From Algoriphagus pacificus (GTDB taxonomy: Bacteria > Bacteroidota > Bacteroidia > Cytophagales > Cyclobacteriaceae), in NCBI RefSeq assembly GCF_017254845.1, contig NZ_JAFKCU010000008.1, forward strand, positions 1-64,000: DNA of 64,000 bases, in the 5' to 3' direction. Below the pieces are notes generated by a model, which saw only the letters and a list, made by a program, of their open reading frames with translations, searched no databases and was not told where the DNA came from. Within the stretch, counting starts at the first letter, position 1. Each line of letters starts with the position of its first letter. Below are positions 1 through 64,000 of this stretch, piece by piece. The translations under genes and the position numbers were made by a program.

Positions 1-107
1 AGGCGGCCTAGCGCAGGGGTCCCACCTCTTCCCATCCCGAACAGAGAAGTTAAGCCCTGCAGCGCCGATGGTACTGGGGTTACACCCGGGAGAGTAGGTC
101 GCCGCCA
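1..107 (+). rRNA. rrf: 5S ribosomal RNA (5' end at or just before the window edge)
   Basis: The sequence carries the conserved 5S core: GGTCCCACCT, the CCGAAC loop, AGAAGTTAAGC and AGCGCCGATGGTACTG. The 3' GCCGCC at 101-106 pairs with GGCGGC at 2-7 to close the terminal helix, so at most a few bases are missing at the left edge. A terminator follows directly, so this is the end of an rRNA operon whose 16S and 23S genes lie outside the window. Confidence 0.95.
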
Positions 108-116
108 CATTATTCT

Positions 117-149
117 AAGCCCTTTGGAAACCCCAAAGGGCTTTTTGGT
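117..149 (+). terminator. Rho-independent terminator of the rRNA operon
   Basis: AAGCCCTTTGG at 117-127 pairs with CCAAAGGGCTT at 133-143 around a short loop and is followed by a T-rich run. Confidence 0.9.
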
Positions 150-228
150 TTTAGAGGGGTTTTGATTCTATCTATATTTTTTTAATCCCATTTCCTTATA
201 TCTATTATTTTTTGGGAAATAAGCTAAG

Positions 229-242
229 CTGATTTTTATCAT
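229..242. promoter_or_regulatory. FNR/CRP-type palindrome upstream of the Usp-like gene and cco cluster
   Basis: CTGATTTTTATCAT contains TGAT-N4-ATCA, the core of the FNR consensus TTGAT-N4-ATCAA. It lies about 65 bases before the transcription start predicted from the -7 element at 287-294, a usual distance for an activator. Related sequences occur at 950-963 and 10897-10910. The regulator is not encoded in the window, so its identity is inferred. Confidence 0.55.
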
Positions 243-286
243 ATTCCTTAATGGGAATCATCATGATCTAGCATTTTTACATCCTA

Positions 287-294
287 TAGTTTTG
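287..294 (+). promoter_or_regulatory. Bacteroidota -7 promoter element for the Usp-like gene
   Basis: TAGTTTTG matches the TAnnTTTG -7 element of Bacteroidota. It implies transcription beginning near 300. That supports the ATG at 310 and argues against the upstream TTG at 292, which lies inside the element. I see no good -33 TTG, which would fit an activator-dependent promoter. Confidence 0.5.
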
Positions 295-309
295 GGAAAA
301 GTTTTTTCC

Positions 310-936
310 ATGGAGACCAAAACTCGCTTTACAAATAAGTTTGAAATACCTGACCATTTTTTGAATGAGTTTTATAGCGAAACTCTAACTTCTTCATTTG
401 ATCCAAGATCCCAAAACATTCCTGACGGGACTGAAAATTCATTAGTTTCATTGATTGCTATAGATCTTAATCAAGTCCTAGAATGGTTGCTTGATCATCC
501 CTTTCCCAGGGTTATGGAAAATGAACCTTGTGGGACTCCCGTATTACTTTACGTTTCTAATTTTTCTACCAAGCATATCCTATTCTATTATGATGGGACA
601 GCTTCTTCGGTCTATCTGATTGACCATTTTTTGAAATTATTTAAAGACCTGATTAAAGAAAGTAAGGCAACCATTATTTCTCCGAGTTTTATCCCCAAAT
701 CAAGATTAAAAGAAGAGGAAGAAGTAATCTTAAAAGTAAGTCAAGCCACTAAGGAAACTTCATTTATCAAATTGAATTTTTCCAAAATAGGAGACTTCTG
801 GTCTTATGCGACAAAGCATAAATGCACGATGCTTATCGTCAGTAAAAAGCATCAGTCTGACTTGTCAAAAATACTTTTCAATTTTTACAGCGCGGGGATT
901 TGGGATGAAAATCTATCATTTTACTTATCTCTATAA
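310..936 (+). CDS. Universal stress protein-like protein
   Basis: A 208-residue soluble protein of uncertain function. Residues 89-100 (HILFYYDGTASS) resemble the first strand and loop of a UspA domain, and MLIVSKKH at 174-181 resembles the later strand that leads to the nucleotide-binding glycine motif. The usual G-x2-G-x9-G(S/T) motif is not clear, so ATP binding is doubtful. Usp proteins often sit beside cbb3 oxidase and FNR-regulated genes, and this one lies just upstream of ccoI with an FNR-like palindrome before it, so a role in low-oxygen stress is a reasonable guess. I chose the ATG at 310; a TTG at 292 would add six residues but overlaps the -7 element. The family assignment rests on weak motifs and position. 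Confidence 0.5.
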   Translation: METKTRFTNKFEIPDHFLNEFYSETLTSSFDPRSQNIPDGTENSLVSLIAIDLNQVLEWLLDHPFPRVMENEPCGTPVLLYVSNFSTKHILFYYDGTASSVYLIDHFLKLFKDLIKESKATIISPSFIPKSRLKEEEEVILKVSQATKETSFIKLNFSKIGDFWSYATKHKCTMLIVSKKHQSDLSKILFNFYSAGIWDENLSFYLSL

Positions 937-949
937 CTCATGTTATTTA

Positions 950-963
950 CTGACTTTAATCAT
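950..963. promoter_or_regulatory. Second FNR/CRP-like palindrome, upstream of ccoI
   Basis: CTGACTTTAATCAT (TGAC-N4-ATCA) differs from the FNR core by one base in the left half. Its centre is about 52 bases before the ccoI ATG, in the short gap after the Usp-like gene. It closely resembles the sites at 229-242 and 10897-10910. I see no strong -7 element between it and ccoI. Confidence 0.4.
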
Positions 964-1008
964 GTTTTTATTGTAGTTAACCATTCTTTTTTATAAGAAA
1001 TTTGAGTC

Positions 1009-3438
1009 ATGATTAGCAGCCCAATACAAGACTCTATTACAAAATGCTACCACTGCGGTGAGGCATGTATTGACAATACAATCTGTTTTGATGAAAAGAA
1101 ATTTTGTTGTCAAGGTTGCAAATTGGTCTATGAAGTTCTATCTGAAAATGATTTATGTAGCTATTATCAATTAGAATCTTTTCCAGGAGAGTCTCAAAAA
1201 GCAAAAAAATCCAGAAGCAATAGATTTGACTTTCTAGACGATCAAGATGTTCAAAATCAGTTGTTGGATTTTAATAGCGCTGACGAATCTCATGTTACTT
1301 TTTTGATACCCATGATTCATTGCGCTTCCTGTATCTGGTTGCTTGAAAATCTGGTTCAGATTAATTCTGGAATTATCTCCAGTAGGGTAGATTTTTTAAA
1401 GAAAAAGGTTCAAGTCAAATTTGATTCGAATAAAATATCTCTAAAAGAATTAGTTACCCTTTTATCCACAATAGGATACGAACCAAAAATTAATCTCGCA
1501 GACCAAGGAAGAAATTCAAAGAATACTTTAGATAAAAAGTTGATTACCCAATTGGCTGTTGCAGGCTTTTGTTTTGGGAATATGATGCTTTTCAGTTTGC
1601 CTGAATATTTTTCTGAAGCCCAATTACTTGGCAAAGGTTTTAAAGGATTATTCAATTATCTAAATGTAATACTGGCTTTGCCCGTTGTCTTCTATGCAGC
1701 TGGAAGCTATTATTCTTCTGCTTGGAACTCCTTAAAGCAAAGGAGAATCAATATGGATGTTCCCATTGTCCTGGGAATCATAGCACTATTTTTTTATTCC
1801 CTTTGGGAAATCTTCATTAATCAAAATGCCGGCTTTATGGATAGCCTTGGCGGCTTGATTTTCTTTTTACTCTTAGGAAAAGTCTATCAACAAAAGACCT
1901 TTTCTACCCTTGAATTTGAAAGGGATTACAAATCTTACTTTCCTATAGCAGTAACTAAGCTGGTTCAAGACCAGGAAAAAGTGGTTCCTATTTCAAAACT
2001 GGAAATAGGAGATTTGATCCTGATCAGGAACGAAGAATTAATACCTGCAGATTCTATTCTTCTGAGTCCAAGAGCAAATATTGACTACAGTTTTGTAACA
2101 GGAGAAGAGGTTCCTGTTTCTAAATCAAAGGGAGAAACCATCTACGCAGGTGGAAGACAATTAGGTGACCCCATTCTATTGTCTGTTCAAAAGATGCCTT
2201 CTCAAGGATATTTGACTGATTTATGGAATAATGATGCCTTTGATAAGGAAAAATCCGGTAATCTCGAACCTTTGGCAAATAAGATCAGTGGAGTTTTTAC
2301 CTGGGCGGTTTTATCCATCGCTTTCTCAGCATTTATTTATTGGAGTCTCCAAGACTTTTCTCTAGCGGTCAAAGCTTTTTCCTCAGTTTTGATCGTTGCA
2401 TGCCCCTGCGCATTGGCAATGTCTACACCTTTTACTTTAGGAAATACCTTAAGAATATTTGGAAAGGGTAAACTATACCTGAAAAATGCAAGTGTAATAG
2501 AGAAAATGGCTCAAGTAGACACGCTTGTTTTTGATAAAACAGGGACTCTCACTTCACCCGCCAACGCCAAAATAGAATTTATAGGAGAACCACTAACTCA
2601 GGAAACAAAAAGAATTCTGAAAGCAATGGTTTCAAAATCCACTCATCCTCTAAGTAATAGAATCAACCATTGGCTTGGCGGCATAGAATCAATTTCGATA
2701 GAAGATTTCAAAGAAATAAAAGGGTTTGGAATCAAGGGTATCTATCAAGGAGAACAAATAAGGCTCGGATCTTCTGAGTTTACAGGATTCCCATATCAGG
2801 TTGAATTAATAGATGGTAACCTTGTCTTTTTAACCATCGGAGAAATACCAGTAGGATATTTCCATATCCAATCAGGACTTAGACCTTGTGCTCCTAGCAT
2901 TATGCAACAACTGGAGGGCGATTACAACCTTCACCTGTTGTCTGGTGACCAAAATCATGAACAGATTTCTCTGAGGGAAAAGTTAGGAGAGAAAGTTGAA
3001 TTCAATTTTGATCAAAGCCCCAATGATAAGCTGGCATATCTATCTAAGCTGAAAAATCAAGGATATCACACCTTAATGGTTGGTGATGGACTGAATGATG
3101 CTGGGGCATTGCAGGCAAGTGAGGTAGGTATAGCAGTTACAGAAGAGGTAAGCCATTTTTCTCCTGCTAGTGATGCCATCCTTGATGCCTCAGTTCTGGA
3201 AAAGATCCCCGATTTCTTGGCCTTTGCCAAAGCCAATAGAACGATCATCAAAATGAGTTTCCTATTGAGTTTCGCCTACAATGTAGTAGGAGTAGGATTG
3301 GCTGTGCAAGGTCTTTTGAGCCCAATTATTTGTGCGGTGCTTATGCCATTGAGCAGTATTTCTGTTGTGGTTTTCACCACAGTCACCACCAACCTAGTGG
3401 CCCTAAAAAAAGGATTAATCAAACTAAAGCAAGACTGA
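1009..3438 (+). CDS. ccoI: Copper-translocating P-type ATPase for cbb3 oxidase assembly (CcoI/FixI)
   Basis: Inner-membrane P1B-type ATPase that moves copper across the membrane for maturation of the cbb3 oxidase CuB site. Visible order: an N-terminal cysteine-rich metal-binding segment (C13-x2-C16 and a later CCQGC), an HMA domain with C105-A-S-C108, paired membrane helices, the TGEE actuator motif, the transport motif C465-P-C467, the phosphorylation motif D509-KTGT, the hinge motif GDGLND at 692-697, and two C-terminal helices. At 809 residues it is normal for the CcoI group with the extra N-terminal domain. CcoS begins one base after its stop and the oxidase structural genes follow, which makes CcoI much likelier than a detoxification CopA. 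Confidence 0.93.
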   Translation: MISSPIQDSITKCYHCGEACIDNTICFDEKKFCCQGCKLVYEVLSENDLCSYYQLESFPGESQKAKKSRSNRFDFLDDQDVQNQLLDFNSADESHVTFLIPMIHCASCIWLLENLVQINSGIISSRVDFLKKKVQVKFDSNKISLKELVTLLSTIGYEPKINLADQGRNSKNTLDKKLITQLAVAGFCFGNMMLFSLPEYFSEAQLLGKGFKGLFNYLNVILALPVVFYAAGSYYSSAWNSLKQRRINMDVPIVLGIIALFFYSLWEIFINQNAGFMDSLGGLIFFLLLGKVYQQKTFSTLEFERDYKSYFPIAVTKLVQDQEKVVPISKLEIGDLILIRNEELIPADSILLSPRANIDYSFVTGEEVPVSKSKGETIYAGGRQLGDPILLSVQKMPSQGYLTDLWNNDAFDKEKSGNLEPLANKISGVFTWAVLSIAFSAFIYWSLQDFSLAVKAFSSVLIVACPCALAMSTPFTLGNTLRIFGKGKLYLKNASVIEKMAQVDTLVFDKTGTLTSPANAKIEFIGEPLTQETKRILKAMVSKSTHPLSNRINHWLGGIESISIEDFKEIKGFGIKGIYQGEQIRLGSSEFTGFPYQVELIDGNLVFLTIGEIPVGYFHIQSGLRPCAPSIMQQLEGDYNLHLLSGDQNHEQISLREKLGEKVEFNFDQSPNDKLAYLSKLKNQGYHTLMVGDGLNDAGALQASEVGIAVTEEVSHFSPASDAILDASVLEKIPDFLAFAKANRTIIKMSFLLSFAYNVVGVGLAVQGLLSPIICAVLMPLSSISVVVFTTVTTNLVALKKGLIKLKQD

Positions 3439-3439
3439 A

Positions 3440-3628
3440 ATGGAAGTGATATTTCTTTTGATAGGTGTCAGTTTGCTATTAGCAGGAGGCTTTTTATTCC
3501 TCTTTTTCAAGGCAATGAAAGGTGGCCAATTTGATGATGATTATACCCCTTCGGTGCGGATTTTATTTGATAGTCAGAAAAATAAAGTAAAAAAAGATCA
3601 ACCAACAAAACCTAAGTCCTATGAATGA
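3440..3628 (+). CDS. ccoS: cbb3-type oxidase assembly protein CcoS
   Basis: A 62-residue protein with one N-terminal membrane helix (about residues 4-24) followed by the conserved KAMKGGQFDD segment that typifies CcoS. CcoS is needed for cofactor insertion into the cbb3 oxidase. The gene starts one base after ccoI and overlaps the start of ccoNO by eight bases, so the three are probably translationally coupled. Confidence 0.92.
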   Translation: MEVIFLLIGVSLLLAGGFLFLFFKAMKGGQFDDDYTPSVRILFDSQKNKVKKDQPTKPKSYE

Positions 3629-5753
3629 TTCTACTTTAGAAACGTTCCACTACGACAATAAGATTGTCAAGTATTTTGGAGCAGCCACCATTATCTGGGG
3701 GCTAGTCGGGATGCTCGTAGGAGTCATTGCGGCAACGCAGTTATTCTTACCAGAAGCCAATTTAGGGAATCCATATACCACATTTGGAAGAATCAGACCA
3801 CTGCATACAAATGCGGTCATCTTCGCATTCGTGGGAAATGCGATTTTCGCAGGTGTTTATTACTCCATGCCGCGATTGCTGAAGACGCCGATGTGGAATA
3901 AGTCACTCAGCTGGTTCCATTTTTATGGATGGCAACTTATCATTTTGGCAGCAGCCATCACACTTCCTTTGGGTTTGACTACTTCCAAAGAATATGCGGA
4001 GCTGGAATGGCCAATTGATATAGCTATTGCTTTGGTTTGGGTAGCTTTTGGTGCCAATATGATCGGGACTCTGATCAAAAGAAGAGAGCGACACATGTAT
4101 GTGGCCATTTGGTTTTACATGGCGTCCTTCGTGACGGTTGCTGTCCTTCATATTTTCAACTCTCTAGCTTTACCAGTTTCATTCCTCAAAAGCTACTCGG
4201 CCTATGCAGGAGTTCAGGATGCGTTGGTTCAGTGGTGGTATGGACACAATGCAGTGGCATTTTTCCTGACAACCCCATTCTTGGGTTTGATGTATTATTT
4301 CCTGCCAAAAGCTGCCAATAGACCAGTTTATTCCTACAAACTTTCCATTGTCCACTTCTGGTCCTTGATCTTTATTTACATGTGGGCAGGACCTCACCAT
4401 TTGCTTTACACAGCATTGCCAGAATGGGCTCAAGTCTTGGGAACAGCTTTCTCAGTCATGTTGATTGCACCCTCTTGGGGAGGTATGGTCAATGGCTTGT
4501 TGACTTTGAGAGGCGCGTGGGACAAGGTAAGTAATGAACCTGTCCTAAAGTTTATGGTTGTCGCATTGACTGCATACGGGATGTCCACTTTTGAGGGGCC
4601 GATGCTTTCTTTGAAAAACGTAAATGCGATCGCCCACTATACGGATTGGATCGTTGCTCACGTACATATTGGTGGCTTGGGATGGAATGGATTCTTGACT
4701 TTTGGGATGCTTTATTGGATGTGGCCTAGACTTTTCAAGACAAAAATTTATTCAACGAAGCTTGCGAATACCCACTTTTGGATGGGGACTTTGGGAATCA
4801 TTTTCTATGCATTGCCGATGTACGTGGCAGCTCTGACTCAATTCTTGATGTTGAGAGAATTTGATGACATGGGAAGGTTAGCTTATGGAAACTTCCTCCA
4901 AACCGTTGTTGAATTAGTACCAATGTACATGCTGCGGGCATTTGGTGGTCTTTTGTATCTAAGTGGTGCTGTCATCATGGTTTACAATATGTGGAAGACA
5001 GCTAAGCAAGGAGTTTTTCAGGAAACTGAAGAAGATTCCGCACCTGCCCTTGCCAAAAATTACAAGCCTGCTGGAGAATTCTGGCACCGGGCCTGGGAAA
5101 GAAAGCCTGTGTTTTTCACAATCTTGGCAACTATCGCCATTGCAATTGGGGGTGCAATTGAAATCATCCCTACTATTCTGGTGAAGTCAAATGTACCTAC
5201 CATCAGTTCTGTTAAACCTTACACTCCTTTGGAATTGGAGGGCAGAGACCTCTACATCAAAAATGGATGCGTGGGATGTCATTCACAGATGATCAGACCA
5301 TTCCGGTTCGAAACCGAGCGATACGGTGAATATTCAAAAGCAGGTGAATTTGTCTATGATCGCCCATTCCTTTGGGGCTCTAAACGTACTGGACCAGATC
5401 TTCATAGAATCGGAGGAAAGTATCCTGATAGCTGGCATTATTTCCACATGATGGATCCAAGAAGCATGTCACCCGGATCTTTTATGCCTCCTTACCCTTG
5501 GATGGTAGAAAATGAAATGGATTATTCAGATTTACCGGCAAAGATCAGAACTCTTCAAAAGCTAGGAGTGCCATACCCTGAAGGATATGATCAAAAAGCT
5601 ACTGAAGATCTAGAAGCGCAGGCAGCTAAAATCACTGCCAATCTAAAAGATGCCGGAGTCGAAGTCATGCCAAATACGGAAATCGTTGCCTTGATTGCCT
5701 ATTTGCAGCGATTGGGTACGGATATCAAAGCTACCGCAAACAACAACCCTTAA
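3621..5753 (+). CDS. ccoNO: Fused cbb3 cytochrome c oxidase subunits I and II (CcoN-CcoO)
   Basis: A 710-residue fusion of the catalytic subunit CcoN (about residues 1-480) and the monohaem cytochrome c subunit CcoO (about 500-710). In CcoN the haem and CuB ligand candidates are H62 (RPLHTNA), H209 (YGHNAV), H259-H260 (GPHHLLY), H347 and H349 (HVHIGG). In CcoO the haem c motif is C550-VGC-H554, followed by the typical MIRPFR and SMSPGSFMPPYPW segments, whose methionine is the likely axial ligand. Such fusions are common in Bacteroidota. The enzyme reduces oxygen with high affinity at the inner membrane and pumps protons. It sits between assembly genes and ccoQ/ccoP in one transcription unit. 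Confidence 0.95.
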   Translation: MNDSTLETFHYDNKIVKYFGAATIIWGLVGMLVGVIAATQLFLPEANLGNPYTTFGRIRPLHTNAVIFAFVGNAIFAGVYYSMPRLLKTPMWNKSLSWFHFYGWQLIILAAAITLPLGLTTSKEYAELEWPIDIAIALVWVAFGANMIGTLIKRRERHMYVAIWFYMASFVTVAVLHIFNSLALPVSFLKSYSAYAGVQDALVQWWYGHNAVAFFLTTPFLGLMYYFLPKAANRPVYSYKLSIVHFWSLIFIYMWAGPHHLLYTALPEWAQVLGTAFSVMLIAPSWGGMVNGLLTLRGAWDKVSNEPVLKFMVVALTAYGMSTFEGPMLSLKNVNAIAHYTDWIVAHVHIGGLGWNGFLTFGMLYWMWPRLFKTKIYSTKLANTHFWMGTLGIIFYALPMYVAALTQFLMLREFDDMGRLAYGNFLQTVVELVPMYMLRAFGGLLYLSGAVIMVYNMWKTAKQGVFQETEEDSAPALAKNYKPAGEFWHRAWERKPVFFTILATIAIAIGGAIEIIPTILVKSNVPTISSVKPYTPLELEGRDLYIKNGCVGCHSQMIRPFRFETERYGEYSKAGEFVYDRPFLWGSKRTGPDLHRIGGKYPDSWHYFHMMDPRSMSPGSFMPPYPWMVENEMDYSDLPAKIRTLQKLGVPYPEGYDQKATEDLEAQAAKITANLKDAGVEVMPNTEIVALIAYLQRLGTDIKATANNNP

Positions 5754-5765
5754 TCCTTAGCAATC

Positions 5766-5948
5766 ATGTATAAAGAAGTTTTAAGATCAATAGAAAACAT
5801 CGAAATCTACCCAGTGATTTCCTTGCTCATCTTCGTGATATTCTTTGTGGCGATGTTTTTATGGGTGGTGAAAGTGCCAAAAACCTACATAGACCACATG
5901 AAATCCTTGCCAATGGATGAGGATGAATTAACCAATAACGAGCCATGA
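5766..5948 (+). CDS. ccoQ: Small cbb3 oxidase subunit, CcoQ-like
   Basis: A 60-residue protein with one membrane helix (about residues 17-36) and an acidic C-terminal tail. Size, topology and position between ccoNO and ccoP match CcoQ/FixQ, which stabilises the oxidase complex. Sequence identity to proteobacterial CcoQ appears low, so the name rests mainly on context. Its last codons overlap the ccoP start by four bases. Confidence 0.75.
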   Translation: MYKEVLRSIENIEIYPVISLLIFVIFFVAMFLWVVKVPKTYIDHMKSLPMDEDELTNNEP

Positions 5949-6868
5949 AAAAAATATCAACCTTACTTATTGCATTTGCTTGCCTGATGGGATCAAATGC
6001 TGTTTTTGCACAAGCCGAAGAAGGTACTGTCTATAACAAACTAATGGAAATGGATGGGAATCAATTGACGCTATTGGTGATTATTGCTGTGATTTTGGGA
6101 GTAATTATTTTACTTCTGGTTTTGATGATTTACCTCATGTCATTCATTACCGCAGTATTCAAGCAGCAAAATCCTGCTTTGGCTCAGGAACCGAGCTGGT
6201 GGGAGTCTTTCAAAGAAAAATTCATCACTGGTGACGTGGAAGATGAAGCTGTTGAAAAGAAAGAGATGACAGACCATTCCTACGATGGCATCACTGAGCT
6301 CGATAATTTTATGCCTCCTTGGCTCCAATATGTGTTTTTGTTTACAGCTATTTTCGGAGTTGGTTATTTCATTAATTACTCAGTGTTGGGTTATGGAAAA
6401 ACCGGCGTAGAAGAGTATGAGGAAGAACTTAAAATCGAGGCTATTGCGGCAGCTGAAAGGAAAGCGAATGCTGCCGCAGGCATTGATGAAAGTACGGTTG
6501 TTTATGATGAATCAGCGGCAGCTTTGGCTTCAGGTAAAACCATTTTTGAAGGGAATTGTGCTGCATGTCATGCTGCAGACGGAGGAGGAGGAGTTGGTCC
6601 AAATTTAACGGATGAATATTGGCTTCATGGAAATAAAATCAACGAGGTATTTTCTGTTATTAAATATGGAGTGATTTCCAAAGGGATGGTCCCATGGCAA
6701 GATCAATTGAGTCCTGAGGAAATCCAGAATGTTGCCAGCTATATCTTAAGCCTGAAAGGTACAACACCAGCAAATCCAAAAGCTCCACAAGGTGAAATCC
6801 CAGGAGCTAACTCCGAAATGGAAACTGTAGAAGTTGATAGTACTGCGGTCTTAGCAGCAATGAATTAA
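5945..6868 (+). CDS. ccoP: cbb3 oxidase cytochrome c subunit CcoP (single haem)
   Basis: A 307-residue membrane-bound cytochrome c that feeds electrons to the cbb3 oxidase. A signal-like first helix (residues 1-23, ending VFAQA) is followed by a strong helix near 42-65, a cytosolic stretch, a further helix near 125-145, and a C-terminal cytochrome c domain with C205-AAC-H209 and a GMVPW segment containing the likely methionine ligand. Proteobacterial CcoP has two CxxCH motifs; only one is present here, as in many Bacteroidota. The C-terminal tail after the haem domain is rich in Pro, Glu and Ala. Confidence 0.92.
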   Translation: MKKISTLLIAFACLMGSNAVFAQAEEGTVYNKLMEMDGNQLTLLVIIAVILGVIILLLVLMIYLMSFITAVFKQQNPALAQEPSWWESFKEKFITGDVEDEAVEKKEMTDHSYDGITELDNFMPPWLQYVFLFTAIFGVGYFINYSVLGYGKTGVEEYEEELKIEAIAAAERKANAAAGIDESTVVYDESAAALASGKTIFEGNCAACHAADGGGGVGPNLTDEYWLHGNKINEVFSVIKYGVISKGMVPWQDQLSPEEIQNVASYILSLKGTTPANPKAPQGEIPGANSEMETVEVDSTAVLAAMN

Positions 6869-6874
6869 TTACCT

Positions 6875-6900
6875 AGCCGGAGGGTAAAAACTCTCCGGCT
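6875..6900 (+). other. Intergenic hairpin between ccoP and ccoG
   Basis: AGCCGGAG at 6875-6882 is the exact reverse complement of CTCCGGCT at 6893-6900, with a ten-base loop. No T-run follows, so it is probably not a strong terminator. It may separate or stabilise transcript segments between oxidase and accessory genes. Confidence 0.6.
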
Positions 6901-6916
6901 GCAATTCGCCTTTCCT

Positions 6917-8332
6917 ATGGCAAAGAAGAACCCACATCTTGCTCCAGAAAACTTTCGTGATGCTTTGGCCACAGTCCAAGAGGATGGGAAAAGAAATTGG
7001 GTCTATCCTAAGAAAGTTAAGGGGCTGTTTTATAAATATAGAACCTATTTATCCTGGGTGCTTTTAGGGATTTTGTTCGCAGGTCCTTTTATCAAAGTGG
7101 ATGGAAGACCTTGGTTACTGTTTAATATTTTCGAAAGGAAGTTTATCATTTTCGGAGCAGTGTTTTGGCCGCAGGATACCTATCTATTGATTTTCCTGCT
7201 GCTGATTTTCTTCGTTTTTGTAATCCTTTTTACAGTGATTTTCGGTAGGGTATTTTGCGGTTGGGCATGTCCCCAAACGCTGTTTATGGAAATGGTATTC
7301 CGCAAAATAGAATATTGGATAGAAGGAGATGCAAATCAACAAAGAGCTTTAAATGAAGCTCCTTGGACAACTGAGAAAATCTGGAAGAAAAGCTCCAAAG
7401 CGACAATTTTTCTAGTTATTTCTCTGATGATAGGTCATCTGGTAATGGCCTATCTGATCGGGGTGGATGAGGTGATTCAGGTGGTTACTCAGCCACCATC
7501 AGCTCATATGGCAGGTTTCATTGGTTTGATTGCCTTCTCAGGGATTTTCATGTTCGTATTTTCTTGGTTCAGAGAGCAAGCCTGTTTGGTTGTTTGCCCT
7601 TATGGCAGATTGCAGGGTGTCCTTTTGGATAATAACTCCATCAATGTGATGTATGATTATGTGAGAGGAGAACCAAGATCTCCGATTCGGAAAAACCAAA
7701 CAGAATTAGCCCCTAAGGGTGATTGTGTGGATTGCAGCTTATGTGTGCAGGTATGTCCGACTGGGATTGATATTCGGAACGGCATCCAGATGGAATGTGT
7801 CAATTGTACAGCTTGTATCGATGCATGCGATGAAGTAATGGTCAAAGTCGATAGACCCAAGGGTTTGATTCGGTATGCATCCCAAAACAGTATCAAAGAG
7901 GGTTTTCAAAAATTGATCACAGGAAGAGTCAAAGCCTATATATTCGTTTTAGTGATATTGATCGCAGCATTTGTCAGCCTGATTGCGACTAGAGAGCCTA
8001 TAAATGGGACAATTACTAGATTTCCAGGAATGACCTATCAGATGAGGGAAGACGGTAAGGTGTCAAACCTTTATGAAATAACTTTGATCAACAAGACTTT
8101 TGAACCTCAAACAGTTCAATTAAAACCATTGACAGAAGGATTGGAATTGGAGATCGTAGGAGATACACATTGGACATTGGAGCCACAGACAAAATTTGAA
8201 GGGAGGTTTTTCTTAGTCAGAAATCAAGCGGATGTCACAGCGACACAGGAGAAGGTTGATTTGAGATTAAGTGCCGGAGGAGAAGAATTCGGTGAAATCA
8301 GGACCAATTTTATGGCACCTGTAAACAAATAA
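6917..8332 (+). CDS. ccoG: cbb3 oxidase accessory protein CcoG (FixG/RdxA), polyferredoxin
   Basis: A 471-residue membrane iron-sulfur protein that serves copper delivery and reduction during cbb3 oxidase maturation. It has N-terminal membrane helices, a GWACPQT motif near residue 117, two further helices, and two 4Fe-4S clusters: C270-x2-C273-x2-C276-x3-C280 and C294-x2-C297-x2-C300-x3-C304. A last helix near 335-355 precedes a C-terminal Ig-like domain ending at the stop. This is the full FixG layout. FixH follows 12 bases downstream. Confidence 0.93.
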   Translation: MAKKNPHLAPENFRDALATVQEDGKRNWVYPKKVKGLFYKYRTYLSWVLLGILFAGPFIKVDGRPWLLFNIFERKFIIFGAVFWPQDTYLLIFLLLIFFVFVILFTVIFGRVFCGWACPQTLFMEMVFRKIEYWIEGDANQQRALNEAPWTTEKIWKKSSKATIFLVISLMIGHLVMAYLIGVDEVIQVVTQPPSAHMAGFIGLIAFSGIFMFVFSWFREQACLVVCPYGRLQGVLLDNNSINVMYDYVRGEPRSPIRKNQTELAPKGDCVDCSLCVQVCPTGIDIRNGIQMECVNCTACIDACDEVMVKVDRPKGLIRYASQNSIKEGFQKLITGRVKAYIFVLVILIAAFVSLIATREPINGTITRFPGMTYQMREDGKVSNLYEITLINKTFEPQTVQLKPLTEGLELEIVGDTHWTLEPQTKFEGRFFLVRNQADVTATQEKVDLRLSAGGEEFGEIRTNFMAPVNK

Positions 8333-8344
8333 ACATAAAGAACT

Positions 8345-8773
8345 ATGAATTGGGGAAAAGGAATTTTGCTGTCAATTATCGGATTTATCCTGGTCATCAT
8401 GACTATGGTAGTGATATCTGTTCGAATGGATGGGATTGAATTAGTGACTGAAGGATATTATGAAAAAGAAATAGTCTATCAAAACCAGATTGATAAAGAA
8501 CAAGCCACACTAGACAATCAAAAGGATGTCATCAGTTACGATGGAATAGAAAGAGTGGTTTGGGTGGACCTACCGGGTGGTTCTAAAGGGACTTTGCATT
8601 TATTTAGGCCATCTGATGCATCGCTGGATCAAAAGGTAGAATTGGAAGGGAAATCTTCAGGGAGGATAGAAATACCTATCGGTGGCTTGAAATCAGGCTA
8701 TTGGAAAGCCCAAGTAAATTGGGTGGAGAATGGAGTAGAATATTATCAGGAGAAAAAGCTAGACTTTAAATGA
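8345..8773 (+). CDS. fixH: FixH/CcoH-like assembly protein
   Basis: A 142-residue protein with one N-terminal membrane helix (residues 7-27) and the YYEKEIVYQNQID segment characteristic of FixH, followed by a small beta-rich periplasmic domain. FixH supports assembly of the cbb3 oxidase together with CcoG and CcoI. The stop codon overlaps the next start by four bases (ATGA). Confidence 0.88.
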   Translation: MNWGKGILLSIIGFILVIMTMVVISVRMDGIELVTEGYYEKEIVYQNQIDKEQATLDNQKDVISYDGIERVVWVDLPGGSKGTLHLFRPSDASLDQKVELEGKSSGRIEIPIGGLKSGYWKAQVNWVENGVEYYQEKKLDFK

Positions 8774-9474
8774 TTTGGACTGCCTTTCTATTGGGTTTTT
8801 TAGGTTCCTTCCATTGTGTGGGAATGTGCGGACCTATTGCCTTGGCAGTAGGTGGAGCCAATAAGCAAAGATTTTTAGGGAATAAAGTCATCTATCATAT
8901 CGGAAGGAGTCTAACCTATGCCTTGTTAGGCTTAATCGTTGGAAGTTTGGGCTTTTCCTTAGCCTTGGCAGGGATCCAACAAGGCATTTCCATCGCCATG
9001 GGAGTATTGATTTTAATTATGGCACTCAGCTTTAAAAAGTCAGAGAAGGTTAGCACTATCCCTGTTTTTTCAGCCTTTTTTTGCTGGATCAAAAGAATGC
9101 TTGGACAATCATTGAAATCAGGAAGGCCATCATCTTATTTTCTCACAGGCATACTCAATGGCTTGCTTCCCTGTGGGATGGTTTATATGGCTTTGGTAGC
9201 TGCTATCGGATTGCAAAGTCCTTGGCTTGGTGCTCAGTACATGTTTTTCTTTGGCATCGGAACTGTTCCTGTTTTACTAATGCTGATGATTTCAGGATCC
9301 ATTCTTCAATTTCAGAAAAAATTAAAACTCCAATCACTGATCCCATATTTGGGAATTGTGATTGGAGTGCTGTTTATTTTTAGAGGACTCGGCCTTGGAA
9401 TCCATGGTTTTAGCCCCGAGTTGCAGGTTTTTAACTATGGATCTCAGCGGGTGGAAATAACTATCTGCCGTTAA
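8770..9474 (+). CDS. SafE/TauE-type membrane protein of the cco cluster
   Basis: A 234-residue protein with about six membrane helices. The first helix carries the signature GFLGSFHCVGMCGP with H15, C16 and C20, typical of the sulfite exporter TauE/SafE (UreH-like) group found at the end of cbb3 oxidase clusters; a second conserved GxLPCGM(V/I)Y motif lies near residue 136. The cysteine pair suggests metal or thiol chemistry, possibly copper handling for the oxidase, but the substrate is not known. Its TAA stop overlaps the convergent hemN stop. Confidence 0.8.
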   Translation: MIWTAFLLGFLGSFHCVGMCGPIALAVGGANKQRFLGNKVIYHIGRSLTYALLGLIVGSLGFSLALAGIQQGISIAMGVLILIMALSFKKSEKVSTIPVFSAFFCWIKRMLGQSLKSGRPSSYFLTGILNGLLPCGMVYMALVAAIGLQSPWLGAQYMFFFGIGTVPVLLMLMISGSILQFQKKLKLQSLIPYLGIVIGVLFIFRGLGLGIHGFSPELQVFNYGSQRVEITICR

Positions 9475-10829
9475 ATAGCTTTACTGAAAATCTTGTTTTC
9501 ATGTCCCGGTTGAGCAAGGCGCAAATCCAAATTTTTACACACCTGCCTGATAACTGCCATCCCTAAGTCCGTAACCTCGAGCAGTTCTTTGTCCATTTTC
9601 ACCAGACCCTCCCATTCCATTTCTTTGAGGTTGAAAATCTGTTTTGAACCTAATTTCTCCCAAATCCCCGCCGGGATAAATGCCTCTTGCCGACAGATTA
9701 AATCAAGGATAATTTCACGAACCTGAATATCTTCCTGAGTCATTTTATGACCTTTTTGAATGGCTAATCCATCTTCCAAAATCTGGTTTTTATATTCCTC
9801 AATGCTTTTTTCATTTTGAGCATATCCAAAATACACTTCACTGATACTGCTGGCTCCGAGTCCTATCAAAAGCTTGGAAGGAGAAGTAGTATAACCCATG
9901 AAGTTTCGATGTAAGGTTCCATTTCTTTTGGCTTCACAAAGTGGATCTTCCGGTTTTGCAAAATGATCCATACCGATTTCTTCATAACCCATTTCCACAA
10001 GTTTTTCCCTTCCAAATTCATAAAGTGCTCTCTTTTCAAACTCATCTGGTAAGAATGCTTCAAAGCTTTTCTGAGCTGGGAAGGCGCTAGGTAAATGCGC
10101 ATAAGAATAAAATGCGATTCGGTCAGGATTTAAGATTTTCACTTTCTCAAATGTCTCAGAAAGGTTTTCTTTAGTCTGATGAGGAAGCCCATAAATTAAA
10201 TCAAAGTTGATAGAATGATATCCTATGTTTCTAGCATTTAAGGTAGCCTCAACAACTTTTTCGAAAGGCTGGATTCGGTGAATTGCTTTCTGCACTTGCA
10301 AATCAAAATCCTGAATCCCATAACTAACTCTATCAAAACCCAATTGATTCAATGCCTTGAGGTGATGAAAAGTGGTATTGTTGGGATGTCCTTCAAAACT
10401 GAATTCAGCATCTTCCATAACAATGGAATTTTCAAGAATTTCCGAAAGGAAATATTCTAAAGACTCTGGACTGAAAAATGTGGGAGTGCCGCCACCCAAA
10501 TGGACACCTGACAATTTTGGCTTTTCTCCAAAAAGGGTCAAGTACATTTTCCATTCTGCCAAAACAGCATCTAAATATGGAATTTCAACTCCATGGTTTT
10601 TTGTAATCCGCTTATTACAGCCGCAATACGAGCACAGACTTTCGCAAAATGGCAAATGAATGTAGAGCGTGATTCCTTCTTTTTGCCCAAACTGGAGAAA
10701 TGCTTTTTTTACGAGATCTTTCCAGCTTTCTGAGTTTACATTGTTTTCCCAGCCCGGTACGGTGGGATAGGATGTGTAGCGAGGTGCGGGTTTGTTATAC
10801 TTTTCAATTAACTCTGCTGATAGTTTCAT
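9471..10829 (-). CDS. hemN: Oxygen-independent coproporphyrinogen III oxidase
   Basis: Radical SAM enzyme that converts coproporphyrinogen III to protoporphyrinogen IX without oxygen, in the cytosolic haem pathway. It has 452 residues from the ATG at 10829. With this start the cluster cysteines fall at C62, C66, C69 and C71 (CESLCSYCGC), the same numbering as Escherichia coli HemN, which supports this start over the TTG at 10847. Other family features are PRYTSYPT near the N-terminus, GGGTPTFF, and a HemN C-terminal domain. An FNR-like palindrome lies about 70 bases upstream. It is convergent with the cco cluster and supplies haem needed under low oxygen. Confidence 0.95.
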   Translation of the reverse strand: MKLSAELIEKYNKPAPRYTSYPTVPGWENNVNSESWKDLVKKAFLQFGQKEGITLYIHLPFCESLCSYCGCNKRITKNHGVEIPYLDAVLAEWKMYLTLFGEKPKLSGVHLGGGTPTFFSPESLEYFLSEILENSIVMEDAEFSFEGHPNNTTFHHLKALNQLGFDRVSYGIQDFDLQVQKAIHRIQPFEKVVEATLNARNIGYHSINFDLIYGLPHQTKENLSETFEKVKILNPDRIAFYSYAHLPSAFPAQKSFEAFLPDEFEKRALYEFGREKLVEMGYEEIGMDHFAKPEDPLCEAKRNGTLHRNFMGYTTSPSKLLIGLGASSISEVYFGYAQNEKSIEEYKNQILEDGLAIQKGHKMTQEDIQVREIILDLICRQEAFIPAGIWEKLGSKQIFNLKEMEWEGLVKMDKELLEVTDLGMAVIRQVCKNLDLRLAQPGHENKIFSKAI

Positions 10830-10896
10830 GCCACTTTCTTTATCCAAAAGTGAATGAATTTTCCTGGGGTTTTTGTGATCTCAATAAGTCAAAAAC

Positions 10897-10910
10897 CTGA
10901 TTAAAATCAG
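10897..10910. promoter_or_regulatory. FNR/CRP-type palindrome upstream of hemN
   Basis: CTGATTAAAATCAG is a near-perfect 14-base palindrome with TGAT-N4-ATCA, the FNR core. It lies 68-81 bases before the chosen hemN ATG. A pair of outer 8-base arms, TCTCAATA at 10879-10886 and TATTGAGA at 10912-10919, encloses it asymmetrically. Confidence 0.6.
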
Positions 10911-10943
10911 CTATTGAGAAATTCTTGAAACAGGATATGCGGA

Positions 10944-11996
10944 TTAATCCAAAAGGAAGTTATTGAGGAAACTACTTTTCAAAAGCAACCAGACAAAGAA
11001 CAACATCATGGCCCAGAATAAATAGATTCGGTAATAATCAGAGGTTTCTTTGTATCGGTTCTCAAGAATCTCCGCTTTTTCCATAGTGTCAATTCTCTCG
11101 AAAATACTTTCCAAAGTTCCTCCATCTGCAGCTCTAAAAAACTCACCATTTCCAATTTTTGCGATTTCTCTCAAAGTAGTTTCATCCAAGTAGCTTTCTA
11201 CCATTTGAGGTCTACCAAAGAAATCAGTTCCATAAGGAACCATCCCATCTTTTCCGACTGCAATAGTGTAAATCTTGATATCCAAAGCAGAAGCAAGTTG
11301 TGCTGCGAATAAGGGATCAACATTTCCTGCGTTGCTTTCTCCGTCACTCAAGAGAATCAATACTTTTGAAGCAGACTCAGATTCTTTCATTCTATTGGTT
11401 GCCGAGGCAATGGCAGAGCCGATCGCAGTTCCTTTGGCTTCCATCATATTGAAAGATATGTCCTCTATCAAATCCGTCAATAGCTTGTAATCATTGGTTA
11501 GCGGAGCCAGCGAATATGCCTCTCCTGCAAAAACAACCATTCCGATTCTATCTCCAAAACGCCCATTGATAAAGTCAATGGCTGTACTTTTTGCAGCCTC
11601 CAAACGGTTGGGTTTGAAGTCCTGTAAATCCATGGATTCAGAAATATCCATGACCAAAACGATGTCAATACCTTCTGTGAATTGTTCTACACGCTCGTTG
11701 CTTCGCTGTGGTCTCGCCAGCGCAATGACAATCATAATCATGGAAAGGAAAAAGAATCCCGTAGGAATCAATCTTAAATAAGTCCAGGGATTATTTTTAG
11801 CGACGCTTTTTGGAAGGGATAATTCCAGAACAGGATTTTTCAGGAATTTGACAAACTTCCTGAAAAGCATAAAAGCTGGAATGATCCAAAGTAAATTCAG
11901 AATCCAGAGGTTAGCCCACTCGTAGGTTTGGAAGGTCTCAGGCAAAAACCAAGACCAGCTAAAAAACTCAGCTAGTTGCTCTTGCATGCTTCTCAT
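10944..11996 (-). CDS. batA: BatA-like von Willebrand factor A domain membrane protein
   Basis: A 350-residue protein with two N-terminal membrane helices (about 32-46 and 79-94), a VWA domain with a complete MIDAS start D117-I-S-E-S121, and a C-terminal helix (about 326-346). This is the BatA/BatB architecture of the Bacteroidota aerotolerance operon, thought to work at the inner membrane in stress tolerance. It is the last gene of a three-gene operon and overlaps the gene before it by 29 bases. An internal ATG three codons downstream is an alternative start. Confidence 0.85.
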   Translation of the reverse strand: MRSMQEQLAEFFSWSWFLPETFQTYEWANLWILNLLWIIPAFMLFRKFVKFLKNPVLELSLPKSVAKNNPWTYLRLIPTGFFFLSMIMIVIALARPQRSNERVEQFTEGIDIVLVMDISESMDLQDFKPNRLEAAKSTAIDFINGRFGDRIGMVVFAGEAYSLAPLTNDYKLLTDLIEDISFNMMEAKGTAIGSAIASATNRMKESESASKVLILLSDGESNAGNVDPLFAAQLASALDIKIYTIAVGKDGMVPYGTDFFGRPQMVESYLDETTLREIAKIGNGEFFRAADGGTLESIFERIDTMEKAEILENRYKETSDYYRIYLFWAMMLFFVWLLLKSSFLNNFLLD

Positions 11997-12864
11997 GGTT
12001 TAGTTTTTCCAAATGCTTTTCTTTTGCTACTTGCAAAAGGTAAGTAGTCGCCTCTTCACTCCTCTCGGAGCTACCTGCGTAAATGATCATGTCAATGGCA
12101 CGCAAAGCTCTAAATACCTCTTTATCTTCCATTTTCTCACCAATCTCACTCGAAGTCCACTCTTGGAATGGCTGCTTCGTGAGGTATTCCATATATGATT
12201 TCCACAATCCCTGAACCTCATCCGCAAGTTCCAAGGAAGGATTTTGGGTAAGGGCCTGAGTCTGTTTGATCCATTTCTTTTCAAACTGCTTCCAGCGTCT
12301 TCTTTCGTTTCGATCTTTCCACAGTTGCTTGATTCTGTCTGCAAACAAGAAGTAAAAAACAAGCAATAGTAAAAGGACGCCTCCGATAATTAGACCCGCA
12401 ATGATCCAGTTGAAATCCTTTTCCAAAGGTTGGTAAACATTGTTTTCCTGAAAGACAGGTTGCTCCGGAATACTATCCAAAGTCAATTTTAGTTTTAACT
12501 CAGCTTCTAAAGGAAAATGGGTGATACTATCATACCGTGCTACTTCATACACCGGAAGCGTCAAGTAGACACTAGGTTCAAGGGAAAAGTTAGAAACGTA
12601 ATAAACTGCGCTATCTAAGGTGATTCCAGCCAGTGTATTAGAAATGAAAGTTTTCTTTTCTAGAAGCACCAAAGGAGAATAGTCGTATAGGGAATCAGGA
12701 AAAATCAGTTGTTTTTGTTCAGGATATCTGGCTTTCAAAACATATCCTACTCGCTCTCCCAATTTCGCTGAATCCTGAAGGAAATAGCCACTAACTTCCA
12801 CTTCTTGAGCCCAAGTAGCAAATGGCAACAGGAATAAAAAAAGAAGTTTACCGATCTTACCCAC
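11968..12864 (-). CDS. Bat operon membrane protein (BatD/DUF4381-like)
   Basis: A 298-residue protein with a signal peptide ending near residue 19 (ATWAQ), a beta-rich periplasmic domain, one membrane helix at about 153-173 and a charged cytosolic domain. This matches the small protein found between the DUF58 and BatA genes in Bacteroidota Bat operons. Its molecular function is unknown. The start overlaps the DUF58 gene by eight bases and the end overlaps batA. Confidence 0.7.
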   Translation of the reverse strand: MGKIGKLLFLFLLPFATWAQEVEVSGYFLQDSAKLGERVGYVLKARYPEQKQLIFPDSLYDYSPLVLLEKKTFISNTLAGITLDSAVYYVSNFSLEPSVYLTLPVYEVARYDSITHFPLEAELKLKLTLDSIPEQPVFQENNVYQPLEKDFNWIIAGLIIGGVLLLLLVFYFLFADRIKQLWKDRNERRRWKQFEKKWIKQTQALTQNPSLELADEVQGLWKSYMEYLTKQPFQEWTSSEIGEKMEDKEVFRALRAIDMIIYAGSSERSEEATTYLLQVAKEKHLEKLNHEKHARATS

Positions 12865-13735
12865 GTTTCATTCTTTTATTTCTGTACTTAAATAATTCAA
12901 TGAGTGGAGCAACAATATCTTGGGTAGTGTCAATAGCGAGGTAATTGATCTGATTTTTTTTACAAATCTCTTTCAGGTTCACTCTTTCAGAAGTAAATGT
13001 ATCAGCGATTTTTCTGGAAAAGCTTCCAAAAGCGGTATTTACCCAAGTAGTCTTTCCTTGCTCTTTGTCATAGATCGGAATAATCCCCAGTGCTGGCAAT
13101 GCCGATTCTCTAGGGTCGGTTAACTGGATTGCTACCAAGTCATGTCTTTCTGCTAAAGCCCGGAAAGGTCTTTCATAACCTTCATCGATAAAATCAGAAA
13201 TGACGATGATTACACTTCGTTTTTTGATCAGGTTAAGTGCGAAAGTAAACATCGAGTTCAGATCGGTTTTCAGGGATTTATTTTCATGTTCGAAAATTCC
13301 CCTGACCATTTTCACTCCTTGTTTTGGACCTTTTGCCGGTAGTATAAGATTTTCTTTTTGATCTGAATAACTGATTAGAGCGACTTGACTTCCATCAAAT
13401 ACACCTGCAAGAGTCAAAACCCCGGCGATAATTTTTCCCTGATCTATTTTTTTATTTCCAACTTGCCCGATATCCTGGCTGGCACTGATGTCCAATAAGA
13501 AATAAACACATTGATCTTTGTCTTCTCTGAAGGTCTTTACGAATGTTCCATGACCCTTAGCAGAAACTTTCCATTCGATCGTTCTGACGTCATCTCCGTA
13601 TTGATAGGGACGCAAATCATCAAACTCCAAACCGGAGCCTTTGAAAAGAGATTGGTATTCTCCTTGCAAGTGGTTGTTTGCCACTTTTCGGATCATAATC
13701 TCATATTTTCGAAGCTTACTGAATAGTTGATTCAT
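12857..13735 (-). CDS. DUF58 domain protein of the Bat operon
   Basis: A 292-residue cytosolic protein with the DUF58 signature FDDLRPYQYGDDVRTIEW (residues 38-55) and a VWA-like fold (LLDISASQD near residue 94). DUF58 proteins are usually encoded next to a MoxR AAA ATPase and BatA/BatB. Here it is the first gene of the operon, and no MoxR gene lies immediately upstream, where a divergent DUF4296 gene is found instead. Confidence 0.88.
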   Translation of the reverse strand: MNQLFSKLRKYEIMIRKVANNHLQGEYQSLFKGSGLEFDDLRPYQYGDDVRTIEWKVSAKGHGTFVKTFREDKDQCVYFLLDISASQDIGQVGNKKIDQGKIIAGVLTLAGVFDGSQVALISYSDQKENLILPAKGPKQGVKMVRGIFEHENKSLKTDLNSMFTFALNLIKKRSVIIVISDFIDEGYERPFRALAERHDLVAIQLTDPRESALPALGIIPIYDKEQGKTTWVNTAFGSFSRKIADTFTSERVNLKEICKKNQINYLAIDTTQDIVAPLIELFKYRNKRMKRG

Positions 13736-13829
13736 TCCGGGTGTTTTGAACCGCCTAAGTTATAGTACTAGGTTGAATTATAAAATTTGTGTTATATGAA
13801 GGGTGGAAGAAAAATCCGTTAAAAAACCA

Positions 13830-13837
13830 TAATTTTG
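13830..13837 (+). promoter_or_regulatory. -7 promoter element before the DUF4296 gene
   Basis: TAATTTTG fits TAnnTTTG. The predicted start of transcription is almost at the GTG start codon at 13842, so the message would be leaderless or nearly so. Confidence 0.45.
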
Positions 13838-13841
13838 AACT

Positions 13842-14201
13842 GTGAAACGATTGATGATAGTTTGCCTTAGCCTTTTTTTATGGACAGGCTGCGGCGAAAA
13901 AGAAAAGCCTGAAGGACTGCTTTCTGAAGCAGAAATGGTCAACGTCCTGATAGATATACACATAACCGAAGGGATTGCCAGTGCAATACCAGTGTCTTAC
14001 GATTCTTCGGGAGTTTTATACAGCTTAATGGAAAAAGAAGTCTTTATTAAACATCAAGTAGAAGATACGGTTTTTAGGGAAAGCCTTCGCTATTACCTTC
14101 AGTTTCCGGCCACAATGGATAAAATGTACGCGCAGGTACTGGATTCGCTCGCCTCTAAAGAGAATTTTGGAGTCAAAAAAGATGTAGGAGAACCTTTCTA
14201 A
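13842..14201 (+). CDS. DUF4296 lipoprotein
   Basis: A 119-residue lipoprotein with an N-terminal MKR, a short hydrophobic segment and a lipobox LWTGC (Cys17). The core contains LSEAEMVNVLIDIHITEG and a C-terminal helix, as in DUF4296 proteins of Bacteroidota, often encoded near essential genes. The GTG start was chosen because it supplies the positive residues of the signal peptide; the ATG at 13854 would remove them. The stop overlaps the mutS2 start by one base. Function unknown. Confidence 0.75.
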   Translation: MKRLMIVCLSLFLWTGCGEKEKPEGLLSEAEMVNVLIDIHITEGIASAIPVSYDSSGVLYSLMEKEVFIKHQVEDTVFRESLRYYLQFPATMDKMYAQVLDSLASKENFGVKKDVGEPF

Positions 14202-16588
14202 TGCTATACCCTTCCAATTTAGAACAAAAGATAAATTTCATAAAAGTCAAAGAACTACTCAAAGAGGAATGTACTTCTCCTCTTGGGATGAGTTTTATAG
14301 ACAAAATTTCATATTCCTCTGATTTCAATTTGGTATCCAAGCTTTTGGACCAGACAGATGAATTTTTTAAGATTTTAATTTCCGGGGAAGCATTTCCCTC
14401 TTCCAATTTTACAAACCTTCATCCTTACCTAGAGAAAGCAAAACTGGAAGGAGCATTCCTTGATCAGGAGGATTTTCATGAGGTAAAGCTTTCTTTATAT
14501 ACTTTGAAAGGCTGCATCAGCTTTTTCCAAAAATTCGGAGAGGAATACCCCGCACTAGGTCAATTGCTGGGGATGTTATTGGATTTAGACCTAGGCTTGC
14601 TGAAAGCGATTGAGCAAGTCATAGATGAGAAAGGAAAAATCAGAAATAACGCGAGTAAGGATCTTCAATTGATTCGAAACCAAATCATTTTTGAAGAAGG
14701 AAGGCTCCGAAAAGTCATGGAAAGGATTTTCAGGGAAGCCCGAGCAAAAGGACTGACTCCGGAAGATTCGGCTATGACTATCCGTGGAGGAAGAATGGTG
14801 ATTCCTATCGCGGCAGAAAACAAGCGAAAACTTCGAGGATTTATCCATGATGAGTCTGCCACAGGTCAAACTGTTTTCATGGAGCCAGAAGAAGCATTGG
14901 ATATCAATAATGAGATCCGCGATCTGGAATACATGGAGCGAAGAGAAATCATCAAAATTCTCACGCAACTGACAGATAAACTCCGTCCAGCCATTCCAGC
15001 ACTTAGGAAAGCAACCAATTATTTGGGGTTGATGGATTTCATAAGGGCTAAGGCAAAATTTGCGCAGAAAACAGAAAGTGTAAAACCTGAGATCACCAAG
15101 GAAAGGCAGCTTACTTGGACTCGAGCCAGGCACCCAATTTTGGAATTGGCATTGAAAAGCCAAAACAAGAAAATCGTTCCTCTAGACGTGAAATTGGGAG
15201 GTCATGAACGTCTTTTGGTTATTTCTGGACCCAATGCCGGAGGTAAGTCTGTTACCCTGAAAACGGTGGCTTTATTGCAATACATGCTGCAGTGTGGATT
15301 GCTGATTCCTGTGCATCCAGATTCTAAAAGTTCTCTTTTTGATAACTTCTTTATAGATATCGGAGACGAACAAAACCTGGAAAATGATCTGAGTACTTAC
15401 AGTTCTCATTTGATGAGTATGAAGCATTTCACGCTTTTTTCAAACAAGCGTACCATCCTTTTCATCGATGAGTTTGGAACAGGGACGGAACCGCAGTTTG
15501 GAGGAGCAATTGCTGAGTCTATTTTATTGGCTTTGAATAAGCTTGGGTCTTACGGAATCGTGACCACACACTATGGAAATCTGAAACAAATTGCCAATAA
15601 AAATCAAGGGTTGGTCAATGGTGCGATGCGTTACGATGTAGATAAATTGGAGCCGATGTACCAGCTTGAAATCGGTAAGCCAGGTTCTTCATTTGCCCTT
15701 GAAATTGCTTCCAAAATCGGCATTTCAAAGGAAATTCTTCAATATGCCAAAGATAACATCGGAGAAGAACGAGTGAGGTATGACAGGCTTTTGACACAGT
15801 TGGAAAATGAAAAAAACCAGTACAATAGCTTGTTGGCTGATGCCAAAGCCAAGGAAAGATTGCTCAAAACTCGTTTGAAAGAATACAATGAGCTAAAAGA
15901 GACTCTAGAGCTGACAAAGAAAAGATACATTCAAGAGGCTAAGCAAGAGGCTAAATCGCTTTTAGATCAAACCAATAAAAAAATCGAAGCGACTATTCGC
16001 CAGATCAAAGAAGGAAAAGCTGAGAAAGAAGCAACCAAACAATTGAGGCAAGAGCTAGAAGTTTTCAAAGCTGAAATAAAACCTGAGAAAGTTGCTCCAA
16101 AAGATCCTGAAGTTGTTGTAGTAGGAGGGAAAATAGCAGAAGGCGATTGGGTCAGATTAAAAGACAATGGAGCCATTGCCCAAGTGCTTCAGGTCAAGAA
16201 TAAAGAAGTTGAGATATCTATTGGAGAACTTAAGTCCAATGTGAAATTGTCCAGACTGGAGAAGATTTCTCAGACTCAAATGAAAAAGGAATTGAAGTCG
16301 GTAGCAAGTCGGGGAAATTACAATACCAATGAAAAATTGATGGATTTTTCTCCCAATCTCGACCTAAGAGGAAAACGAGGGGAAGAAGTATTGCCAATGA
16401 TCCAGACTTTTATAGACGAAGGATTTATGTTTGGTGTAAAGGACCTGAGAATTGTACATGGAAAGGGGGACGGAATCTTAAGAGATATCACCAGAAATTT
16501 GCTTAGAAACATGCCTCAGGTTGGCAGAATGGAGGATGAACATGCTGACCGAGGTGGTGCGGGGGTAACTCTAGTAACACTAAAATAG
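14201..16588 (+). CDS. mutS2: MutS2 family ATPase/endonuclease
   Basis: A 795-residue MutS2 protein, linked to suppression of homologous recombination and to rescue of collided ribosomes. It has an N-terminal lever/clamp region, the ATPase Walker A GPNAGGKS at 343-350, the Walker B segment ILFIDEFGTGT, a long coiled coil at about 515-640 and a C-terminal Smr domain beginning with DLRG at 721 and containing IVHGKGDG. It lacks the mismatch-recognition domain of MutS1. It is coupled to the DUF4296 gene and ends at a strong terminator. Confidence 0.95.
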   Translation: MLYPSNLEQKINFIKVKELLKEECTSPLGMSFIDKISYSSDFNLVSKLLDQTDEFFKILISGEAFPSSNFTNLHPYLEKAKLEGAFLDQEDFHEVKLSLYTLKGCISFFQKFGEEYPALGQLLGMLLDLDLGLLKAIEQVIDEKGKIRNNASKDLQLIRNQIIFEEGRLRKVMERIFREARAKGLTPEDSAMTIRGGRMVIPIAAENKRKLRGFIHDESATGQTVFMEPEEALDINNEIRDLEYMERREIIKILTQLTDKLRPAIPALRKATNYLGLMDFIRAKAKFAQKTESVKPEITKERQLTWTRARHPILELALKSQNKKIVPLDVKLGGHERLLVISGPNAGGKSVTLKTVALLQYMLQCGLLIPVHPDSKSSLFDNFFIDIGDEQNLENDLSTYSSHLMSMKHFTLFSNKRTILFIDEFGTGTEPQFGGAIAESILLALNKLGSYGIVTTHYGNLKQIANKNQGLVNGAMRYDVDKLEPMYQLEIGKPGSSFALEIASKIGISKEILQYAKDNIGEERVRYDRLLTQLENEKNQYNSLLADAKAKERLLKTRLKEYNELKETLELTKKRYIQEAKQEAKSLLDQTNKKIEATIRQIKEGKAEKEATKQLRQELEVFKAEIKPEKVAPKDPEVVVVGGKIAEGDWVRLKDNGAIAQVLQVKNKEVEISIGELKSNVKLSRLEKISQTQMKKELKSVASRGNYNTNEKLMDFSPNLDLRGKRGEEVLPMIQTFIDEGFMFGVKDLRIVHGKGDGILRDITRNLLRNMPQVGRMEDEHADRGGAGVTLVTLK

Positions 16589-16620
16589 AAAAAGGGAGCT
16601 GATAGGCTCCCTTTTTCTAT
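16588..16620. terminator. Bidirectional terminator between mutS2 and the lipoprotein gene
   Basis: GAAAAAGGGAGC at 16588-16599 pairs with GCTCCCTTTTTC at 16606-16617. The A-rich and T-rich flanks allow termination in both directions, which suits the convergent genes on each side. Confidence 0.88.
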
Positions 16621-16637
16621 ATTTCAGAATGTTGGAT

Positions 16638-17120
16638 TTATTTTTTCAAGAGATTGAATTCATAAGACCCGGCAACTGCGAAAACACCATTGATCCTTGC
16701 TCCAGGAGCAGGAATGGTGAATAATAATTTTAGATTATCTCCGGTTCTAGTGAATGAGATCTCCCTTGTTGCAGCTGGTTTCGATCCTGATAAAGTAAAT
16801 TTATCGAAGTTGGATCCTGCAAATAACCATGTTCCAGATGCATCAAATAAGTCATTGTTATTCTTACTGCTGTAGGTTTTTGAGGAACCCGCGTTTAGAA
16901 TCAATTCAAAGTTTTGGTATAAATCAGTTACTGTGGTGCCATCTCTTTTAACAGAGCCTCCACCGGAAACTCCCCATGTCAAGGTGCCAGTTCCTGTTAA
17001 AGCCTCAATAGCTAGTTCTTCCGCCGTTTTTTGAACAGGTTTTGGCGCATCATCCCCACAGCTTTGCATCACAGCCAAAGACAACAAAAGCATTAAGATT
17101 TTAAATTTAGATAGTTTCAT
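16638..17120 (-). CDS. Putative lipoprotein of unknown function
   Basis: A 160-residue protein with a signal peptide and lipobox AVMQSC (Cys21) followed by GDD, a pattern for export of Bacteroidota lipoproteins. The mature part is beta-rich with alternating Ser/Thr/Gly and a repeated style of short strands (GTLTWG, GTWLFAG, AGSYEFNL). I do not recognise the family. It lies 57 bases downstream of the ABC ATPase gene on the same strand, possibly with its own promoter. Confidence 0.7.
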   Translation of the reverse strand: MKLSKFKILMLLLSLAVMQSCGDDAPKPVQKTAEELAIEALTGTGTLTWGVSGGGSVKRDGTTVTDLYQNFELILNAGSSKTYSSKNNNDLFDASGTWLFAGSNFDKFTLSGSKPAATREISFTRTGDNLKLLFTIPAPGARINGVFAVAGSYEFNLLKK

Positions 17121-17177
17121 AACTAGTCAATTGAATCAAGAATTTTAAATATACGGAAGTAATGTGAAACCTAATAC

Positions 17178-17798
17178 TTACTTATAATCCTCTAAACTTA
17201 TTTTTTGAGTACAAAACTCATATTCCCTTGGCTCATTTGAGCATACCACAACAATTCTATCTTGAAGGTATTTTTCCATTAAGTCTTGATACCATTGGAT
17301 TCCCTTTTTATCCAGATTGGAAGTGGGTTCATCCAAAAATATGAGTGGAACATCAGAAAATAACGCAAGACCTAATTTGACCCGCTGCTTCATTCCGGAT
17401 GAAAACTGCGAAATTGATTTTTGCGCATGGGACTCCAAGTATAGGATTTCTATGATTTCTGAGATGGATAAGCTAGGAAGGCAAGTCTTGAATTTGAAAT
17501 GAAATTCAAGTAGCTCTTTCAAAGAATACTCCTCTGGAAGCTCCATATAAGGAGCGGCAATAGTTAAATGAGAAAACCAGTCAGAATCAGAGACTGACTG
17601 GTTTTCAAGAGTATAATTGATTTTGCCCGAAGTCAATGGAATCGCTCCGCAAAAGCATTTTAATAAAGTTGATTTACCGGAACCATTTCCTCCTGTTACA
17701 GCCAAAGATTGGCCTGATTCAAGAGTTAAATTCAGGTTTTTAAAAATCCATTCGTATTGAAAGCGCTTGGTAGCCTCTTCAAGTTGGATTTTTAGCAT
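17178..17798 (-). CDS. ABC transporter ATP-binding protein
   Basis: A compact 206-residue ABC ATPase with Walker A GGNGSGKST (36-44), signature SSGMKQR (133-139) and Walker B LIFLDEP (152-158). The size resembles CcmA-like or small lipid-export ATPases. No membrane partner is adjacent. It is the last gene of the lipid A operon, starting two bases after lpxA, so a role in envelope lipid transport is possible, but the substrate cannot be named from the sequence. Confidence 0.85.
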   Translation of the reverse strand: MLKIQLEEATKRFQYEWIFKNLNLTLESGQSLAVTGGNGSGKSTLLKCFCGAIPLTSGKINYTLENQSVSDSDWFSHLTIAAPYMELPEEYSLKELLEFHFKFKTCLPSLSISEIIEILYLESHAQKSISQFSSGMKQRVKLGLALFSDVPLIFLDEPTSNLDKKGIQWYQDLMEKYLQDRIVVVCSNEPREYEFCTQKISLEDYK

Positions 17799-17800
17799 AA

Positions 17801-18580
17801 TTAATTGATATAGCCTTTCATAACACCTCGTTCTGATGAACGGATGAAATTTAGAATTTCATCTCTTTCTTTGGTGGCAGGGAGGTTGATTTCGATTTCT
17901 TCCAGAGCCCGGCTATTGTTCATGCTGTTCAAGAAAAGATATCTATAAACTTCCTGAATATGCGCAATTGATTCGCTGGAAAAACCTCTTCTTCTCAATC
18001 CCAAAGAGTTTACACCTGCATAGGAAAGAGGCTCTCTAGCTGCTTTGGTAAATGGAGGAACATCTTTTCTTACCAATGAACCACCTGAAACCATGGAATG
18101 CATTCCGATTTTTACAAATTGGTGGATAGCACTTGATCCTCCTACTATTGCCCAATCATCTATAGAAACGTGTCCCGCAATCTGTACGGAGTTTGCAATG
18201 ATAACATGACTTCCAATCACACAATCGTGCGCAACATGGACATAAGCCATCAAAAGACAATCACTACCAATCACTGTGGTTTGCTTGTCAACTGTACCTC
18301 TACTAATTGTGACACATTCACGAATAGTAGTGTTATCACCAATTATAACAGTTGATTCTTCACCTTGAAATTTCAAATCCTGCGGAATTCCAGCAACTAC
18401 AGCTCCAGGGAAAATTTTGCAGTTCTTGCCAATTCTTGCTCCAGGAAATATGGTGACATTCGGTCCTACCCAAGTATTATCGCCAATAACAACATTCTCA
18501 TGGATCATTGTGAAAGGATCCACTCGTACATTTTCACCCAATTGTGCACTTGGGTCTACATGGGACATAGGGCTTATCAT
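17801..18580 (-). CDS. lpxA: UDP-N-acetylglucosamine O-acyltransferase (LpxA)
   Basis: First enzyme of lipid A synthesis; it transfers a 3-hydroxyacyl chain from ACP to UDP-GlcNAc in the cytosol. The 259 residues show left-handed beta-helix hexapeptide repeats from about 10 to 180, the catalytic AHDC motif with H118 (equivalent to Escherichia coli H125), and a helical C-terminal domain beginning LRRRGFS. The ATG overlaps the lpxC-fabZ stop by four bases, so translation is probably coupled. Confidence 0.95.
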   Translation of the reverse strand: MISPMSHVDPSAQLGENVRVDPFTMIHENVVIGDNTWVGPNVTIFPGARIGKNCKIFPGAVVAGIPQDLKFQGEESTVIIGDNTTIRECVTISRGTVDKQTTVIGSDCLLMAYVHVAHDCVIGSHVIIANSVQIAGHVSIDDWAIVGGSSAIHQFVKIGMHSMVSGGSLVRKDVPPFTKAAREPLSYAGVNSLGLRRRGFSSESIAHIQEVYRYLFLNSMNNSRALEEIEINLPATKERDEILNFIRSSERGVMKGYIN

Positions 18581-19971
18581 GATTCTTTTCTGGTTATGCT
18601 GGCTGTCATAACTGCTTCACAGACTAATGTGTTTCCGACATAAGCCTCTCCTCGCATTTTAGCAATGCCTCTCCTGATAGGAGCCAAAAGTTCACATTTA
18701 AAAATTAGAGTGTCTCCAGGTAATACCATTTTACGGAATTTACAACTTTCTATTCCTAGGAAGTAAGTCCAGTAATTTTCAGGATCATCTACAGTGCTCA
18801 ATACTAGAATACCACCTGTTTGAGCCATAGCTTCTACTTGCATTACACCAGGCATCACAGGATTTCCAGGGAAATGGCCCATGAAGAAAGGCTCGTTTAT
18901 GGTTACATTCTTTACACCAGCTACAACAGTCTCATCCAAATAAATGATCTTATCCAACAACTGGAATGGATATCTATGAGGTAAAATATTGCTGATTTGG
19001 TTGATGTCCATCACTGGAGGCAGTTTTGGGTCATAATGCGGGATGTGAGAAGACCCCGATTTCTCCATTGCTCTTTTTAGCTTTTTGGCAAAAGCCACAT
19101 TCGCAGCATGTCCTGGTCTAGCCGCCAAAATCTGAGCTTTAAGCGGCCTGCCCACCAATGCCAAATCTCCTACAACGTCCAAAAGTTTATGTCTTGCCGG
19201 TTCATTTCGATAGCGAAGGTCTACATTGTTTAAAATGCCTTCCTTCTTGACCTCGACCTTTTGTTTGTTAAACATTTTGGCCAAGTGAACCAATTCTTTT
19301 TCTTCCACCACTCTGTCTACTACGACAATGGCATTATTTAAATCCCCGCCTTTGATCAGGTTGGAATTGTAAAGCATTTCTAATTCATGCAAAAAGCAGA
19401 AAGTTCTACAAGAAGCAATTTCAGGAATGAATTGACTGATGTCTGTAATCGAAGCATGCTGACTTCCTAAAACTGGAGAATTGTAATCCACCATGACAGT
19501 TACTCTATAATTGTCAGTTGGTAAGGCTACCATTTCCACTTCTCGGGAAGAATCTTTGTATTGGATACTTTCTTCTACTTCAAAAAATCTTCTCAATGCG
19601 TTTTGTTCTTCCAATCCAGCATCTTGCAAAACGTCTATAAATTGAATGGAAGAACCATCCATAATTGGAGGCTCAGGTCCATCAAGCTGAATCAAAACAT
19701 TGTCAATTTCCATACCGACCAAAGCAGCCAAAACATGCTCCACGGTATACACACGCGCTCCATTTTGCTCTAAAGTAGTTCCTCTTGAAACATCGACTAC
19801 TAAATCACAATCTGCATCGACAGTAGGACGACCTTCCAGATCAACTCTTTGGAACTTGATTCCATGGTTTGGTGGGGCAGGAAGGAATGTCATGTTGGAG
19901 ATTACTCCAGTGTGCAAACCTACTCCAGATAGCTCCACCTGCTTTTTGATGGTATGTTGTTTTACCTTCAT
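18577..19971 (-). CDS. lpxC-fabZ: Bifunctional LpxC deacetylase / FabZ dehydratase
   Basis: A 464-residue fusion typical of Bacteroidota. The LpxC half (about 1-310) is the zinc deacetylase committing UDP-acyl-GlcNAc to lipid A; visible zinc ligands are H79 (VEHVLAAL), H261 and D265 (RHKLLD). The FabZ half (about 320-464) dehydrates 3-hydroxyacyl-ACP; catalytic H366 ([11 protein letters not shown]) and E380 are present. Linking the two balances lipid A and phospholipid synthesis. It lies 39 bases downstream of lpxD and overlaps lpxA. Confidence 0.96.
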
Positions 19972-20010
19972 CTGATATTTTAAACTTTCAGGATGATTAA
20001 GGGTGCGAAT

Positions 20011-21033
20011 TTACGGCTTTTTTTCTAGTTCTCTTAAACGGTTTTCGATGAGTTCCAGATTTTTGAAAATTGAATAGGATTTAAGGAAGCCTTTCATTTC
20101 CATGCCTATGTACCCAAAAAGTGTTTCTCCTTCTTTCTTAATCGATTTAGAAACACCGGTTTTGGCTCCAATTGTCGTTCTATCAGCGATTTTGATATGG
20201 CCGCTGATTCCAACCTGACCTGCTATCACACAGTTTTTACCGATTTCTGTTGAACCAGAGATTCCAGTTTGAGAAGCAATGACGGTGTTTTCACCGATGA
20301 CTACATTATGAGCAATCTGAACCAGATTGTCAATTTTGACCCCTCTTTTAATTATCGTGGATCCCATCGTGGCGCAATCAATCGTGGTATTTGCACCTAT
20401 ACTAACATGATCTTCGATGATTACATTTCCAATTTGAGGAATTGGCTTATAGCTTCCATCAGGTTGAGGTGCAAATCCGAATCCATCAGAACCAATTACT
20501 GCACCTGGATGGATTTCACAATTACTTCCAATAACTGTATCAGAGCAGATTTTTGCTCCTGGATGGATAATTGAATTATCACCGATTTTTACTCTATCAC
20601 CAATAAATACTTGGGGATGAATTTTTACTCCAGATCCAATTTTACAATGCTTCCCTATATGTGAAAAAACACCTCTGAACCCATTTTCACCCATTTCTGA
20701 GCTTTCATCTATGTAAGAAGGCTCTTGAATTCCAACCAAACTCAATTTGGAGAATTGGCTGTAAGCTTCGAGCAAGGTGGTGAAGCCGGAGTATGCGTCT
20801 TTTACTCGGATTAAAGTAGTTTTTAATTCTTTTGCGGGGGCAAAATTTTCTGAAACGATTACAGCTGTTGCTTCCGTCTCATAAATGAAAGATTGATATT
20901 TTTCATTCGAGAGAAAGCTGATGCCTCCCTTTTTTCCTTCCTGAATCTTATCTAATCTGTAGACTTTTTGGGTTTCATCTCCTTCTACTTTTCCTTGAAG
21001 GATGGACGCCACTTGTCCTAAAGTAAATTCCAT
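20011..21033 (-). CDS. lpxD: UDP-3-O-(3-hydroxyacyl)glucosamine N-acyltransferase (LpxD)
   Basis: A 340-residue enzyme that adds the N-linked acyl chain in lipid A synthesis. It has an N-terminal uridine-binding domain (about 1-100), a long hexapeptide beta-helix (about 105-310) with the IAHNVVIG catalytic histidine segment, and a short C-terminal helix. It lies 16 bases downstream of the HD hydrolase gene in the same operon. Confidence 0.95.
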
Positions 21034-21049
21034 ATGTTGGTTGGACGAA

Positions 21050-22306
21050 TTAGAAATTTGAATTTAAGCTTTTGGCTTTACATATATAATGTTTCTCGAC
21101 GATTTTGCTCATGACCTTGATATTTGGAAGGTCAGCAGCCTGTGCAACGTCAATCACTTTTCCTTTCTTTGTCAAGATATTGATCCGGTCCTTAGCTAGG
21201 TATCCGTAATTGCTCACAGCACCATGCGAGAAGAAATACTCAAGATCTTCTTCCGAAATTTCCAGTTTTTTGATCGTTTTGAGCTTCATTTCTGCAATTT
21301 CCTCCTCACTAAACTGCTCATTTGTAAGCGTGATTTTGAAAAGGTCTCTTGTCAAAAACATATTGGAAATATTTCTCAAGACATAATCGGGATGCCGTTT
21401 CCAAAGTTTGACTGCTCCCCAAATATCCAAGTCATCCATTTCCAAAAACTGCTTTAGAATAGCCGGATTTTTTTGAAAATCCTCCATCGTATGGTTGTGA
21501 TTCAGAAAGAAATCAAATTCATCAGTTATCGTAAATTGTTGACCAGCCTGGCGAAGCATCTTGGCACGTTGTATCAAATTGATGAGCATTTTTTCTGCAC
21601 TGACTGTTGTCTTGTGCAAATAAACCTGCCAATACATAAGCCTTCTCGCGCTTAGAAAGTTTTCGATGGAATAAATTCCTTTTTCTTCAATGACAACCTG
21701 GTCATTTTTGACATCCATCATTTTGATTATCCTGTCTGCACCTATCGTGCCTTCGGAAACACCTGTGAAAAAACAATCCCGTTGCAAATAGTCCAGTCGA
21801 TCAATGTCAAGTTGACTAGAAACTAGCTGGTGAAAAAACTTTCGCTCGTAAGTATTCTTAAATATTCTTAAAACCAACTCTAATTTTCCATCCAATTCCT
21901 CATTCAAAAGCTCTATAATCAACATGGATAAGCGCTCATGCGGGACATTTTTGAGAAGGCTATATTCCAAAGCATGAGAAAATGGCCCATGCCCGATATC
22001 ATGCAACAGGATGGCTATCAGTGCTGCTTCGTATTCTTTGTTGCTTATTTCTGTTCCTTTTATGCGTAGATTATCGAGCGTAATGCTCATCAAATGCATT
22101 GCTCCGATGGCATGATGGAATCGAGTATGAAGTGCTCCCGGGTAGACAAAGTCAGTCAAACCCAGTTGTTTTATTCTGCGTAACCTCTGGAAATAAGGGT
22201 GATCTATGATTGTAAAAATCAACTCGCTCGGGATTGTGATAAATCCGTAAACCGGGTCGTTTAATATCTTTTGGCTTTTCAATGAGGCCTGATTTGATTG
22301 ACTCAA
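21050..22306 (-). CDS. HD-domain phosphohydrolase (dGTPase-like)
   Basis: A protein of up to 418 residues with the metal-binding HD signature: [14 protein letters not shown] (first histidines) and [13 protein letters not shown] (the HD pair). Such proteins are related to dNTP triphosphohydrolases and SAMHD1; the substrate is not known for this Bacteroidota group, which regularly precedes lpxD. No ATG precedes the conserved NDPVYGF segment. I list the TTG at 22306; a TTG at 22282 is equally possible. Confidence 0.85.
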
Positions 22307-22341
22307 AAGTAATTATAATTTTAAAAGAAACTGAACCTGAT

Positions 22342-23901
22342 ATGTCTCAAAAGTTCAATATACTCTGGGCAGATGATGAAATCGACTTGCTCAAACCCCA
22401 TATTTTATTTCTCGAACAGAAAGGATATGAGATCACTACCGTCAATTCGGGGGTCGATGCCATTGATGAAGTAGAGGCTCATAATTTTGATGTGATTTTT
22501 TTAGATGAAATGATGCCAGGTATGACTGGTTTGGAAACTTTGCAGCAAATCAAAATCATCAAACCTCAGATTCCCGTGGTGATGATTACCAAATCTGAGG
22601 AAGAGCACATCATGAATGATGCGATCGGTGGCAAAATCGCAGATTATCTAATCAAGCCATTAAATCCCAATCAGATCCTGCTTTCTGTCAAGAAACTTCT
22701 TCAAAACAGACAGCTGATAGATGAGAAAACCACGCTGAATTATCAACAGGAATTTATGAAGATCAGTATGGCTTTTGGTGATGCTCAAGACCATCAAGAC
22801 TGGTCTGATATCTACAAAAAGTTGATTTACTGGGAAATGCAAATTGATGCAACTGAAAACAAAAGCATGATTGAAGTGCTGGAAACCCAAAAAACAGAAG
22901 CTAATTCCTCTTTCGCCAGATTCGTCAAAGACAATTACATCGACTGGATGGAAGAAAAAAACAAGGATAAGCCCTTGCTTTCCCATCAAGTTCTAAAAAC
23001 CAAAGTCTTTCCAAAAATCCAGCCCGGAAAACCTTTGTTTTTGATAGTCATTGATAATCTCCGATTGGACCAATGGGAAGATATTGAGCCTTTATTGTCA
23101 GCATATTTTAACGTGGAGCAAAAGGAGACATACTATAGTATTCTTCCGACTACTACTGCTTTTGCAAGAAATGCTCTTTTCAGCGGCATGATGCCGATGG
23201 ACATGGCACGTTTTTATCCTAAATTCTGGGAGGATGAAGACTCCGACGAAGGGAAGAATAATTTTGAGGAGGATTGGTTAAAAATAAATCTGGAGAAAAA
23301 CAGACTTTCTATTAGATCCTCGTATCAAAAAATCCTACAGACACAGCAGGGAAAAACTGCGGTGGAGCAGTTTCATCAATTGATGCAAAATGATCTGAAT
23401 GTGCTGGTTTACAATTTTGTGGATATGATGTCTCATGCGAGAACAGACATGAAAATGATCCGGGAATTAGCACCTGATGAATCCGCCTACAGGTCTTTGA
23501 CTAAAAGTTGGTTTGAGCACTCCTCTCTTTTTGAGTTGTTTAAGAAAATCCATCATGCTGGAGCTGATGTCATCGTAACAACTGATCATGGAACTAAGCG
23601 TGTCAATAAACCTTATCGAATCATTGGTGATAAAAATGTTACTACCAACCTTCGCTACAAGCAGGGCAAGAACCTGAATTTTGAAGGAGGAAAGGTGTTT
23701 GAAATCAAAAGACCAGAAGACGCGAAACTGCCGAGATTGAATGTTTCCTCCAGTTATGTTTTTGCCGTGGAGGATTATTTCTTTGCCTATCCGAATAATT
23801 ACAATTATTATGTCAACTTCTACAAGGATACTTTTCAACATGGAGGTGTATCTTTGGAGGAAATGATCATTCCGATCATCCAGTTGTCACCAAAAAAGTA
23901 A
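22342..23901 (+). CDS. porX: PorX response regulator with PglZ phosphatase domain
   Basis: A 519-residue two-domain protein that regulates the type IX secretion system. The receiver domain (about 1-120) has acidic residues D11-D12 and phosphoacceptor D55 (VIFLDEMMPG). A three-helix linker leads to a PglZ alkaline phosphatase-like domain (about 200-519) with PTTTAFARN (nucleophile Thr region), TTDHG and FQHGGVSLEE metal-binding segments. In Porphyromonas and Flavobacterium, PorX works with PorY and a sigma factor and hydrolyses nucleotides. ATG 22342 gives the usual PorX N-terminus and length; the in-frame upstream ATG at 22282 would add 20 atypical residues. Confidence 0.94.
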   Translation: MSQKFNILWADDEIDLLKPHILFLEQKGYEITTVNSGVDAIDEVEAHNFDVIFLDEMMPGMTGLETLQQIKIIKPQIPVVMITKSEEEHIMNDAIGGKIADYLIKPLNPNQILLSVKKLLQNRQLIDEKTTLNYQQEFMKISMAFGDAQDHQDWSDIYKKLIYWEMQIDATENKSMIEVLETQKTEANSSFARFVKDNYIDWMEEKNKDKPLLSHQVLKTKVFPKIQPGKPLFLIVIDNLRLDQWEDIEPLLSAYFNVEQKETYYSILPTTTAFARNALFSGMMPMDMARFYPKFWEDEDSDEGKNNFEEDWLKINLEKNRLSIRSSYQKILQTQQGKTAVEQFHQLMQNDLNVLVYNFVDMMSHARTDMKMIRELAPDESAYRSLTKSWFEHSSLFELFKKIHHAGADVIVTTDHGTKRVNKPYRIIGDKNVTTNLRYKQGKNLNFEGGKVFEIKRPEDAKLPRLNVSSSYVFAVEDYFFAYPNNYNYYVNFYKDTFQHGGVSLEEMIIPIIQLSPKK

Positions 23902-23905
23902 TTCA

Positions 23906-24337
23906 TTGATTCAGTTTTCGTACGATAAAAGCGCTATTTCCACAGCAGCCAAAAAAGTCATAGATGTTGGAGGAGATGAAAAAATATGGGTTTTTCAAGG
24001 AGAGATGGGAGCAGGTAAAACCACTCTGATCAAGGCTCTAGCAGAAGAATTTAATATTTTGGATCAAATCAGCAGCCCGACCTTTGGGATCGTCAATGAA
24101 TATCAGAATGATTCCGGTGAGGAATTTTATCATTTTGACTTTTATAGGCTAGATGATGCCACCGAGGCATTGGATATTGGAATAGAAGAGTATTTTTATA
24201 GTAAAAATTATTGCTGGATAGAATGGGCAGAAAAAATCGCCCAGTTTATTCCGGACAATTATTTTCTGATTAAACTTGAAATTTTGTCTCCGACAGAAAG
24301 AAAACTCACCCTTCAACACATCCAAGATGCCAGCTGA
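23906..24337 (+). CDS. tsaE: tRNA threonylcarbamoyladenosine synthesis ATPase TsaE
   Basis: A 143-residue P-loop ATPase of the t6A37 tRNA modification complex. Walker A is GEMGAGKTT (32-40), followed by the conserved SSPTFGIVNEY, HFDFYRL and the C-terminal IEWAEKI. No ATG precedes the conserved part, so the TTG at 23906, four bases after the porX stop, is the likely start. It overlaps the ald gene by 11 bases. Confidence 0.93.
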   Translation: MIQFSYDKSAISTAAKKVIDVGGDEKIWVFQGEMGAGKTTLIKALAEEFNILDQISSPTFGIVNEYQNDSGEEFYHFDFYRLDDATEALDIGIEEYFYSKNYCWIEWAEKIAQFIPDNYFLIKLEILSPTERKLTLQHIQDAS

Positions 24338-25538
24338 ATTAAGTGAAATATCGGCAGTAGGTTTGATACCAAAAGAGTCCCCTGCGAAAGTCAGAAAGGA
24401 CTCTAAATCATTGACTATCGGGATTCCCAAAGAAATATCTTCCCAAGAAAAAAGGGTTGTTTTAACTCCGGAAGCAGTTGGGATTTTATCCAATAATGGG
24501 TTGAGTGTCATTTTGGAAACCGGAGCGGGTTTGCAGGCAAAATTCAGTGATCAGGATTATTCTGATGCTGGCGCCAAAGTTGTCTACTCTAAAAAAGAGG
24601 CATTGGCTGCAGAGATAGTTCTAAAAATCGATGCGCCTACTTTGGAGGAATTAGAAGACATGTCGCAGGGTAGTTGCCTGATTTCAGCAATCCAACTGGG
24701 AAGGCAAAGCAAGGAGTTTATTGAAGCATTAAATGCTAAAAAAATCACGGCAGTTGCTTTTGAATACTTGGAAGACAAAGTGGGAGGGATGCCAGTGGTC
24801 AGGGCTATGTCTGAAATTGCCGGAAGTACTGTGATGCAGATAGCTGCAGAATATTTGTCCAGTGTGAATGACGGCAAAGGATTGATCATGGGAGGTGTGA
24901 CAGGAGTGCCTCCAACGCAGGTAGTAATTGTGGGTGCAGGAACTGTAGCCGAATACGCAGCCAGAACGGCTCTTGGTCTAGGTGCCAATATCAAAGTTTT
25001 TGATAATCATATCTACAAACTGCGCAGAATCAAACAATTGCTGGGTCAGCAAATCTATACCTCGACTATTGATAATTTCAGTTTGAGTCAGGCCATGGCT
25101 GAAGCGGATGTTGTGATTGGTGCTTTGAGAGCTGAAAAGGGCCGAAATAAGATTGTGATTAGCGAAGAGATGGTAGCGAACATGATGCATGGAAGCATCA
25201 TCATTGATGTGGGGATTGATCAAGGCGGTTGCATTGAGACGGCCAGAATGACTACTCACGACGAGCCGGTTTATAAGATCCATGATATCATTCACTACTG
25301 TGTGCCAAATATTGCTTCTCGGGTGGCAAGAACAGCTTCCTATTCTCTCAGCAATATTTTTACCCCAATTATTCTTCAGACAGCAGATCTAGGTGGAGCT
25401 GAAGAAATGATTTTTAATTATAAATGGTTTTTGAGGGGGGTATATACTTACAGGGGAAGTCTTACAAATGCCTATTTGGGGAGAAAATTCGGGTTATCCC
25501 ACAAAGAGCTGCAGCTTCTATTAGCTGCGAGGTATTAG
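24327..25538 (+). CDS. ald: Alanine dehydrogenase
   Basis: A 403-residue NAD-dependent enzyme of the alanine dehydrogenase/transhydrogenase family, which interconverts L-alanine and pyruvate plus ammonium. The N-terminal substrate domain begins GIPKEISSQEKRVVLTP, and the Rossmann motif VIVGAGTVAEYAA starts near residue 200. The C-terminus is longer than the average Ald, as in other Bacteroidota versions. The start at 24327 overlaps tsaE; a longer frame begins at 24276, inside tsaE, and is not supported. Confidence 0.85.
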   Translation: MPAELSEISAVGLIPKESPAKVRKDSKSLTIGIPKEISSQEKRVVLTPEAVGILSNNGLSVILETGAGLQAKFSDQDYSDAGAKVVYSKKEALAAEIVLKIDAPTLEELEDMSQGSCLISAIQLGRQSKEFIEALNAKKITAVAFEYLEDKVGGMPVVRAMSEIAGSTVMQIAAEYLSSVNDGKGLIMGGVTGVPPTQVVIVGAGTVAEYAARTALGLGANIKVFDNHIYKLRRIKQLLGQQIYTSTIDNFSLSQAMAEADVVIGALRAEKGRNKIVISEEMVANMMHGSIIIDVGIDQGGCIETARMTTHDEPVYKIHDIIHYCVPNIASRVARTASYSLSNIFTPIILQTADLGGAEEMIFNYKWFLRGVYTYRGSLTNAYLGRKFGLSHKELQLLLAARY

Positions 25539-25539
25539 A

Positions 25540-26013
25540 CTAGGAAAGTAAGTTTTGACGAAGCAAAAACTCCAATTGCTCATTTGCTTTTAAAAGCGCT
25601 TCCGTCAATTTTTCGTTTTCTCTACGAAGAGTGAAAATTTCGTAGGCATTTTTGATTACCGTTCTGAGATAATCTTCTTCCCAAGGCTTGGTAAGGTAAT
25701 GGTAAACCTGTCCTTTGTTAATGGCATCAATTACAGCTTGGATATCAGTGTATCCTGTTAATAAAATCCGGATCGGATCTTTATAAATTGGAATAATAGA
25801 TTCTAAAAACTCAACCCCAGTTTCTTCTGGCATCCTTTGGTCAGTGATGATAATTTCTATCTCTTCCTCCTCCAAAATTTTACGGGCTTCAACCGCAGAA
25901 ATAGCTAAAAATATTTTATAATCCCTACGAAAAGTTGCTTTGAATGCCTGAAGATTATTTTCTTCATCATCTACATAAAGAATTTTTATTTTTTCCGTGG
26001 CTTTTTCTTCCAT
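25540..26013 (-). CDS. Single-domain response regulator with C-terminal coiled coil
   Basis: A 157-residue receiver protein with acidic residues D15-D16, phosphoacceptor D58 (IIITDQRMP) and LLTGY plus YHYLTKPW segments, followed by a short coiled coil (about 130-155) and no DNA-binding domain. Its receiver strongly resembles the one in the receiver-kinase at 31297-32382: both share the pattern DDE(E/D)NNL-x2-F-(K/R)AT and TDQRMP/ADQRMP. It is transcribed away from the E1/nitroreductase operon and ends two bases from the convergent ald stop. Confidence 0.9.
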   Translation of the reverse strand: MEEKATEKIKILYVDDEENNLQAFKATFRRDYKIFLAISAVEARKILEEEEIEIIITDQRMPEETGVEFLESIIPIYKDPIRILLTGYTDIQAVIDAINKGQVYHYLTKPWEEDYLRTVIKNAYEIFTLRRENEKLTEALLKANEQLEFLLRQNLLS

Positions 26014-26162
26014 GTTGCAAAAGTCTAAAAATTAGTTAGGATGCAAGCATTAAAAATAATTTTTTTTATTTACAAATAAGCAATAGGCAGATTTATAAAC
26101 CTCTATTTAATGAAATTTTTCAAAAAGTTTGACTCTAGAATTGAATTACAGCGATATTTAAT

Positions 26163-26191
26163 TTGAAGTTTAGTTGAAAAACCTAACTTTA
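26163..26191 (+). promoter_or_regulatory. Promoter of the E1/nitroreductase signalling operon
   Basis: TTG at 26163-26165, an 18-base spacer and TAACTTTA at 26184-26191 approach the Bacteroidota consensus TTG-N19-TAnnTTTG with one mismatch in the -7 element. It is followed by a leader of about 18 bases before the ATG at 26217. Confidence 0.45.
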
Positions 26192-26216
26192 CTCAGCTTT
26201 AATACACCCAACCTTC

Positions 26217-28484
26217 ATGAATAAAATTTTTGAATCTGGTATTTACAACCAGGTTTATCCTATAATTCTCAATCCTAAAAATCATGATGATCAAATCAAA
26301 CTGGATTTGCTTCTTCAAAACAATAATATCAAGGTCGTAAATACCCTTGATAATCAAATAATTGAACTTTTAAATGCTAAGAGCGGCGGGAAAAAGATCA
26401 ATTCTGATAAGCATAACCAATTGCTAAAAGAGTTTTATGAAGTAAATGATAAAGATACTTTTGGAAACTGGATCTACTATCCCTGGAAGAATACATTGGT
26501 CAGACTTCTCCCCGAAGAGGATTTTATTCTAGTCAGAACGTCGAGAAATAACTATAAAATCACCCAACAAGAACAAAAAGAATTAGCTACAAGGAAAGTT
26601 GGGATAATTGGGCTTTCTGTGGGACAAAGCATAGCGCTTGCGATGGCTTTGGAAAGGAGTTTTGGTGAGTTGCGTATTTCCGATTTTGATACGTTAGATT
26701 TAAGTAATATCAATCGATTAAGGGCTTCTATAATTGATTTGAATGAAGAAAAATCAATTATAGCTGCAAGAGAAATTTGGGAAATTGATCCTTATCTCAA
26801 TATTAAACTTTTTAGAGAGGGTATAAGTGAAGAAAACATTGATGATTTTCTTACCTCAGGAGGCAAGTTAGACTTGCTTATTGATGAATGTGATAGCTTT
26901 AATATTAAAGTATTAGCTAGAGAAAAAGCCAAGAAATATAAAATTCCTGTGGTCATGGAAACCTCCGATCGGGGAATGGTTGATATTGAAAGGTTTGACC
27001 TTGAGCCTGATCGACCAATTTTCCATGGTCATATGAAAGGAGTAAGTTATTCTGATTTGAAAGAATTAAGCGACAGGCAAAGGATTGCTATTGGGCTTAA
27101 AATTACCGGGATAAACACACTTTCTTCAAGGATGAAAGCATCCTTATTAGAAATGAACCAGACTATTACTTCCTGGCCCCAACTGGCTTCAGCTGTTTTT
27201 TTAGGGGGAGCTACAATTTCTCACATTGCTAGAAAATTATTGCTTGGAGCCAATTATCAATCTGGAAAGTGTTTGGTTGATATTGATGAGTTAGTAAAGC
27301 CAGAAGAAAATTCACAAGTAAAAGAGGTTGAAAAAGAAGCCATTTCATTTTCAGATTGGATGACCTTAATCCCTAATAACCTTCAACCTTCTTCTGTCAA
27401 TATTCCTCAAAATGACTTGAGAGATATAATCGAGCATGCCAACATGGCTCCATCTGGTGGGAATGTCCAACCATGGCATTGGATCTTAGATGAGAAGTCT
27501 ATTATTCATCTTTTTCATGACAAGACAAAGAGTGATTCTTTTCTTGATTTTTTAGGTACTGGATCTCTGATTGCATTCGGAGCTGCTCTTGAGAATTTAA
27601 GGTTGAAGGCTGCTTATTTGGGTTATGAGATAGAAATTATTCACCAAATCAATGAATTTGAGCAAGATTTAATCGCCTCGATTAGATTTATTTCAAAATC
27701 TCCATTACCATTAAAAGTGAAATACTCAGAGCTAGTAGAGGGAATTTCAAAAAGGTGCACGAATAGAAAAAATAACGAGAGAGTTGAAATTTCTGATCAA
27801 GTCATTTCTGAAATGGAAAATCTGGTTACAGATCTTGAATTAGGGATTAAGTCAAAAACTGACGATAAATCTCTACAGGAATTAGCTAGGATTATTGGAG
27901 AAATGGATCGTTTGAGATTATTGCATAAGCGAGGTTATCGCGATTTTATTAATGAAATCAGATGGACTGAAAAAGAAGCAATAGACACATCTGATGGAAT
28001 CGATATAGAAACATTGGAGCTTGAAGGTGCGGATAGAGCAGCATTAGGATTACTTAGAGATGCTGCTGCGGTCGAATTGCTGAGAGAAAATAATCTAGGG
28101 ACAGCTTTAAGCAAGATTTCTGATACAACAGTTCTTTCCTCCTCAGCTGTAGTAATGATTCAGGGAGCGTCTTTTGACCCAATTACTTACCTGAAAGCAG
28201 GGATAGCTTTGCAAAGGATCTGGATCAAAGCCAATTTAAATGACATTAGTATTCAGCCTATTTCAGCTTCTTTATTTATATTTCAACGCTTAAAAAGAGA
28301 AATCACCACTGGTTATAGTAAACTAAACCAAGAAAGGATTATTGAGTTATCAGAAGACTTGAATAAACTATTCAATGATGGCATTTCTTGTGAAAATTTA
28401 TTTTTGATCAGGTTAAATAAAGTGCAAGAACCCAGTGTAAGGGCATACAGAAGAGATGTTTCTAATTCACTAACCATAATTTAA
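26217..28484 (+). CDS. E1/ThiF-like adenylation domain fused to a nitroreductase domain (Rv1355c-type)
   Basis: A 755-residue two-enzyme fusion resembling the Rv1355c/MoeY type of Mycobacterium. An N-terminal extension (1-125) precedes an E1-like Rossmann domain with G132-x3-G136, D156-x-D158, N164 and R167 of the ATP site, K179 and D223-x2-D226 (DECD). It lacks clear CxxC zinc pairs and a canonical catalytic-cysteine loop, so it may adenylate a carboxylate without forming a thioester. The C-terminal part (about 395-755) is nitroreductase-like with the FMN-binding APSGGNVQPW (411-420). E1 plus nitroreductase recalls azole-forming peptide systems. The substrate is unknown. It leads an operon with an acyltransferase and two kinases. 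Confidence 0.8.
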   Translation: MNKIFESGIYNQVYPIILNPKNHDDQIKLDLLLQNNNIKVVNTLDNQIIELLNAKSGGKKINSDKHNQLLKEFYEVNDKDTFGNWIYYPWKNTLVRLLPEEDFILVRTSRNNYKITQQEQKELATRKVGIIGLSVGQSIALAMALERSFGELRISDFDTLDLSNINRLRASIIDLNEEKSIIAAREIWEIDPYLNIKLFREGISEENIDDFLTSGGKLDLLIDECDSFNIKVLAREKAKKYKIPVVMETSDRGMVDIERFDLEPDRPIFHGHMKGVSYSDLKELSDRQRIAIGLKITGINTLSSRMKASLLEMNQTITSWPQLASAVFLGGATISHIARKLLLGANYQSGKCLVDIDELVKPEENSQVKEVEKEAISFSDWMTLIPNNLQPSSVNIPQNDLRDIIEHANMAPSGGNVQPWHWILDEKSIIHLFHDKTKSDSFLDFLGTGSLIAFGAALENLRLKAAYLGYEIEIIHQINEFEQDLIASIRFISKSPLPLKVKYSELVEGISKRCTNRKNNERVEISDQVISEMENLVTDLELGIKSKTDDKSLQELARIIGEMDRLRLLHKRGYRDFINEIRWTEKEAIDTSDGIDIETLELEGADRAALGLLRDAAAVELLRENNLGTALSKISDTTVLSSSAVVMIQGASFDPITYLKAGIALQRIWIKANLNDISIQPISASLFIFQRLKREITTGYSKLNQERIIELSEDLNKLFNDGISCENLFLIRLNKVQEPSVRAYRRDVSNSLTII

Positions 28485-28486
28485 GA

Positions 28487-29191
28487 ATGTTCACATTCAA
28501 AGCATTTAGAGCTGTAGATGAACCTGACATTTGTCGAATGTTCATAGAAGGGCATGCAAATGTGTTGAAGGATTATGGGGTGACAAAAGTGACCTCTTCA
28601 AATAATGAATGGAAAGACAATCCATATGTGTTTGTGGTGACTGTTCATGATGATTTGACTGGGAATGTTGTCAGCGGTTTAAGAATACATATCGCTCATG
28701 AAGATTATCCTCTTCCATTAGAAGGAGCCATCAGCCAAGTAGATACTAATATCAGTAAAATAGTGGCTGAATACCGGGAGTTGGGAACAGGAGAAATTGG
28801 TGGTTTGTGGAATAGTAGAGCTGTTTCAGGATATGGAATAGGTGCTTTGTATTTGTCAAGAGCTTCGCTTGTGATTGCAGAACAGTTAGAGATCCCTTCT
28901 TTATTTGCTCTATGTGCGGAATATACACTAAAGCCTACCCTTCAAAAAGGCTTTGAAATTGAAACAAAAATCGGGAATAAAGGGACGTTCTTCTATCCAA
29001 AACTTGATCTTGTGGCAACATTGGCAGTTTCAAAGGATGTGAAAGGTTTGCCCCTGGCATTGAAAGAGGAGAGAGATTTTATTTTTGATTTAAGAAAAAA
29101 CTTACAGTGTGAACGTCTAGAAATGACCCCAAAAGGTGAAATTAAAATCACCTACGATCTCAAAATTTCAAATCCAAACTGGAGAATTTAA
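28487..29191 (+). CDS. GNAT-fold N-acyltransferase, autoinducer-synthase or FeeM-like
   Basis: A 234-residue soluble protein. The central segment EIGGLWNSRAVSGYGIG (103-119) has the strand-loop pattern of GNAT acyl-CoA binding (R111-x3-G-x-G), preceded by a beta-rich half with LRIHIA and followed by LFALCAEYTLKP. Spacing resembles acyl-homoserine-lactone synthases, FeeM N-acyl amino acid synthases and arginine N-succinyltransferases, but I cannot assign one. It begins two bases after the E1/nitroreductase stop and ends one base before the histidine kinase start, so it is part of the same pathway. Acyl donor and acceptor are unknown. Confidence 0.6.
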   Translation: MFTFKAFRAVDEPDICRMFIEGHANVLKDYGVTKVTSSNNEWKDNPYVFVVTVHDDLTGNVVSGLRIHIAHEDYPLPLEGAISQVDTNISKIVAEYRELGTGEIGGLWNSRAVSGYGIGALYLSRASLVIAEQLEIPSLFALCAEYTLKPTLQKGFEIETKIGNKGTFFYPKLDLVATLAVSKDVKGLPLALKEERDFIFDLRKNLQCERLEMTPKGEIKITYDLKISNPNWRI

Positions 29192-29192
29192 T

Positions 29193-31304
29193 ATGTTAGT
29201 ATTTTTTGCGTGGCTTTCCTTTAGTCTATTACAAATTAACCCTATCGTCATTGGTAATGAAAGCGTAGATCTCAATAGATATGAGTATTTGATTTTGGAT
29301 AAAAATCAAAATTTGGGTTTGACTGATGTGATGAATTCACAGGAATTTGAAAAAATCGACAACAGTTCGATCAATTTTGGTATTAATGATGATTTGGTTT
29401 GGCTTAGATATGATTTGATAAATACCAGTGAGGAAAATCTCAAATATTTATATATAAATAACCCTTCGTTAGATAGTTTGGAGCTATTTATTGTCAAGGA
29501 TCAGGAGGTCTTGCAAACTTATTATGGAGGTAGACTTGTAGATTATTTTTCAAAATCAATCTCTTCGAAATCTATCATTTTTGATATAAATCTTCCTAAA
29601 GATGAGCCTGTCACGCTTTACATGAAAGTAAAAAGCGTCAACAAAAAGATTATTACTTCAACAGTTAGTGACTTGGATTTTGTGAATTCACTTATCAATA
29701 AAGAGAATATTCTTTTTGGGATTTTTACAGGGATTATTGCAGGTCTCTTCTTCTATAATCTGTTTTTATACTTTTCAGTAAGGGATAAAATTTATCTGAT
29801 TTATGTGATTCATACACTTTTTGTTTGGCTCGCGCAAAGCTCCATATTAGGTTATACTCAAGAAATTTTCTGGCCAAATTCAGTTTGGCTAAACCTCAGA
29901 TCAGGAGTGATTTTCTCCTCTTTTGTAAGTATTGCAGGAATTTGGTTCTTGAGAGAATTCTTATTCACAAAATCCTTTATCCCGAAAATCGATAAAGGAT
30001 TCTACTTCATCTATGGAGTGTATGGTTTCATTCTTTTCAATGCATTTTTCTTTTCAATAACTATCAGTTATCAAGTATTACTTGTTACCCAATCGATTGT
30101 TGTGATGTTTGTTCTATTCGCAGCAGTTTTGATTGTAAAGCAAGGATACAGGCCGGCAAGGTATTACCTGTTGGCTTGGTCGATGTTTATGGTTGGTATT
30201 TTCATTTTTGTTTTAAGTGAAATGGGAGTCATCGCCACCACTAACCTTACTGCTTATGTAATGCCTTTGGGCTCAGCTTTAGAGGTGGTTTTGCTTTCAT
30301 TTGCTCTTGCTGATAGAATTAATATCCTCAAAAAAGAGAAAGAAAAGGAGCAGGCGGAAAGGCTGGAAGTTTTGAAAGAAAATGAGATTCTGGTCCGTGA
30401 GCAAAACACGATTCTTGAGAAAAAAGTGAAGTTGAGAACGGATGAATTAGAACATGCGCTGAGGAATCTTCAGAATACACAAAGTCAACTAGTTAGTCAG
30501 GAGAAAATGGCTTCCTTGGGTCAATTGACAGCTGGTATTGCGCATGAAATCAATAACCCGATCAACTTTGTAAGCTCCAATATCACTCCTCTAAAAAGAG
30601 ATATTAAAGATATCATGGAGGTGATTGAATTCTACAGAGAAGCTGGTCAGAAAGAGTTTTCGGAAAACTCAAAGAAAAAAGCGAAGGAATTGGAGGAAGA
30701 TCTTGAGTTGGATTATGTCTTAGACGAGGTAGATCAGCTACTGAAGGGGATGGAAGATGGAGCCCGAAGAACTGTGGAGATTGTAAAAGGCTTGAGGATT
30801 TTCTCCAGAGTAGATGAGCAGGATATCAAAAAGGTAGACTTGCATGATGGGATTAACAGTACTATTATTTTGTTGAACAGCACTATTCCTGGAAAAATAC
30901 GGATCGTGAGAGAGTTTGGTGAATTACCGATGGTAGAATGTCTAGCAGGTAAAATCAACCAGGTGTTTATGAACATTATCAACAATGCAGTTCATGCTTT
31001 AAGTGATAACATCGATGATATAAAAGACCCGCATATTACACTGAGAACGAAAGCTTTTGAAGAAACTGTCAGGATTGAAATTGAAGATAATGGCCCAGGA
31101 ATGCCAGAAAGTGTAAAACAACGTATATTTGAACCATTCTTTACTACAAAAGCGGTAGGAAAAGGGACAGGTTTGGGTCTGTCAATTGTTTATTCTATTA
31201 TTGAAAATCACAAAGGAACCCTCGAAGTAATAACTGAGCAGGGAGAAGGTACAACTTTTATTATTACCCTTCCTATATACCAAAGTACTCCAAGATATGA
31301 GTGA
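29193..31304 (+). CDS. 7TM-DISM sensor histidine kinase
   Basis: A 703-residue membrane kinase. A signal-like N-terminus (1-20) precedes a periplasmic DISMED2-type beta sandwich (about 25-160), seven membrane helices (about 165-385), a coiled coil (about 390-435), HisKA with phosphoacceptor H451 (AGIAHEINNP), and an HATPase domain with GPGMPES and GTGLGLSI. The DISM domain is thought to bind small ligands such as carbohydrates or modified metabolites. No receiver is attached, and the receiver-kinase that follows overlaps it by eight bases. The ATG at 29193 was chosen; the frame extends upstream into the acyltransferase gene without support. Confidence 0.9.
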   Translation: MLVFFAWLSFSLLQINPIVIGNESVDLNRYEYLILDKNQNLGLTDVMNSQEFEKIDNSSINFGINDDLVWLRYDLINTSEENLKYLYINNPSLDSLELFIVKDQEVLQTYYGGRLVDYFSKSISSKSIIFDINLPKDEPVTLYMKVKSVNKKIITSTVSDLDFVNSLINKENILFGIFTGIIAGLFFYNLFLYFSVRDKIYLIYVIHTLFVWLAQSSILGYTQEIFWPNSVWLNLRSGVIFSSFVSIAGIWFLREFLFTKSFIPKIDKGFYFIYGVYGFILFNAFFFSITISYQVLLVTQSIVVMFVLFAAVLIVKQGYRPARYYLLAWSMFMVGIFIFVLSEMGVIATTNLTAYVMPLGSALEVVLLSFALADRINILKKEKEKEQAERLEVLKENEILVREQNTILEKKVKLRTDELEHALRNLQNTQSQLVSQEKMASLGQLTAGIAHEINNPINFVSSNITPLKRDIKDIMEVIEFYREAGQKEFSENSKKKAKELEEDLELDYVLDEVDQLLKGMEDGARRTVEIVKGLRIFSRVDEQDIKKVDLHDGINSTIILLNSTIPGKIRIVREFGELPMVECLAGKINQVFMNIINNAVHALSDNIDDIKDPHITLRTKAFEETVRIEIEDNGPGMPESVKQRIFEPFFTTKAVGKGTGLGLSIVYSIIENHKGTLEVITEQGEGTTFIITLPIYQSTPRYE

Positions 31305-32382
31305 TAAAATCCATGTGCTCTACATCGATGATGAGGATAATAACCTTAAATCGTTCCGGGCAACTTTAAGAAAAGACTTTAAAATTTTTACTGCAATTGA
31401 TGCGGAGGAAGGGTTGCGTCTTGCCCAGGAAGAGGAAATTCATGTGGTAATAGCGGATCAAAGAATGCCAGGAATGACTGGTACAGAATTCTTTGAAAAA
31501 ATGGTCAAGATCAATCCTGATCCGATCAGGATTTTGTTGACAGGATATTCTGACATCGCTTCGGTAATTGATGCGATCAATAAGGGTGAGGTTTATAGGT
31601 TTATCGATAAGCCATGGAATATTGAGCAGATCAAAAATTCCATCAAAAATGCGGCTGATATTTACTTCATGAGAATGGAGCTCAAAGAGAAAAATATCAA
31701 GTTGAAGAAACTTCATTCTGAAATGAACCAGTTTGTTTACAGTCTTTCTCATGAGTTGAGAGGACCGCTGATGAGTATCTCAGGAGTTTCTAAATTGGCA
31801 AAACTGGAAGTAGAAGATCCCCATATTCTGGAATATTTTGAAATGATCGATTCAGCGACAGTGAAGCTGGATGATTACATTTATAAGATGTTGGATTTCT
31901 ATAGATCCACTAAAATAGATCATAAAGTCGCTTCTATTGATTTTAAATCTATCGTGGATCAACAAATGGAAGCATACAACGCCAAATTTGATTTGAGCCA
32001 TTTCCATGTGGATATTCAGATAAATCAGCAAGAAGAATTCTTCTCAGATGATGCAAAAATCAGAGTGATCCTGAATAATCTTTTTAGTAATTCTGTGCAG
32101 TTCCAAAAGCACGATCCAGGTCTTAAATCCATTTCTTTGACAATAGATGTACTTGACAATCAAGCCATCATCAGAGTAGAGGATAACGGAATTGGTATTG
32201 ATGCTAAACACCATCCTGAAGTTTTCAACCTTTTTACCAGAGCTACTCAGAAAAATGTCGGCGTAGGACTGGGACTTTACATGGTCAAAGAAGCTGTGGA
32301 GCAAATGGGAGGTAGAATTGATTTGGACTCAACTCTCAATGTAGGTACCAGCATTACGATCACTTTGCCTAATATGAATTAA
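31297..32382 (+). CDS. Receiver domain followed by histidine kinase (RR-HK)
   Basis: A 361-residue soluble protein with reversed order: a receiver (1-120, phosphoacceptor D54 in VIADQRMPG), a coiled coil (about 122-142), HisKA with H152 (SLSHELRGP) and an HATPase domain (about 245-361) with DNGIGID and GVGLGLYM. It overlaps the 7TM kinase gene by eight bases. Phosphorylation of D54 by that kinase would make this protein the second stage of a relay, perhaps with the lone receiver at 25540-26013 as final acceptor. Confidence 0.9.
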   Translation: MSDKIHVLYIDDEDNNLKSFRATLRKDFKIFTAIDAEEGLRLAQEEEIHVVIADQRMPGMTGTEFFEKMVKINPDPIRILLTGYSDIASVIDAINKGEVYRFIDKPWNIEQIKNSIKNAADIYFMRMELKEKNIKLKKLHSEMNQFVYSLSHELRGPLMSISGVSKLAKLEVEDPHILEYFEMIDSATVKLDDYIYKMLDFYRSTKIDHKVASIDFKSIVDQQMEAYNAKFDLSHFHVDIQINQQEEFFSDDAKIRVILNNLFSNSVQFQKHDPGLKSISLTIDVLDNQAIIRVEDNGIGIDAKHHPEVFNLFTRATQKNVGVGLGLYMVKEAVEQMGGRIDLDSTLNVGTSITITLPNMN

Positions 32383-32414
32383 GAAAGAAAGGCGGTCATT
32401 TTACAGGTAAAATG

Positions 32415-32423
32415 TATCTTTGC
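32415..32423 (+). promoter_or_regulatory. -7 promoter element of ppa
   Basis: TATCTTTGC is a perfect match to TAnnTTTG(C). It predicts transcription from about 32430 and a leader near 40 bases before the ppa ATG. Confidence 0.6.
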
Positions 32424-32469
32424 TGCGGATTAGGGGGAGACCCACTTTTTATTAACAAATTCAAAAAAT

Positions 32470-33009
32470 ATGATTAACCCTTGGCACGACGTCAATATCG
32501 GGAAAAATGCCCCTGAAACTGTAATGGGCGTGATCGAAATTCCAAAAGGAAGTAAAGGCAAATACGAGCTTGACAAAAAAACAGGGATGCTATACCTGGA
32601 CAGAGTCTTGTTCTCAGCAGTTCATTATCCAGCCAATTATGGATTTATTCCTCAGACATTCTGTGAAGATCACGATCCTTTGGATATCCTGATCATTTCT
32701 CAGATCGATATTCCTTCCATGTGTTTGGTCGAAGCGAAAGTCATCGGTGTAATGAGAATGGTTGATGGTGGTGAAGCTGATGATAAAATCATCGCTGTAG
32801 CTGCGGGAGACCAATCCGTGAACTATATCAATGACATCGATGAATTGCCACCTCACTTGATGAAGGAAGTTCACCGTTTCTTTGAAGACTACAAAAAGCT
32901 TGAAAACAAAGAAGTAAAAGTGGAGGATTTCTTGGGTAAAGAAGACGCTATGCGGATCATCCAGGAAAGTGTGGAGCTTTACGATAAAAACTTCCGTACT
33001 GCACGATAA
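32470..33009 (+). CDS. ppa: Inorganic pyrophosphatase
   Basis: A 179-residue soluble family I pyrophosphatase, which hydrolyses pyrophosphate and drives biosynthetic reactions. The metal-binding signature E66-D67-H-D69-P-L-D72 is intact, and [13 protein letters not shown] supplies further metal ligands. It has its own promoter element and ends at a strong hairpin terminator. Confidence 0.96.
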
Positions 33010-33013
33010 AATG

Positions 33014-33045
33014 AAAGCCTGAGAAATTTCTCAGGCTTTTTTATT
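33014..33045. terminator. Terminator after ppa, probably bidirectional
   Basis: AAAGCCTGAGAAA at 33014-33026 is followed immediately by its reverse complement TTTCTCAGGCTTT, then a T-rich run. The stop codon of the convergent PH-like gene lies inside the right arm. Confidence 0.9.
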
Positions 33046-33489
33046 TTTCACTTGCTGTTTTGCAGCTTTTTTCATGAGATACTTGACCATTTGCGAATAG
33101 GACTCATGCTCATGATTAGAGATTGAGATTGATTGCTTGTCTGCGAAAGCTATGGTCAGTTGTTTGAATTCTTTTTTGTTGGCCAAAATGGTTTCCTCCT
33201 CCCAAGCTAATATCTGATTGACCGGATAGGTTTTTTCATAGCGTCTGATTGGAAGTTTTACCACGATTTGGTCTTTTCCGGCAGCGATAAATCTATAGCC
33301 AGCTAAAAGTTTTATCAGGATCATCAGAATCACCAGTGTCAGTAAAGGAGCGGCAATCAAGTAAAACCAGAGTCCAAAACTTCCCACATAGGCAAAGTCC
33401 CTTAAAATGAACACCAATCCAGCTATCAGGAAAAGGACAAGAATGCCCAATGAGAAATAGGTGGATAATTTTGGCTTAATCAGAATCAT
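33031..33489 (-). CDS. Membrane protein with PH-like cytosolic domain
   Basis: A 152-residue protein from the ATG at 33489. Two membrane helices (about 9-29 and 36-60) are followed by a compact domain with alternating strands (IVVKLPIRRYEKTYPVNQIL) like bacterial PH domains, and a Lys-rich tail. I do not recognise a named family. A start at 33525 would give 164 residues but a 50-base overlap with the gene before it. The reading frame ends inside the terminator shared with ppa. Confidence 0.65.
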   Translation of the reverse strand: MILIKPKLSTYFSLGILVLFLIAGLVFILRDFAYVGSFGLWFYLIAAPLLTLVILMILIKLLAGYRFIAAGKDQIVVKLPIRRYEKTYPVNQILAWEEETILANKKEFKQLTIAFADKQSISISNHEHESYSQMVKYLMKKAAKQQVKNKKA

Positions 33490-34081
33490 GGAGTGCTTGG
33501 ATTTCTTCGAGTTTTTGCTTTGCAAAAGTCCTCAAATCTTCGAAAAAAGCGAAGAAAATCACCTCAAATTCATTTTCTCGCTCCAATAATGATAAATGGG
33601 CTTGTTCCATTTTGGAATCAAATCGGGTCCTTTTGGATAGTCCAGTCAGAGAACTTTGGATCCCTTCAATCTCTGCATATCTCAAAAGCCAATTGTCCTT
33701 TTTCATCCAATAAAATAGATTTCCGAACCGATCTGGAAAAAAAGCCTCATACCTAGTGACTTGCTCATATACCGAAAAGGTGAACTCCTCCAGCGTTTGA
33801 TCCGAATATCTGTTCCAGTTTTTTCCCAAAAAATAATCAAAGAAAATATCTGTAATCACTGTAGCATAATGCCCAAAAATCGGTCTCAGGTAAGTTTGTC
33901 CCGCTCGGACTAAAGGATGAGAATCCGTAAAGCGGTCAATTTCTCGATGAAGTAGAATTCCCTGTTGAATGCCTTTTGGGAACCGCACCATCATTTTTCC
34001 TTTGACAAAATCTCCAATGAAATTGCCAACTAGAATTTCTTCCTGATGAAAGGAAAGATAGGCATGGGCCAAATAGTTCAT
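33476..34081 (-). CDS. acpH: Acyl carrier protein phosphodiesterase (AcpH-like)
   Basis: A 201-residue protein of the AcpH/DUF479 family, which removes the phosphopantetheine arm from holo-ACP. The N-terminus MNYLAHAYLS, followed by GNFIGDFVKG and LHREIDRFTDSHP, is diagnostic, with histidines and aspartates in HD-like positions. It overlaps the membrane protein gene downstream by 14 bases on the same strand. Confidence 0.88.
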   Translation of the reverse strand: MNYLAHAYLSFHQEEILVGNFIGDFVKGKMMVRFPKGIQQGILLHREIDRFTDSHPLVRAGQTYLRPIFGHYATVITDIFFDYFLGKNWNRYSDQTLEEFTFSVYEQVTRYEAFFPDRFGNLFYWMKKDNWLLRYAEIEGIQSSLTGLSKRTRFDSKMEQAHLSLLERENEFEVIFFAFFEDLRTFAKQKLEEIQALHDSD

Positions 34082-34144
34082 CCTTGCTTTTTGAATAGAA
34101 AACTTAATCTGATTTGATTAGTTTCGACCCTAAAATAAGCATTG

Positions 34145-36073
34145 ATGGACAAAGTCACAGAGGAATTAAAGAAAGACCTGAAACTTTTAAAGCTGGAATG
34201 GCAGGAAGACTTGGCTCAGTACAAACAGAAATTTCTGAATTCCTCCATTACTGAAAAGAAAAAAGAAGGGATCACCTGGCATCCTGTAATCTTGAAAAAG
34301 AGTAAGATCGGTATGGGAGAAAGATTGCTTGTGGAGATTGAGCGAACAGATTCCAATCAATCCTCTGCTTTTTCTTCTGGAAAATCAGTCTCTTTTTTTA
34401 CTACCCAAGACAGCTATCAAAGTTCGGAACATCGCGTAAACGGAGTAATCAATTTTGTCCGCAACAATGCAATGACTGTCACCCTTCAAGTGGATGAAAT
34501 TCCTGATTGGATGGAAGGAGGACGTCTTGGGGTTGACTTGCTTTTCGATGAGGCAAGTTATCGGGAGATGGAATTCGCACTCAAACGAGTAATTTCTGAT
34601 GAAAATAAACGAGTAGCCGAACTGAAAGAAATCCTGTTAGGCGAAAAGTCACCTCTGTTTTCCGGGAAATCCCAGAAGTCAATTGAGCATTTGAATGACT
34701 CTCAAAATAAAGCCTGTGAATTAATTGCTCGGGCCAAAGATGTGGCTGTAGTGCATGGTCCTCCGGGAACAGGCAAAACGACCACGTTGATCGAAGCTAT
34801 CGAACAATCAGTGATTGTAGGGCAATCGATTTTGGTCTGTGCACCTAGTAATGCGGCGGTTGATTTATTGGTGGAAAAGCTGATCGATCGGGGAATTGAA
34901 ACCCTTAGACTGGGGCATCCAGCTAGGGTGGAGGAGAAGATTTTGAATCAGACCTTGGATGCCAAAACTGCTTTTCATCCAAGCTATCGGGATCTGAAGA
35001 AACTTCGAAAAGAAACAGATCAATACCTCAAACTAGCCAAACAATACAAAAGGAATTTCGGACCAGAGGAAAGAGCGCAGCGAAAGCTGATGTATGCAGA
35101 AGTATCCCGAATCAGGGAAGCTGCCAAGTCTCTGGAGGAATACATTCAATATGACATTTTTCAGAGGACCAAGGTCTTTGCAAGTACACTGGTAGGGGCA
35201 TCTTCTTACAATTTGAAGGGGATGGAATTTGATGTTGTCTTTATTGATGAAGCTGCACAGGGACTGGAAGCTGCGACTTGGATTCCAATTTTGAAGGCCA
35301 AAAAAGTGGTTTTTGCCGGGGATCATTGTCAGCTTCCTCCAACGATCAAATCCTATCAGGCTGCTCAGGAAGGATTGGCAGAAACCTTATTTGAAAAAGT
35401 GATTGCCAGAAAATCCCAAGTTTCGCAGATGCTACAGGTTCAATATCGGATGCCTGAAGCGATTATGGGCTTTTCTAATGATCAGTTTTACAAAGGGGAA
35501 CTCCAAGCAGCAGATAACACAAAATCCCATGTTTTTCCTGGAGAAGAAGCCAATCCTATTGAATGGATCGATACGGCTGGAGCAGGGTATTTGGATCAAA
35601 AGGAGCAGGAGAGCTTAAGTACCTGCAATCCTGAAGAGGCTGCTTTTACTTGCCGCTATTTAAATGAGATAATAAAACGAATCGGGATTGCTAATTTCAA
35701 ACAAGAAGGTTGGACAATTGGCCTGATTGCACCTTATGGAGCGCAAGTCCGTTTGTTGAGATCCTTGATTTTAGAGGGTTTTGATTATCCCAATTTAAGA
35801 GCCTTTTCAGACTTGATCACTATTGATACAGTGGATGGTTTCCAAGGTCAAGAGCGGGATCTGATGATGATTTCTCTGACCCGGTCCAATGAAAAAGGAG
35901 AGATTGGATTCTTGGCTGATACAAGAAGGATGAACGTCGCTTTGACCCGTGCAAAACGAAAACTGGTTCTGATCGGCGATAGTAGCACCTTGGCTCAAAA
36001 TCCCTTTTTCGATCAGTTACTTCAGTATTTTGAAAGCCATCAGGGATATAAAAGCGTTTGGGAGTTTTTATAA
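34145..36073 (+). CDS. SF1 DNA/RNA helicase of the Upf1/IGHMBP2 type
   Basis: A 642-residue superfamily 1B helicase. An N-terminal OB-like domain (about 1-150) leads to Walker A GPPGTGKT (205-212), Walker B D368-E-A-A371, motif III GDHCQLPPT, motif IV QYRMP, motif V DTVDGFQGQE and motif VI NVALTRAKR. This architecture is shared with eukaryotic IGHMBP2 and Upf1 and is widespread in Bacteroidota; the role is probably in nucleic acid unwinding, exact process unknown. ATG 34145 is preferred over the adjacent TTG at 34142. Confidence 0.92.
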   Translation: MDKVTEELKKDLKLLKLEWQEDLAQYKQKFLNSSITEKKKEGITWHPVILKKSKIGMGERLLVEIERTDSNQSSAFSSGKSVSFFTTQDSYQSSEHRVNGVINFVRNNAMTVTLQVDEIPDWMEGGRLGVDLLFDEASYREMEFALKRVISDENKRVAELKEILLGEKSPLFSGKSQKSIEHLNDSQNKACELIARAKDVAVVHGPPGTGKTTTLIEAIEQSVIVGQSILVCAPSNAAVDLLVEKLIDRGIETLRLGHPARVEEKILNQTLDAKTAFHPSYRDLKKLRKETDQYLKLAKQYKRNFGPEERAQRKLMYAEVSRIREAAKSLEEYIQYDIFQRTKVFASTLVGASSYNLKGMEFDVVFIDEAAQGLEAATWIPILKAKKVVFAGDHCQLPPTIKSYQAAQEGLAETLFEKVIARKSQVSQMLQVQYRMPEAIMGFSNDQFYKGELQAADNTKSHVFPGEEANPIEWIDTAGAGYLDQKEQESLSTCNPEEAAFTCRYLNEIIKRIGIANFKQEGWTIGLIAPYGAQVRLLRSLILEGFDYPNLRAFSDLITIDTVDGFQGQERDLMMISLTRSNEKGEIGFLADTRRMNVALTRAKRKLVLIGDSSTLAQNPFFDQLLQYFESHQGYKSVWEFL

Positions 36074-36110
36074 TGAATTGAAAATTGAAAGATTGGAAGA
36101 TTTAAAAATT

Positions 36111-36830
36111 CTAACACGAAAACTCACAAATCATTGGTAAGTGATCGCTATATTTTATCCAATCTTCAACTTTGCCTAATTCTATCTTTTCTAGCTTTTT
36201 TCTAAACTCAGAGCTACCAAAAATATAATCAATATGGTAATGTTTGTTTAGGTTCTTTTGAAGGAAAAATGTGGGTTGAAGTTCGTTTCCTTGAGATTCT
36301 TGGCCTATGCTGTGATAGAAGCTTGTTATGTTTAGTTTTTCCAGTTCTTTAACAACCTCACTATGATTCCATGCCCTTTTTGGTTTGTCCCAAATCGAGT
36401 TACTATTGAAGTCTCCTATAATTAATGAGTTATTGAATTTCTGTTTATGAAGTTGAAAATATTTCCAGAATTGACCAATATATCCGTAGGTAGGAGATTT
36501 GTTGTAGTGGGTCCAGACAGCAATTAATTCAAACTCAGAATTAACATAAAATGGTAAAAAATGCTTTACTGGATTTCCTTCGTACTGATTTGTCCAATAA
36601 AGTGGAGTAAGTTTTATACCTTTTTTTGCAAAAACACCTAGCCCTTTATGTTTACTGTCACCAATCCAAAGATGGTTTTTTGCCCATTCTAAATATTCAA
36701 GATGGACAGTTTCTATTGGATTCTCACATTCTTGAATTACATAGATATCAGCATCAAACTCATCTAATAAGTTGAATTTTTTCCTAAAGGCTCCATTGCA
36801 ATTCCATGTGACAATCTTCAAATTTTTCAA
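36111..36830 (-). CDS. Endonuclease/exonuclease/phosphatase family protein
   Basis: A 239-residue EEP-fold metalloenzyme. Motifs present: W9-N10 (VTWNCNGAF), E34 (IQECENP), GDFNSNS (catalytic Asp-Asn pair) and the C-terminal YSDHLP (Asp-His). These are complete, so it should be active, on DNA, RNA, a phospholipid or a phosphosugar. The codon use looks A/T-rich compared with the helicase beside it. It is convergent with the helicase. Confidence 0.85.
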   Translation of the reverse strand: MKNLKIVTWNCNGAFRKKFNLLDEFDADIYVIQECENPIETVHLEYLEWAKNHLWIGDSKHKGLGVFAKKGIKLTPLYWTNQYEGNPVKHFLPFYVNSEFELIAVWTHYNKSPTYGYIGQFWKYFQLHKQKFNNSLIIGDFNSNSIWDKPKRAWNHSEVVKELEKLNITSFYHSIGQESQGNELQPTFFLQKNLNKHYHIDYIFGSSEFRKKLEKIELGKVEDWIKYSDHLPMICEFSC

Positions 36831-36853
36831 TCTTTAAATATTCCAATCCAGTT

Positions 36854-37393
36854 TTAATTCTTCGATAGCTTTTCTCTTTCTCGATAATTATAGCTTAAAA
36901 AGCTCAACACATCCCCAAAAGCTTCTGCAGATTTCAATTGCTGATCAGTCACTTTTTTGCCCAAAAGCCGACAAAGTAATAAGCCGTAAATCCCATTCAA
37001 GCAGATCTGGATTTCATTTCCCATATCCTGACCTTCTGCCTGCATCACTGCTTCAATAATAAAAGGCTTGGTTTTATTATAGATCTCAAAATAGCCTGCA
37101 TCAGTTTTTAGCAGCTTCCAGTGTATTTCTGCCAATGAAGCAACCAACTCATTCAGTTCTTTTAAATGTCCTTTTTCCAGAATATTCTGTTCTTTCATTT
37201 TCTGTAAAAGGTCAAGATACCAAGTCGAAATCTCATTTCTTTCTTCTTCGGAAACAGGATATTTAGAGACGACAAAGGTTTTGATTTCTTCTGCATTTCC
37301 CTGATAGGAGCGAATCAGATCCTCCATTTGGTACATGTAGATGATATATTCAGCAATGTTTGTTGACTTCTTGTTTTCGGCTACGGATTTCAT
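36854..37393 (-). CDS. DUF4924 family protein
   Basis: A 179-residue all-helical protein. The N-terminus N-I-A-E-Y-I-I-Y-M-Y-Q-M-E-D-L-I-R matches the start of DUF4924 proteins, known only from Bacteroidota. The function is unknown. It lies 23 bases upstream of the EEP gene on the same strand and may share its transcript. Confidence 0.75.
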   Translation of the reverse strand: MKSVAENKKSTNIAEYIIYMYQMEDLIRSYQGNAEEIKTFVVSKYPVSEEERNEISTWYLDLLQKMKEQNILEKGHLKELNELVASLAEIHWKLLKTDAGYFEIYNKTKPFIIEAVMQAEGQDMGNEIQICLNGIYGLLLCRLLGKKVTDQQLKSAEAFGDVLSFLSYNYREREKLSKN

Positions 37394-37489
37394 GGCGCAA
37401 AGGTAAAAAAAGATTGGTTTTTGTCTTCTGTGCTTTCCAAAAGCAAACTAATCCTTGAAAAGAATTTTGTGTTTGCAAGCAGCATTTTC

Positions 37490-37536
37490 ACGCTGAACGT
37501 TGTCGAAGCGTCCTCGACTCCGCTCGGACTGACAGA
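37490..37536. repeat. Intergenic palindromic dispersed-repeat unit
   Basis: The segment holds GTCGAAGCG and CGACTCCGCTCGGACTGACA, halves of a GC-richer palindromic repeat often seen between genes in Bacteroidota. It stands out from its AT-rich surroundings (37394-37576), where I see nothing else. Only one copy is visible in this window. Confidence 0.5.
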
Positions 37537-37576
37537 CCATTTTTAAAGGAGAAATAATTCCGTAAACTTACTCCTC

Positions 37577-39046
37577 TTAATTGCCTTCAACCTGCCAACC
37601 ACCGCCAAGACTTCTATATAATTCTACTTTAGCCAAGGCTAATTGCATTTTCAATTGCACTACCTCCAACTGGTTTTGCAAAGCATCTTCTTGCGCATTG
37701 ATGATTTCCAGGTAATTGGCGAAGCCACTTTCAAATAGCAAAAAGGCATCGGTCATCCCTTTGGTGGTTGTTCTCAGCCTTTCCTGGGCAATTTCATATT
37801 CCTCCTGAAGCTTTTCGATATTCACCAAAGCACTGGATACTTCCATCACAGCTGTATTTACTTTATCCCTGAAATCCAATTCCGCGATTTCACGTTGTTT
37901 GATCGCAATTCTGTGATTGGTCTTCAGTTTTCTGTTTTGGAAGATCGGTTGAAACAAGGCTCCATTGAGTAATGCAAATCCAGAACCCACCGGGTCAAAG
38001 ACGGAACCAAATGCCATGGAATTCAAGCCTGCTCCGGCATTGATAGTCAAAGATGGGTATTTCATAGCCTGGGTGATTCCGACACGGGCATTGGTGGCAA
38101 TAAGTTCATATTCAGAAGCTGCAACATCCGGTCTGTTTTGGATCAATTCTATTGGAACACCCGTGGTGTATTCATGATCTAATGAAAGCTGATCCAACAC
38201 CCCATTTAATTCCAAAGCACCGGGAGTCTGCCCAAGCAGGTTATTTAAGCGGTTTTCTTGGATGGTATAGGCTTTTTCCAATTGTGGAATCAGAGCCTTG
38301 GCTCGCAACATCTGTGATTTGGTTTGCTGAATCGCCAAAGAAGTGTTTTCCCCCGCATCATACTGTAACTCCACAATTTTCAAGGTGTTCTGGCTGAGGT
38401 CGTAGTTTCTTTTTGCTACGGTCAACTGGGATTTCAGCATCAGGATATTGAAATAGGTGGAGGCAATCTCCGAAACCAAGGCAGTTTGCACGGCTTTACG
38501 GAATTCTTGGGTCTGCATGTATTTGGCTTGGGCAGCCTCTTTTTGCCAACGTAATTTCCCCCAGATATCCACTTCCCAACTTGCCTGAAGTGTCACCGCA
38601 TAGGCTAAATTTTCAGTATACAAAGTCGTCGGAACACCATCAGGATGGTTCCTTCTGGATCGGTTAGAACCGTAATTATTATAATTTTCAGAATAATACT
38701 CACGGGTCAATCGAGCCGGATTTGAATTCAGACTTGGTAAGAAATTAGCTTTTGACTGCAAAAAGCTTTCATTCGCGATTTCTATTTGCTTGGCTGTTTT
38801 TTGCATATCAAAGTTGCCCACCAAAGCGGAGTCAATCAATGCGTTAAGTGTTGAATCCTGAAAGAACTCTTCCCAGTTGATAGAAGCAATGGATTGATCC
38901 CCGACAAACACACTGTCCTGGATTTTTTGACCTCCATAAAATGTCACAGGAAGATTGGTTTCTGGTCGTGTATAGTTTTCACCTACTTTGCAGCCCGCTG
39001 CAACCAGAATCAAAAAGAGGTATATTTTTTTTTTGGTATGGTTCAT
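37577..39046 (-). CDS. Outer-membrane efflux lipoprotein (NodT/OprM type)
   Basis: A 489-residue TolC-family channel. A signal peptide ends at the lipobox VAAGC (Cys19), followed by YTRPETNLP, the typical NodT start. Two internally repeated helical halves follow with LVSEIASTYFNI and the VASEYEL segment. It completes a tripartite pump with the permease and adaptor genes upstream; its start overlaps the permease stop by four bases. Confidence 0.93.
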   Translation of the reverse strand: MNHTKKKIYLFLILVAAGCKVGENYTRPETNLPVTFYGGQKIQDSVFVGDQSIASINWEEFFQDSTLNALIDSALVGNFDMQKTAKQIEIANESFLQSKANFLPSLNSNPARLTREYYSENYNNYGSNRSRRNHPDGVPTTLYTENLAYAVTLQASWEVDIWGKLRWQKEAAQAKYMQTQEFRKAVQTALVSEIASTYFNILMLKSQLTVAKRNYDLSQNTLKIVELQYDAGENTSLAIQQTKSQMLRAKALIPQLEKAYTIQENRLNNLLGQTPGALELNGVLDQLSLDHEYTTGVPIELIQNRPDVAASEYELIATNARVGITQAMKYPSLTINAGAGLNSMAFGSVFDPVGSGFALLNGALFQPIFQNRKLKTNHRIAIKQREIAELDFRDKVNTAVMEVSSALVNIEKLQEEYEIAQERLRTTTKGMTDAFLLFESGFANYLEIINAQEDALQNQLEVVQLKMQLALAKVELYRSLGGGWQVEGN

Positions 39047-42000
39047 TGTTCTGCTAATTCTGCTTTTTTACTAATCTTCAAAGTGAATCGATCCTGCAGT
39101 TCCTGGAAAACATAAGAAAGGACTGGAATGAATATCAAACCCAACGATATTCCGAAAATCATTCCGCCAGCAGTTCCGATACTGACTGACTTGGTACCTT
39201 CTGCGGAAGATCCCACAGAAAACATCAAAGGAATCAAACCGGCTGTAAAGGCAAAAGATGTCATCATTATCGGTCTTAATCTCAATTGACAGGCCTCGAT
39301 TACTGCCTCTAAAACTGGCAATCCGGATCTTCTTTTCTGCGCCACGAATTCCACGATCAGAATGGCATTCTTTGCTAAGAGACCTATCAACATGATCAAT
39401 CCCACCTGCACATAGATGTTATTGTCTATTCCTGCTAGGTTGATGGAGGCGAAAACCCCCAAAATACCAGCAGGCAAAGAGAGGATCACAGCCATAGGCA
39501 GCCAGAAACTTTCGTATTGTGCGGCAAGAATAAAATAGGTCAGAATAATACTGATGATGAAAATGATGGTGGTATCGGAACCTGATTTCTTTTCCTCAAG
39601 ACTCATCCCCGTCCATTCAAAGCCCAAGTTGGCTGGAAGTTTATCCTCGCTGAATTTCTCAAGCATTTTCATAACATCCCCGGTACTGTAGCCTTGAGCA
39701 GGAGTGATGTTGATCCTTGCGGCATTGTATAGGTTGTATCTAAAAACCGTTTCTGGGCCGTAAGTCTGCTCCAAGCTCACAAATGAACTCAGCGGTACCA
39801 TCTCATTCTTATCGTTTTTTACCATGATAGAATTGATGGCATCGGGAGTTTCTCTGTATTGGATATCCGATTGCATGTATACCATATACTGGCGGGTAAA
39901 GCGGTTGAAATCACCAACTCTTGTTCGACCGAAATTAGACTGAATGGTAAACATCATGTCTTTCACACTTACTCCAAGGGCTTTTGCCTTTTCGTAATCG
40001 ATGTTCAATTTAAACTGTGGGAAATTGGTGTTGTAGGATGTAAATGCTTTTTCGATTTCTTTCTGGCGGGAAAGCTCTGCAACAAATTCGCTGATTAACA
40101 CTCCAAATTCCGCCAAATCCCCATCGGAATAATCCTGAAGCACGATCTGAACTCCATCAAAATTCCCGAAGCCCTGCACGGTTGGTCTTGGGTACATATT
40201 GATTTTTGCCTCATTTAGGACACTTAGTTTTTGAGTCAAATGCTTGACTACTTCTTTGATATTGGAAATTTCGCCACGCTCAGAAACTTCCTTGAGTTTG
40301 ATGTAACCCAATCCTGTAGAGGCACTTTCCGAATCATCCACGATGTTGTAACCTGAAACAGTGTTGACACTTGCTACGGCTGGTTCTTTATGTAGAATAG
40401 AGTCGGCTTCTCGTAACAGTTGGTTGGTCCTGTATAAGGAAGAACCTTCCGGCATGGTCAATGAGAAAATCAAGAAATTATCATCTTCTGTAGGGATGAA
40501 GCCTTTGGGAGTTGTCGAAGCCAAAAGAAAAGTCAGTCCCGATACCACTACCAAACCGCCTATTGCCCACCATCTTTTAATAATGGCCCATTTTACAAGT
40601 CTGATATATTGAACAGTGAATTTGTCAAAAACCTTATCGAATTTTCTAAGGCCAACTGTTTTAAAGAATTTGAATTTGTAAACACCTCTAGAATCTTTGA
40701 TTTTACCAATCAGGTTGTCCTTTTTAACCTTTTTCTTCTTTTTCTTTCCAAGAATCAAAGCACTCAAAACAGGCACCAGTGTCAATGCATTGACTGCTGA
40801 AATTAAAACTGCAAAGATGATCGTAAAGGCAAACTCCTTGTAGAAAACACCAACCGGTCCATCCAAGAAACCAGCAGGTAAGAAAACCGCTGCGATCACA
40901 ATCGTGATGGAAATAATTGCCCCGGTGATTTCTGACATCGCGGAATTTACAGCATCAATTACATGCATGCCATGATCGTGGATTTTTTCATAAATCGCTT
41001 CGATCACCACAATGGCGTCATCGACCACAATCCCGATGGCTAGTACGATTGAAAACATACTCAACACATTCATTGTAGCCCCGATGGCTTGTAAGAAAAA
41101 GAAGGTTCCGACCAGAGAAACAGGAATCGAAATCGCTGTAATCAACGTGGCTCTGAAATCCTGCAAAAAGATGAATACCACCAAGAATACCAGTACAAAA
41201 GCCTCGATCAAAGTCTTTTTCACATGATGCATGGACTCATCAATTTGATCACGCACACTGTATGTGATCCTATATTTCATTCCGTCGGGAAAAGCTTTGG
41301 CTTGTTCCTCCATGATTTCCCGAACTGCCTTATCGATTTCCACTGCATTGGCACCTTGTTGCTGCACGATGTCAATAGTCACGGCAGATTTCCCATCCAA
41401 TTTGTTCTCACTGGCGTAGTTGGAAGCACCAAACTCCAACCGTGCCACATCTTTCAGTCTCAACTGGGAGCCATCTTCTTCAGATTTGATGACGATATTT
41501 TCATACTCTTCAGGCTCACTGAAACGACCAGAATGTTTCAAAACGATCTCAAAAGTTTCTTCAGAATTTTCTCCAAATCTTCCAGGAGCTGCCTCAAAAC
41601 TCTGATCTCTGACTTCATTCAGCACATCTCTTGGAGTCAGGCCATAAAGCGCCAATTTCTCAGGATTCAACCAGATTCTCATGGCATAATCTCTGGACCT
41701 CAAGATGGATGCTTCCGCAATACCGCCGACTCTCTTGAGTTCCCTTCTGATTTTCATCCGGGTATAGGCATTAAGGAAAGTTTCATCATAAGCTCCGTTT
41801 TCGCTGTAGATATTGATGGTCATCAAGGAACCTTTCAGTCTCTTTAAAACCACTATACCTGCTTCTCTAACCTCAGAAGGGATTTGTTCCATTACCTTGG
41901 AAATCCGGTTTTGGATCTCGACAGCAGCTACATTTGGATCAGTACCTGGCTCGAAATAGACTGTAGATCGTCCTCGCCCTGAGTTAGTTGCAGTGGAGTT

Positions 42001-42234
42001 GATGTAACTCATGTTTTCTGCCCCATTAATAGCCTCTTCCAATGGCAATAGAACCGAGTTGGCAACGGTCTCAGCATTGGCGCCTGGGTAGTAAACCTGC
42101 ACGCTGACACTAGGAGGTGCGATTTCGGGGAATCTTTCCACTGGAAGCAACCGCATACTTGCAGCACCAGCCAATACCAATAAGATGGATATCACCAATG
42201 CTAAAACAGGTCTTTGTATAATGTTTTTAATCAT
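39043..42234 (-). CDS. RND efflux permease (AcrB/MexB, HAE1 family)
   Basis: A 1063-residue inner-membrane proton/drug antiporter. It has the hydrophobic N-terminus FIQRP-like segment (IIQRPVLALVIS), two periplasmic loops, the TM4 proton-relay GIVVDDAIVVIE, and a second half with matching topology ending LSYVFQEL. The length is standard for HAE1 pumps. The ATG at 42234 starts at the conserved MIKNIIQRP; the upstream extension to 42276 is not supported. It is separated from the adaptor gene by 141 bases that contain a hairpin. Confidence 0.94.
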   Translation of the reverse strand: MIKNIIQRPVLALVISILLVLAGAASMRLLPVERFPEIAPPSVSVQVYYPGANAETVANSVLLPLEEAINGAENMSYINSTATNSGRGRSTVYFEPGTDPNVAAVEIQNRISKVMEQIPSEVREAGIVVLKRLKGSLMTINIYSENGAYDETFLNAYTRMKIRRELKRVGGIAEASILRSRDYAMRIWLNPEKLALYGLTPRDVLNEVRDQSFEAAPGRFGENSEETFEIVLKHSGRFSEPEEYENIVIKSEEDGSQLRLKDVARLEFGASNYASENKLDGKSAVTIDIVQQQGANAVEIDKAVREIMEEQAKAFPDGMKYRITYSVRDQIDESMHHVKKTLIEAFVLVFLVVFIFLQDFRATLITAISIPVSLVGTFFFLQAIGATMNVLSMFSIVLAIGIVVDDAIVVIEAIYEKIHDHGMHVIDAVNSAMSEITGAIISITIVIAAVFLPAGFLDGPVGVFYKEFAFTIIFAVLISAVNALTLVPVLSALILGKKKKKKVKKDNLIGKIKDSRGVYKFKFFKTVGLRKFDKVFDKFTVQYIRLVKWAIIKRWWAIGGLVVVSGLTFLLASTTPKGFIPTEDDNFLIFSLTMPEGSSLYRTNQLLREADSILHKEPAVASVNTVSGYNIVDDSESASTGLGYIKLKEVSERGEISNIKEVVKHLTQKLSVLNEAKINMYPRPTVQGFGNFDGVQIVLQDYSDGDLAEFGVLISEFVAELSRQKEIEKAFTSYNTNFPQFKLNIDYEKAKALGVSVKDMMFTIQSNFGRTRVGDFNRFTRQYMVYMQSDIQYRETPDAINSIMVKNDKNEMVPLSSFVSLEQTYGPETVFRYNLYNAARINITPAQGYSTGDVMKMLEKFSEDKLPANLGFEWTGMSLEEKKSGSDTTIIFIISIILTYFILAAQYESFWLPMAVILSLPAGILGVFASINLAGIDNNIYVQVGLIMLIGLLAKNAILIVEFVAQKRRSGLPVLEAVIEACQLRLRPIMMTSFAFTAGLIPLMFSVGSSAEGTKSVSIGTAGGMIFGISLGLIFIPVLSYVFQELQDRFTLKISKKAELAEQ

Positions 42235-42336
42235 GAGTTCATCAGGAATTACCTCGATCAAAGCGGGAAAAAACAAAATAGAATCCCGTTCCTCTTCATT
42301 TAGAAAAGGATAATCGATCAGAATTTGATCTTAAAG

Positions 42337-42367
42337 CCGCTCCGAAACATGAAATGAATCAGAGCGG
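42337..42367 (-). other. Hairpin between adaptor and permease genes of the efflux operon
   Basis: On the transcribed strand CCGCTC and GAGCGG (42337-42342 and 42362-42367) can pair around a 19-base loop and are followed by CTTT. It may act as a weak attenuator or mRNA processing site that lowers permease expression relative to the adaptor. Confidence 0.4.
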
Positions 42368-42375
42368 TTAGAGAA

Positions 42376-43509
42376 TTATTTTGGGTTGTTTTCTGTAAGG
42401 AGGCGTCCTTGCTCCAGTGGTTTTACCAAAACGCCATCACTCAATTTGTCAAGTCCGGCAGTTACGATGCGATCATTCGCTTTCAAAGTCTCTCCACTGA
42501 CTATAAAGTCATTTCCTGACCTTCCTTCTATTTTGATTTCCTTTCTCGCCACGGTATTATCCTCGTTTAAGACATAGATAAATCGCTTGTCTTGAATAGA
42601 GGTTGTAGCAGATTGAGGAACAAGAATCGCATTTGGATAAATCTGTTCCATCAGGATTTTACCGGTATTTCCGGTTCTCAATAAAGTGTCTGGATTTTCA
42701 AAATGTGCTCTCAAGGTGATGGAACCTGTGGAACGATTGATCTGACCAGAATTGGCGTCGATTGTACCCACTTTGTCATAGACACTTCCATCAGCTAAAA
42801 CCAGTTTCACGTCTGGGTTCATCTTTCTGGAAGTAGAATCTTTTTTCATTCGCTCAAAGTAGAGGTAGTCCGACTCACTCATAGAGAAGTAGACATAAAT
42901 CTCGCTGACATTGGATAAAACCGTCAGAGGTTCTGAATCTGATTTTTTGACCACGTTTCCGATGGATTTCGGGATTCTTCCCATCAAACCATCTACAGGG
43001 GCTTTAATAGTGGTAAAGCCCATATTTATCCGCATGTTTGCTGCTTCCGCCTCGGCTTTCGCCAAAGAAGATTGTGCTACTTCATAATCGGCCACAGTGG
43101 TTTCCATTCTTACTTCGGAAATCACCTCATTCTCGATCAAAGGTCTCAAGCGCTCAATCTCAGTTTTTGCCTTTTTCAGTTTAGCCTTTTCAAGCTCCAC
43201 ATTGGCAAGGGCGTTCTTAAGGTCTTCCATGTAAGGCTGGCTGTTGATCTTAAAAAGGACATCACCTTTGTTGACATATTGGCCTTCATCTACATAGATC
43301 TGCTCCAGAATTCCTTCTACTTGGGGTCTAATCTGAACGTTTTCCACGCCTTCGATCGAACCTAAATATTTATATGAAATCGCTGCAGGCTCTTCAGTCA
43401 AAGTCAAGACTGGAAGTGGGATGCCTTCTTCTTCAACCTCCTCTTCAGCACAGCTGAAAAATCCCAAACTCAGGAATATTCCCAATACTAATGGAGAAAA
43501 GGTTTTCAT
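42376..43509 (-). CDS. RND efflux periplasmic adaptor (membrane fusion lipoprotein)
   Basis: A 377-residue adaptor with a signal peptide and lipobox LGFFSC (Cys20), followed by a lipoyl/barrel-sandwich half, a helical hairpin (about 90-150), the second lipoyl half (INMGFTTIKAPVDGLMGRIP) and C-terminal beta-barrel domains. It joins the permease to the outer-membrane channel. I chose the ATG at 43509, which gives a proper lipoprotein signal; the reading frame upstream to 43599 adds 30 residues without signal character. Confidence 0.92.
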   Translation of the reverse strand: MKTFSPLVLGIFLSLGFFSCAEEEVEEEGIPLPVLTLTEEPAAISYKYLGSIEGVENVQIRPQVEGILEQIYVDEGQYVNKGDVLFKINSQPYMEDLKNALANVELEKAKLKKAKTEIERLRPLIENEVISEVRMETTVADYEVAQSSLAKAEAEAANMRINMGFTTIKAPVDGLMGRIPKSIGNVVKKSDSEPLTVLSNVSEIYVYFSMSESDYLYFERMKKDSTSRKMNPDVKLVLADGSVYDKVGTIDANSGQINRSTGSITLRAHFENPDTLLRTGNTGKILMEQIYPNAILVPQSATTSIQDKRFIYVLNEDNTVARKEIKIEGRSGNDFIVSGETLKANDRIVTAGLDKLSDGVLVKPLEQGRLLTENNPK

Positions 43510-43876
43510 CTTTTTTATAATAATTGGTAGGTTTTCCATGTTTAATAGGTGTTGATTCCTAATTTTTTTGGTTTTCGAAAACCATTCAGAAATAATCATA
43601 CCATGGGATTAAAGGAGAGTTTTTTGGTAGGAATGGCTGATTTTCAGGTGATAAGGCTTTGAAACTAATTTCAAAGTGGGTAAAAATTGATGAAAAGTGG
43701 GGAATTTCTGTACAATTTCAGGGTGAAAAGTGCCTCTTCGGTTTCAAAATGGGGAAGAGATCGTACTCCCTCCGAAAAAGGCTAATACTGATTTAACATT
43801 TTTTAAACAGATCCCGTCTAAAATTCTGCTTTCAAGAAAGGCTGAAAAATAAAAAGCGATAAGCCTAATTTTTACT
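43510..43876. other. Divergent intergenic region between efflux operon and lepA
   Basis: About 380 bases without a convincing gene. It holds the 20-base palindrome at 43657-43676 and, at its right end, the lepA -7 element. A 60-codon open frame on the minus strand overlaps the lepA start and is judged spurious. Confidence 0.6.
43657..43676. promoter_or_regulatory. Candidate operator of the efflux operon
   Basis: CTTTGAAA and TTTCAAAG are perfect inverted 8-base arms with a 4-base centre, the size and symmetry of TetR-type operators. It lies about 150 bases upstream of the adaptor ATG. No repressor gene is next to it, so the regulator is unknown. Confidence 0.45.
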
Positions 43877-43884
43877 ACTTTTGC
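43877..43884 (+). promoter_or_regulatory. -7 promoter element of lepA
   Basis: TACTTTTG (followed by C) is a perfect TAnnTTTG match ending only seven bases before the ATG at 43892, which predicts a leaderless or nearly leaderless message. Confidence 0.5.
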
Positions 43885-43891
43885 CCCCAGA

Positions 43892-45685
43892 ATGGATATG
43901 CAAAAAATAAGGAATTTCTGTATCATCGCCCATATTGATCATGGGAAGAGTACACTAGCGGATAGATTACTGCAAGAAACGCAAACGGTCGCTGACCGCG
44001 ACATGCAGAATCAGTTGTTGGATAATATGGATTTGGAGCGGGAGCGAGGTATCACAATCAAATCACATGCGATCCAAATGAAGTATACCCATGAGGGTGA
44101 GGTTTATACTTTGAACCTGATTGATACTCCGGGGCACGTGGATTTTTCATACGAAGTTTCCAGATCAATTGCTGCCTGTGAAGGTGCATTGCTGATTGTG
44201 GATGCTTCCCAGGGTATCGAAGCTCAGACAATCTCTAACTTATACCTGGCTTTGGGCCATGATCTGGAGATCATTCCAGTTTTAAATAAAATTGACCTTC
44301 CTGGCGCAGACCCAGAATCAGTTGCGGATGAAGTGATTGATTTGATTGGCTGTGACAGAGAAGATATTATCCTAGCCTCTGGAAAAACCGGAATCGGGGT
44401 AGATGATATTTTGAAGGCGGTTGTAACTAGAATTCCTGCACCAAAAGGAGATCCGGATGCACCTCTTCAAGCGATGATTTTTGACTCTGTTTACAACCCA
44501 TTCCGTGGAGTGGAGGTTATTTTTAGGATTTTCAACGGTACTTTCAGCAAAGGCGATAAAATCAAATTTGTCAATACCGGAAGAGAATACGAGGCGGATG
44601 AAATCGGAATTTTGGGCTTGAACCAAATACCTCAGCAAACCATGAGCGCAGGTAACGTAGGCTACCTGATTTCAGGGGTGAAAGTTGCCAAGGAAATCAA
44701 AGTAGGGGATACGATTACCCATATCAAGCGTCCTTGTGAAAAGGCGATCCAAGGTTTCGAAAACGTAAAACCTATGGTTTTTGCGGGGATTTATCCTGTG
44801 GAAACTACCGATTACGAGGAACTTCGCGCTTCAATGGAAAAACTCCAATTGAACGATGCTTCCTTGGTTTGGGAACCAGAAACTTCCATGGCTTTGGGCT
44901 TTGGATTCCGATGCGGTTTCTTGGGAATGCTCCACATGGAGATTATTCAAGAGCGTTTGGAGCGTGAATTTGACATGACAGTGATTACCACAGTTCCTTC
45001 GGTTCAGTTCAAAGCTTTAATGACCAATGATACCTATCAGCTGATCAATGCACCATCCGATATGCCGGATCCTACTAGGATGAAGCATATCGAAGAACCT
45101 TATGTGAAAGCATCTATTATCACAGCAGCTGAATATGTCGGAGCTGTGATTACCCTTTGCATGGAAAAAAGAGGTCAAATCAAAAATCAGGTTTATCTGA
45201 CAGCAGAGCGAGTGGAATTGACTTTCGACATGCCTTTGGCAGAGATTGTATTTGATTTCTTTGATAAGTTGAAAACCATTTCCAGAGGATATGCTTCTTT
45301 GGATTATGAGCTAATTGGATACCAAGTTTCCCATATGGTGAGACTGGATGTGATGCTAAATGGAGAGCCAGTTGATGCGCTTTCTGCAGTAGTACACAGA
45401 GATAAAGCTTATGAGTGGGGCAAGAGACTTTGTGAAAAGTTGAAGGAGTTGGTGCCAAGACAGATGTTTGAAATTGCTATTCAAGCGGCTATCGGAACCA
45501 AGATTATTGCCCGTGAAACAGTTAAAGCCCTTCGTAAAAACGTATTGGCGAAGTGTTATGGTGGTGATATTTCCCGTAAGAGAAAACTTCTTGAAAAGCA
45601 GAAAAAAGGAAAGAAACGCATGAGGCAAGTCGGTAACGTCGAAGTACCTCAGGAGGCGTTTATGGCGGTGTTGAAGCTAGATTAA
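43892..45685 (+). CDS. lepA: Elongation factor 4 (LepA), back-translocating GTPase
   Basis: A 597-residue translational GTPase that acts on stalled or mistranslocated ribosomes. The P-loop segment AHIDHGKST lies at 13-21, with RGITIKS (switch I), DTPGHVDF (switch II) and NKIDLPGA following. Domains II, III and V and the LepA-specific C-terminal domain ([20 protein letters not shown]) are complete. A second ATG two codons on is an alternative start. Confidence 0.97.
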
Positions 45686-45704
45686 TCGGGTTAGTGAGGT
45701 TAAC

Positions 45705-45735
45705 TTCTTTATTCGATATTGAATATTCGATATTC
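45705..45735. repeat. Left terminal inverted repeat of the cassette
   Basis: Begins TTCTTTATTCGATATTG and ends TCGATATTC; it also contains an internal ATTCGATATT/AATATTCGAT palindromic pattern. Confidence 0.7.
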
Positions 45736-45802
45736 ATAATTTTAAGTTATTGGGTATTCCCGAATAGTTAGTAAAAAATAATATTGATTTAAAAAGAGTG
45801 TC

Positions 45803-46165
45803 ATGGAAAGAAAATTTGATTTGGAGGATCGATTAATTGATTTTGCCTCTGAAATCATTTCTTTTACAGACACTATGGTGAGTTCAAAAGCAGGTAATCA
45901 CATGAGTAGCCAATTACTAAGAAGTGGTACCTCAACTGCTTTAAATTACGGTGAAGCTCAATCAGGAGAATCAAGGCGTGATTTTATTCATAAGTTGAAA
46001 ATAGTTTTAAAGGAACTCAGAGAAAGCAGAGTTGCACTAAAAATTATTGCTAAATCCAACTTACACCATGATCTAGGTATTGTCAAAAAATTGATAGACG
46101 AGTGTAATCAACTGATTTCAATCTTTGTCAAAAGCGTTGAAACTTCAGAAAGGAAGAATCTTTAA
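45803..46165 (+). CDS. Four-helix-bundle protein (S23/IVS and Avd-like)
   Basis: A 120-residue all-helical protein related to the proteins encoded in 23S rRNA intervening sequences and to Avd of diversity-generating retroelements. Typical segments are LEDRLIDFASEII, SSQLLRSGTSTALNYGEAQ (the conserved hinge) and LKELRESRVALKIIAK. Positive charges suggest RNA binding, but the function is unknown. It lies inside a unit with terminal inverted repeats and is not in an rRNA gene here. Confidence 0.88.
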   Translation: MERKFDLEDRLIDFASEIISFTDTMVSSKAGNHMSSQLLRSGTSTALNYGEAQSGESRRDFIHKLKIVLKELRESRVALKIIAKSNLHHDLGIVKKLIDECNQLISIFVKSVETSERKNL

Positions 46166-46169
46166 AACA

Positions 46170-46200
46170 GAATATCGAACATCGAACATCGAATAAAGAA
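46170..46200. repeat. Right terminal inverted repeat of the cassette
   Basis: Reads GAATATCGAACATCGAAC and ends CGAATAAAGAA; its reverse complement matches the left repeat at 27 of 31 positions. Confidence 0.7.
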
Positions 46201-46232
46201 TGTTGAAGTTTGGTACAAAAAACAAATTTATA

Positions 46233-47117
46233 ATGGCCACACTTATAGACGGAAAACTCACTTCATCTCAAATCAAATCAGAAATTGCTGCTCGCGTGAG
46301 TGAAATCAAAGCCGAGGGCGGAAAGACTCCTCATTTGGCTGCGATTCTGGTAGGAAATGATGGCGCTAGCCAAACCTATGTAGGAGCAAAAGTAAAAGCT
46401 TGTGAAGAATGTGGCTTTGAGTCAACTTTGGTTCGATTGGATGATACTGTTTCTGAAGAAGAACTGCTAAAAGTCGTGGAAGACATCAACGAAAATCCTG
46501 AAATCGATGGATTGATCGTACAGCTTCCTCTACCAAAACATATCTCAGTTGAGAAGGTGACGAACAAGATCAAGCCCGAAAAAGATGTGGATGGTTTTAC
46601 TCCTGCCAATGTAGGACGTATGGCGCTCAACTGGCCTGCTTATGTGGCGGCAACTCCTTATGGAATTGTGGAGCTTTTGAAAAGGTATGAGATCGAGACA
46701 TCAGGTAAACACTGTGTCGTAATCGGAAGAAGCCATATCGTGGGTAGCCCAATGAGTATTTTGATGGCGAGAAACGGATATCCAGGAAATGCTACAGTGA
46801 CTTTGACACATAGCCGAACCAAAAATCTGGAAGAAATCGCCAGAACTGCTGATATTCTAATTGTGGCATTAGGCAAGCCTCATTTCGTAACTGCGGATAT
46901 GGTGAAGCCAGGAGCCGTGGTCATCGATGTGGGAATCCACAGAATCGAAGATGAGACCAAGAAATCCGGTTTCAGATTGGTAGGTGACGTGAAGTTTGAG
47001 GAAGTGGCAGAGAAAGCTTCTGCAATCACTCCGGTACCAGGAGGAGTTGGTCCGATGACCATTGCTTCTTTGCTATACAATACCTTGTTGGCAGCAGAAA
47101 AGAAAGTTTACGGTTAA
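46233..47117 (+). CDS. folD: Bifunctional methylenetetrahydrofolate dehydrogenase/cyclohydrolase
   Basis: A 294-residue cytosolic enzyme of one-carbon metabolism that converts methylene-THF to formyl-THF. The active-site Y49-x3-K53 motif (TYVGAK), the QLPLPKHI loop, the KDVDGF signature and GRSHIVGSP plus PGGVGPMT are all present. ATG 46233 starts at the conserved MATLIDGK; the frame extends to 46200, inside the right terminal repeat, and those extra residues are unlikely. Confidence 0.96.
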
Positions 47118-47154
47118 ACGTTAAAAATAATTGGAAAAGCTTCGTGGAAGGGGT

Positions 47155-47184
47155 TGCTTCGAATAGGCAAGCTTTCTACTTTTG
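47155..47184 (+). promoter_or_regulatory. Promoter of tRNA-Leu
   Basis: TTG at 47155-47157 and TACTTTTG at 47177-47184 are separated by exactly 19 bases, a complete Bacteroidota housekeeping consensus. The predicted start is 5-7 bases before the mature tRNA. Confidence 0.8.
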
Positions 47185-47196
47185 CTGACCCTAACC

Positions 47197-47280
47197 GCGC
47201 ACGTGGTGAAACTGGTAGACACGCCATCTTGAGGGGGTGGTGCATTAAGTTGTGTGGAAGTTCGAATCTTCTCGTGCGCA
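47197..47280 (+). tRNA. trnL: tRNA-Leu (anticodon GAG)
   Basis: The acceptor stem GCGCACG (47197-47203) pairs with CGTGCGC (47273-47279). The anticodon loop TTGAGGG is closed by CCATC/GGTGG and gives GAG, reading CUC and CUU. A long variable arm (TGCATTAAGTTGTGT region) and the T-arm loop TTCGAAT are class II features of tRNA-Leu. Confidence 0.93.
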
Positions 47281-47282
47281 CA

Positions 47283-47315
47283 AAAAGCTCTGGAGCAATT
47301 CAGGGCTTTTTTGTT
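47283..47315 (+). terminator. Terminator after tRNA-Leu
   Basis: AAAAGCTCTG pairs with CAGGGCTTTT (one G-U pair) around a short loop, followed by a run of T. Confidence 0.75.
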
Positions 47316-47319
47316 TTTA

Positions 47320-47455
47320 ACCGCAGAGCCCGCAGAGTATTTCTCAGAGCGCATAAAGGATTATTTTGGATATTTTACCAGAGGGAGCTTGTTTACTGGG
47401 AGGCTTGAAATCTCTTCTAAATAGATAAGATTGCTTTGTGCCTTTGCGAGAGACT
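47320..47455. repeat. Degenerate intergenic repeat region
   Basis: The segment ACCGCAGAGCCCGCAGAG near 47320-47337 and the opposed CTTTGTGCCTTTGCGAGAG near 47434-47452 resemble the two ends of a palindromic repeat common between Bacteroidota genes. The rest of 47316-47566 shows no gene; open frames there run through the tRNA and are spurious. Confidence 0.4.
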
Positions 47456-47566
47456 ATTAATTCAAATAGATTAACTCTCATCAGGAAATCTTAAGTAGAA
47501 AATTCCACCAATGGCCTCTTTTTTACCCTCTAAAATCCCTACTTTTTCGGGCTAATTCCATTTCCT

Positions 47567-48109
47567 ATGAATCGACTATTGAAAGCGGCTCTTTTCTCCG
47601 CTGCCCTTTTGCTTACCCATTTGACATTTGCACAATCCGCTCAGTTTCCTTTGGTAAAAGGCTTTGGTGGAATCTATGAAGTTCCTGATGCGACAGAACG
47701 TCCGGATCCTTCTTTGGAATATAAAATCATTGTTGACATGTCCACAGGGGCAGATGATCCCAAACAGATCAGCAGATGGGTGGATAATATTGCAAGATTG
47801 ATGAACCTTCATGGCTTGGCAGGTGTCCCCCAGGAAAGAATGCATGTGAAAGTTGTGGTTCATGGCGGAGCTATTTTCACGATTTTGAATAACGAAGAAT
47901 ACCAAAAGCGTTACGAAGTAGACAATCCAAACCTTCCGGTATTTCAGGCTTTGAAAGATGCCGGTGTTGATATCTATGTTTGCGGTCAATCCATGCGTGC
48001 GAGAAGCTTGACTAAACCTCAGATTTCCCCATTGGTTGAGATAGCTCATTCAGCTTTGACTACCATCACCACCTACGTGCCTCAGGGCTACACACTCCTG
48101 AAATTCTAA
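47567..48109 (+). CDS. Secreted DsrE/DsrF-like protein
   Basis: A 180-residue protein with a signal peptide ending near LTFAQS (residue 24). The mature part has the DsrE fold pattern: YKIIVDMSTGADDP, alternating strands and helices, VKVVVHGGAIF, and a single conserved cysteine in DIYVCGQSM near the position of the sulfur-carrying cysteine. Periplasmic DsrE-like proteins of Bacteroidota have no assigned role. It precedes the hybrid kinase by 39 bases. Confidence 0.82.
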   Translation: MNRLLKAALFSAALLLTHLTFAQSAQFPLVKGFGGIYEVPDATERPDPSLEYKIIVDMSTGADDPKQISRWVDNIARLMNLHGLAGVPQERMHVKVVVHGGAIFTILNNEEYQKRYEVDNPNLPVFQALKDAGVDIYVCGQSMRARSLTKPQISPLVEIAHSALTTITTYVPQGYTLLKF

Positions 48110-48148
48110 TACTTGGAATAATTATTGGTAATTTTGGGGGACAGACTT

Positions 48149-50686
48149 ATGAAAAAAAACAGTCCTTCCTCCAAAACCGCTAGTAAAGTCGTTATCGGCT
48201 TTTTCTTTGCTGCAATCTTCCTGATTGGGGTGGCAGGTCTTACTTATTATACCCTGAATCGGTTGGTTGATACTGTGGAAGAACTTGCCCAACCTAATCA
48301 GAAGCTGAATGTCTTGAATGAACTTCAGGCTGAGATTTTTCAGATTTCCCAGATTGAGAGATTTGGTCAGGAAGGGGATTTCAGGGTTCAGGATTCTTCC
48401 ATTCAGTCCCTAGATGCCAAATTGGAACAATTGGATGAGTTGGCGGCAGATGATTCTGAGCGAGAAAATATCCAGAGCATTCGAGAAAATCTAAGCACTT
48501 TGATTGCAGGTTACTTGGATCTGTTTGAAGTGAAATCCAATCTTGCTAGCAGAAATTTTTCCAGAGAGGCACTTCGAAAAGTAGAACTTGGTATCCGTCG
48601 AAGAGCAGCCGATATCGAAACTCAGCCACTCCGGACCTTGCAACCGAGAGATATCATCTTGCAGGAGCTGGAAGAGCAAAATGCCACCAGACAAGAGCTA
48701 CCGACAGGGCAGGAGTTACAGAAAAGCAGAGTTACTGCTGAGAATGTAGCAAGAGAAGAAGATAAGCTTGTCAATTATTTACGAAATCTTCAAAAGCAAA
48801 ATACAAATGGGGGGACTACTTCCCAGCCAGCAACTTTGGATAGTATCCTCTACAATATCCGGGGTGTGATATCCCGAATCTATCGAGAGGAATCTGCCCA
48901 AAGGCAAAAGTTGGCGACTCTAGAAGCCGAACTTTCCCAAAAACAAAGTGAGATTATCGGTACCATTCAAGAGCTCGTCGGAACCTTGCAAAAGCGTGTT
49001 TTGGAGGATTCAGATTCTCAGAACAGTGCTGCTTTTGGCCTGGCAAATGATGTGACTTTCTTTTTGCTTTTAGTAGTCGGCTTAGCGGTATTGGGGTCGG
49101 CATTGCTAGTTTACTCCATTCTGAAAGAGATTAGACTCAACCGCACCTATCAGGAAAACCTGGTTATTTCACAACAGAAGTCAGAGCAGCTTGCGAAATC
49201 AAAGCAGGAGTTTTTGGCGAATATGAGCCATGAGATCAGAAATCCACTTCATGTCATCCAAGGTTATCAGTCTGTGTTGGAAAAATCCGAATTGGATACG
49301 GCGCAGCAATCCTATCTGAGAATGATCGGCTTTGCATCCCAGACTTTGATGGAAATCGTGGACGATGTCCTTGACTTCTCCAAGTTGGAAGCAGGAAAGT
49401 TGAAACTGGAAGCGATGCCATTTGATCCGGTTACTCTTTTTGGCTCTCTTCAGAAATTTTATGAATTGCAGGCAGATGAAAAGAAACTCAAATTCCATTG
49501 GTCATTGAGTTTGCCAGAAGATAAATGGCTGCAAGGAGATCAGTTGCGGATCAAGCAGATTTTGAATAATCTTTTATCCAATGCATTTAAGTTCACTGCG
49601 GAAGGGGGCATCTATGTGAGGGTAAATTGGGAAGAAAATATACTATCTGTGGAGATACAGGACACTGGAATTGGCATGAGTCCGGAGGTTTTGGACAAAG
49701 TGTTCCTGGAATTCGACCAGGCAGATAACTCTATTTCGAGAAAATTCGGAGGAACAGGCCTCGGCTTGGCGATCGTTCACCGACTAGTCAACCTCATGGG
49801 AGGACATATAGAAACAGAGAGTGAAGAAGGAGTTGGTACCAAATTCCGTATTGCTATTCCAATGGAAACTGCAGCTTCTCAGGTGGCAGATGTGAGTGCT
49901 GAAGAGTTTAATTACATCGATTTGACTGATAAAACAGTTTTGTTGGTAGACGATGATAAAGTTGGGTTGAGATATTTAGAGACGATTTTCTCCTATTTTG
50001 GAGCGAATGTAATTGCCTATCCAGGCGGCGCGAGCTTCCGGGATGAATTTGAGGAAGTAGCTATTGATTTGGCAATCATTGATATACAGATGCCTGAGTT
50101 TTCAGGTTTTGATGTTGTGAAAGCTATTCGGAGTTATCTAGGCTACAAGAATCTTCCTGTCCTTGCCATGACAGCCAATGTCTTTGTAGAGGAAAAAGAG
50201 AAAATGATGCAGGAGGGGTTCAATGAATTGCTCTTCAAACCTTTCCAAGAAAAGGCCTTAGTGGCTCGTTTGAGCCGGATTTTCCCTGATCGTGGCACCA
50301 AAGGTCAGCCGATGGATCCTGAAGTAAATACAGATCAGCATGAGCTTTTTGACCTGAAAGACATGAGAAGATTCTGTATGGGAGACGAAGATCTTCTGAT
50401 GGACATTCTCAAAGATTTGATCAAGGATACCCAAAATGACATGTCCAAGCTGAAAAAAGCACGCTTGAATGATCGCTGGGATGAAGTTTTGGAGATTTGC
50501 CATCAACTGGGAAGTCGCTTGGGACAGATCAAAAGTCCAGGAGGTGAACTAGCCAGAAAAGTAGAAAACAGCCTCAAGTTAGGTTCTCATAATGGGCTGG
50601 GAGATGTGCTGAATCTCCTTGATATTGAGGTTAAAAAGTTATTAGCAGCTCTCTCGGAAACTGTTTATTCTCCGGAGAGCCACTAG
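48149..50686 (+). CDS. Hybrid sensor histidine kinase with receiver and Hpt domains
   Basis: An 845-residue membrane kinase. Two membrane helices (about 14-36 and 302-323) flank a periplasmic helical, Gln-rich domain. HisKA has H361 (NMSHEIRNP), the HATPase domain has DTGIGM and GTGLGLAI, a receiver carries D645 (AIIDIQMPEF), and the C-terminus is Hpt-like with H785 (CHQLGSRLG). This is a complete phosphorelay in one chain. The convergent sigma-54 activator gene ends four bases away and is the likely output. The ATG at 48149 is preferred over an in-frame TTG at 48125. Confidence 0.93.
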   Translation: MKKNSPSSKTASKVVIGFFFAAIFLIGVAGLTYYTLNRLVDTVEELAQPNQKLNVLNELQAEIFQISQIERFGQEGDFRVQDSSIQSLDAKLEQLDELAADDSERENIQSIRENLSTLIAGYLDLFEVKSNLASRNFSREALRKVELGIRRRAADIETQPLRTLQPRDIILQELEEQNATRQELPTGQELQKSRVTAENVAREEDKLVNYLRNLQKQNTNGGTTSQPATLDSILYNIRGVISRIYREESAQRQKLATLEAELSQKQSEIIGTIQELVGTLQKRVLEDSDSQNSAAFGLANDVTFFLLLVVGLAVLGSALLVYSILKEIRLNRTYQENLVISQQKSEQLAKSKQEFLANMSHEIRNPLHVIQGYQSVLEKSELDTAQQSYLRMIGFASQTLMEIVDDVLDFSKLEAGKLKLEAMPFDPVTLFGSLQKFYELQADEKKLKFHWSLSLPEDKWLQGDQLRIKQILNNLLSNAFKFTAEGGIYVRVNWEENILSVEIQDTGIGMSPEVLDKVFLEFDQADNSISRKFGGTGLGLAIVHRLVNLMGGHIETESEEGVGTKFRIAIPMETAASQVADVSAEEFNYIDLTDKTVLLVDDDKVGLRYLETIFSYFGANVIAYPGGASFRDEFEEVAIDLAIIDIQMPEFSGFDVVKAIRSYLGYKNLPVLAMTANVFVEEKEKMMQEGFNELLFKPFQEKALVARLSRIFPDRGTKGQPMDPEVNTDQHELFDLKDMRRFCMGDEDLLMDILKDLIKDTQNDMSKLKKARLNDRWDEVLEICHQLGSRLGQIKSPGGELARKVENSLKLGSHNGLGDVLNLLDIEVKKLLAALSETVYSPESH

Positions 50687-50689
50687 GTA

Positions 50690-52090
50690 TCAATCCAATC
50701 CGTATTTCTCCATTTTGCTGTAAAGGGTTTTCCTGTCCATGTTCAAAATCCGAGCTGTTTTGGATTTGTTGAATTTGGTGTCGTTCAATACTTTTTGAAT
50801 CAATTCTTTTTCTTGTTCCACCCATTTAGACTTGTAGTCTTTTGGAGAGGGGAGATCTCCGCCTGCGGAAAGTGAGCTGGAATATCCTCCCTGAGATCCA
50901 ATTCCAGCAGCTGTAGGCTCATAAAGATCTGTTGGCAAAGCGTCTTTTTCCACCAAAACTCCTGAAGTGAGAAGCACTGCTCTTTTTATGATATTTCGAA
51001 GTTCACGTAGGTTGCCCGGCCAATCGTAAGCCAAGAAAATCTCCCAAACTTCTGATGAAAACCCTTTCACAGACTTATTGAGACGGGAATTGCTTTCATC
51101 TAAAAATTGCTGTGCAAAATCTTCAAGATCCTCTTTTCTTCTTCTTAAAGGAATGGCCTGAAGGGTAAATTCATTTAATCGATGATATAAATCCTCTCTA
51201 AAATGCCCGTCTCCAGACTGTAAGATCAGATTGTCATTGGTTGCAGCGATGATTCTGACATCGATTTGTATCTCTTTATTTCCGCCGATTTTTCGGATGG
51301 TTCTTTCTTGGATTGCTCTGAGTAGTTGGATTTGAACTTCATAACTGAGGTTACCGATTTCATCCAAGAATATGGTGCCGCCATGGGCTGACTCAAAATG
51401 TCCTGTTTTATGGTCTAATGCTCCTGTAAAGGCTCCTTTGACGTGTCCAAATAATTCACTACCAGCGAGTTCCTTTGGTAGTGCGCCACAGTCAATGGCT
51501 ATAAATGGTCCATCTTTTCTCGTAGAAAGATCGTGGATTCTTCTCGACACAAATTCCTTCCCAGTTCCGGTTTCTCCTAAAACCAACACGCTTAAATCAG
51601 TTGGAGCAACCAGCTGAATATGTTTTTCGAGTTTTTCAGCTTCTGCCGAGCTTCCAATTACATAGCTGCTTTTGGCTACGGAACTCTCTTCTGTCTTTGG
51701 AGAGGAAGTCTGTTTTGGACCATCAGAAGCTTTAGCAGAAAGAGATTCTTTTACTGTAGCTAGAAGTTCATCCGGGTTGATTGGTTTGGTAATGTATTCG
51801 AAGGCACCCAATTTCATTGCTTTGATAGCAATACGGATGTCTGAATAATGGGTAATCAAAATAACCTGTGTCTGAGGGAATTTTGATTTCGACCATTGTA
51901 ATAATTCCATCCCAGTGCCATCAGGAAGCCTGAAATCGGCGATGATGAGGTCAAAGGAATTGGTGTTTAAAATTTGCTGTGCATCTTTTACTTTCACACA
52001 AGTTTGAACTGCATACCCGTTTTTTTCCAAAAAGGTTTTTACAATTCTAGAGTAGGTCAGGTCGTCTTCGACTAATAAGATTTGCTTCAT
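50690..52090 (-). CDS. Sigma-54-dependent response regulator (NtrC family)
   Basis: A 466-residue activator: receiver with D52 (LIIADFRLPDG), AAA+ domain with Walker A GETGTGKE (172-179), the sigma-54 contact loop GAFTGA (219-224), GTIFLDEIG, and a Fis-type helix-turn-helix at the end (LNDTKFNKSKTARILNMD). It is convergent with the hybrid kinase. A near-consensus sigma-54 promoter lies in front of the next gene upstream, the small secreted protein, which is the probable target. The start at 52090 gives the standard receiver N-terminus; the frame to 52132 runs into a terminator. Confidence 0.94.
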   Translation of the reverse strand: MKQILLVEDDLTYSRIVKTFLEKNGYAVQTCVKVKDAQQILNTNSFDLIIADFRLPDGTGMELLQWSKSKFPQTQVILITHYSDIRIAIKAMKLGAFEYITKPINPDELLATVKESLSAKASDGPKQTSSPKTEESSVAKSSYVIGSSAEAEKLEKHIQLVAPTDLSVLVLGETGTGKEFVSRRIHDLSTRKDGPFIAIDCGALPKELAGSELFGHVKGAFTGALDHKTGHFESAHGGTIFLDEIGNLSYEVQIQLLRAIQERTIRKIGGNKEIQIDVRIIAATNDNLILQSGDGHFREDLYHRLNEFTLQAIPLRRRKEDLEDFAQQFLDESNSRLNKSVKGFSSEVWEIFLAYDWPGNLRELRNIIKRAVLLTSGVLVEKDALPTDLYEPTAAGIGSQGGYSSSLSAGGDLPSPKDYKSKWVEQEKELIQKVLNDTKFNKSKTARILNMDRKTLYSKMEKYGLD

Positions 52091-52122
52091 GTAGAAATAA
52101 AGATTGACAATACAAATTAACG

Positions 52123-52157
52123 AAAAAAGCATCGGACAGCTGCCCGATGCTTTTATT
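52123..52157 (-). terminator. Terminator of the small secreted protein gene
   Basis: GCATCGG at 52129-52135 pairs with CCGATGC at 52144-52150 with an inner CAGCTG. A and T runs flank both sides. On the minus strand it follows the stop at 52177 by about 20 bases and isolates the downstream response regulator gene. Confidence 0.85.
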
Positions 52158-52176
52158 AATATAAGGGATTGAGCAA

Positions 52177-52494
52177 CTATTCTTTTATCTCATTTCCTTC
52201 TTGGTCGTATTTCTTGGTCAGTTTTTCTTCTGTACCATCGTCGAATTTAACCTCGAAGTGGAACTTGCCATCTAGCTGAGTAATTTGGAAAGCCTCTGCT
52301 ATTGGGAGAGCCTTCACTGTTTCATCGGCGGCGATGGTAGCTTTTACTGCATCTGGTAAAGCCTCTGCTTCAATCTTTACTCTTTCTTGTTGAATCGCAG
52401 ATTCAGATACAATAACATTTTCATTAATCAGTGTAGGCGTAGCCATTGCTATGCCAGACACGAATAGTGCGGACATTAAAAGAACCTTTTTCAT
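52177..52494 (-). CDS. Small secreted PepSY-like protein, probable sigma-54 target
   Basis: A 105-residue protein with a signal peptide cleaved near AMATP (residue 19). The mature part has LPDAVKATIA and a C-terminal FEVKFDDGTEEKLTKKYDQEGN, resembling PepSY-like proteins of Bacteroidota (dG-containing strand pair). Function unknown; possibly an envelope stress or inhibitor protein. It has its own sigma-54 promoter and terminator, and is the only visible target of the adjacent NtrC-type regulator. Confidence 0.75.
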   Translation of the reverse strand: MKKVLLMSALFVSGIAMATPTLINENVIVSESAIQQERVKIEAEALPDAVKATIAADETVKALPIAEAFQITQLDGKFHFEVKFDDGTEEKLTKKYDQEGNEIKE

Positions 52495-52587
52495 GGTAAT
52501 AATTGGTTTAGTGCTTTGAATTTATTGAATGGTTAGAGTCCGGACTCCTAAATCCAAAACTTGATGTTTCGAATCTGAAACATTTAG

Positions 52588-52604
52588 TGCGAAGCCTGTG
52601 CCAA
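52588..52604 (-). promoter_or_regulatory. Sigma-54 (-24/-12) promoter
   Basis: On the minus strand TTGGCACAGGCTTCGCA matches TTGGCAC-N5-TTGCA with one mismatch (TTGC to TCGC), and the essential GG and GC are spaced correctly. Transcription would begin near 52577, leaving a leader of about 80 bases before the ATG at 52494. Confidence 0.75.
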
Positions 52605-52816
52605 GAGCTTTTTTCGGCTTCAGAGCCATTTTATTGATGAATGTCAAAAGTTTTTATGGGGAGATATCCCTCAAGCTGTTCCAAAGAAACCTTAAATACT
52701 GGGGCAAAATCCTGCCTATCTCTTTTATTTCGCGGCTTTATATATTTTGGGCTCTTTCACAAAATATAAAATCATATAATCGAACTTTTTTTAAGAAAAA
52801 TTCTTTTAGAAACTAG
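52605..52816. other. Intergenic region upstream of the sigma-54 promoter and purF-like gene
   Basis: No convincing gene. It contains the AT-rich dyad at 52741-52768. A 72-codon open frame (52598-52816) lacks any recognisable motif and covers the promoter, so it is treated as spurious. Confidence 0.5.
52741..52768. promoter_or_regulatory. Candidate upstream activator-binding dyad
   Basis: TATATTTTG at 52741-52749 and CAAAATATA at 52760-52768 are perfect inverted 9-base arms with a 10-base centre. They lie about 140-165 bases upstream of the sigma-54 promoter, the usual distance for enhancer-binding protein sites. It is also 49 bases before the next gene's -7 element, so a role there is possible. 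Confidence 0.4.
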
Positions 52817-52824
52817 TAACTTTG
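52817..52824 (+). promoter_or_regulatory. -7 promoter element of the purF-like gene
   Basis: TAACTTTG is a perfect TAnnTTTG match, predicting a leader of about 23 bases before the ATG at 52854. Confidence 0.55.
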
Positions 52825-52853
52825 AACCTTCTAAATAACATTCGCCAGAATCC

Positions 52854-54737
52854 ATGAGTGACGCCATCAAACACGAATGCGGTATAGCAATGATTAGGCT
52901 GCGCAAACCTGTTCAATATTATATTGACAAATACGGTACTGCAGCCTACGCAGCAAACAGGCTTTATGTGTTAATGCAAAAGCAAATCAATCGAGGTCAA
53001 GATGGCGCAGGAGTCGCCAACATCAAGATTGGTACAGATCCAGGCACAAGGTATATCAGTAGGTACCGCTCTGTAGAGCCCTCTGCCGTCAATTTTATCT
53101 TTGACAAAATCAATAAAAAGTACAAGAAAGCTAAGAAAATCGGAGGTCATGATGCATTGTCAGATGCAGAATGGCTGAAGGAGAATATTGCTTTCACAGG
53201 GGAAGTTTGGCTTGGACACCTTCGCTATGGAACACATGGTGAAAACAGCATCGAGACTTGTCACCCTTTCTTGAAGCAAAACAACTGGAGAAGCCGGAAC
53301 TTGGTGATGGCTGGAAACTTCAACATGACCAATGTGGAGGAGCTCTTCAGTAAGTTGGTTCAACTAGGTCAGCATCCAAAAGAAAAAACGGATACTGTCA
53401 CAGTGATGGAGAAAATCGGTCACTTCCTAGATGAGGAAAACCAAAGAATCTTTGACAAATACAAGCATCAGTACTCTAATGAGCAAATCACACATGTGAT
53501 AGAGAATGAGTTGGATGTTGCTAGAATCCTAAGAAGATCTTGTAGAGATTTTGACGGAGGATATACCATGGCAGGGATGATCGGAAACGGGTCCGCTTTT
53601 GTAGTTCGCGATCCATCAGGTATTAGACCAGCCTATTATTATGCTGATGATGAGGTAATCGTCGTGGCTTCAGAAAAGCCAGCTATTAAATCGGCTTTCA
53701 ATATTGATTTCAAATCCATCCAAGAGATTAAGCCAGGTAATGCATTGGTGATCAATAAAGATGGATCATATGCGGAATCTGAAATTCTACCAGCAAGAGA
53801 AAAGAAATCATGCAGTTTTGAGCGAATTTATTTCTCTAGAGGAACGGATCCAGCAATCTATCAAGAGCGAAAAGATCTTGGTAAAGCGTTGATTCCTCAG
53901 ATTTTGAAAGCTATTGACTTCGATCTGAAAAACACGGTTTTCTCTTATATCCCAAATACTGCAGAGACTGCATTCCTTGGAATGATTGAAGGCTTGGAAG
54001 ATTATCTAAGTGCAAAAAGAAGAGAAGTTTTCCTTGAAGGGAAACCTCACATGGGAGAATTGGATGAGCTTTTGAATTTCAGACCTAGGGTTGAGAAATT
54101 GGTGAGCAAGGACGTGAAGTTGCGAACATTCATCACCAATGATGATGATCGTGATACAATGGTTGCCAATGTATATGACACTACTTTCGAAGTGGTGAAA
54201 CCTGGAGTCGATACCTTGGTTGTGATTGACGACAGTATTGTAAGAGGTACTACTTTGGAGAAAAGCATCCTTACTACCTTGGATAAATTGAACCCTAAGA
54301 GAATCATAATTGTCTCTTCTGCTCCTCAGATTCGATTCCCGGATTGTTACGGAATTGACATGTCTAGAATGAAGGAATTCATTGCTTTCAGAGCAGCTTT
54401 GGCTTTGCTGAAAGAAAGAAAAATGGAAGATATTCTGGACAAAATCCATGAATCTTGCTTGAGCCATCCTAATTCTTATGAGAATTTTGTGAAGGAAGTT
54501 TACAGTCAGTTTACGGATGATGAGATTTCTTCCAAGATTGCTGAGATCGTTTCTTCTGACAATATCAAAGCGGAAGTTCAAGTGATTTTCCAGACTGTAG
54601 AAAATTTACATAAGTGCATTCCAAACCATATCGGTGACTGGTATTTTACTGGAAATTATCCTACGACAGGAGGAACTCGAGTGGTAAATAAATCATTTGC
54701 CAACTTTATGGAAGGTAAAACTGTAAGAGCATATTAA
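52854..54737 (+). CDS. purF: Amidophosphoribosyltransferase-like glutamine amidotransferase
   Basis: A 627-residue class II (Ntn) amidotransferase fused to a phosphoribosyltransferase domain. Cys9 in HECGIAM is the probable nucleophile after removal of an eight-residue propeptide, and RGQDGAG, LGHLRYGTHGENS and the FDGGYTMAGM segment complete the glutaminase half. VVIDDSIVRGTT is the PRPP-binding loop. The protein is longer than classic PurF (about 470-510) because of insertions and a C-terminal extension, as in a second PurF-like group of Bacteroidota. It may catalyse the first purine step or a related reaction. Confidence 0.82.
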   Translation: MSDAIKHECGIAMIRLRKPVQYYIDKYGTAAYAANRLYVLMQKQINRGQDGAGVANIKIGTDPGTRYISRYRSVEPSAVNFIFDKINKKYKKAKKIGGHDALSDAEWLKENIAFTGEVWLGHLRYGTHGENSIETCHPFLKQNNWRSRNLVMAGNFNMTNVEELFSKLVQLGQHPKEKTDTVTVMEKIGHFLDEENQRIFDKYKHQYSNEQITHVIENELDVARILRRSCRDFDGGYTMAGMIGNGSAFVVRDPSGIRPAYYYADDEVIVVASEKPAIKSAFNIDFKSIQEIKPGNALVINKDGSYAESEILPAREKKSCSFERIYFSRGTDPAIYQERKDLGKALIPQILKAIDFDLKNTVFSYIPNTAETAFLGMIEGLEDYLSAKRREVFLEGKPHMGELDELLNFRPRVEKLVSKDVKLRTFITNDDDRDTMVANVYDTTFEVVKPGVDTLVVIDDSIVRGTTLEKSILTTLDKLNPKRIIIVSSAPQIRFPDCYGIDMSRMKEFIAFRAALALLKERKMEDILDKIHESCLSHPNSYENFVKEVYSQFTDDEISSKIAEIVSSDNIKAEVQVIFQTVENLHKCIPNHIGDWYFTGNYPTTGGTRVVNKSFANFMEGKTVRAY

Positions 54738-54763
54738 TCTCTGAAAAGAGAAATCTCATAATT

Positions 54764-54798
54764 AAAGGGCACAAAGCATTTCTTTGTGCCCTTTTTCA
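54764..54798 (+). terminator. Terminator after the purF-like gene
   Basis: AAAGGGCACAAAG at 54764-54776 pairs perfectly with CTTTGTGCCCTTT at 54782-54794, followed by T residues. Confidence 0.92.
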
Positions 54799-54852
54799 TT
54801 TCATTCCTGCCGGAATGATATATTAGTGTTTCAAAAAAAAAGTAAGTAAAAC

Positions 54853-55905
54853 ATGGACATAAACGTATCCCTTTTAAAAGAAATCTGTGAAATAGCCGGT
54901 GCTCCGGGATTTGAAAAACGAGTGAGGGATCTTGTAGTTGAATTGGTAACCCCATTGGCAGATGAGGTGAAAATTGACAATCTCGGGAATGTGATTGCTG
55001 TCAAAAAAGGAAAGAGAAATCCGGAAAATAAGCGTGTGATGGTAGCAGCTCACCTGGACGAAATCGGATTTATCGTTACCCATATTGATGACAATGGCTT
55101 TTTGAGATTCCACACCTTGGGTGGATTTGACCCAAAAACATTAACTGCTCAACGAGTGATCGTACATGGAAAAAAAGACCTTATCGGGGTCATGGGAAGT
55201 AAACCTATCCATGTGATGTCAACCGAGGAGAGAAATAAACTTCCTAAGACAACAGACTTTTTCATTGACTTGGGGATGCCAAAATCAGAAGTTGAAAAAT
55301 ACATTTCTATTGGAGATCCTGTGACCAGAGATCGTGAACTTATCGAGATGGGAGATTGTGTGAACTGTAAGTCAATAGACAATCGGGTTGCGGTTTTTAT
55401 CTTAATCGAAACGCTCAAAAAACTGGAAAATCCTGCCTATGATGTCTATGCTACTTTTACTGTCCAAGAGGAAGTAGGCCTTCGCGGTGCCAATGTGGCT
55501 GCACATGGAATCAACCCTGATTTCGGGATTGCTTTGGATACGACCATTGCCTTTGATGTCCCTGGGGCTCAGGCACATGAGAAAGTTACAGAGCTTGGAA
55601 AAGGTACTGCTATCAAAATTATGGATGCAATGACGATCTGTGATTACAGAATGGTAGGGTTCATGAAGCAAACCGCTGCAAAGGAAAAGATCACATGGCA
55701 GCCTGAAATCCTCACTGCCGGAGGAACAGATACAGCTGGAGTACAGCGAATGGGCAAACAAGGAGCTATCGCGGGAGCAATTTCAATTCCGACTCGACAT
55801 CTTCATCAAGTGATTGAAATGGCTCACAAGCAGGATATAGCTGATTCCATAGCTTTGCTCAAAGCCTGTCTGGAGCAAGTTGATCAATATGATTGGAAAC
55901 ACTGA
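54853..55905 (+). CDS. M42 family aminopeptidase
   Basis: A 350-residue di-metal peptidase of the M42 (tetrahedral TET/FrvX) family. The metal and catalytic residues are visible: H67 (VAAHLDEIG), D176 (SIDNRVA), the E206-E207 pair (VQEEVGLRG), D229 (ALDTTIA) and the C-terminal PTRHLHQ. The product is a cytosolic peptidase acting on short peptides. It stands alone between two terminators. Confidence 0.93.
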   Translation: MDINVSLLKEICEIAGAPGFEKRVRDLVVELVTPLADEVKIDNLGNVIAVKKGKRNPENKRVMVAAHLDEIGFIVTHIDDNGFLRFHTLGGFDPKTLTAQRVIVHGKKDLIGVMGSKPIHVMSTEERNKLPKTTDFFIDLGMPKSEVEKYISIGDPVTRDRELIEMGDCVNCKSIDNRVAVFILIETLKKLENPAYDVYATFTVQEEVGLRGANVAAHGINPDFGIALDTTIAFDVPGAQAHEKVTELGKGTAIKIMDAMTICDYRMVGFMKQTAAKEKITWQPEILTAGGTDTAGVQRMGKQGAIAGAISIPTRHLHQVIEMAHKQDIADSIALLKACLEQVDQYDWKH

Positions 55906-55925
55906 TTTACCATTCTGAATTTTGC

Positions 55926-55958
55926 TAGCCTCACTGAGTTTTCAGTGGGGCTTTTTTT
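55926..55958 (+). terminator. Terminator after the M42 peptidase gene
   Basis: AGCCTCACTGA pairs with TCAGTGGGGCT around a TTTT-containing loop and is followed by a long T run. Confidence 0.88.
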
Positions 55959-56002
55959 ATGCTAAAAAACTGATGGTCTTCTTTTTGCAACTTTTGAAGA
56001 TC

Positions 56003-56992
56003 ATGAGTACACAAAATCTGACACAAAAAAAGCTGGTAAATCTGGATAGAATCCGAGTTGAACCATTTCTGGCCTTTGGGAATGAGAAAAAAATCTTTGT
56101 CAAAGGCCGTGTAATCAGTTCCTATAAGAGAAAAAGACCTTCTTCCAGAAAGTCCTGGTTGAAGAATATCATTGCTACAATCAAAAGATATTCGGTTACA
56201 AGTATTCCAGATGCCTTGGTTGAAATCCATTTTCATCAGCATCGATTTGAGGTGACAACGGATGAAGATGGGGTTTTCGAGAAACAGATTGAGGTAGAAA
56301 ATCCCAGTCCAAAATCCATTGAACATGTGAATTTCAAGGTTCTGAGTCCGGTAGCTAAAAAAAACTCAACCTGGGTTAGCAAAGAGGTAAATAGATACAA
56401 TGAGCCGGTGGGAGTCATTTCAGATATTGATGACACCGTACTTATTTCACACTCCACTCAATTAGGAAAAAAGCTTTGGCTTTCCATTTCAAAGAACGCC
56501 TACACAAGAAGACCGCTGCCAGGTGTTTCGAAGTTTTACCATGAACTGACACATAGAGGAGAAGTTCCCATTTTCTATGTTTCCAGCAGCGATTGGTCGC
56601 TTTATGACTTAATTCGGGACTTTTTGAGGTATAGAAATATCCCTATTGGCCCGACCCTGCTGAAAGACAAGCATATCAACTTAAAGAATGTCTGGAAATC
56701 CGGAGGAGGAAGTCATGACCATAAACTGGAGAAAATCAGAAACATATTTTCGATCTATCCCAAGATGAAATTCTTTTTGATTGGAGACAGTGGTCAGCAT
56801 GATCCTGAGATATATGCTAAAATCATTCAGGAGTTTCCCAGCCGGGTCAAAGCAGTTTTTATCCGTTTGGTAGGAGAATTGGAATCAGATAGGAAAGAGA
56901 AATTAGCGAAAATTATCGCCCTTGATAATTTCTTCTTTATAGAATCATCCGAAGAAGCCATCGAATTGGCTAAGAAAAACCACTTTATTTAA
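56003..56992 (+). CDS. App1-like phosphatidate phosphatase (DUF2183)
   Basis: A 329-residue protein with an N-terminal beta domain (about 1-130) and a HAD-type catalytic domain containing the D141-x-D143-D144-T motif (SDIDDTVL), SSSDW (motif II), a conserved lysine segment and LIGDSGQHDPE. This is the DUF2183/App1 family; yeast App1 dephosphorylates phosphatidate and diacylglycerol pyrophosphate. The lipid kinase gene follows nine bases later, which fits lipid metabolism. ATG 56003 is chosen because the upstream frame runs through the terminator. Confidence 0.85.
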   Translation: MSTQNLTQKKLVNLDRIRVEPFLAFGNEKKIFVKGRVISSYKRKRPSSRKSWLKNIIATIKRYSVTSIPDALVEIHFHQHRFEVTTDEDGVFEKQIEVENPSPKSIEHVNFKVLSPVAKKNSTWVSKEVNRYNEPVGVISDIDDTVLISHSTQLGKKLWLSISKNAYTRRPLPGVSKFYHELTHRGEVPIFYVSSSDWSLYDLIRDFLRYRNIPIGPTLLKDKHINLKNVWKSGGGSHDHKLEKIRNIFSIYPKMKFFLIGDSGQHDPEIYAKIIQEFPSRVKAVFIRLVGELESDRKEKLAKIIALDNFFFIESSEEAIELAKKNHFI

Positions 56993-57000
56993 TAAACACC

Positions 57001-57900
57001 ATGTCACAAGTCTGTTTATTTATTTTCAATCCAATATCAGGAGACAACGCATACCAAAAAGAAGAGATTTTGGAGATGCTTGAACTTAAAATGCCAAATT
57101 TTCAAACTCATTTGTTTGTAACTACTGGCGAGAATGATAGTGATAAGATCAAATCAGAATTTGATCGGGTCTCACCCAATCTAGTTATGGTGGGTGGAGG
57201 TGATGGTACCGTCAAGCTTGTAGCGATGAGTTTGAAACAAGAGCAGGTGCCAATTTGCATTGTTCCTTTTGGTTCTGCCAATGGACTGGCCAAATGTATG
57301 GGAATAGATACTATCGAGGATGCTTGGGAAGCTATCCGTGATTTTCATGTGCAGGATGTCGATGCGATTCGAATCCGGGATGAAATCTGTCTTCACCTTT
57401 CTGATTTTGGTTTTAATGCAAATCTGGTCAAGAGATTTGAGGAGAAAGCTGGAAGAGGAATGTTGGCTTATATTCAGAGTTCCATCTCAGAAATTTTCAA
57501 CGCGGAACCACATAGATACCTCCTTGAAATAAATGGAGAAAAACATGAAGTTGCCGCGAAAATGCTAGTGATAGCAAATGGTGACCGCTATGGAACCGGA
57601 GCTTTGATCAATTGCAAAGGGAAATTATATGATGGAAAATTTGAGATAATTGCCCTAAATCCAGAATCTGCTAAAGACTATATCCGTATGACCTTAGCGA
57701 TGTTTCGGGGAGATTTGGAGGAGCAAAGAGATTCCAAAATATGGAGGGGAGATAGCTGTGTGATTCATAATCTGGATAAAATCGAGTTCCAGATTGATGG
57801 AGAAATGATGGGGAAACCAGAAAAAATCTCAGCTGAAATTGAGAAGCATGCATTTCAGTTTATCACCTCAAAGACCTACGCTGCCTGTCAGTCAACTTAA
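57001..57900 (+). CDS. Diacylglycerol/sphingosine kinase-like lipid kinase
   Basis: A 299-residue DAGK-catalytic-domain protein. The nucleotide-binding GGGDGT lies at 65-70, preceded by NPISG near the N-terminus and followed by PFGSANGLAK. A C-terminal beta sandwich contains FQIDGE. The likely reaction is phosphorylation of a lipid alcohol such as diacylglycerol; the lipid is not known. It shares a transcription unit with the App1-like phosphatase, so the two may run opposing steps. Confidence 0.88.
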   Translation: MSQVCLFIFNPISGDNAYQKEEILEMLELKMPNFQTHLFVTTGENDSDKIKSEFDRVSPNLVMVGGGDGTVKLVAMSLKQEQVPICIVPFGSANGLAKCMGIDTIEDAWEAIRDFHVQDVDAIRIRDEICLHLSDFGFNANLVKRFEEKAGRGMLAYIQSSISEIFNAEPHRYLLEINGEKHEVAAKMLVIANGDRYGTGALINCKGKLYDGKFEIIALNPESAKDYIRMTLAMFRGDLEEQRDSKIWRGDSCVIHNLDKIEFQIDGEMMGKPEKISAEIEKHAFQFITSKTYAACQST

Positions 57901-57977
57901 ATCCAATCCGTTTGTCATTCAAATGGTTTTTAGAACCTAGGATTTGCATATCTTACTTTTTTAATCCCAATAGCAAG

Positions 57978-58781
57978 ATGAAAAAGTACCTCCAAGTTGC
58001 AATCCTAGGTTTATTATTTTATTCCTGTTCACCAAGTGAAAAATCAGAAATTACGAAAGTGGCAGAGCCTGAATCCGAATGGATAGAGATGTTCAATGGA
58101 CAAAATCTCGAAGGCTGGATTCCTAAAATTCAACACCATGAAACAGGAGATAATTACGCCAATACTTTTCGCGTAGTTGATGGAATCATCGAGGTGAATT
58201 ATGATGATTACAACGAGGGTTTCAATGATCGTTATGGCCATTTATTTTATGAAAAGCCCTTTTCATCTTTCCACATGACCTGGGAATATAGATTCACAGA
58301 TCAATGGCTGGAAGATGCAGCAAGTTATACTTACAGAAACAGCGGGGTGATGTTCCATTCCCAAGATCCAAATACGATTCTGAAGGAGCAGGATTGGCCG
58401 ATCTCAGTGGAGTGGCAAATGCTTGCAGAAGAGAAAGAAGGAGTTGCCAGACCAACAGGAAATATGTGTTCTCCCGGAACAGATGTGTTTTTTGAAGGAG
58501 AAAAAGATCCAAGACATTGCATCAATTCAACTTCCCCAACTTTCAAATGGGATGAGTGGGTTCGTGCAGATTTGATCGTTTTTCAGGATTCATTAGTGCT
58601 TCACTTGGTCAATGGCGATACAGTTTTGCGCTATACCAAACCTCAAATTGGTGGAGGTACGGCAACTCGATTTGATCCTGCAATTAAAATTGATGGAACT
58701 CCGCTAACGGAAGGATTCATCGGTCTTCAGAGTGAAGGGCAAGGAGTTTTATTCCGTGATCTAAGAATTAAAGAACTCTAA
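57978..58781 (+). CDS. DUF1080 lipoprotein (3-keto-disaccharide hydrolase-like)
   Basis: A 267-residue lipoprotein with lipobox LLFYSC (Cys18) and a concanavalin-like domain: EWIEMFNGQNLEGW at the start, SGVMFHSQDP, and the final GFIGLQSEGQGVLFRDLRIKEL. This is the DUF1080 family, which includes glycoside-related hydrolases and carbohydrate-binding proteins. It is probably on the outer membrane surface. The ATG at 57978 gives the lipoprotein signal; an upstream TTG at 57912 does not. Confidence 0.88.
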   Translation: MKKYLQVAILGLLFYSCSPSEKSEITKVAEPESEWIEMFNGQNLEGWIPKIQHHETGDNYANTFRVVDGIIEVNYDDYNEGFNDRYGHLFYEKPFSSFHMTWEYRFTDQWLEDAASYTYRNSGVMFHSQDPNTILKEQDWPISVEWQMLAEEKEGVARPTGNMCSPGTDVFFEGEKDPRHCINSTSPTFKWDEWVRADLIVFQDSLVLHLVNGDTVLRYTKPQIGGGTATRFDPAIKIDGTPLTEGFIGLQSEGQGVLFRDLRIKEL

Positions 58782-58859
58782 GAGTCAGATTTATTCCATT
58801 TGGTTTTTTCTCGTTAAATTGATGCCTGCGTCAATTTTTCAATTTAAAACACTGATTTC

Positions 58860-59852
58860 ATGGAATCTAAAAATGGCTTTTTAAAAATGACAATGGCAGA
58901 GTTTGGAGCTTGGATCCAAACCCAGCGAATTGCCAGAACCATTCTCACTATTCAGCAGCATCACACCTGGAGTCCCAGCTATGTGCATTTCAATGGAAGA
59001 AACCATTTTGATAGGCAAGTAGCGATGAAAAACCATCATGTGCGAAACAATGGCTGGAGTGATATTGGACAGCATTTTACTACTTTCCCAGATGGAACAA
59101 TTGTAACCGGAAGATCTTTGGAGGCTACGCCAGCTTGTATTTTCGGAGCTAATCGAGATTCTATTTGCATAGAACATTTGGGCAATTTTGACCATGGGGG
59201 AGACCAGATGACGAATGAGCATAGGGATACCATCGTAAAAATGACGGCCGCTTTGTGTCAGAAATTCAGATTACCAGTCAACAGCTTTAGCATCATTTAC
59301 CACCATTGGTTTGAGTTAAGCACAGGAAAACGAAACAATGGCTCGGGTGGGAATAAAACTTGTCCGGGAACCAATTTCTTTGGAGGAAACAAGGTTACTG
59401 ACTTTCAGACTTTTTTCCTTCCTCTGGTAAATCAGGAATTGGGTGGACAGGTAAATTCTCCTAGTCCTCCAGCGGCAATCCAAAAATACATGGCTGTTAC
59501 AGCTGATTCTTTAAATATCCGGATGGATCCTTCAGGGTCAGCTCCGAAAACTCAAGATCGAGAACCAGCTCAATTGGGAGCAATTTTGAGAATCTATGAT
59601 GAAGCCAATGGCTGGTTAAAAATTTCCAACAGCCAATCGCATTGGGTTTATGGAAAGTATACCGTTGAGGTATTTCGAGCCACTGTCAATGCGAATGTCC
59701 TAAGGGTAAGGAGTGGTCCGGGGACACAATATGAAATTGTAGATAATTTGATGCAATCCGAGGAAGTCTTTATTTCCAAGGAAAGCAATGGTTGGTGCAA
59801 GATAAGTCTTGAAGAAAAATGGCTTAGTAAATCCTTTTTGGATTTTGACTAA
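58860..59852 (+). CDS. N-acetylmuramoyl-L-alanine amidase with SH3 domains
   Basis: A 330-residue protein with an amidase_2/PGRP-like domain (about 25-195): zinc-ligand candidates are in QQHHTW, YHHWFE and KTCPG, and DIGQHFTTFPDG and IEHLGNFD are typical. Two SH3-like repeats follow (about 213-270 and 278-330) with LNIRMDPSG and LRVRSGPGT. It would cleave peptidoglycan between muramic acid and alanine. No signal peptide is visible at this ATG, which is odd for a cell-wall enzyme. It is followed by a terminator. Confidence 0.88.
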   Translation: MESKNGFLKMTMAEFGAWIQTQRIARTILTIQQHHTWSPSYVHFNGRNHFDRQVAMKNHHVRNNGWSDIGQHFTTFPDGTIVTGRSLEATPACIFGANRDSICIEHLGNFDHGGDQMTNEHRDTIVKMTAALCQKFRLPVNSFSIIYHHWFELSTGKRNNGSGGNKTCPGTNFFGGNKVTDFQTFFLPLVNQELGGQVNSPSPPAAIQKYMAVTADSLNIRMDPSGSAPKTQDREPAQLGAILRIYDEANGWLKISNSQSHWVYGKYTVEVFRATVNANVLRVRSGPGTQYEIVDNLMQSEEVFISKESNGWCKISLEEKWLSKSFLDFD

Positions 59853-59854
59853 TA

Positions 59855-59882
59855 AAAAAGCGGAGCATTTGCTCCGCTTTTC
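59855..59882. terminator. Bidirectional terminator between the amidase and valS
   Basis: AAAAAGCGGAGCA pairs with TGCTCCGCTTTT; A and T runs on each side suit the convergent genes. Confidence 0.88.
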
Positions 59883-59891
59883 ATTTAATCG

Positions 59892-62525
59892 TTATCCTAG
59901 TTTTGCCAGGCTTTCTTCCAAAGCCTTGATTTTAGCTTCGGCATCAGCTTGTTTCTTTCGTTCCATTTCTATCACTTTTTCGGGAGCTCCAGCCACAAAT
60001 CGCTCGTTGCTGAGTTTCTTCATCACCGAGTTTAAGAAGCCTTTTGTGTAGTCCAGTTCTTTCTGGATATTCTCCTTTTCCTCTTCCACATTGATGGCAT
60101 CTCCCATCGGAACAAAGCATTCGTCTGCTTTTACCACAAAGCTGATTGCATTTTCTACTTTATCTCCGAAACTCAAGGAAGACAAATTGGCTAGTTTGTT
60201 TAAAACTGTCTCAAATCGTTTATAGAGTTGGTTTTGAGAGGTTTTAATGGTGAGGTCCAGCGCTTCTTTTGGAGACATTCCCTTCGAAGCACGTAAGTTT
60301 CTTACCTGCGAAACCACTTCAAAAACTTGAGATGCTTCTTCAATTATTTTTGCATCAAAAGATTTTGCCTCTGGCCATGATGCCAAAATCAGCGATTCTT
60401 CAACTGATCTTTCTTTGATTTGATGCCAAAGTTCCTCGGAAATAAATGGCATAAACGGATGAAGGATCTTCAGAATATCTTCAAATAGCGCAATGGTCTT
60501 ATCGTAAGTAGCCTGATCAATTGGATGCTGATATTCTGGCTTGATCATTTCAAGATACCAAGAACAGAAATCTCCCCAAACCAACTTATAAGTAGTCATC
60601 AAAGCATCTGATATCCTGAATTTGTCGAAGTGTTCATTGATCTCTACCAGCGCTTGATTAAATCGGTTTTCAAACCATTCTATACTTGAGGCATTTGCTG
60701 ATCCGTCCAAAGTCGGGTCAATTTCCCAACCTTTTACCAGTCTGAATGCATTCCATATTTTATTGGCAAAGTTTCTTCCTTGTTCAACTAGTTTGTCATC
60801 GTAAGGAAGATCATTTCCAGCAGGAGAGGAGAAGAGCATGCCTGTTCTGACTCCATCTGCTCCATTTTGTGCGATCAAATCTAATGGATCGGGAGAATTG
60901 CCCAGAGATTTGGACATTTTTCTACCCAATTTATCACGGACAATCCCTGTGAGATACACATTTTTGAATGGCTTTTCACCCATGTATTCATATCCAGCGA
61001 TGATCATTCTAGCTACCCAGAAGAATAGAATTTCAGGAGCAGTCACCAGATCATTGGTTGGGTAATAATACTTCAGATCTTCGTTTGGCTTACCAGTGGT
61101 AAATACATCGGTATCAAAAACCGAAATCGGCCACAACCAAGAGCTAAACCAGGTGTCCAAAACATCCTCTTCCTGATTCAGATCAGACAGTTGGTAATTT
61201 TGTCCATAAGTTTTGTTGGCGATTTCCAGTGCTTCTTCTGCAGTTTTAGCAACTACATATTCGCCATTTGGCAAGAAATAGGCAGGAATTCTATGTCCCC
61301 ACCAAAGCTGACGGGAAATACACCAATCGCGTACATTTTCCATCCAAGAACGATACATGTTCTTGAATTTTGGTGGATATAGCTGAATCACATCATCCAT
61401 TACCGAGCTTAAAGCTGGCTTAGTGATTTCATCCATTTTCAAGAACCACTGCATGGAAAGCTTAGGTTCGATCACTGCATCCGTTCTTTCGGAATGACCT
61501 ACATTGGATTTATAATCTTCGATTTTTTCTAGTTGATCGATTTCATTCAGTTTTTTGCCAATCATTTTTCTGGCAACAAATCGATCTTCGCCAACTAGAA
61601 TCTGGGCTTTTTCATTGAGCGTTCCGTCATCGTTTAAGATGTCGATTACCTCCAATTTATGTTTCAGCCCTAGTTCGTAGTCATTGATATCGTGAGCTGG
61701 AGTTACTTTGAGACAACCGGTACCGAATTCCATATCCACGTATTCATCTTCGATGATTGGAATAGGACGATTGATCAAAGGAACGATAGCTTTCTTTCCC
61801 TTTAGATGAGTAAATCGAGGGTCATTTGGATTGACACAAATCGCCACATCGGCCATGATTGTTTCAGGTCGTGTCGTAGCAATCGTCAAAAACTCATTTT
61901 CAGTTCCTTCGATTTGATACTTGATATAGTAGAGTTTGGATTGGATCTCTTTGGTAATTACCTCGTCATCAGACAAGGCTGTTTTACCTTGAGGATCCCA
62001 GTTGACCATACGGATTCCGCGATAAATTTTACCTTTTTTGTGCAAGTCCACAAAAACAGAGATCACGGCATCACTCAGACCTTCGTCCATGGTAAAGGCC
62101 GTACGATCCCAATCGCAGGAAGCTCCTAGCTTTTTCAGTTGCTCCAGGATGATTCCTCCGTATTTCTCTTTCCATTCCCAGGCATGCTTTAAAAACTCCT
62201 CACGGGTAATTGATTTCTTATCAATTCCCTGTTCCTTCAGCATATTTACAACTTTCGTTTCCGTAGCAATGGAAGCGTGGTCAGTTCCAGGTACCCAGCA
62301 GGCGTTTTTACCTTGCATTCTGGCGCGACGGATCAAAACATCCTGAATTGTATTGTTTAGCATATGTCCCATGTGCAAGACCCCTGTGACGTTTGGTGGA
62401 GGGATTACTATGGTGTAAGGCTCTTTATTCGGATCAACTTTCGAAGAAAAAAGCTTGTGCTCCATCCAGTAAGCGTACCACTTGGCTTCGGCTGAGGCTG
62501 GATCGTATTTACTTGCAATAGACAT
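59892..62525 (-). CDS. valS: Valyl-tRNA synthetase
   Basis: An 877-residue class I synthetase. The HIGH motif is H51-M-G-H54 (VLHMGHML), the KMSKS motif is K536-MSK-S540 (GRKMSKSLGN), the CP1 editing domain lies between, and a C-terminal coiled coil (about 815-877) forms the ValRS tRNA-binding arm. The length is normal. Its minus-strand promoter element lies 23-30 bases upstream of the ATG. Confidence 0.97.
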   Translation of the reverse strand: MSIASKYDPASAEAKWYAYWMEHKLFSSKVDPNKEPYTIVIPPPNVTGVLHMGHMLNNTIQDVLIRRARMQGKNACWVPGTDHASIATETKVVNMLKEQGIDKKSITREEFLKHAWEWKEKYGGIILEQLKKLGASCDWDRTAFTMDEGLSDAVISVFVDLHKKGKIYRGIRMVNWDPQGKTALSDDEVITKEIQSKLYYIKYQIEGTENEFLTIATTRPETIMADVAICVNPNDPRFTHLKGKKAIVPLINRPIPIIEDEYVDMEFGTGCLKVTPAHDINDYELGLKHKLEVIDILNDDGTLNEKAQILVGEDRFVARKMIGKKLNEIDQLEKIEDYKSNVGHSERTDAVIEPKLSMQWFLKMDEITKPALSSVMDDVIQLYPPKFKNMYRSWMENVRDWCISRQLWWGHRIPAYFLPNGEYVVAKTAEEALEIANKTYGQNYQLSDLNQEEDVLDTWFSSWLWPISVFDTDVFTTGKPNEDLKYYYPTNDLVTAPEILFFWVARMIIAGYEYMGEKPFKNVYLTGIVRDKLGRKMSKSLGNSPDPLDLIAQNGADGVRTGMLFSSPAGNDLPYDDKLVEQGRNFANKIWNAFRLVKGWEIDPTLDGSANASSIEWFENRFNQALVEINEHFDKFRISDALMTTYKLVWGDFCSWYLEMIKPEYQHPIDQATYDKTIALFEDILKILHPFMPFISEELWHQIKERSVEESLILASWPEAKSFDAKIIEEASQVFEVVSQVRNLRASKGMSPKEALDLTIKTSQNQLYKRFETVLNKLANLSSLSFGDKVENAISFVVKADECFVPMGDAINVEEEKENIQKELDYTKGFLNSVMKKLSNERFVAGAPEKVIEMERKKQADAEAKIKALEESLAKLG

Positions 62526-62547
62526 AATCGGGAAATTATTTGAGGGG

Positions 62548-62555
62548 CAAAAATA
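62548..62555 (-). promoter_or_regulatory. -7 promoter element of valS
   Basis: On the minus strand TATTTTTG matches TAnnTTTG and is followed by C. The 62526-62812 gap between valS and the fahA gene otherwise contains AT-rich sequence with no gene. Confidence 0.5.
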
Positions 62556-62783
62556 GTGGATTTATACCTTTTAGCCTGTTTAAAAATGAATAAATGTCAA
62601 GGCGAATTTCCAAGGTAGAACCAGAAATCACTGGTTGAGCCACTTTAATTCTAATTTTTTTTACTTCAAGAAAAAGATTCCTCTCGGCTTATAAGGATAA
62701 GGATATCAAAAGGATGAAGATCGGGAAAAACAATCCAAAAGGTTCATAGGTTTTAAAATCCTTTACATTTCATCATTAAACCC

Positions 62784-62791
62784 TAAATTTG
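62784..62791 (+). promoter_or_regulatory. -7 promoter element of the fumarylacetoacetase gene
   Basis: TAAATTTG followed by C is a perfect TAnnTTTG(C), leaving a leader of about 15 bases before the ATG at 62813. Confidence 0.55.
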
Positions 62792-62812
62792 CCCACTGAA
62801 AGATTTTTACAC

Positions 62813-64000
62813 ATGAGCGACAGCACAACCAACACCTTGAGTACTTGGGTGGAAGTTCCCAAAAATTCTGATTTCACTATTTACAATCTTCCTTTTGGGG
62901 TTTTCAAAAACAAGAGACTGAGTCCTAGAACTGGAATAGCGATAGGAGATAAGATTGTTGATCTAAGTGTTTTGGATCAGGAAGGCTTTTTCTCTGATTT
63001 GTTTTTGCCAGAGGGGATCTTCTTGAATGAAGCCCTCAATGAATTGATTTCTTTGGGAAAAGTCCAGACAAAAAAGATTCGGGAGAGGGTTCAGGATTTG
63101 CTTTTGGCAGATAATGAAAAGCTACGTGATCACTCTGCCCGAGGAAAGGTAATGGTCAATCGGAAGGAAGCAGAAATGCTTTTGCCAGTGAAAATCGGGG
63201 ATTACACAGATTTTTATAGCTCTATGGAGCATGCCACCAACGTAGGCAAGATGTTTCGTGATCCGGAAAATGCCTTATTGCCAAACTGGAAACATTTACC
63301 TGTTGGCTATCATGGGAGAGCCTCCAGCATTATACCTTCAGGAGTACCCATCCACAGACCTAAAGGTCAATTCAAAACTCCTGATATGGAAACTCCTGGC
63401 TTTGGACCATCCAAAAAGATGGATTTTGAATTGGAACTTGCTTTCATAACCGGGAAATCTACCAAGCTGGGAGATTCAGTTTCAACTGCTGATGCAGAGG
63501 ATTATATCTTCGGTTTTGTGCTTTTCAACGACTGGTCAGCAAGAGATATCCAAGCTTGGGAATACGTTCCTTTGGGACCTTTCCTTGGCAAAAGCTTTGC
63601 CTCATCTATTTCTCCATGGGTGGTGACTTTGGAAGCTTTGGAATATTTCAAAACAGAGGGTCCGGTTCAGGAACCTGAGGTTTTGCCGTATTTGCAATGT
63701 GAGAAAGCCTATAGTTTCGATATCAATTTAGAGGTTTATATTCAGCCTGAGGACAAAAAAGCATCCAAGGTTTGCCAGTCAAACTTTAAATACATGTACT
63801 GGAATGTGGCTCAGCAACTAGCCCATCATACTGTAAATGGCTGCAATATTAATGTGGGCGATTTGATGGCTTCCGGGACAATCTCTGGTAAAACGGAAGA
63901 TTCATTTGGATCAATGCTTGAGCTTTCTTGGAACGGAAAGAATCTTGTAAAATTGGAGACAGGAGAGGAGCGAACTTTCTTGGAAGATGGAGATACCGTG
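62813..64000 (+). CDS. fahA: Fumarylacetoacetase (3' end beyond the window)
   Basis: The first 396 residues of fumarylacetoacetate hydrolase, the last enzyme of tyrosine breakdown, giving fumarate and acetoacetate. An N-terminal SH3-like domain (about 15-125) leads to the catalytic domain with D130-Y-T-D133-F-Y, H140, YHGRASS, the metal-binding DFELELAF, and NDWSARDIQAWEY plus PLGPFLGKSF. The reading frame is open to the window edge and lacks only about 20-30 residues compared with the family. A -7 element precedes it. Confidence 0.95.
   Translation, partial: MSDSTTNTLSTWVEVPKNSDFTIYNLPFGVFKNKRLSPRTGIAIGDKIVDLSVLDQEGFFSDLFLPEGIFLNEALNELISLGKVQTKKIRERVQDLLLADNEKLRDHSARGKVMVNRKEAEMLLPVKIGDYTDFYSSMEHATNVGKMFRDPENALLPNWKHLPVGYHGRASSIIPSGVPIHRPKGQFKTPDMETPGFGPSKKMDFELELAFITGKSTKLGDSVSTADAEDYIFGFVLFNDWSARDIQAWEYVPLGPFLGKSFASSISPWVVTLEALEYFKTEGPVQEPEVLPYLQCEKAYSFDINLEVYIQPEDKKASKVCQSNFKYMYWNVAQQLAHHTVNGCNINVGDLMASGTISGKTEDSFGSMLELSWNGKNLVKLETGEERTFLEDGDTV

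Follow-up and report, generated by a model that had tools for sequence, protein, structure and literature searches.

TrzAS-like genes paired with a 7TMR-DISM sensor kinase in Bacteroidota: a candidate signal-and-receptor locus

Oxazolone synthases and the window locus

N-acyl oxazolones are produced in actinobacteria by gene pairs that encode an acyltransferase and a fusion of a ThiF domain with a flavin-dependent desaturase (FDO) (PMC12856293). OxzAB of Pseudoalteromonas rubra and TyzACB have the same three activities according to the descriptions in PMC12856293 and PMC10404671. The 2025 report on tryptazolones describes in its Discussion the physiological role of the oxazolones as a major unresolved question (PMC12856293). 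The locus described here resembles the TrzAS loci of Mycobacterium and Rhodococcus, the source of N-acyl tryptazolones, in having an acyltransferase gene and a ThiF-FDO fusion. It differs from them in its neighbor, which is a 7TM sensor kinase, whereas c-di-GMP genes are named as neighbors of TrzAS (PMC12856293). A word search of the available text of PMC12856293 and PMC10404671 returned no occurrence of "kinase."

The locus lies in a 64,000-nucleotide stretch of Algoriphagus pacificus DNA (the window), and all five of the open reading frames that a sequence-only reading had placed there were found:

25540..26013, minus strand: lone receiver without an output domain (157 aa), with a near-invariant C-terminal tail, NxQLEFLLRQxLLS
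26014..26216, no strand: 203-base spacer between the divergent genes, with presumed promoters in both directions
26217..28484, plus strand: TrzS-like fusion of a ThiF cyclase, matched by Pfam at residues 114-251, with a flavin-dependent desaturase at about residues 385-755
28487..29191, plus strand: TrzA-like N-acyltransferase with a FeeM/AHL-synthase-like GNAT fold
29193..31304, plus strand: sensor histidine kinase of the 7TMR-DISM type (703 aa if started at ATG 29193)
29250..29687, plus strand: kinase ectodomain (DISMED2, residues 20-165), RetS sensor fold, hypervariable
29703..30317, plus strand: kinase seven-helix membrane domain, 7TMR-DISM_7TM
28487..30272, plus strand: type-specific cassette of about 1.8 kb (acyltransferase plus kinase residues 1-360)
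31297..32382, plus strand: receiver-histidine kinase (361 aa)

The tight packing reported for the four genes at 26217-32382 was borne out on the sequence, with gaps or overlaps of 1 to 8 bases. The TrzS-like gene is separated from the acyltransferase gene by 2 bases, and the latter from the 7TM kinase gene by 1 base when the kinase is counted from ATG 29193, a better start than the GTG at 29136 with which the open reading frame was listed; the 3' end of the kinase gene (31304) overlaps the start of the receiver-kinase gene (31297) by 8 bases. The lone receiver gene is divergent, 203 bases from the TrzS-like gene, and a promoter scan of this intergenic region gave scores no better than those of shuffled sequences.

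In profile searches against Pfam and NCBIfam, the first gene of the plus-strand run contained ThiF and nitroreductase domains and matched NF005901 ("Rv1355c family") over its full length (727.5 bits over residues 12-753; cut-off, 476), which by sequence assigns it to the TrzS/Rv1355c type of ThiF-desaturase fusion. The cyclase of TrzS/OxzB oxazolone synthases has an FDO either fused to it or alongside it; here the two are fused. The sequence-only reading had suggested a possibly undescribed locus; its enzymes, however, are not of an undescribed type, as the NF005901 match and the published descriptions of TrzAS and OxzAB place them with TrzA/TrzS (OxzA/OxzB). An E1/ubiquitin-like or molybdopterin role was rejected, as the MoeB/ThiF models scored far below the full-length Rv1355c/TrzS match. 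The best plasmid-borne homolog is about 34% identical over 91% of the query. C225-D226 and several arginines are invariant, in a numbering that is not tied to D217, R540, and Q651 of Mycobacterium smegmatis TrzS.

The acyltransferase had no Pfam or NCBIfam match in the profile search, and its fold was assigned by structure comparison. FeeM, an N-acyl amino acid synthase (PDB 2g0b), was the top match in two aligners at 13% identity, in agreement with the earlier description of the protein as GNAT-like and similar to FeeM or autoinducer synthases. The fold alone cannot single out FeeM, because the generic acyltransferase 1xeb lies within 1 Z unit of it (16.3 versus 17.0).

The 7TM kinase has 7TMR-DISMED2, 7TMR-DISM_7TM, HisKA, and HATPase domains, the HisKA score of 26.3 bits being slightly below the cut-off of 26.9; the phospho-acceptor histidine H451 is kept in at least 97% of the aligned 7TM kinases. 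The gene at 31297-32382 encodes receiver, HisKA, and HATPase domains. The lone receiver is indeed similar to the receiver of this protein (51% identity), and its C-terminal tail has no second close match anywhere in the genome. The five-gene arrangement is more than chance, because only three 7TMR-DISM matches in the genome exceed the cut-off and because the arrangement recurs in other families.

Recurrence of the synthase-sensor pairing

A 7TM kinase gene lies at most three genes from the cyclase gene in 39 of the 40 fetched loci of the family to which the window belongs (f1). Synteny is conserved around the f1 locus (porX ... ald, locus, ppa), so that adjacency within this family alone is weak evidence, and a second family (f4) and other families were therefore used as the test. 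The kinase was found within the same distance in 79 of 80 f4 loci, sampled by hand for spread over genera from 153 genomes with a match, and in 5 of 5 loci of other families. Co-location is thus seen in two families and in five genomes of other families, with differing flanks and two gene orders, and an accidental neighborhood was rejected.

The sequence-only reading had asked whether the enzymes are usually found without these kinases. In the fetched Bacteroidota loci they are not, whereas outside this phylum they also occur kinase-free: the 7TM kinase is absent from all 3 actinobacterial plasmid loci inspected (13 records matched) and from L211. A synthase without a sensor is present at L078 and L211, and the loci L084-L089 have a sensor without a synthase. 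The FDO is missing from many relatives of the window locus, in which the ThiF domain stands without it; 29 of the 30 such loci in f1 had their genomes searched, and none of these 29 genomes contained an FDO homolog at an E value of ≤0.001, while the controls matched in 3 of 3 cases.

The enzymes are of a known kind, and the new element is their pairing with a sensor kinase. Among the titles and abstract openings listed in literature searches, none connected oxazolone-type clusters with sensor kinases or Bacteroidota; the OxzAB paper or a survey of the E1 superfamily may hold an earlier mention.

Co-divergence of the acyltransferase and the sensor half

The Algoriphagus-group comparison used 21 loci of gene order A: those named Algoriphagus or near to it (L177-L197 and L199, 22 in all), minus L180 (no closed ThiF open reading frame) and L189 (contig end), plus the window. 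The acyltransferase falls into three types, and the kinase ectodomain and 7TM domain fall into the same three, with no mismatch in any of the 21 loci. The kinase after about residue 360, the receivers, and the flanks do not follow these types. With flank distance regressed out, the acyltransferase correlated with the 7TM domain at 0.91 (highest of 2,000 permutations, 0.47, uncorrected for shared ancestry) and with the kinase half, ThiF, and FDO at 0.07, 0.10, and 0.12. The fewest changes of acyltransferase type were 2 on the 7TM tree, 6 on that of TrzS, 8 on that of the receivers, and 9 on those of the kinase half and the flanks. None of 5,000 label shuffles, likewise uncorrected for shared ancestry, reached 2 changes on the 7TM tree, whereas 72 to 73% went as low as 9 for kinase and flanks.

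Identity steps at kinase residue 361 in these loci, and the step recurs, gradually in some cases, in six swapped pairs from other genera. DNA breakpoints bounding the exchanged cassette were located in the pairs L196/L197 and L187/L195. Residues 179-358, in the membrane domain, hold 28 of the 30 type-diagnostic kinase columns. TrzS is itself variable in the group, and although it ends 2 bases upstream of the acyltransferase, its type signal is nearly nil (largest between/within gap, 0.07). In order A, synthase and sensor half are polymorphic and co-inherited and the kinase half is conserved, as in pherotypes. Together with the proximity of kinase and enzymes in the fetched Bacteroidota loci, this favors the make-and-sense locus that had been proposed from the sequence.

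Beyond Algoriphagus, all five roles were recognized in 113 of the 126 loci with ThiF. Across these 113 the desaturase is tracked best by the 7TM tree, with 4 changes of FDO state against 16 on the kinase tree; for the acyltransferase the contrast is weaker (correlation of 0.55 with 7TM and 0.26 with kinase). Among 83 close pairs, the 17 with acyltransferases at most 65% identical average 48% identity in 7TM, and the 64 above 75% average 82%. In 35 f1 loci (L048 excluded), with flanks as the control, the acyltransferase correlated with 7TM at 0.92, with the receiver at 0.63, and with the kinase at 0.39. L123 and L133, which differ in FDO, also support the module: they are 87% identical in the acyltransferase and 81% in the kinase half, against 33% in 7TM. 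Other comparisons followed the pattern less closely. Ten cross-genus pairs have 7TM identities of at least 65% despite acyltransferases at most 60% identical. In f4 the ThiF-core tree equals the 7TM tree (7 and 7 changes of acyltransferase cluster, 3 and 3 of FDO state). In order B, where acyltransferase and 7TM correlate at just 0.44 and acyltransferase clusters change 15 times on the 7TM tree and 14 times on the kinase tree, the pattern is weaker or undecided.

A proposed signaling module and known systems

We consider it probable that the locus is a signal-and-receptor module, with a self-made acyl-amino-acid or oxazolone signal, a cognate receptor, and exchangeable pherotypes. Families, folds, conserved co-location, co-divergence, and breakpoints were computed; the identity of the product, its binding, phosphotransfer, and use between cells we infer. 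The FeeM-like enzyme would N-acylate an amino acid; adenylation and ring closure by the ThiF domain would turn this into an acyl-oxazolone, which the fused FDO would desaturate; loci without FDO would yield a saturated product. The ectodomain and the seven-helix domain of the adjoining kinase may detect the product, and the kinase would pass phosphate to the lone receiver, to the receiver of the receiver-kinase, or to both. As with the pherotypes of quorum sensing by peptides, related species would exchange the acyltransferase and sensor half jointly and leave the kinase half and the receivers in place.

Alternatively, the product may be a diffusible inhibitor which the kinase reads to trigger self-protection, the swaps reflecting specificity of warfare and immunity. 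Nisin-type autoinduction is a precedent, and co-exchange of maker and sensor would be compatible with it. N-acyl tyrosines are reported to be antimicrobial (PMC12856293); however, no recurring exporter or immunity gene was seen in the mapped loci, in which individual annotation covered the genes of the assigned roles, and we regard this account as unlikely. The sensor-only lineages are compatible with signaling and antimicrobial views alike.

Second among the unlikely accounts is cell-internal feedback, in which the kinase senses an acyl-amino-acid lipid in the membrane where it sits and adjusts envelope or stress physiology accordingly, with no message passing from cell to cell. It fits the location of the type-diagnostic columns in the membrane domain and the report that actinobacterial tryptazolones are commoner in cells than in supernatant (PMC12856293), but a private metabolite sensor predicts no discrete exchangeable types, unless the products differ for another reason. 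It is very improbable that the region is just a hot spot of recombination or diversification, in which the acyltransferase and the sensor half move jointly for no other reason than adjacency. Their contiguity helps the pattern in order A, the pattern weakens in order B, and TrzS is variable and partly associated (6 changes, not 9). In Algoriphagus, however, the type signal is almost absent from TrzS, 2 bases away, and wholly absent from the kinase open reading frame after about residue 380, and none of the 21 loci is mismatched; FDO state, too, follows the 7TM tree.

Under the signal-and-receptor reading, the locus provides a candidate receptor for oxazolones, tied to its synthase in many species, and the swapped types form a natural panel in which ligand specificity is directly testable. 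If the reading is true, acyl-oxazolones gain a first physiological role. RetS and NicD of Pseudomonas are 7TMR-DISM proteins, and the ectodomain of NicD is reported to bind carbohydrate (PMC8544897); for such receptors, an acyl-amino-acid of the cell's own making would be a novel ligand. The module would then represent both a new class of signal and a new class of ligand for the 7TMR-DISM family.

To our knowledge, few quorum-sensing systems have been characterized in Bacteroidota. The chances seem evenly balanced that the locus represents a new small-molecule class in this phylum (Cyclobacteriaceae, Sphingobacteriaceae, and others), in which a GPCR-like domain of the kinase, with seven helices, reads N-acyl amino-acid or oxazolone signals, dialects are traded via a 1.8-kb synthase-plus-sensor cassette, and some lineages listen without speaking. 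LuxM/LuxN, AinS/AinR, and CqsA/CqsS of Vibrio likewise place the synthase of an acyl-derived signal beside a multi-transmembrane sensor kinase; set beside the window by description, they differ in synthase chemistry, receptor family, and phylum. ComQXPA of Bacillus and AgrBDCA of Staphylococcus share with this locus a polymorphic synthase and sensor half and a conserved kinase half, but their signals are peptides, for which pherotype logic is best known, whereas the window encodes a small-molecule pathway, to which that logic would, if our reading is true, extend.

Conservation of the locus

All five ORFs proposed by the sequence-only reading are present, as judged from the ORF listing and from the junctions read on the sequence (FDO, the flavin-dependent desaturase fused to the ThiF cyclase in TrzS):

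25540-26013, minus strand, lone receiver
26217-28484, TrzS-like ThiF-FDO fusion
28487-29191, acyltransferase
29193-31304, 7TM kinase, its more likely start being the ATG at 29193, 1 base past the acyltransferase stop
31297-32382, receiver-kinase

The genome (5.28 Mb, 50 contigs) contains three 7TMR-DISM matches above the cut-off. Three genes upstream of the lone receiver lies PorX, the T9SS response regulator (22282-23901; NF052313, 827.6 bits); the synteny from PorX to the locus is kept within the family of the window (f1). The lone receiver is without an output domain, and its near-invariant C-terminal tail (at least 95% conserved positions, through the last residue) is perhaps a docking site. 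At one locus (L083, 9912-10403), the protein in its place was not recognised as a receiver, though it keeps the tail, ending FMLRHSLLS.

Enzymes and kinases occur together in almost all of the Bacteroidota loci fetched. A ThiF search at E<=1e-60 matched 41 of 196 f1 genomes; of the 40 loci fetched besides the window, 39 had an acyltransferase at most two genes from ThiF, 39 a 7TM kinase at most three genes away, 39 a lone receiver and 35 a receiver-kinase. Because flanking synteny is also conserved in f1, co-location there is by itself weak evidence. The f1 exception, L078 (8954-10060), has a ThiF homologue only 38% identical, lacks the acyltransferase, 7TM kinase and receivers, and perhaps belongs to a different pathway; it adjoins ORFs resembling, by eye, an enoyl-CoA hydratase, a small GNAT and a TetR regulator. 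In a phylum-wide sample, ThiF matched in 10 of 395 genomes, and the five loci fetched from outside f1 all had the acyltransferase, 7TM kinase and receiver-kinase in differing surroundings, with the receiver recognised in three. In a second Bacteroidota family (f4, which includes Pedobacter, Mucilaginibacter, Daejeonella and Parapedobacter; 153 of 399 genomes matching), loci from 80 of the 153 genomes, hand-picked across genera, contained the 7TM kinase in 79 (in L134 it is split into two ORFs), the acyltransferase in 79, the receiver-kinase in 77 and the receiver in 78. Among named candidates, a set that overlaps the f1 and f4 genomes so that counts are not additive, the best 80 of 450 confirmed were kept; a closed ThiF ORF was present in 79, of which 72 had a kinase. 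Six of the seven without a kinase hit a contig end, and the seventh, L211 (Acidobacteriota MAG), truly lacks it. TrzS homologues occurred on 13 plasmid records, all actinobacterial, and a 7TM kinase was near none of the three inspected. A complete module is also present in L220, whose contig carries the label of an Azovibrio (Pseudomonadota) MAG but is perhaps mis-binned Bacteroidota.

The module occurs in two gene orders, ThiF-acyltransferase-kinase (A) and acyltransferase-ThiF-kinase (B), each with or without a fused FDO. Gaps were at most 60 bases between ThiF and acyltransferase in 70 of 76 order-A loci, between acyltransferase and kinase in 69 of 76, and between kinase and receiver-kinase in 89 of 115, counts that use first possible start codons and thereby exaggerate overlaps. 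No FDO homologue was found elsewhere in the 29 ThiF-only f1 genomes searched (three of three controls matched). Two tandem lone receivers diverge from TrzS in L101-L106, L108, L109, L111, L116, L217, L219, L247 and L254, mostly Pedobacter-type loci, and in L218 two tandem acyltransferase genes separate the ThiF-FDO gene from the kinase. In six f1 genomes that lack a ThiF match (L084-L089), the receiver, 7TM kinase and receiver-kinase are retained in position, with no acyltransferase or ThiF gene at the locus; these are possible listeners. Four others (L090-L093) have just a lone receiver (51-54% identity) between ald and ppa; these remnants suggest stepwise loss of the module.

Co-variation of acyltransferase and sensor

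The comparison set was 21 complete loci: the window, 19 from Algoriphagus and one from a Cyclobacteriaceae MAG (7 of the 20 besides the window are MAGs by title). The 7TM kinase was divided into a sensor half (ectodomain plus 7TM, residues 1 to ~360) and a kinase half. Mean pairwise identity was 65-92% for six flanking proteins, 87% for the receiver, 84% for the kinase half, and 91% and 75% for the receiver and kinase parts of the receiver-kinase. It was low for the acyltransferase (60%), 7TM (55%) and ectodomain (27%); TrzS also varied (ThiF core 75%, FDO 57%, N-terminus 46%). Inspection of the identity matrix gave three acyltransferase types of 11, 6 and 4 loci, with identities of 40-48% between I and II/III and 61-64% between II and III. 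After correction for flank distance by regression, acyltransferase divergence correlated with that of the 7TM (r = 0.91) and ectodomain (0.89), the maxima of 2000 permutations, which ignore shared ancestry, being 0.47 and 0.39; corrected values were 0.07 for the kinase half, 0.10 for ThiF, 0.12 for FDO, 0.13 for the receiver and 0.06 for the kinase part of the receiver-kinase. By quick tree search, two changes in acyltransferase type, the minimum, suffice for the 7TM tree; TrzS needs 6, the receiver and receiver-kinase together 8, and the kinase half and flanks 9 each. Labels shuffled on the 7TM, kinase and flank trees averaged 8.8-8.9 changes. As few as two changes on the 7TM tree never occurred in 5000 shuffles; the 9 seen for kinase and flanks was equalled or undercut by 72-73% of them. 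AU tests rejected type I as a single clade for the kinase (p = 9e-4), flanks (3e-4), receivers (5e-6) and also TrzS.

The comparison was extended to 113 loci, with receivers plus receiver-kinase as control. Acyltransferase-7TM values were 0.90 in f1 (n = 36) and 0.88 in f4 order A (n = 34), those for the kinase half being 0.02 and 0.07. In order B (n = 43), where ThiF intervenes, they were 0.44 for acyltransferase-7TM, 0.02 for acyltransferase-ThiF and 0.36 for ThiF-7TM; over all 113 loci, 0.55 for the 7TM vs 0.26 for the kinase half. When flanks served as the control (35 f1 loci), the acyltransferase gave 0.92 with 7TM, 0.39 with kinase half and 0.63 with receiver. In 83 pairs whose kinases and receivers are close, mean 7TM identity was 48% where acyltransferases were at most 65% identical (n = 17) and 82% where they exceeded 75% (n = 64). 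Between L074 and L066, identity is 96% in the flanks, 94% in the kinase half, 54% in the acyltransferase and 55% in the 7TM. In six swapped pairs identity rises near kinase residue 361, gradually in some.

Changes in FDO presence across the 113 loci numbered 4 for the 7TM tree, 6 for ThiF core, 9 for acyltransferase, 15 for receiver-kinase, and 16 each for kinase and receiver (FastTree, no support values); in f4 alone, 7TM and ThiF-core trees, built likewise without support values, tie at 3. L123 and L133 have acyltransferases 87% alike, differing FDO states, 7TM regions 33% and kinase halves 81% identical, and the kinase halves of L157 and L160 are 83% identical despite different gene order and FDO state. 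From the co-variation of the 7TM with both FDO state and acyltransferase, the sensor seems to follow which substrate is acylated and also whether desaturation takes place.

Several results count against this link of sensor and enzymes. In order B, acyltransferase clusters need 15 changes on the 7TM tree vs 14 on the kinase tree, the 7TM being no better; in f4 order A, ThiF-core and 7TM trees are equal at 7; and ten cross-genus pairs have acyltransferases at most 60% yet 7TM regions at least 65% identical. Because acyltransferase and sensor half form a contiguous cassette, selection can be read from breakpoints and not from separated genes, and from where the cassette breaks we infer selection for co-inheritance of the two.

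Proposed signal and relation to known systems

Most likely, an acyl thioester and an amino acid would yield an N-acyl amino acid and then an oxazolone, desaturated where FDO is present. The product may remain in the membrane or exit the cell, and would bind the 7TM or ectodomain and alter kinase activity; phosphate would then pass to the lone receiver and receiver-kinase. PMC12856293 notes the c-di-GMP-related neighbours rv1354c/rv1357c of TrzS, and a GGDEF gene near a Rhodococcus plasmid TrzS (L257, 2923-3858) may point to a c-di-GMP connection in actinobacteria.

The enzyme families and the receptor family are each already known; their pairing, and its exchange as a specificity cassette, were not found in the titles and abstract openings searched, which left out most subscription journals. 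The locus would be of the same general kind as systems that join an autoinducer synthase to a sensor kinase.
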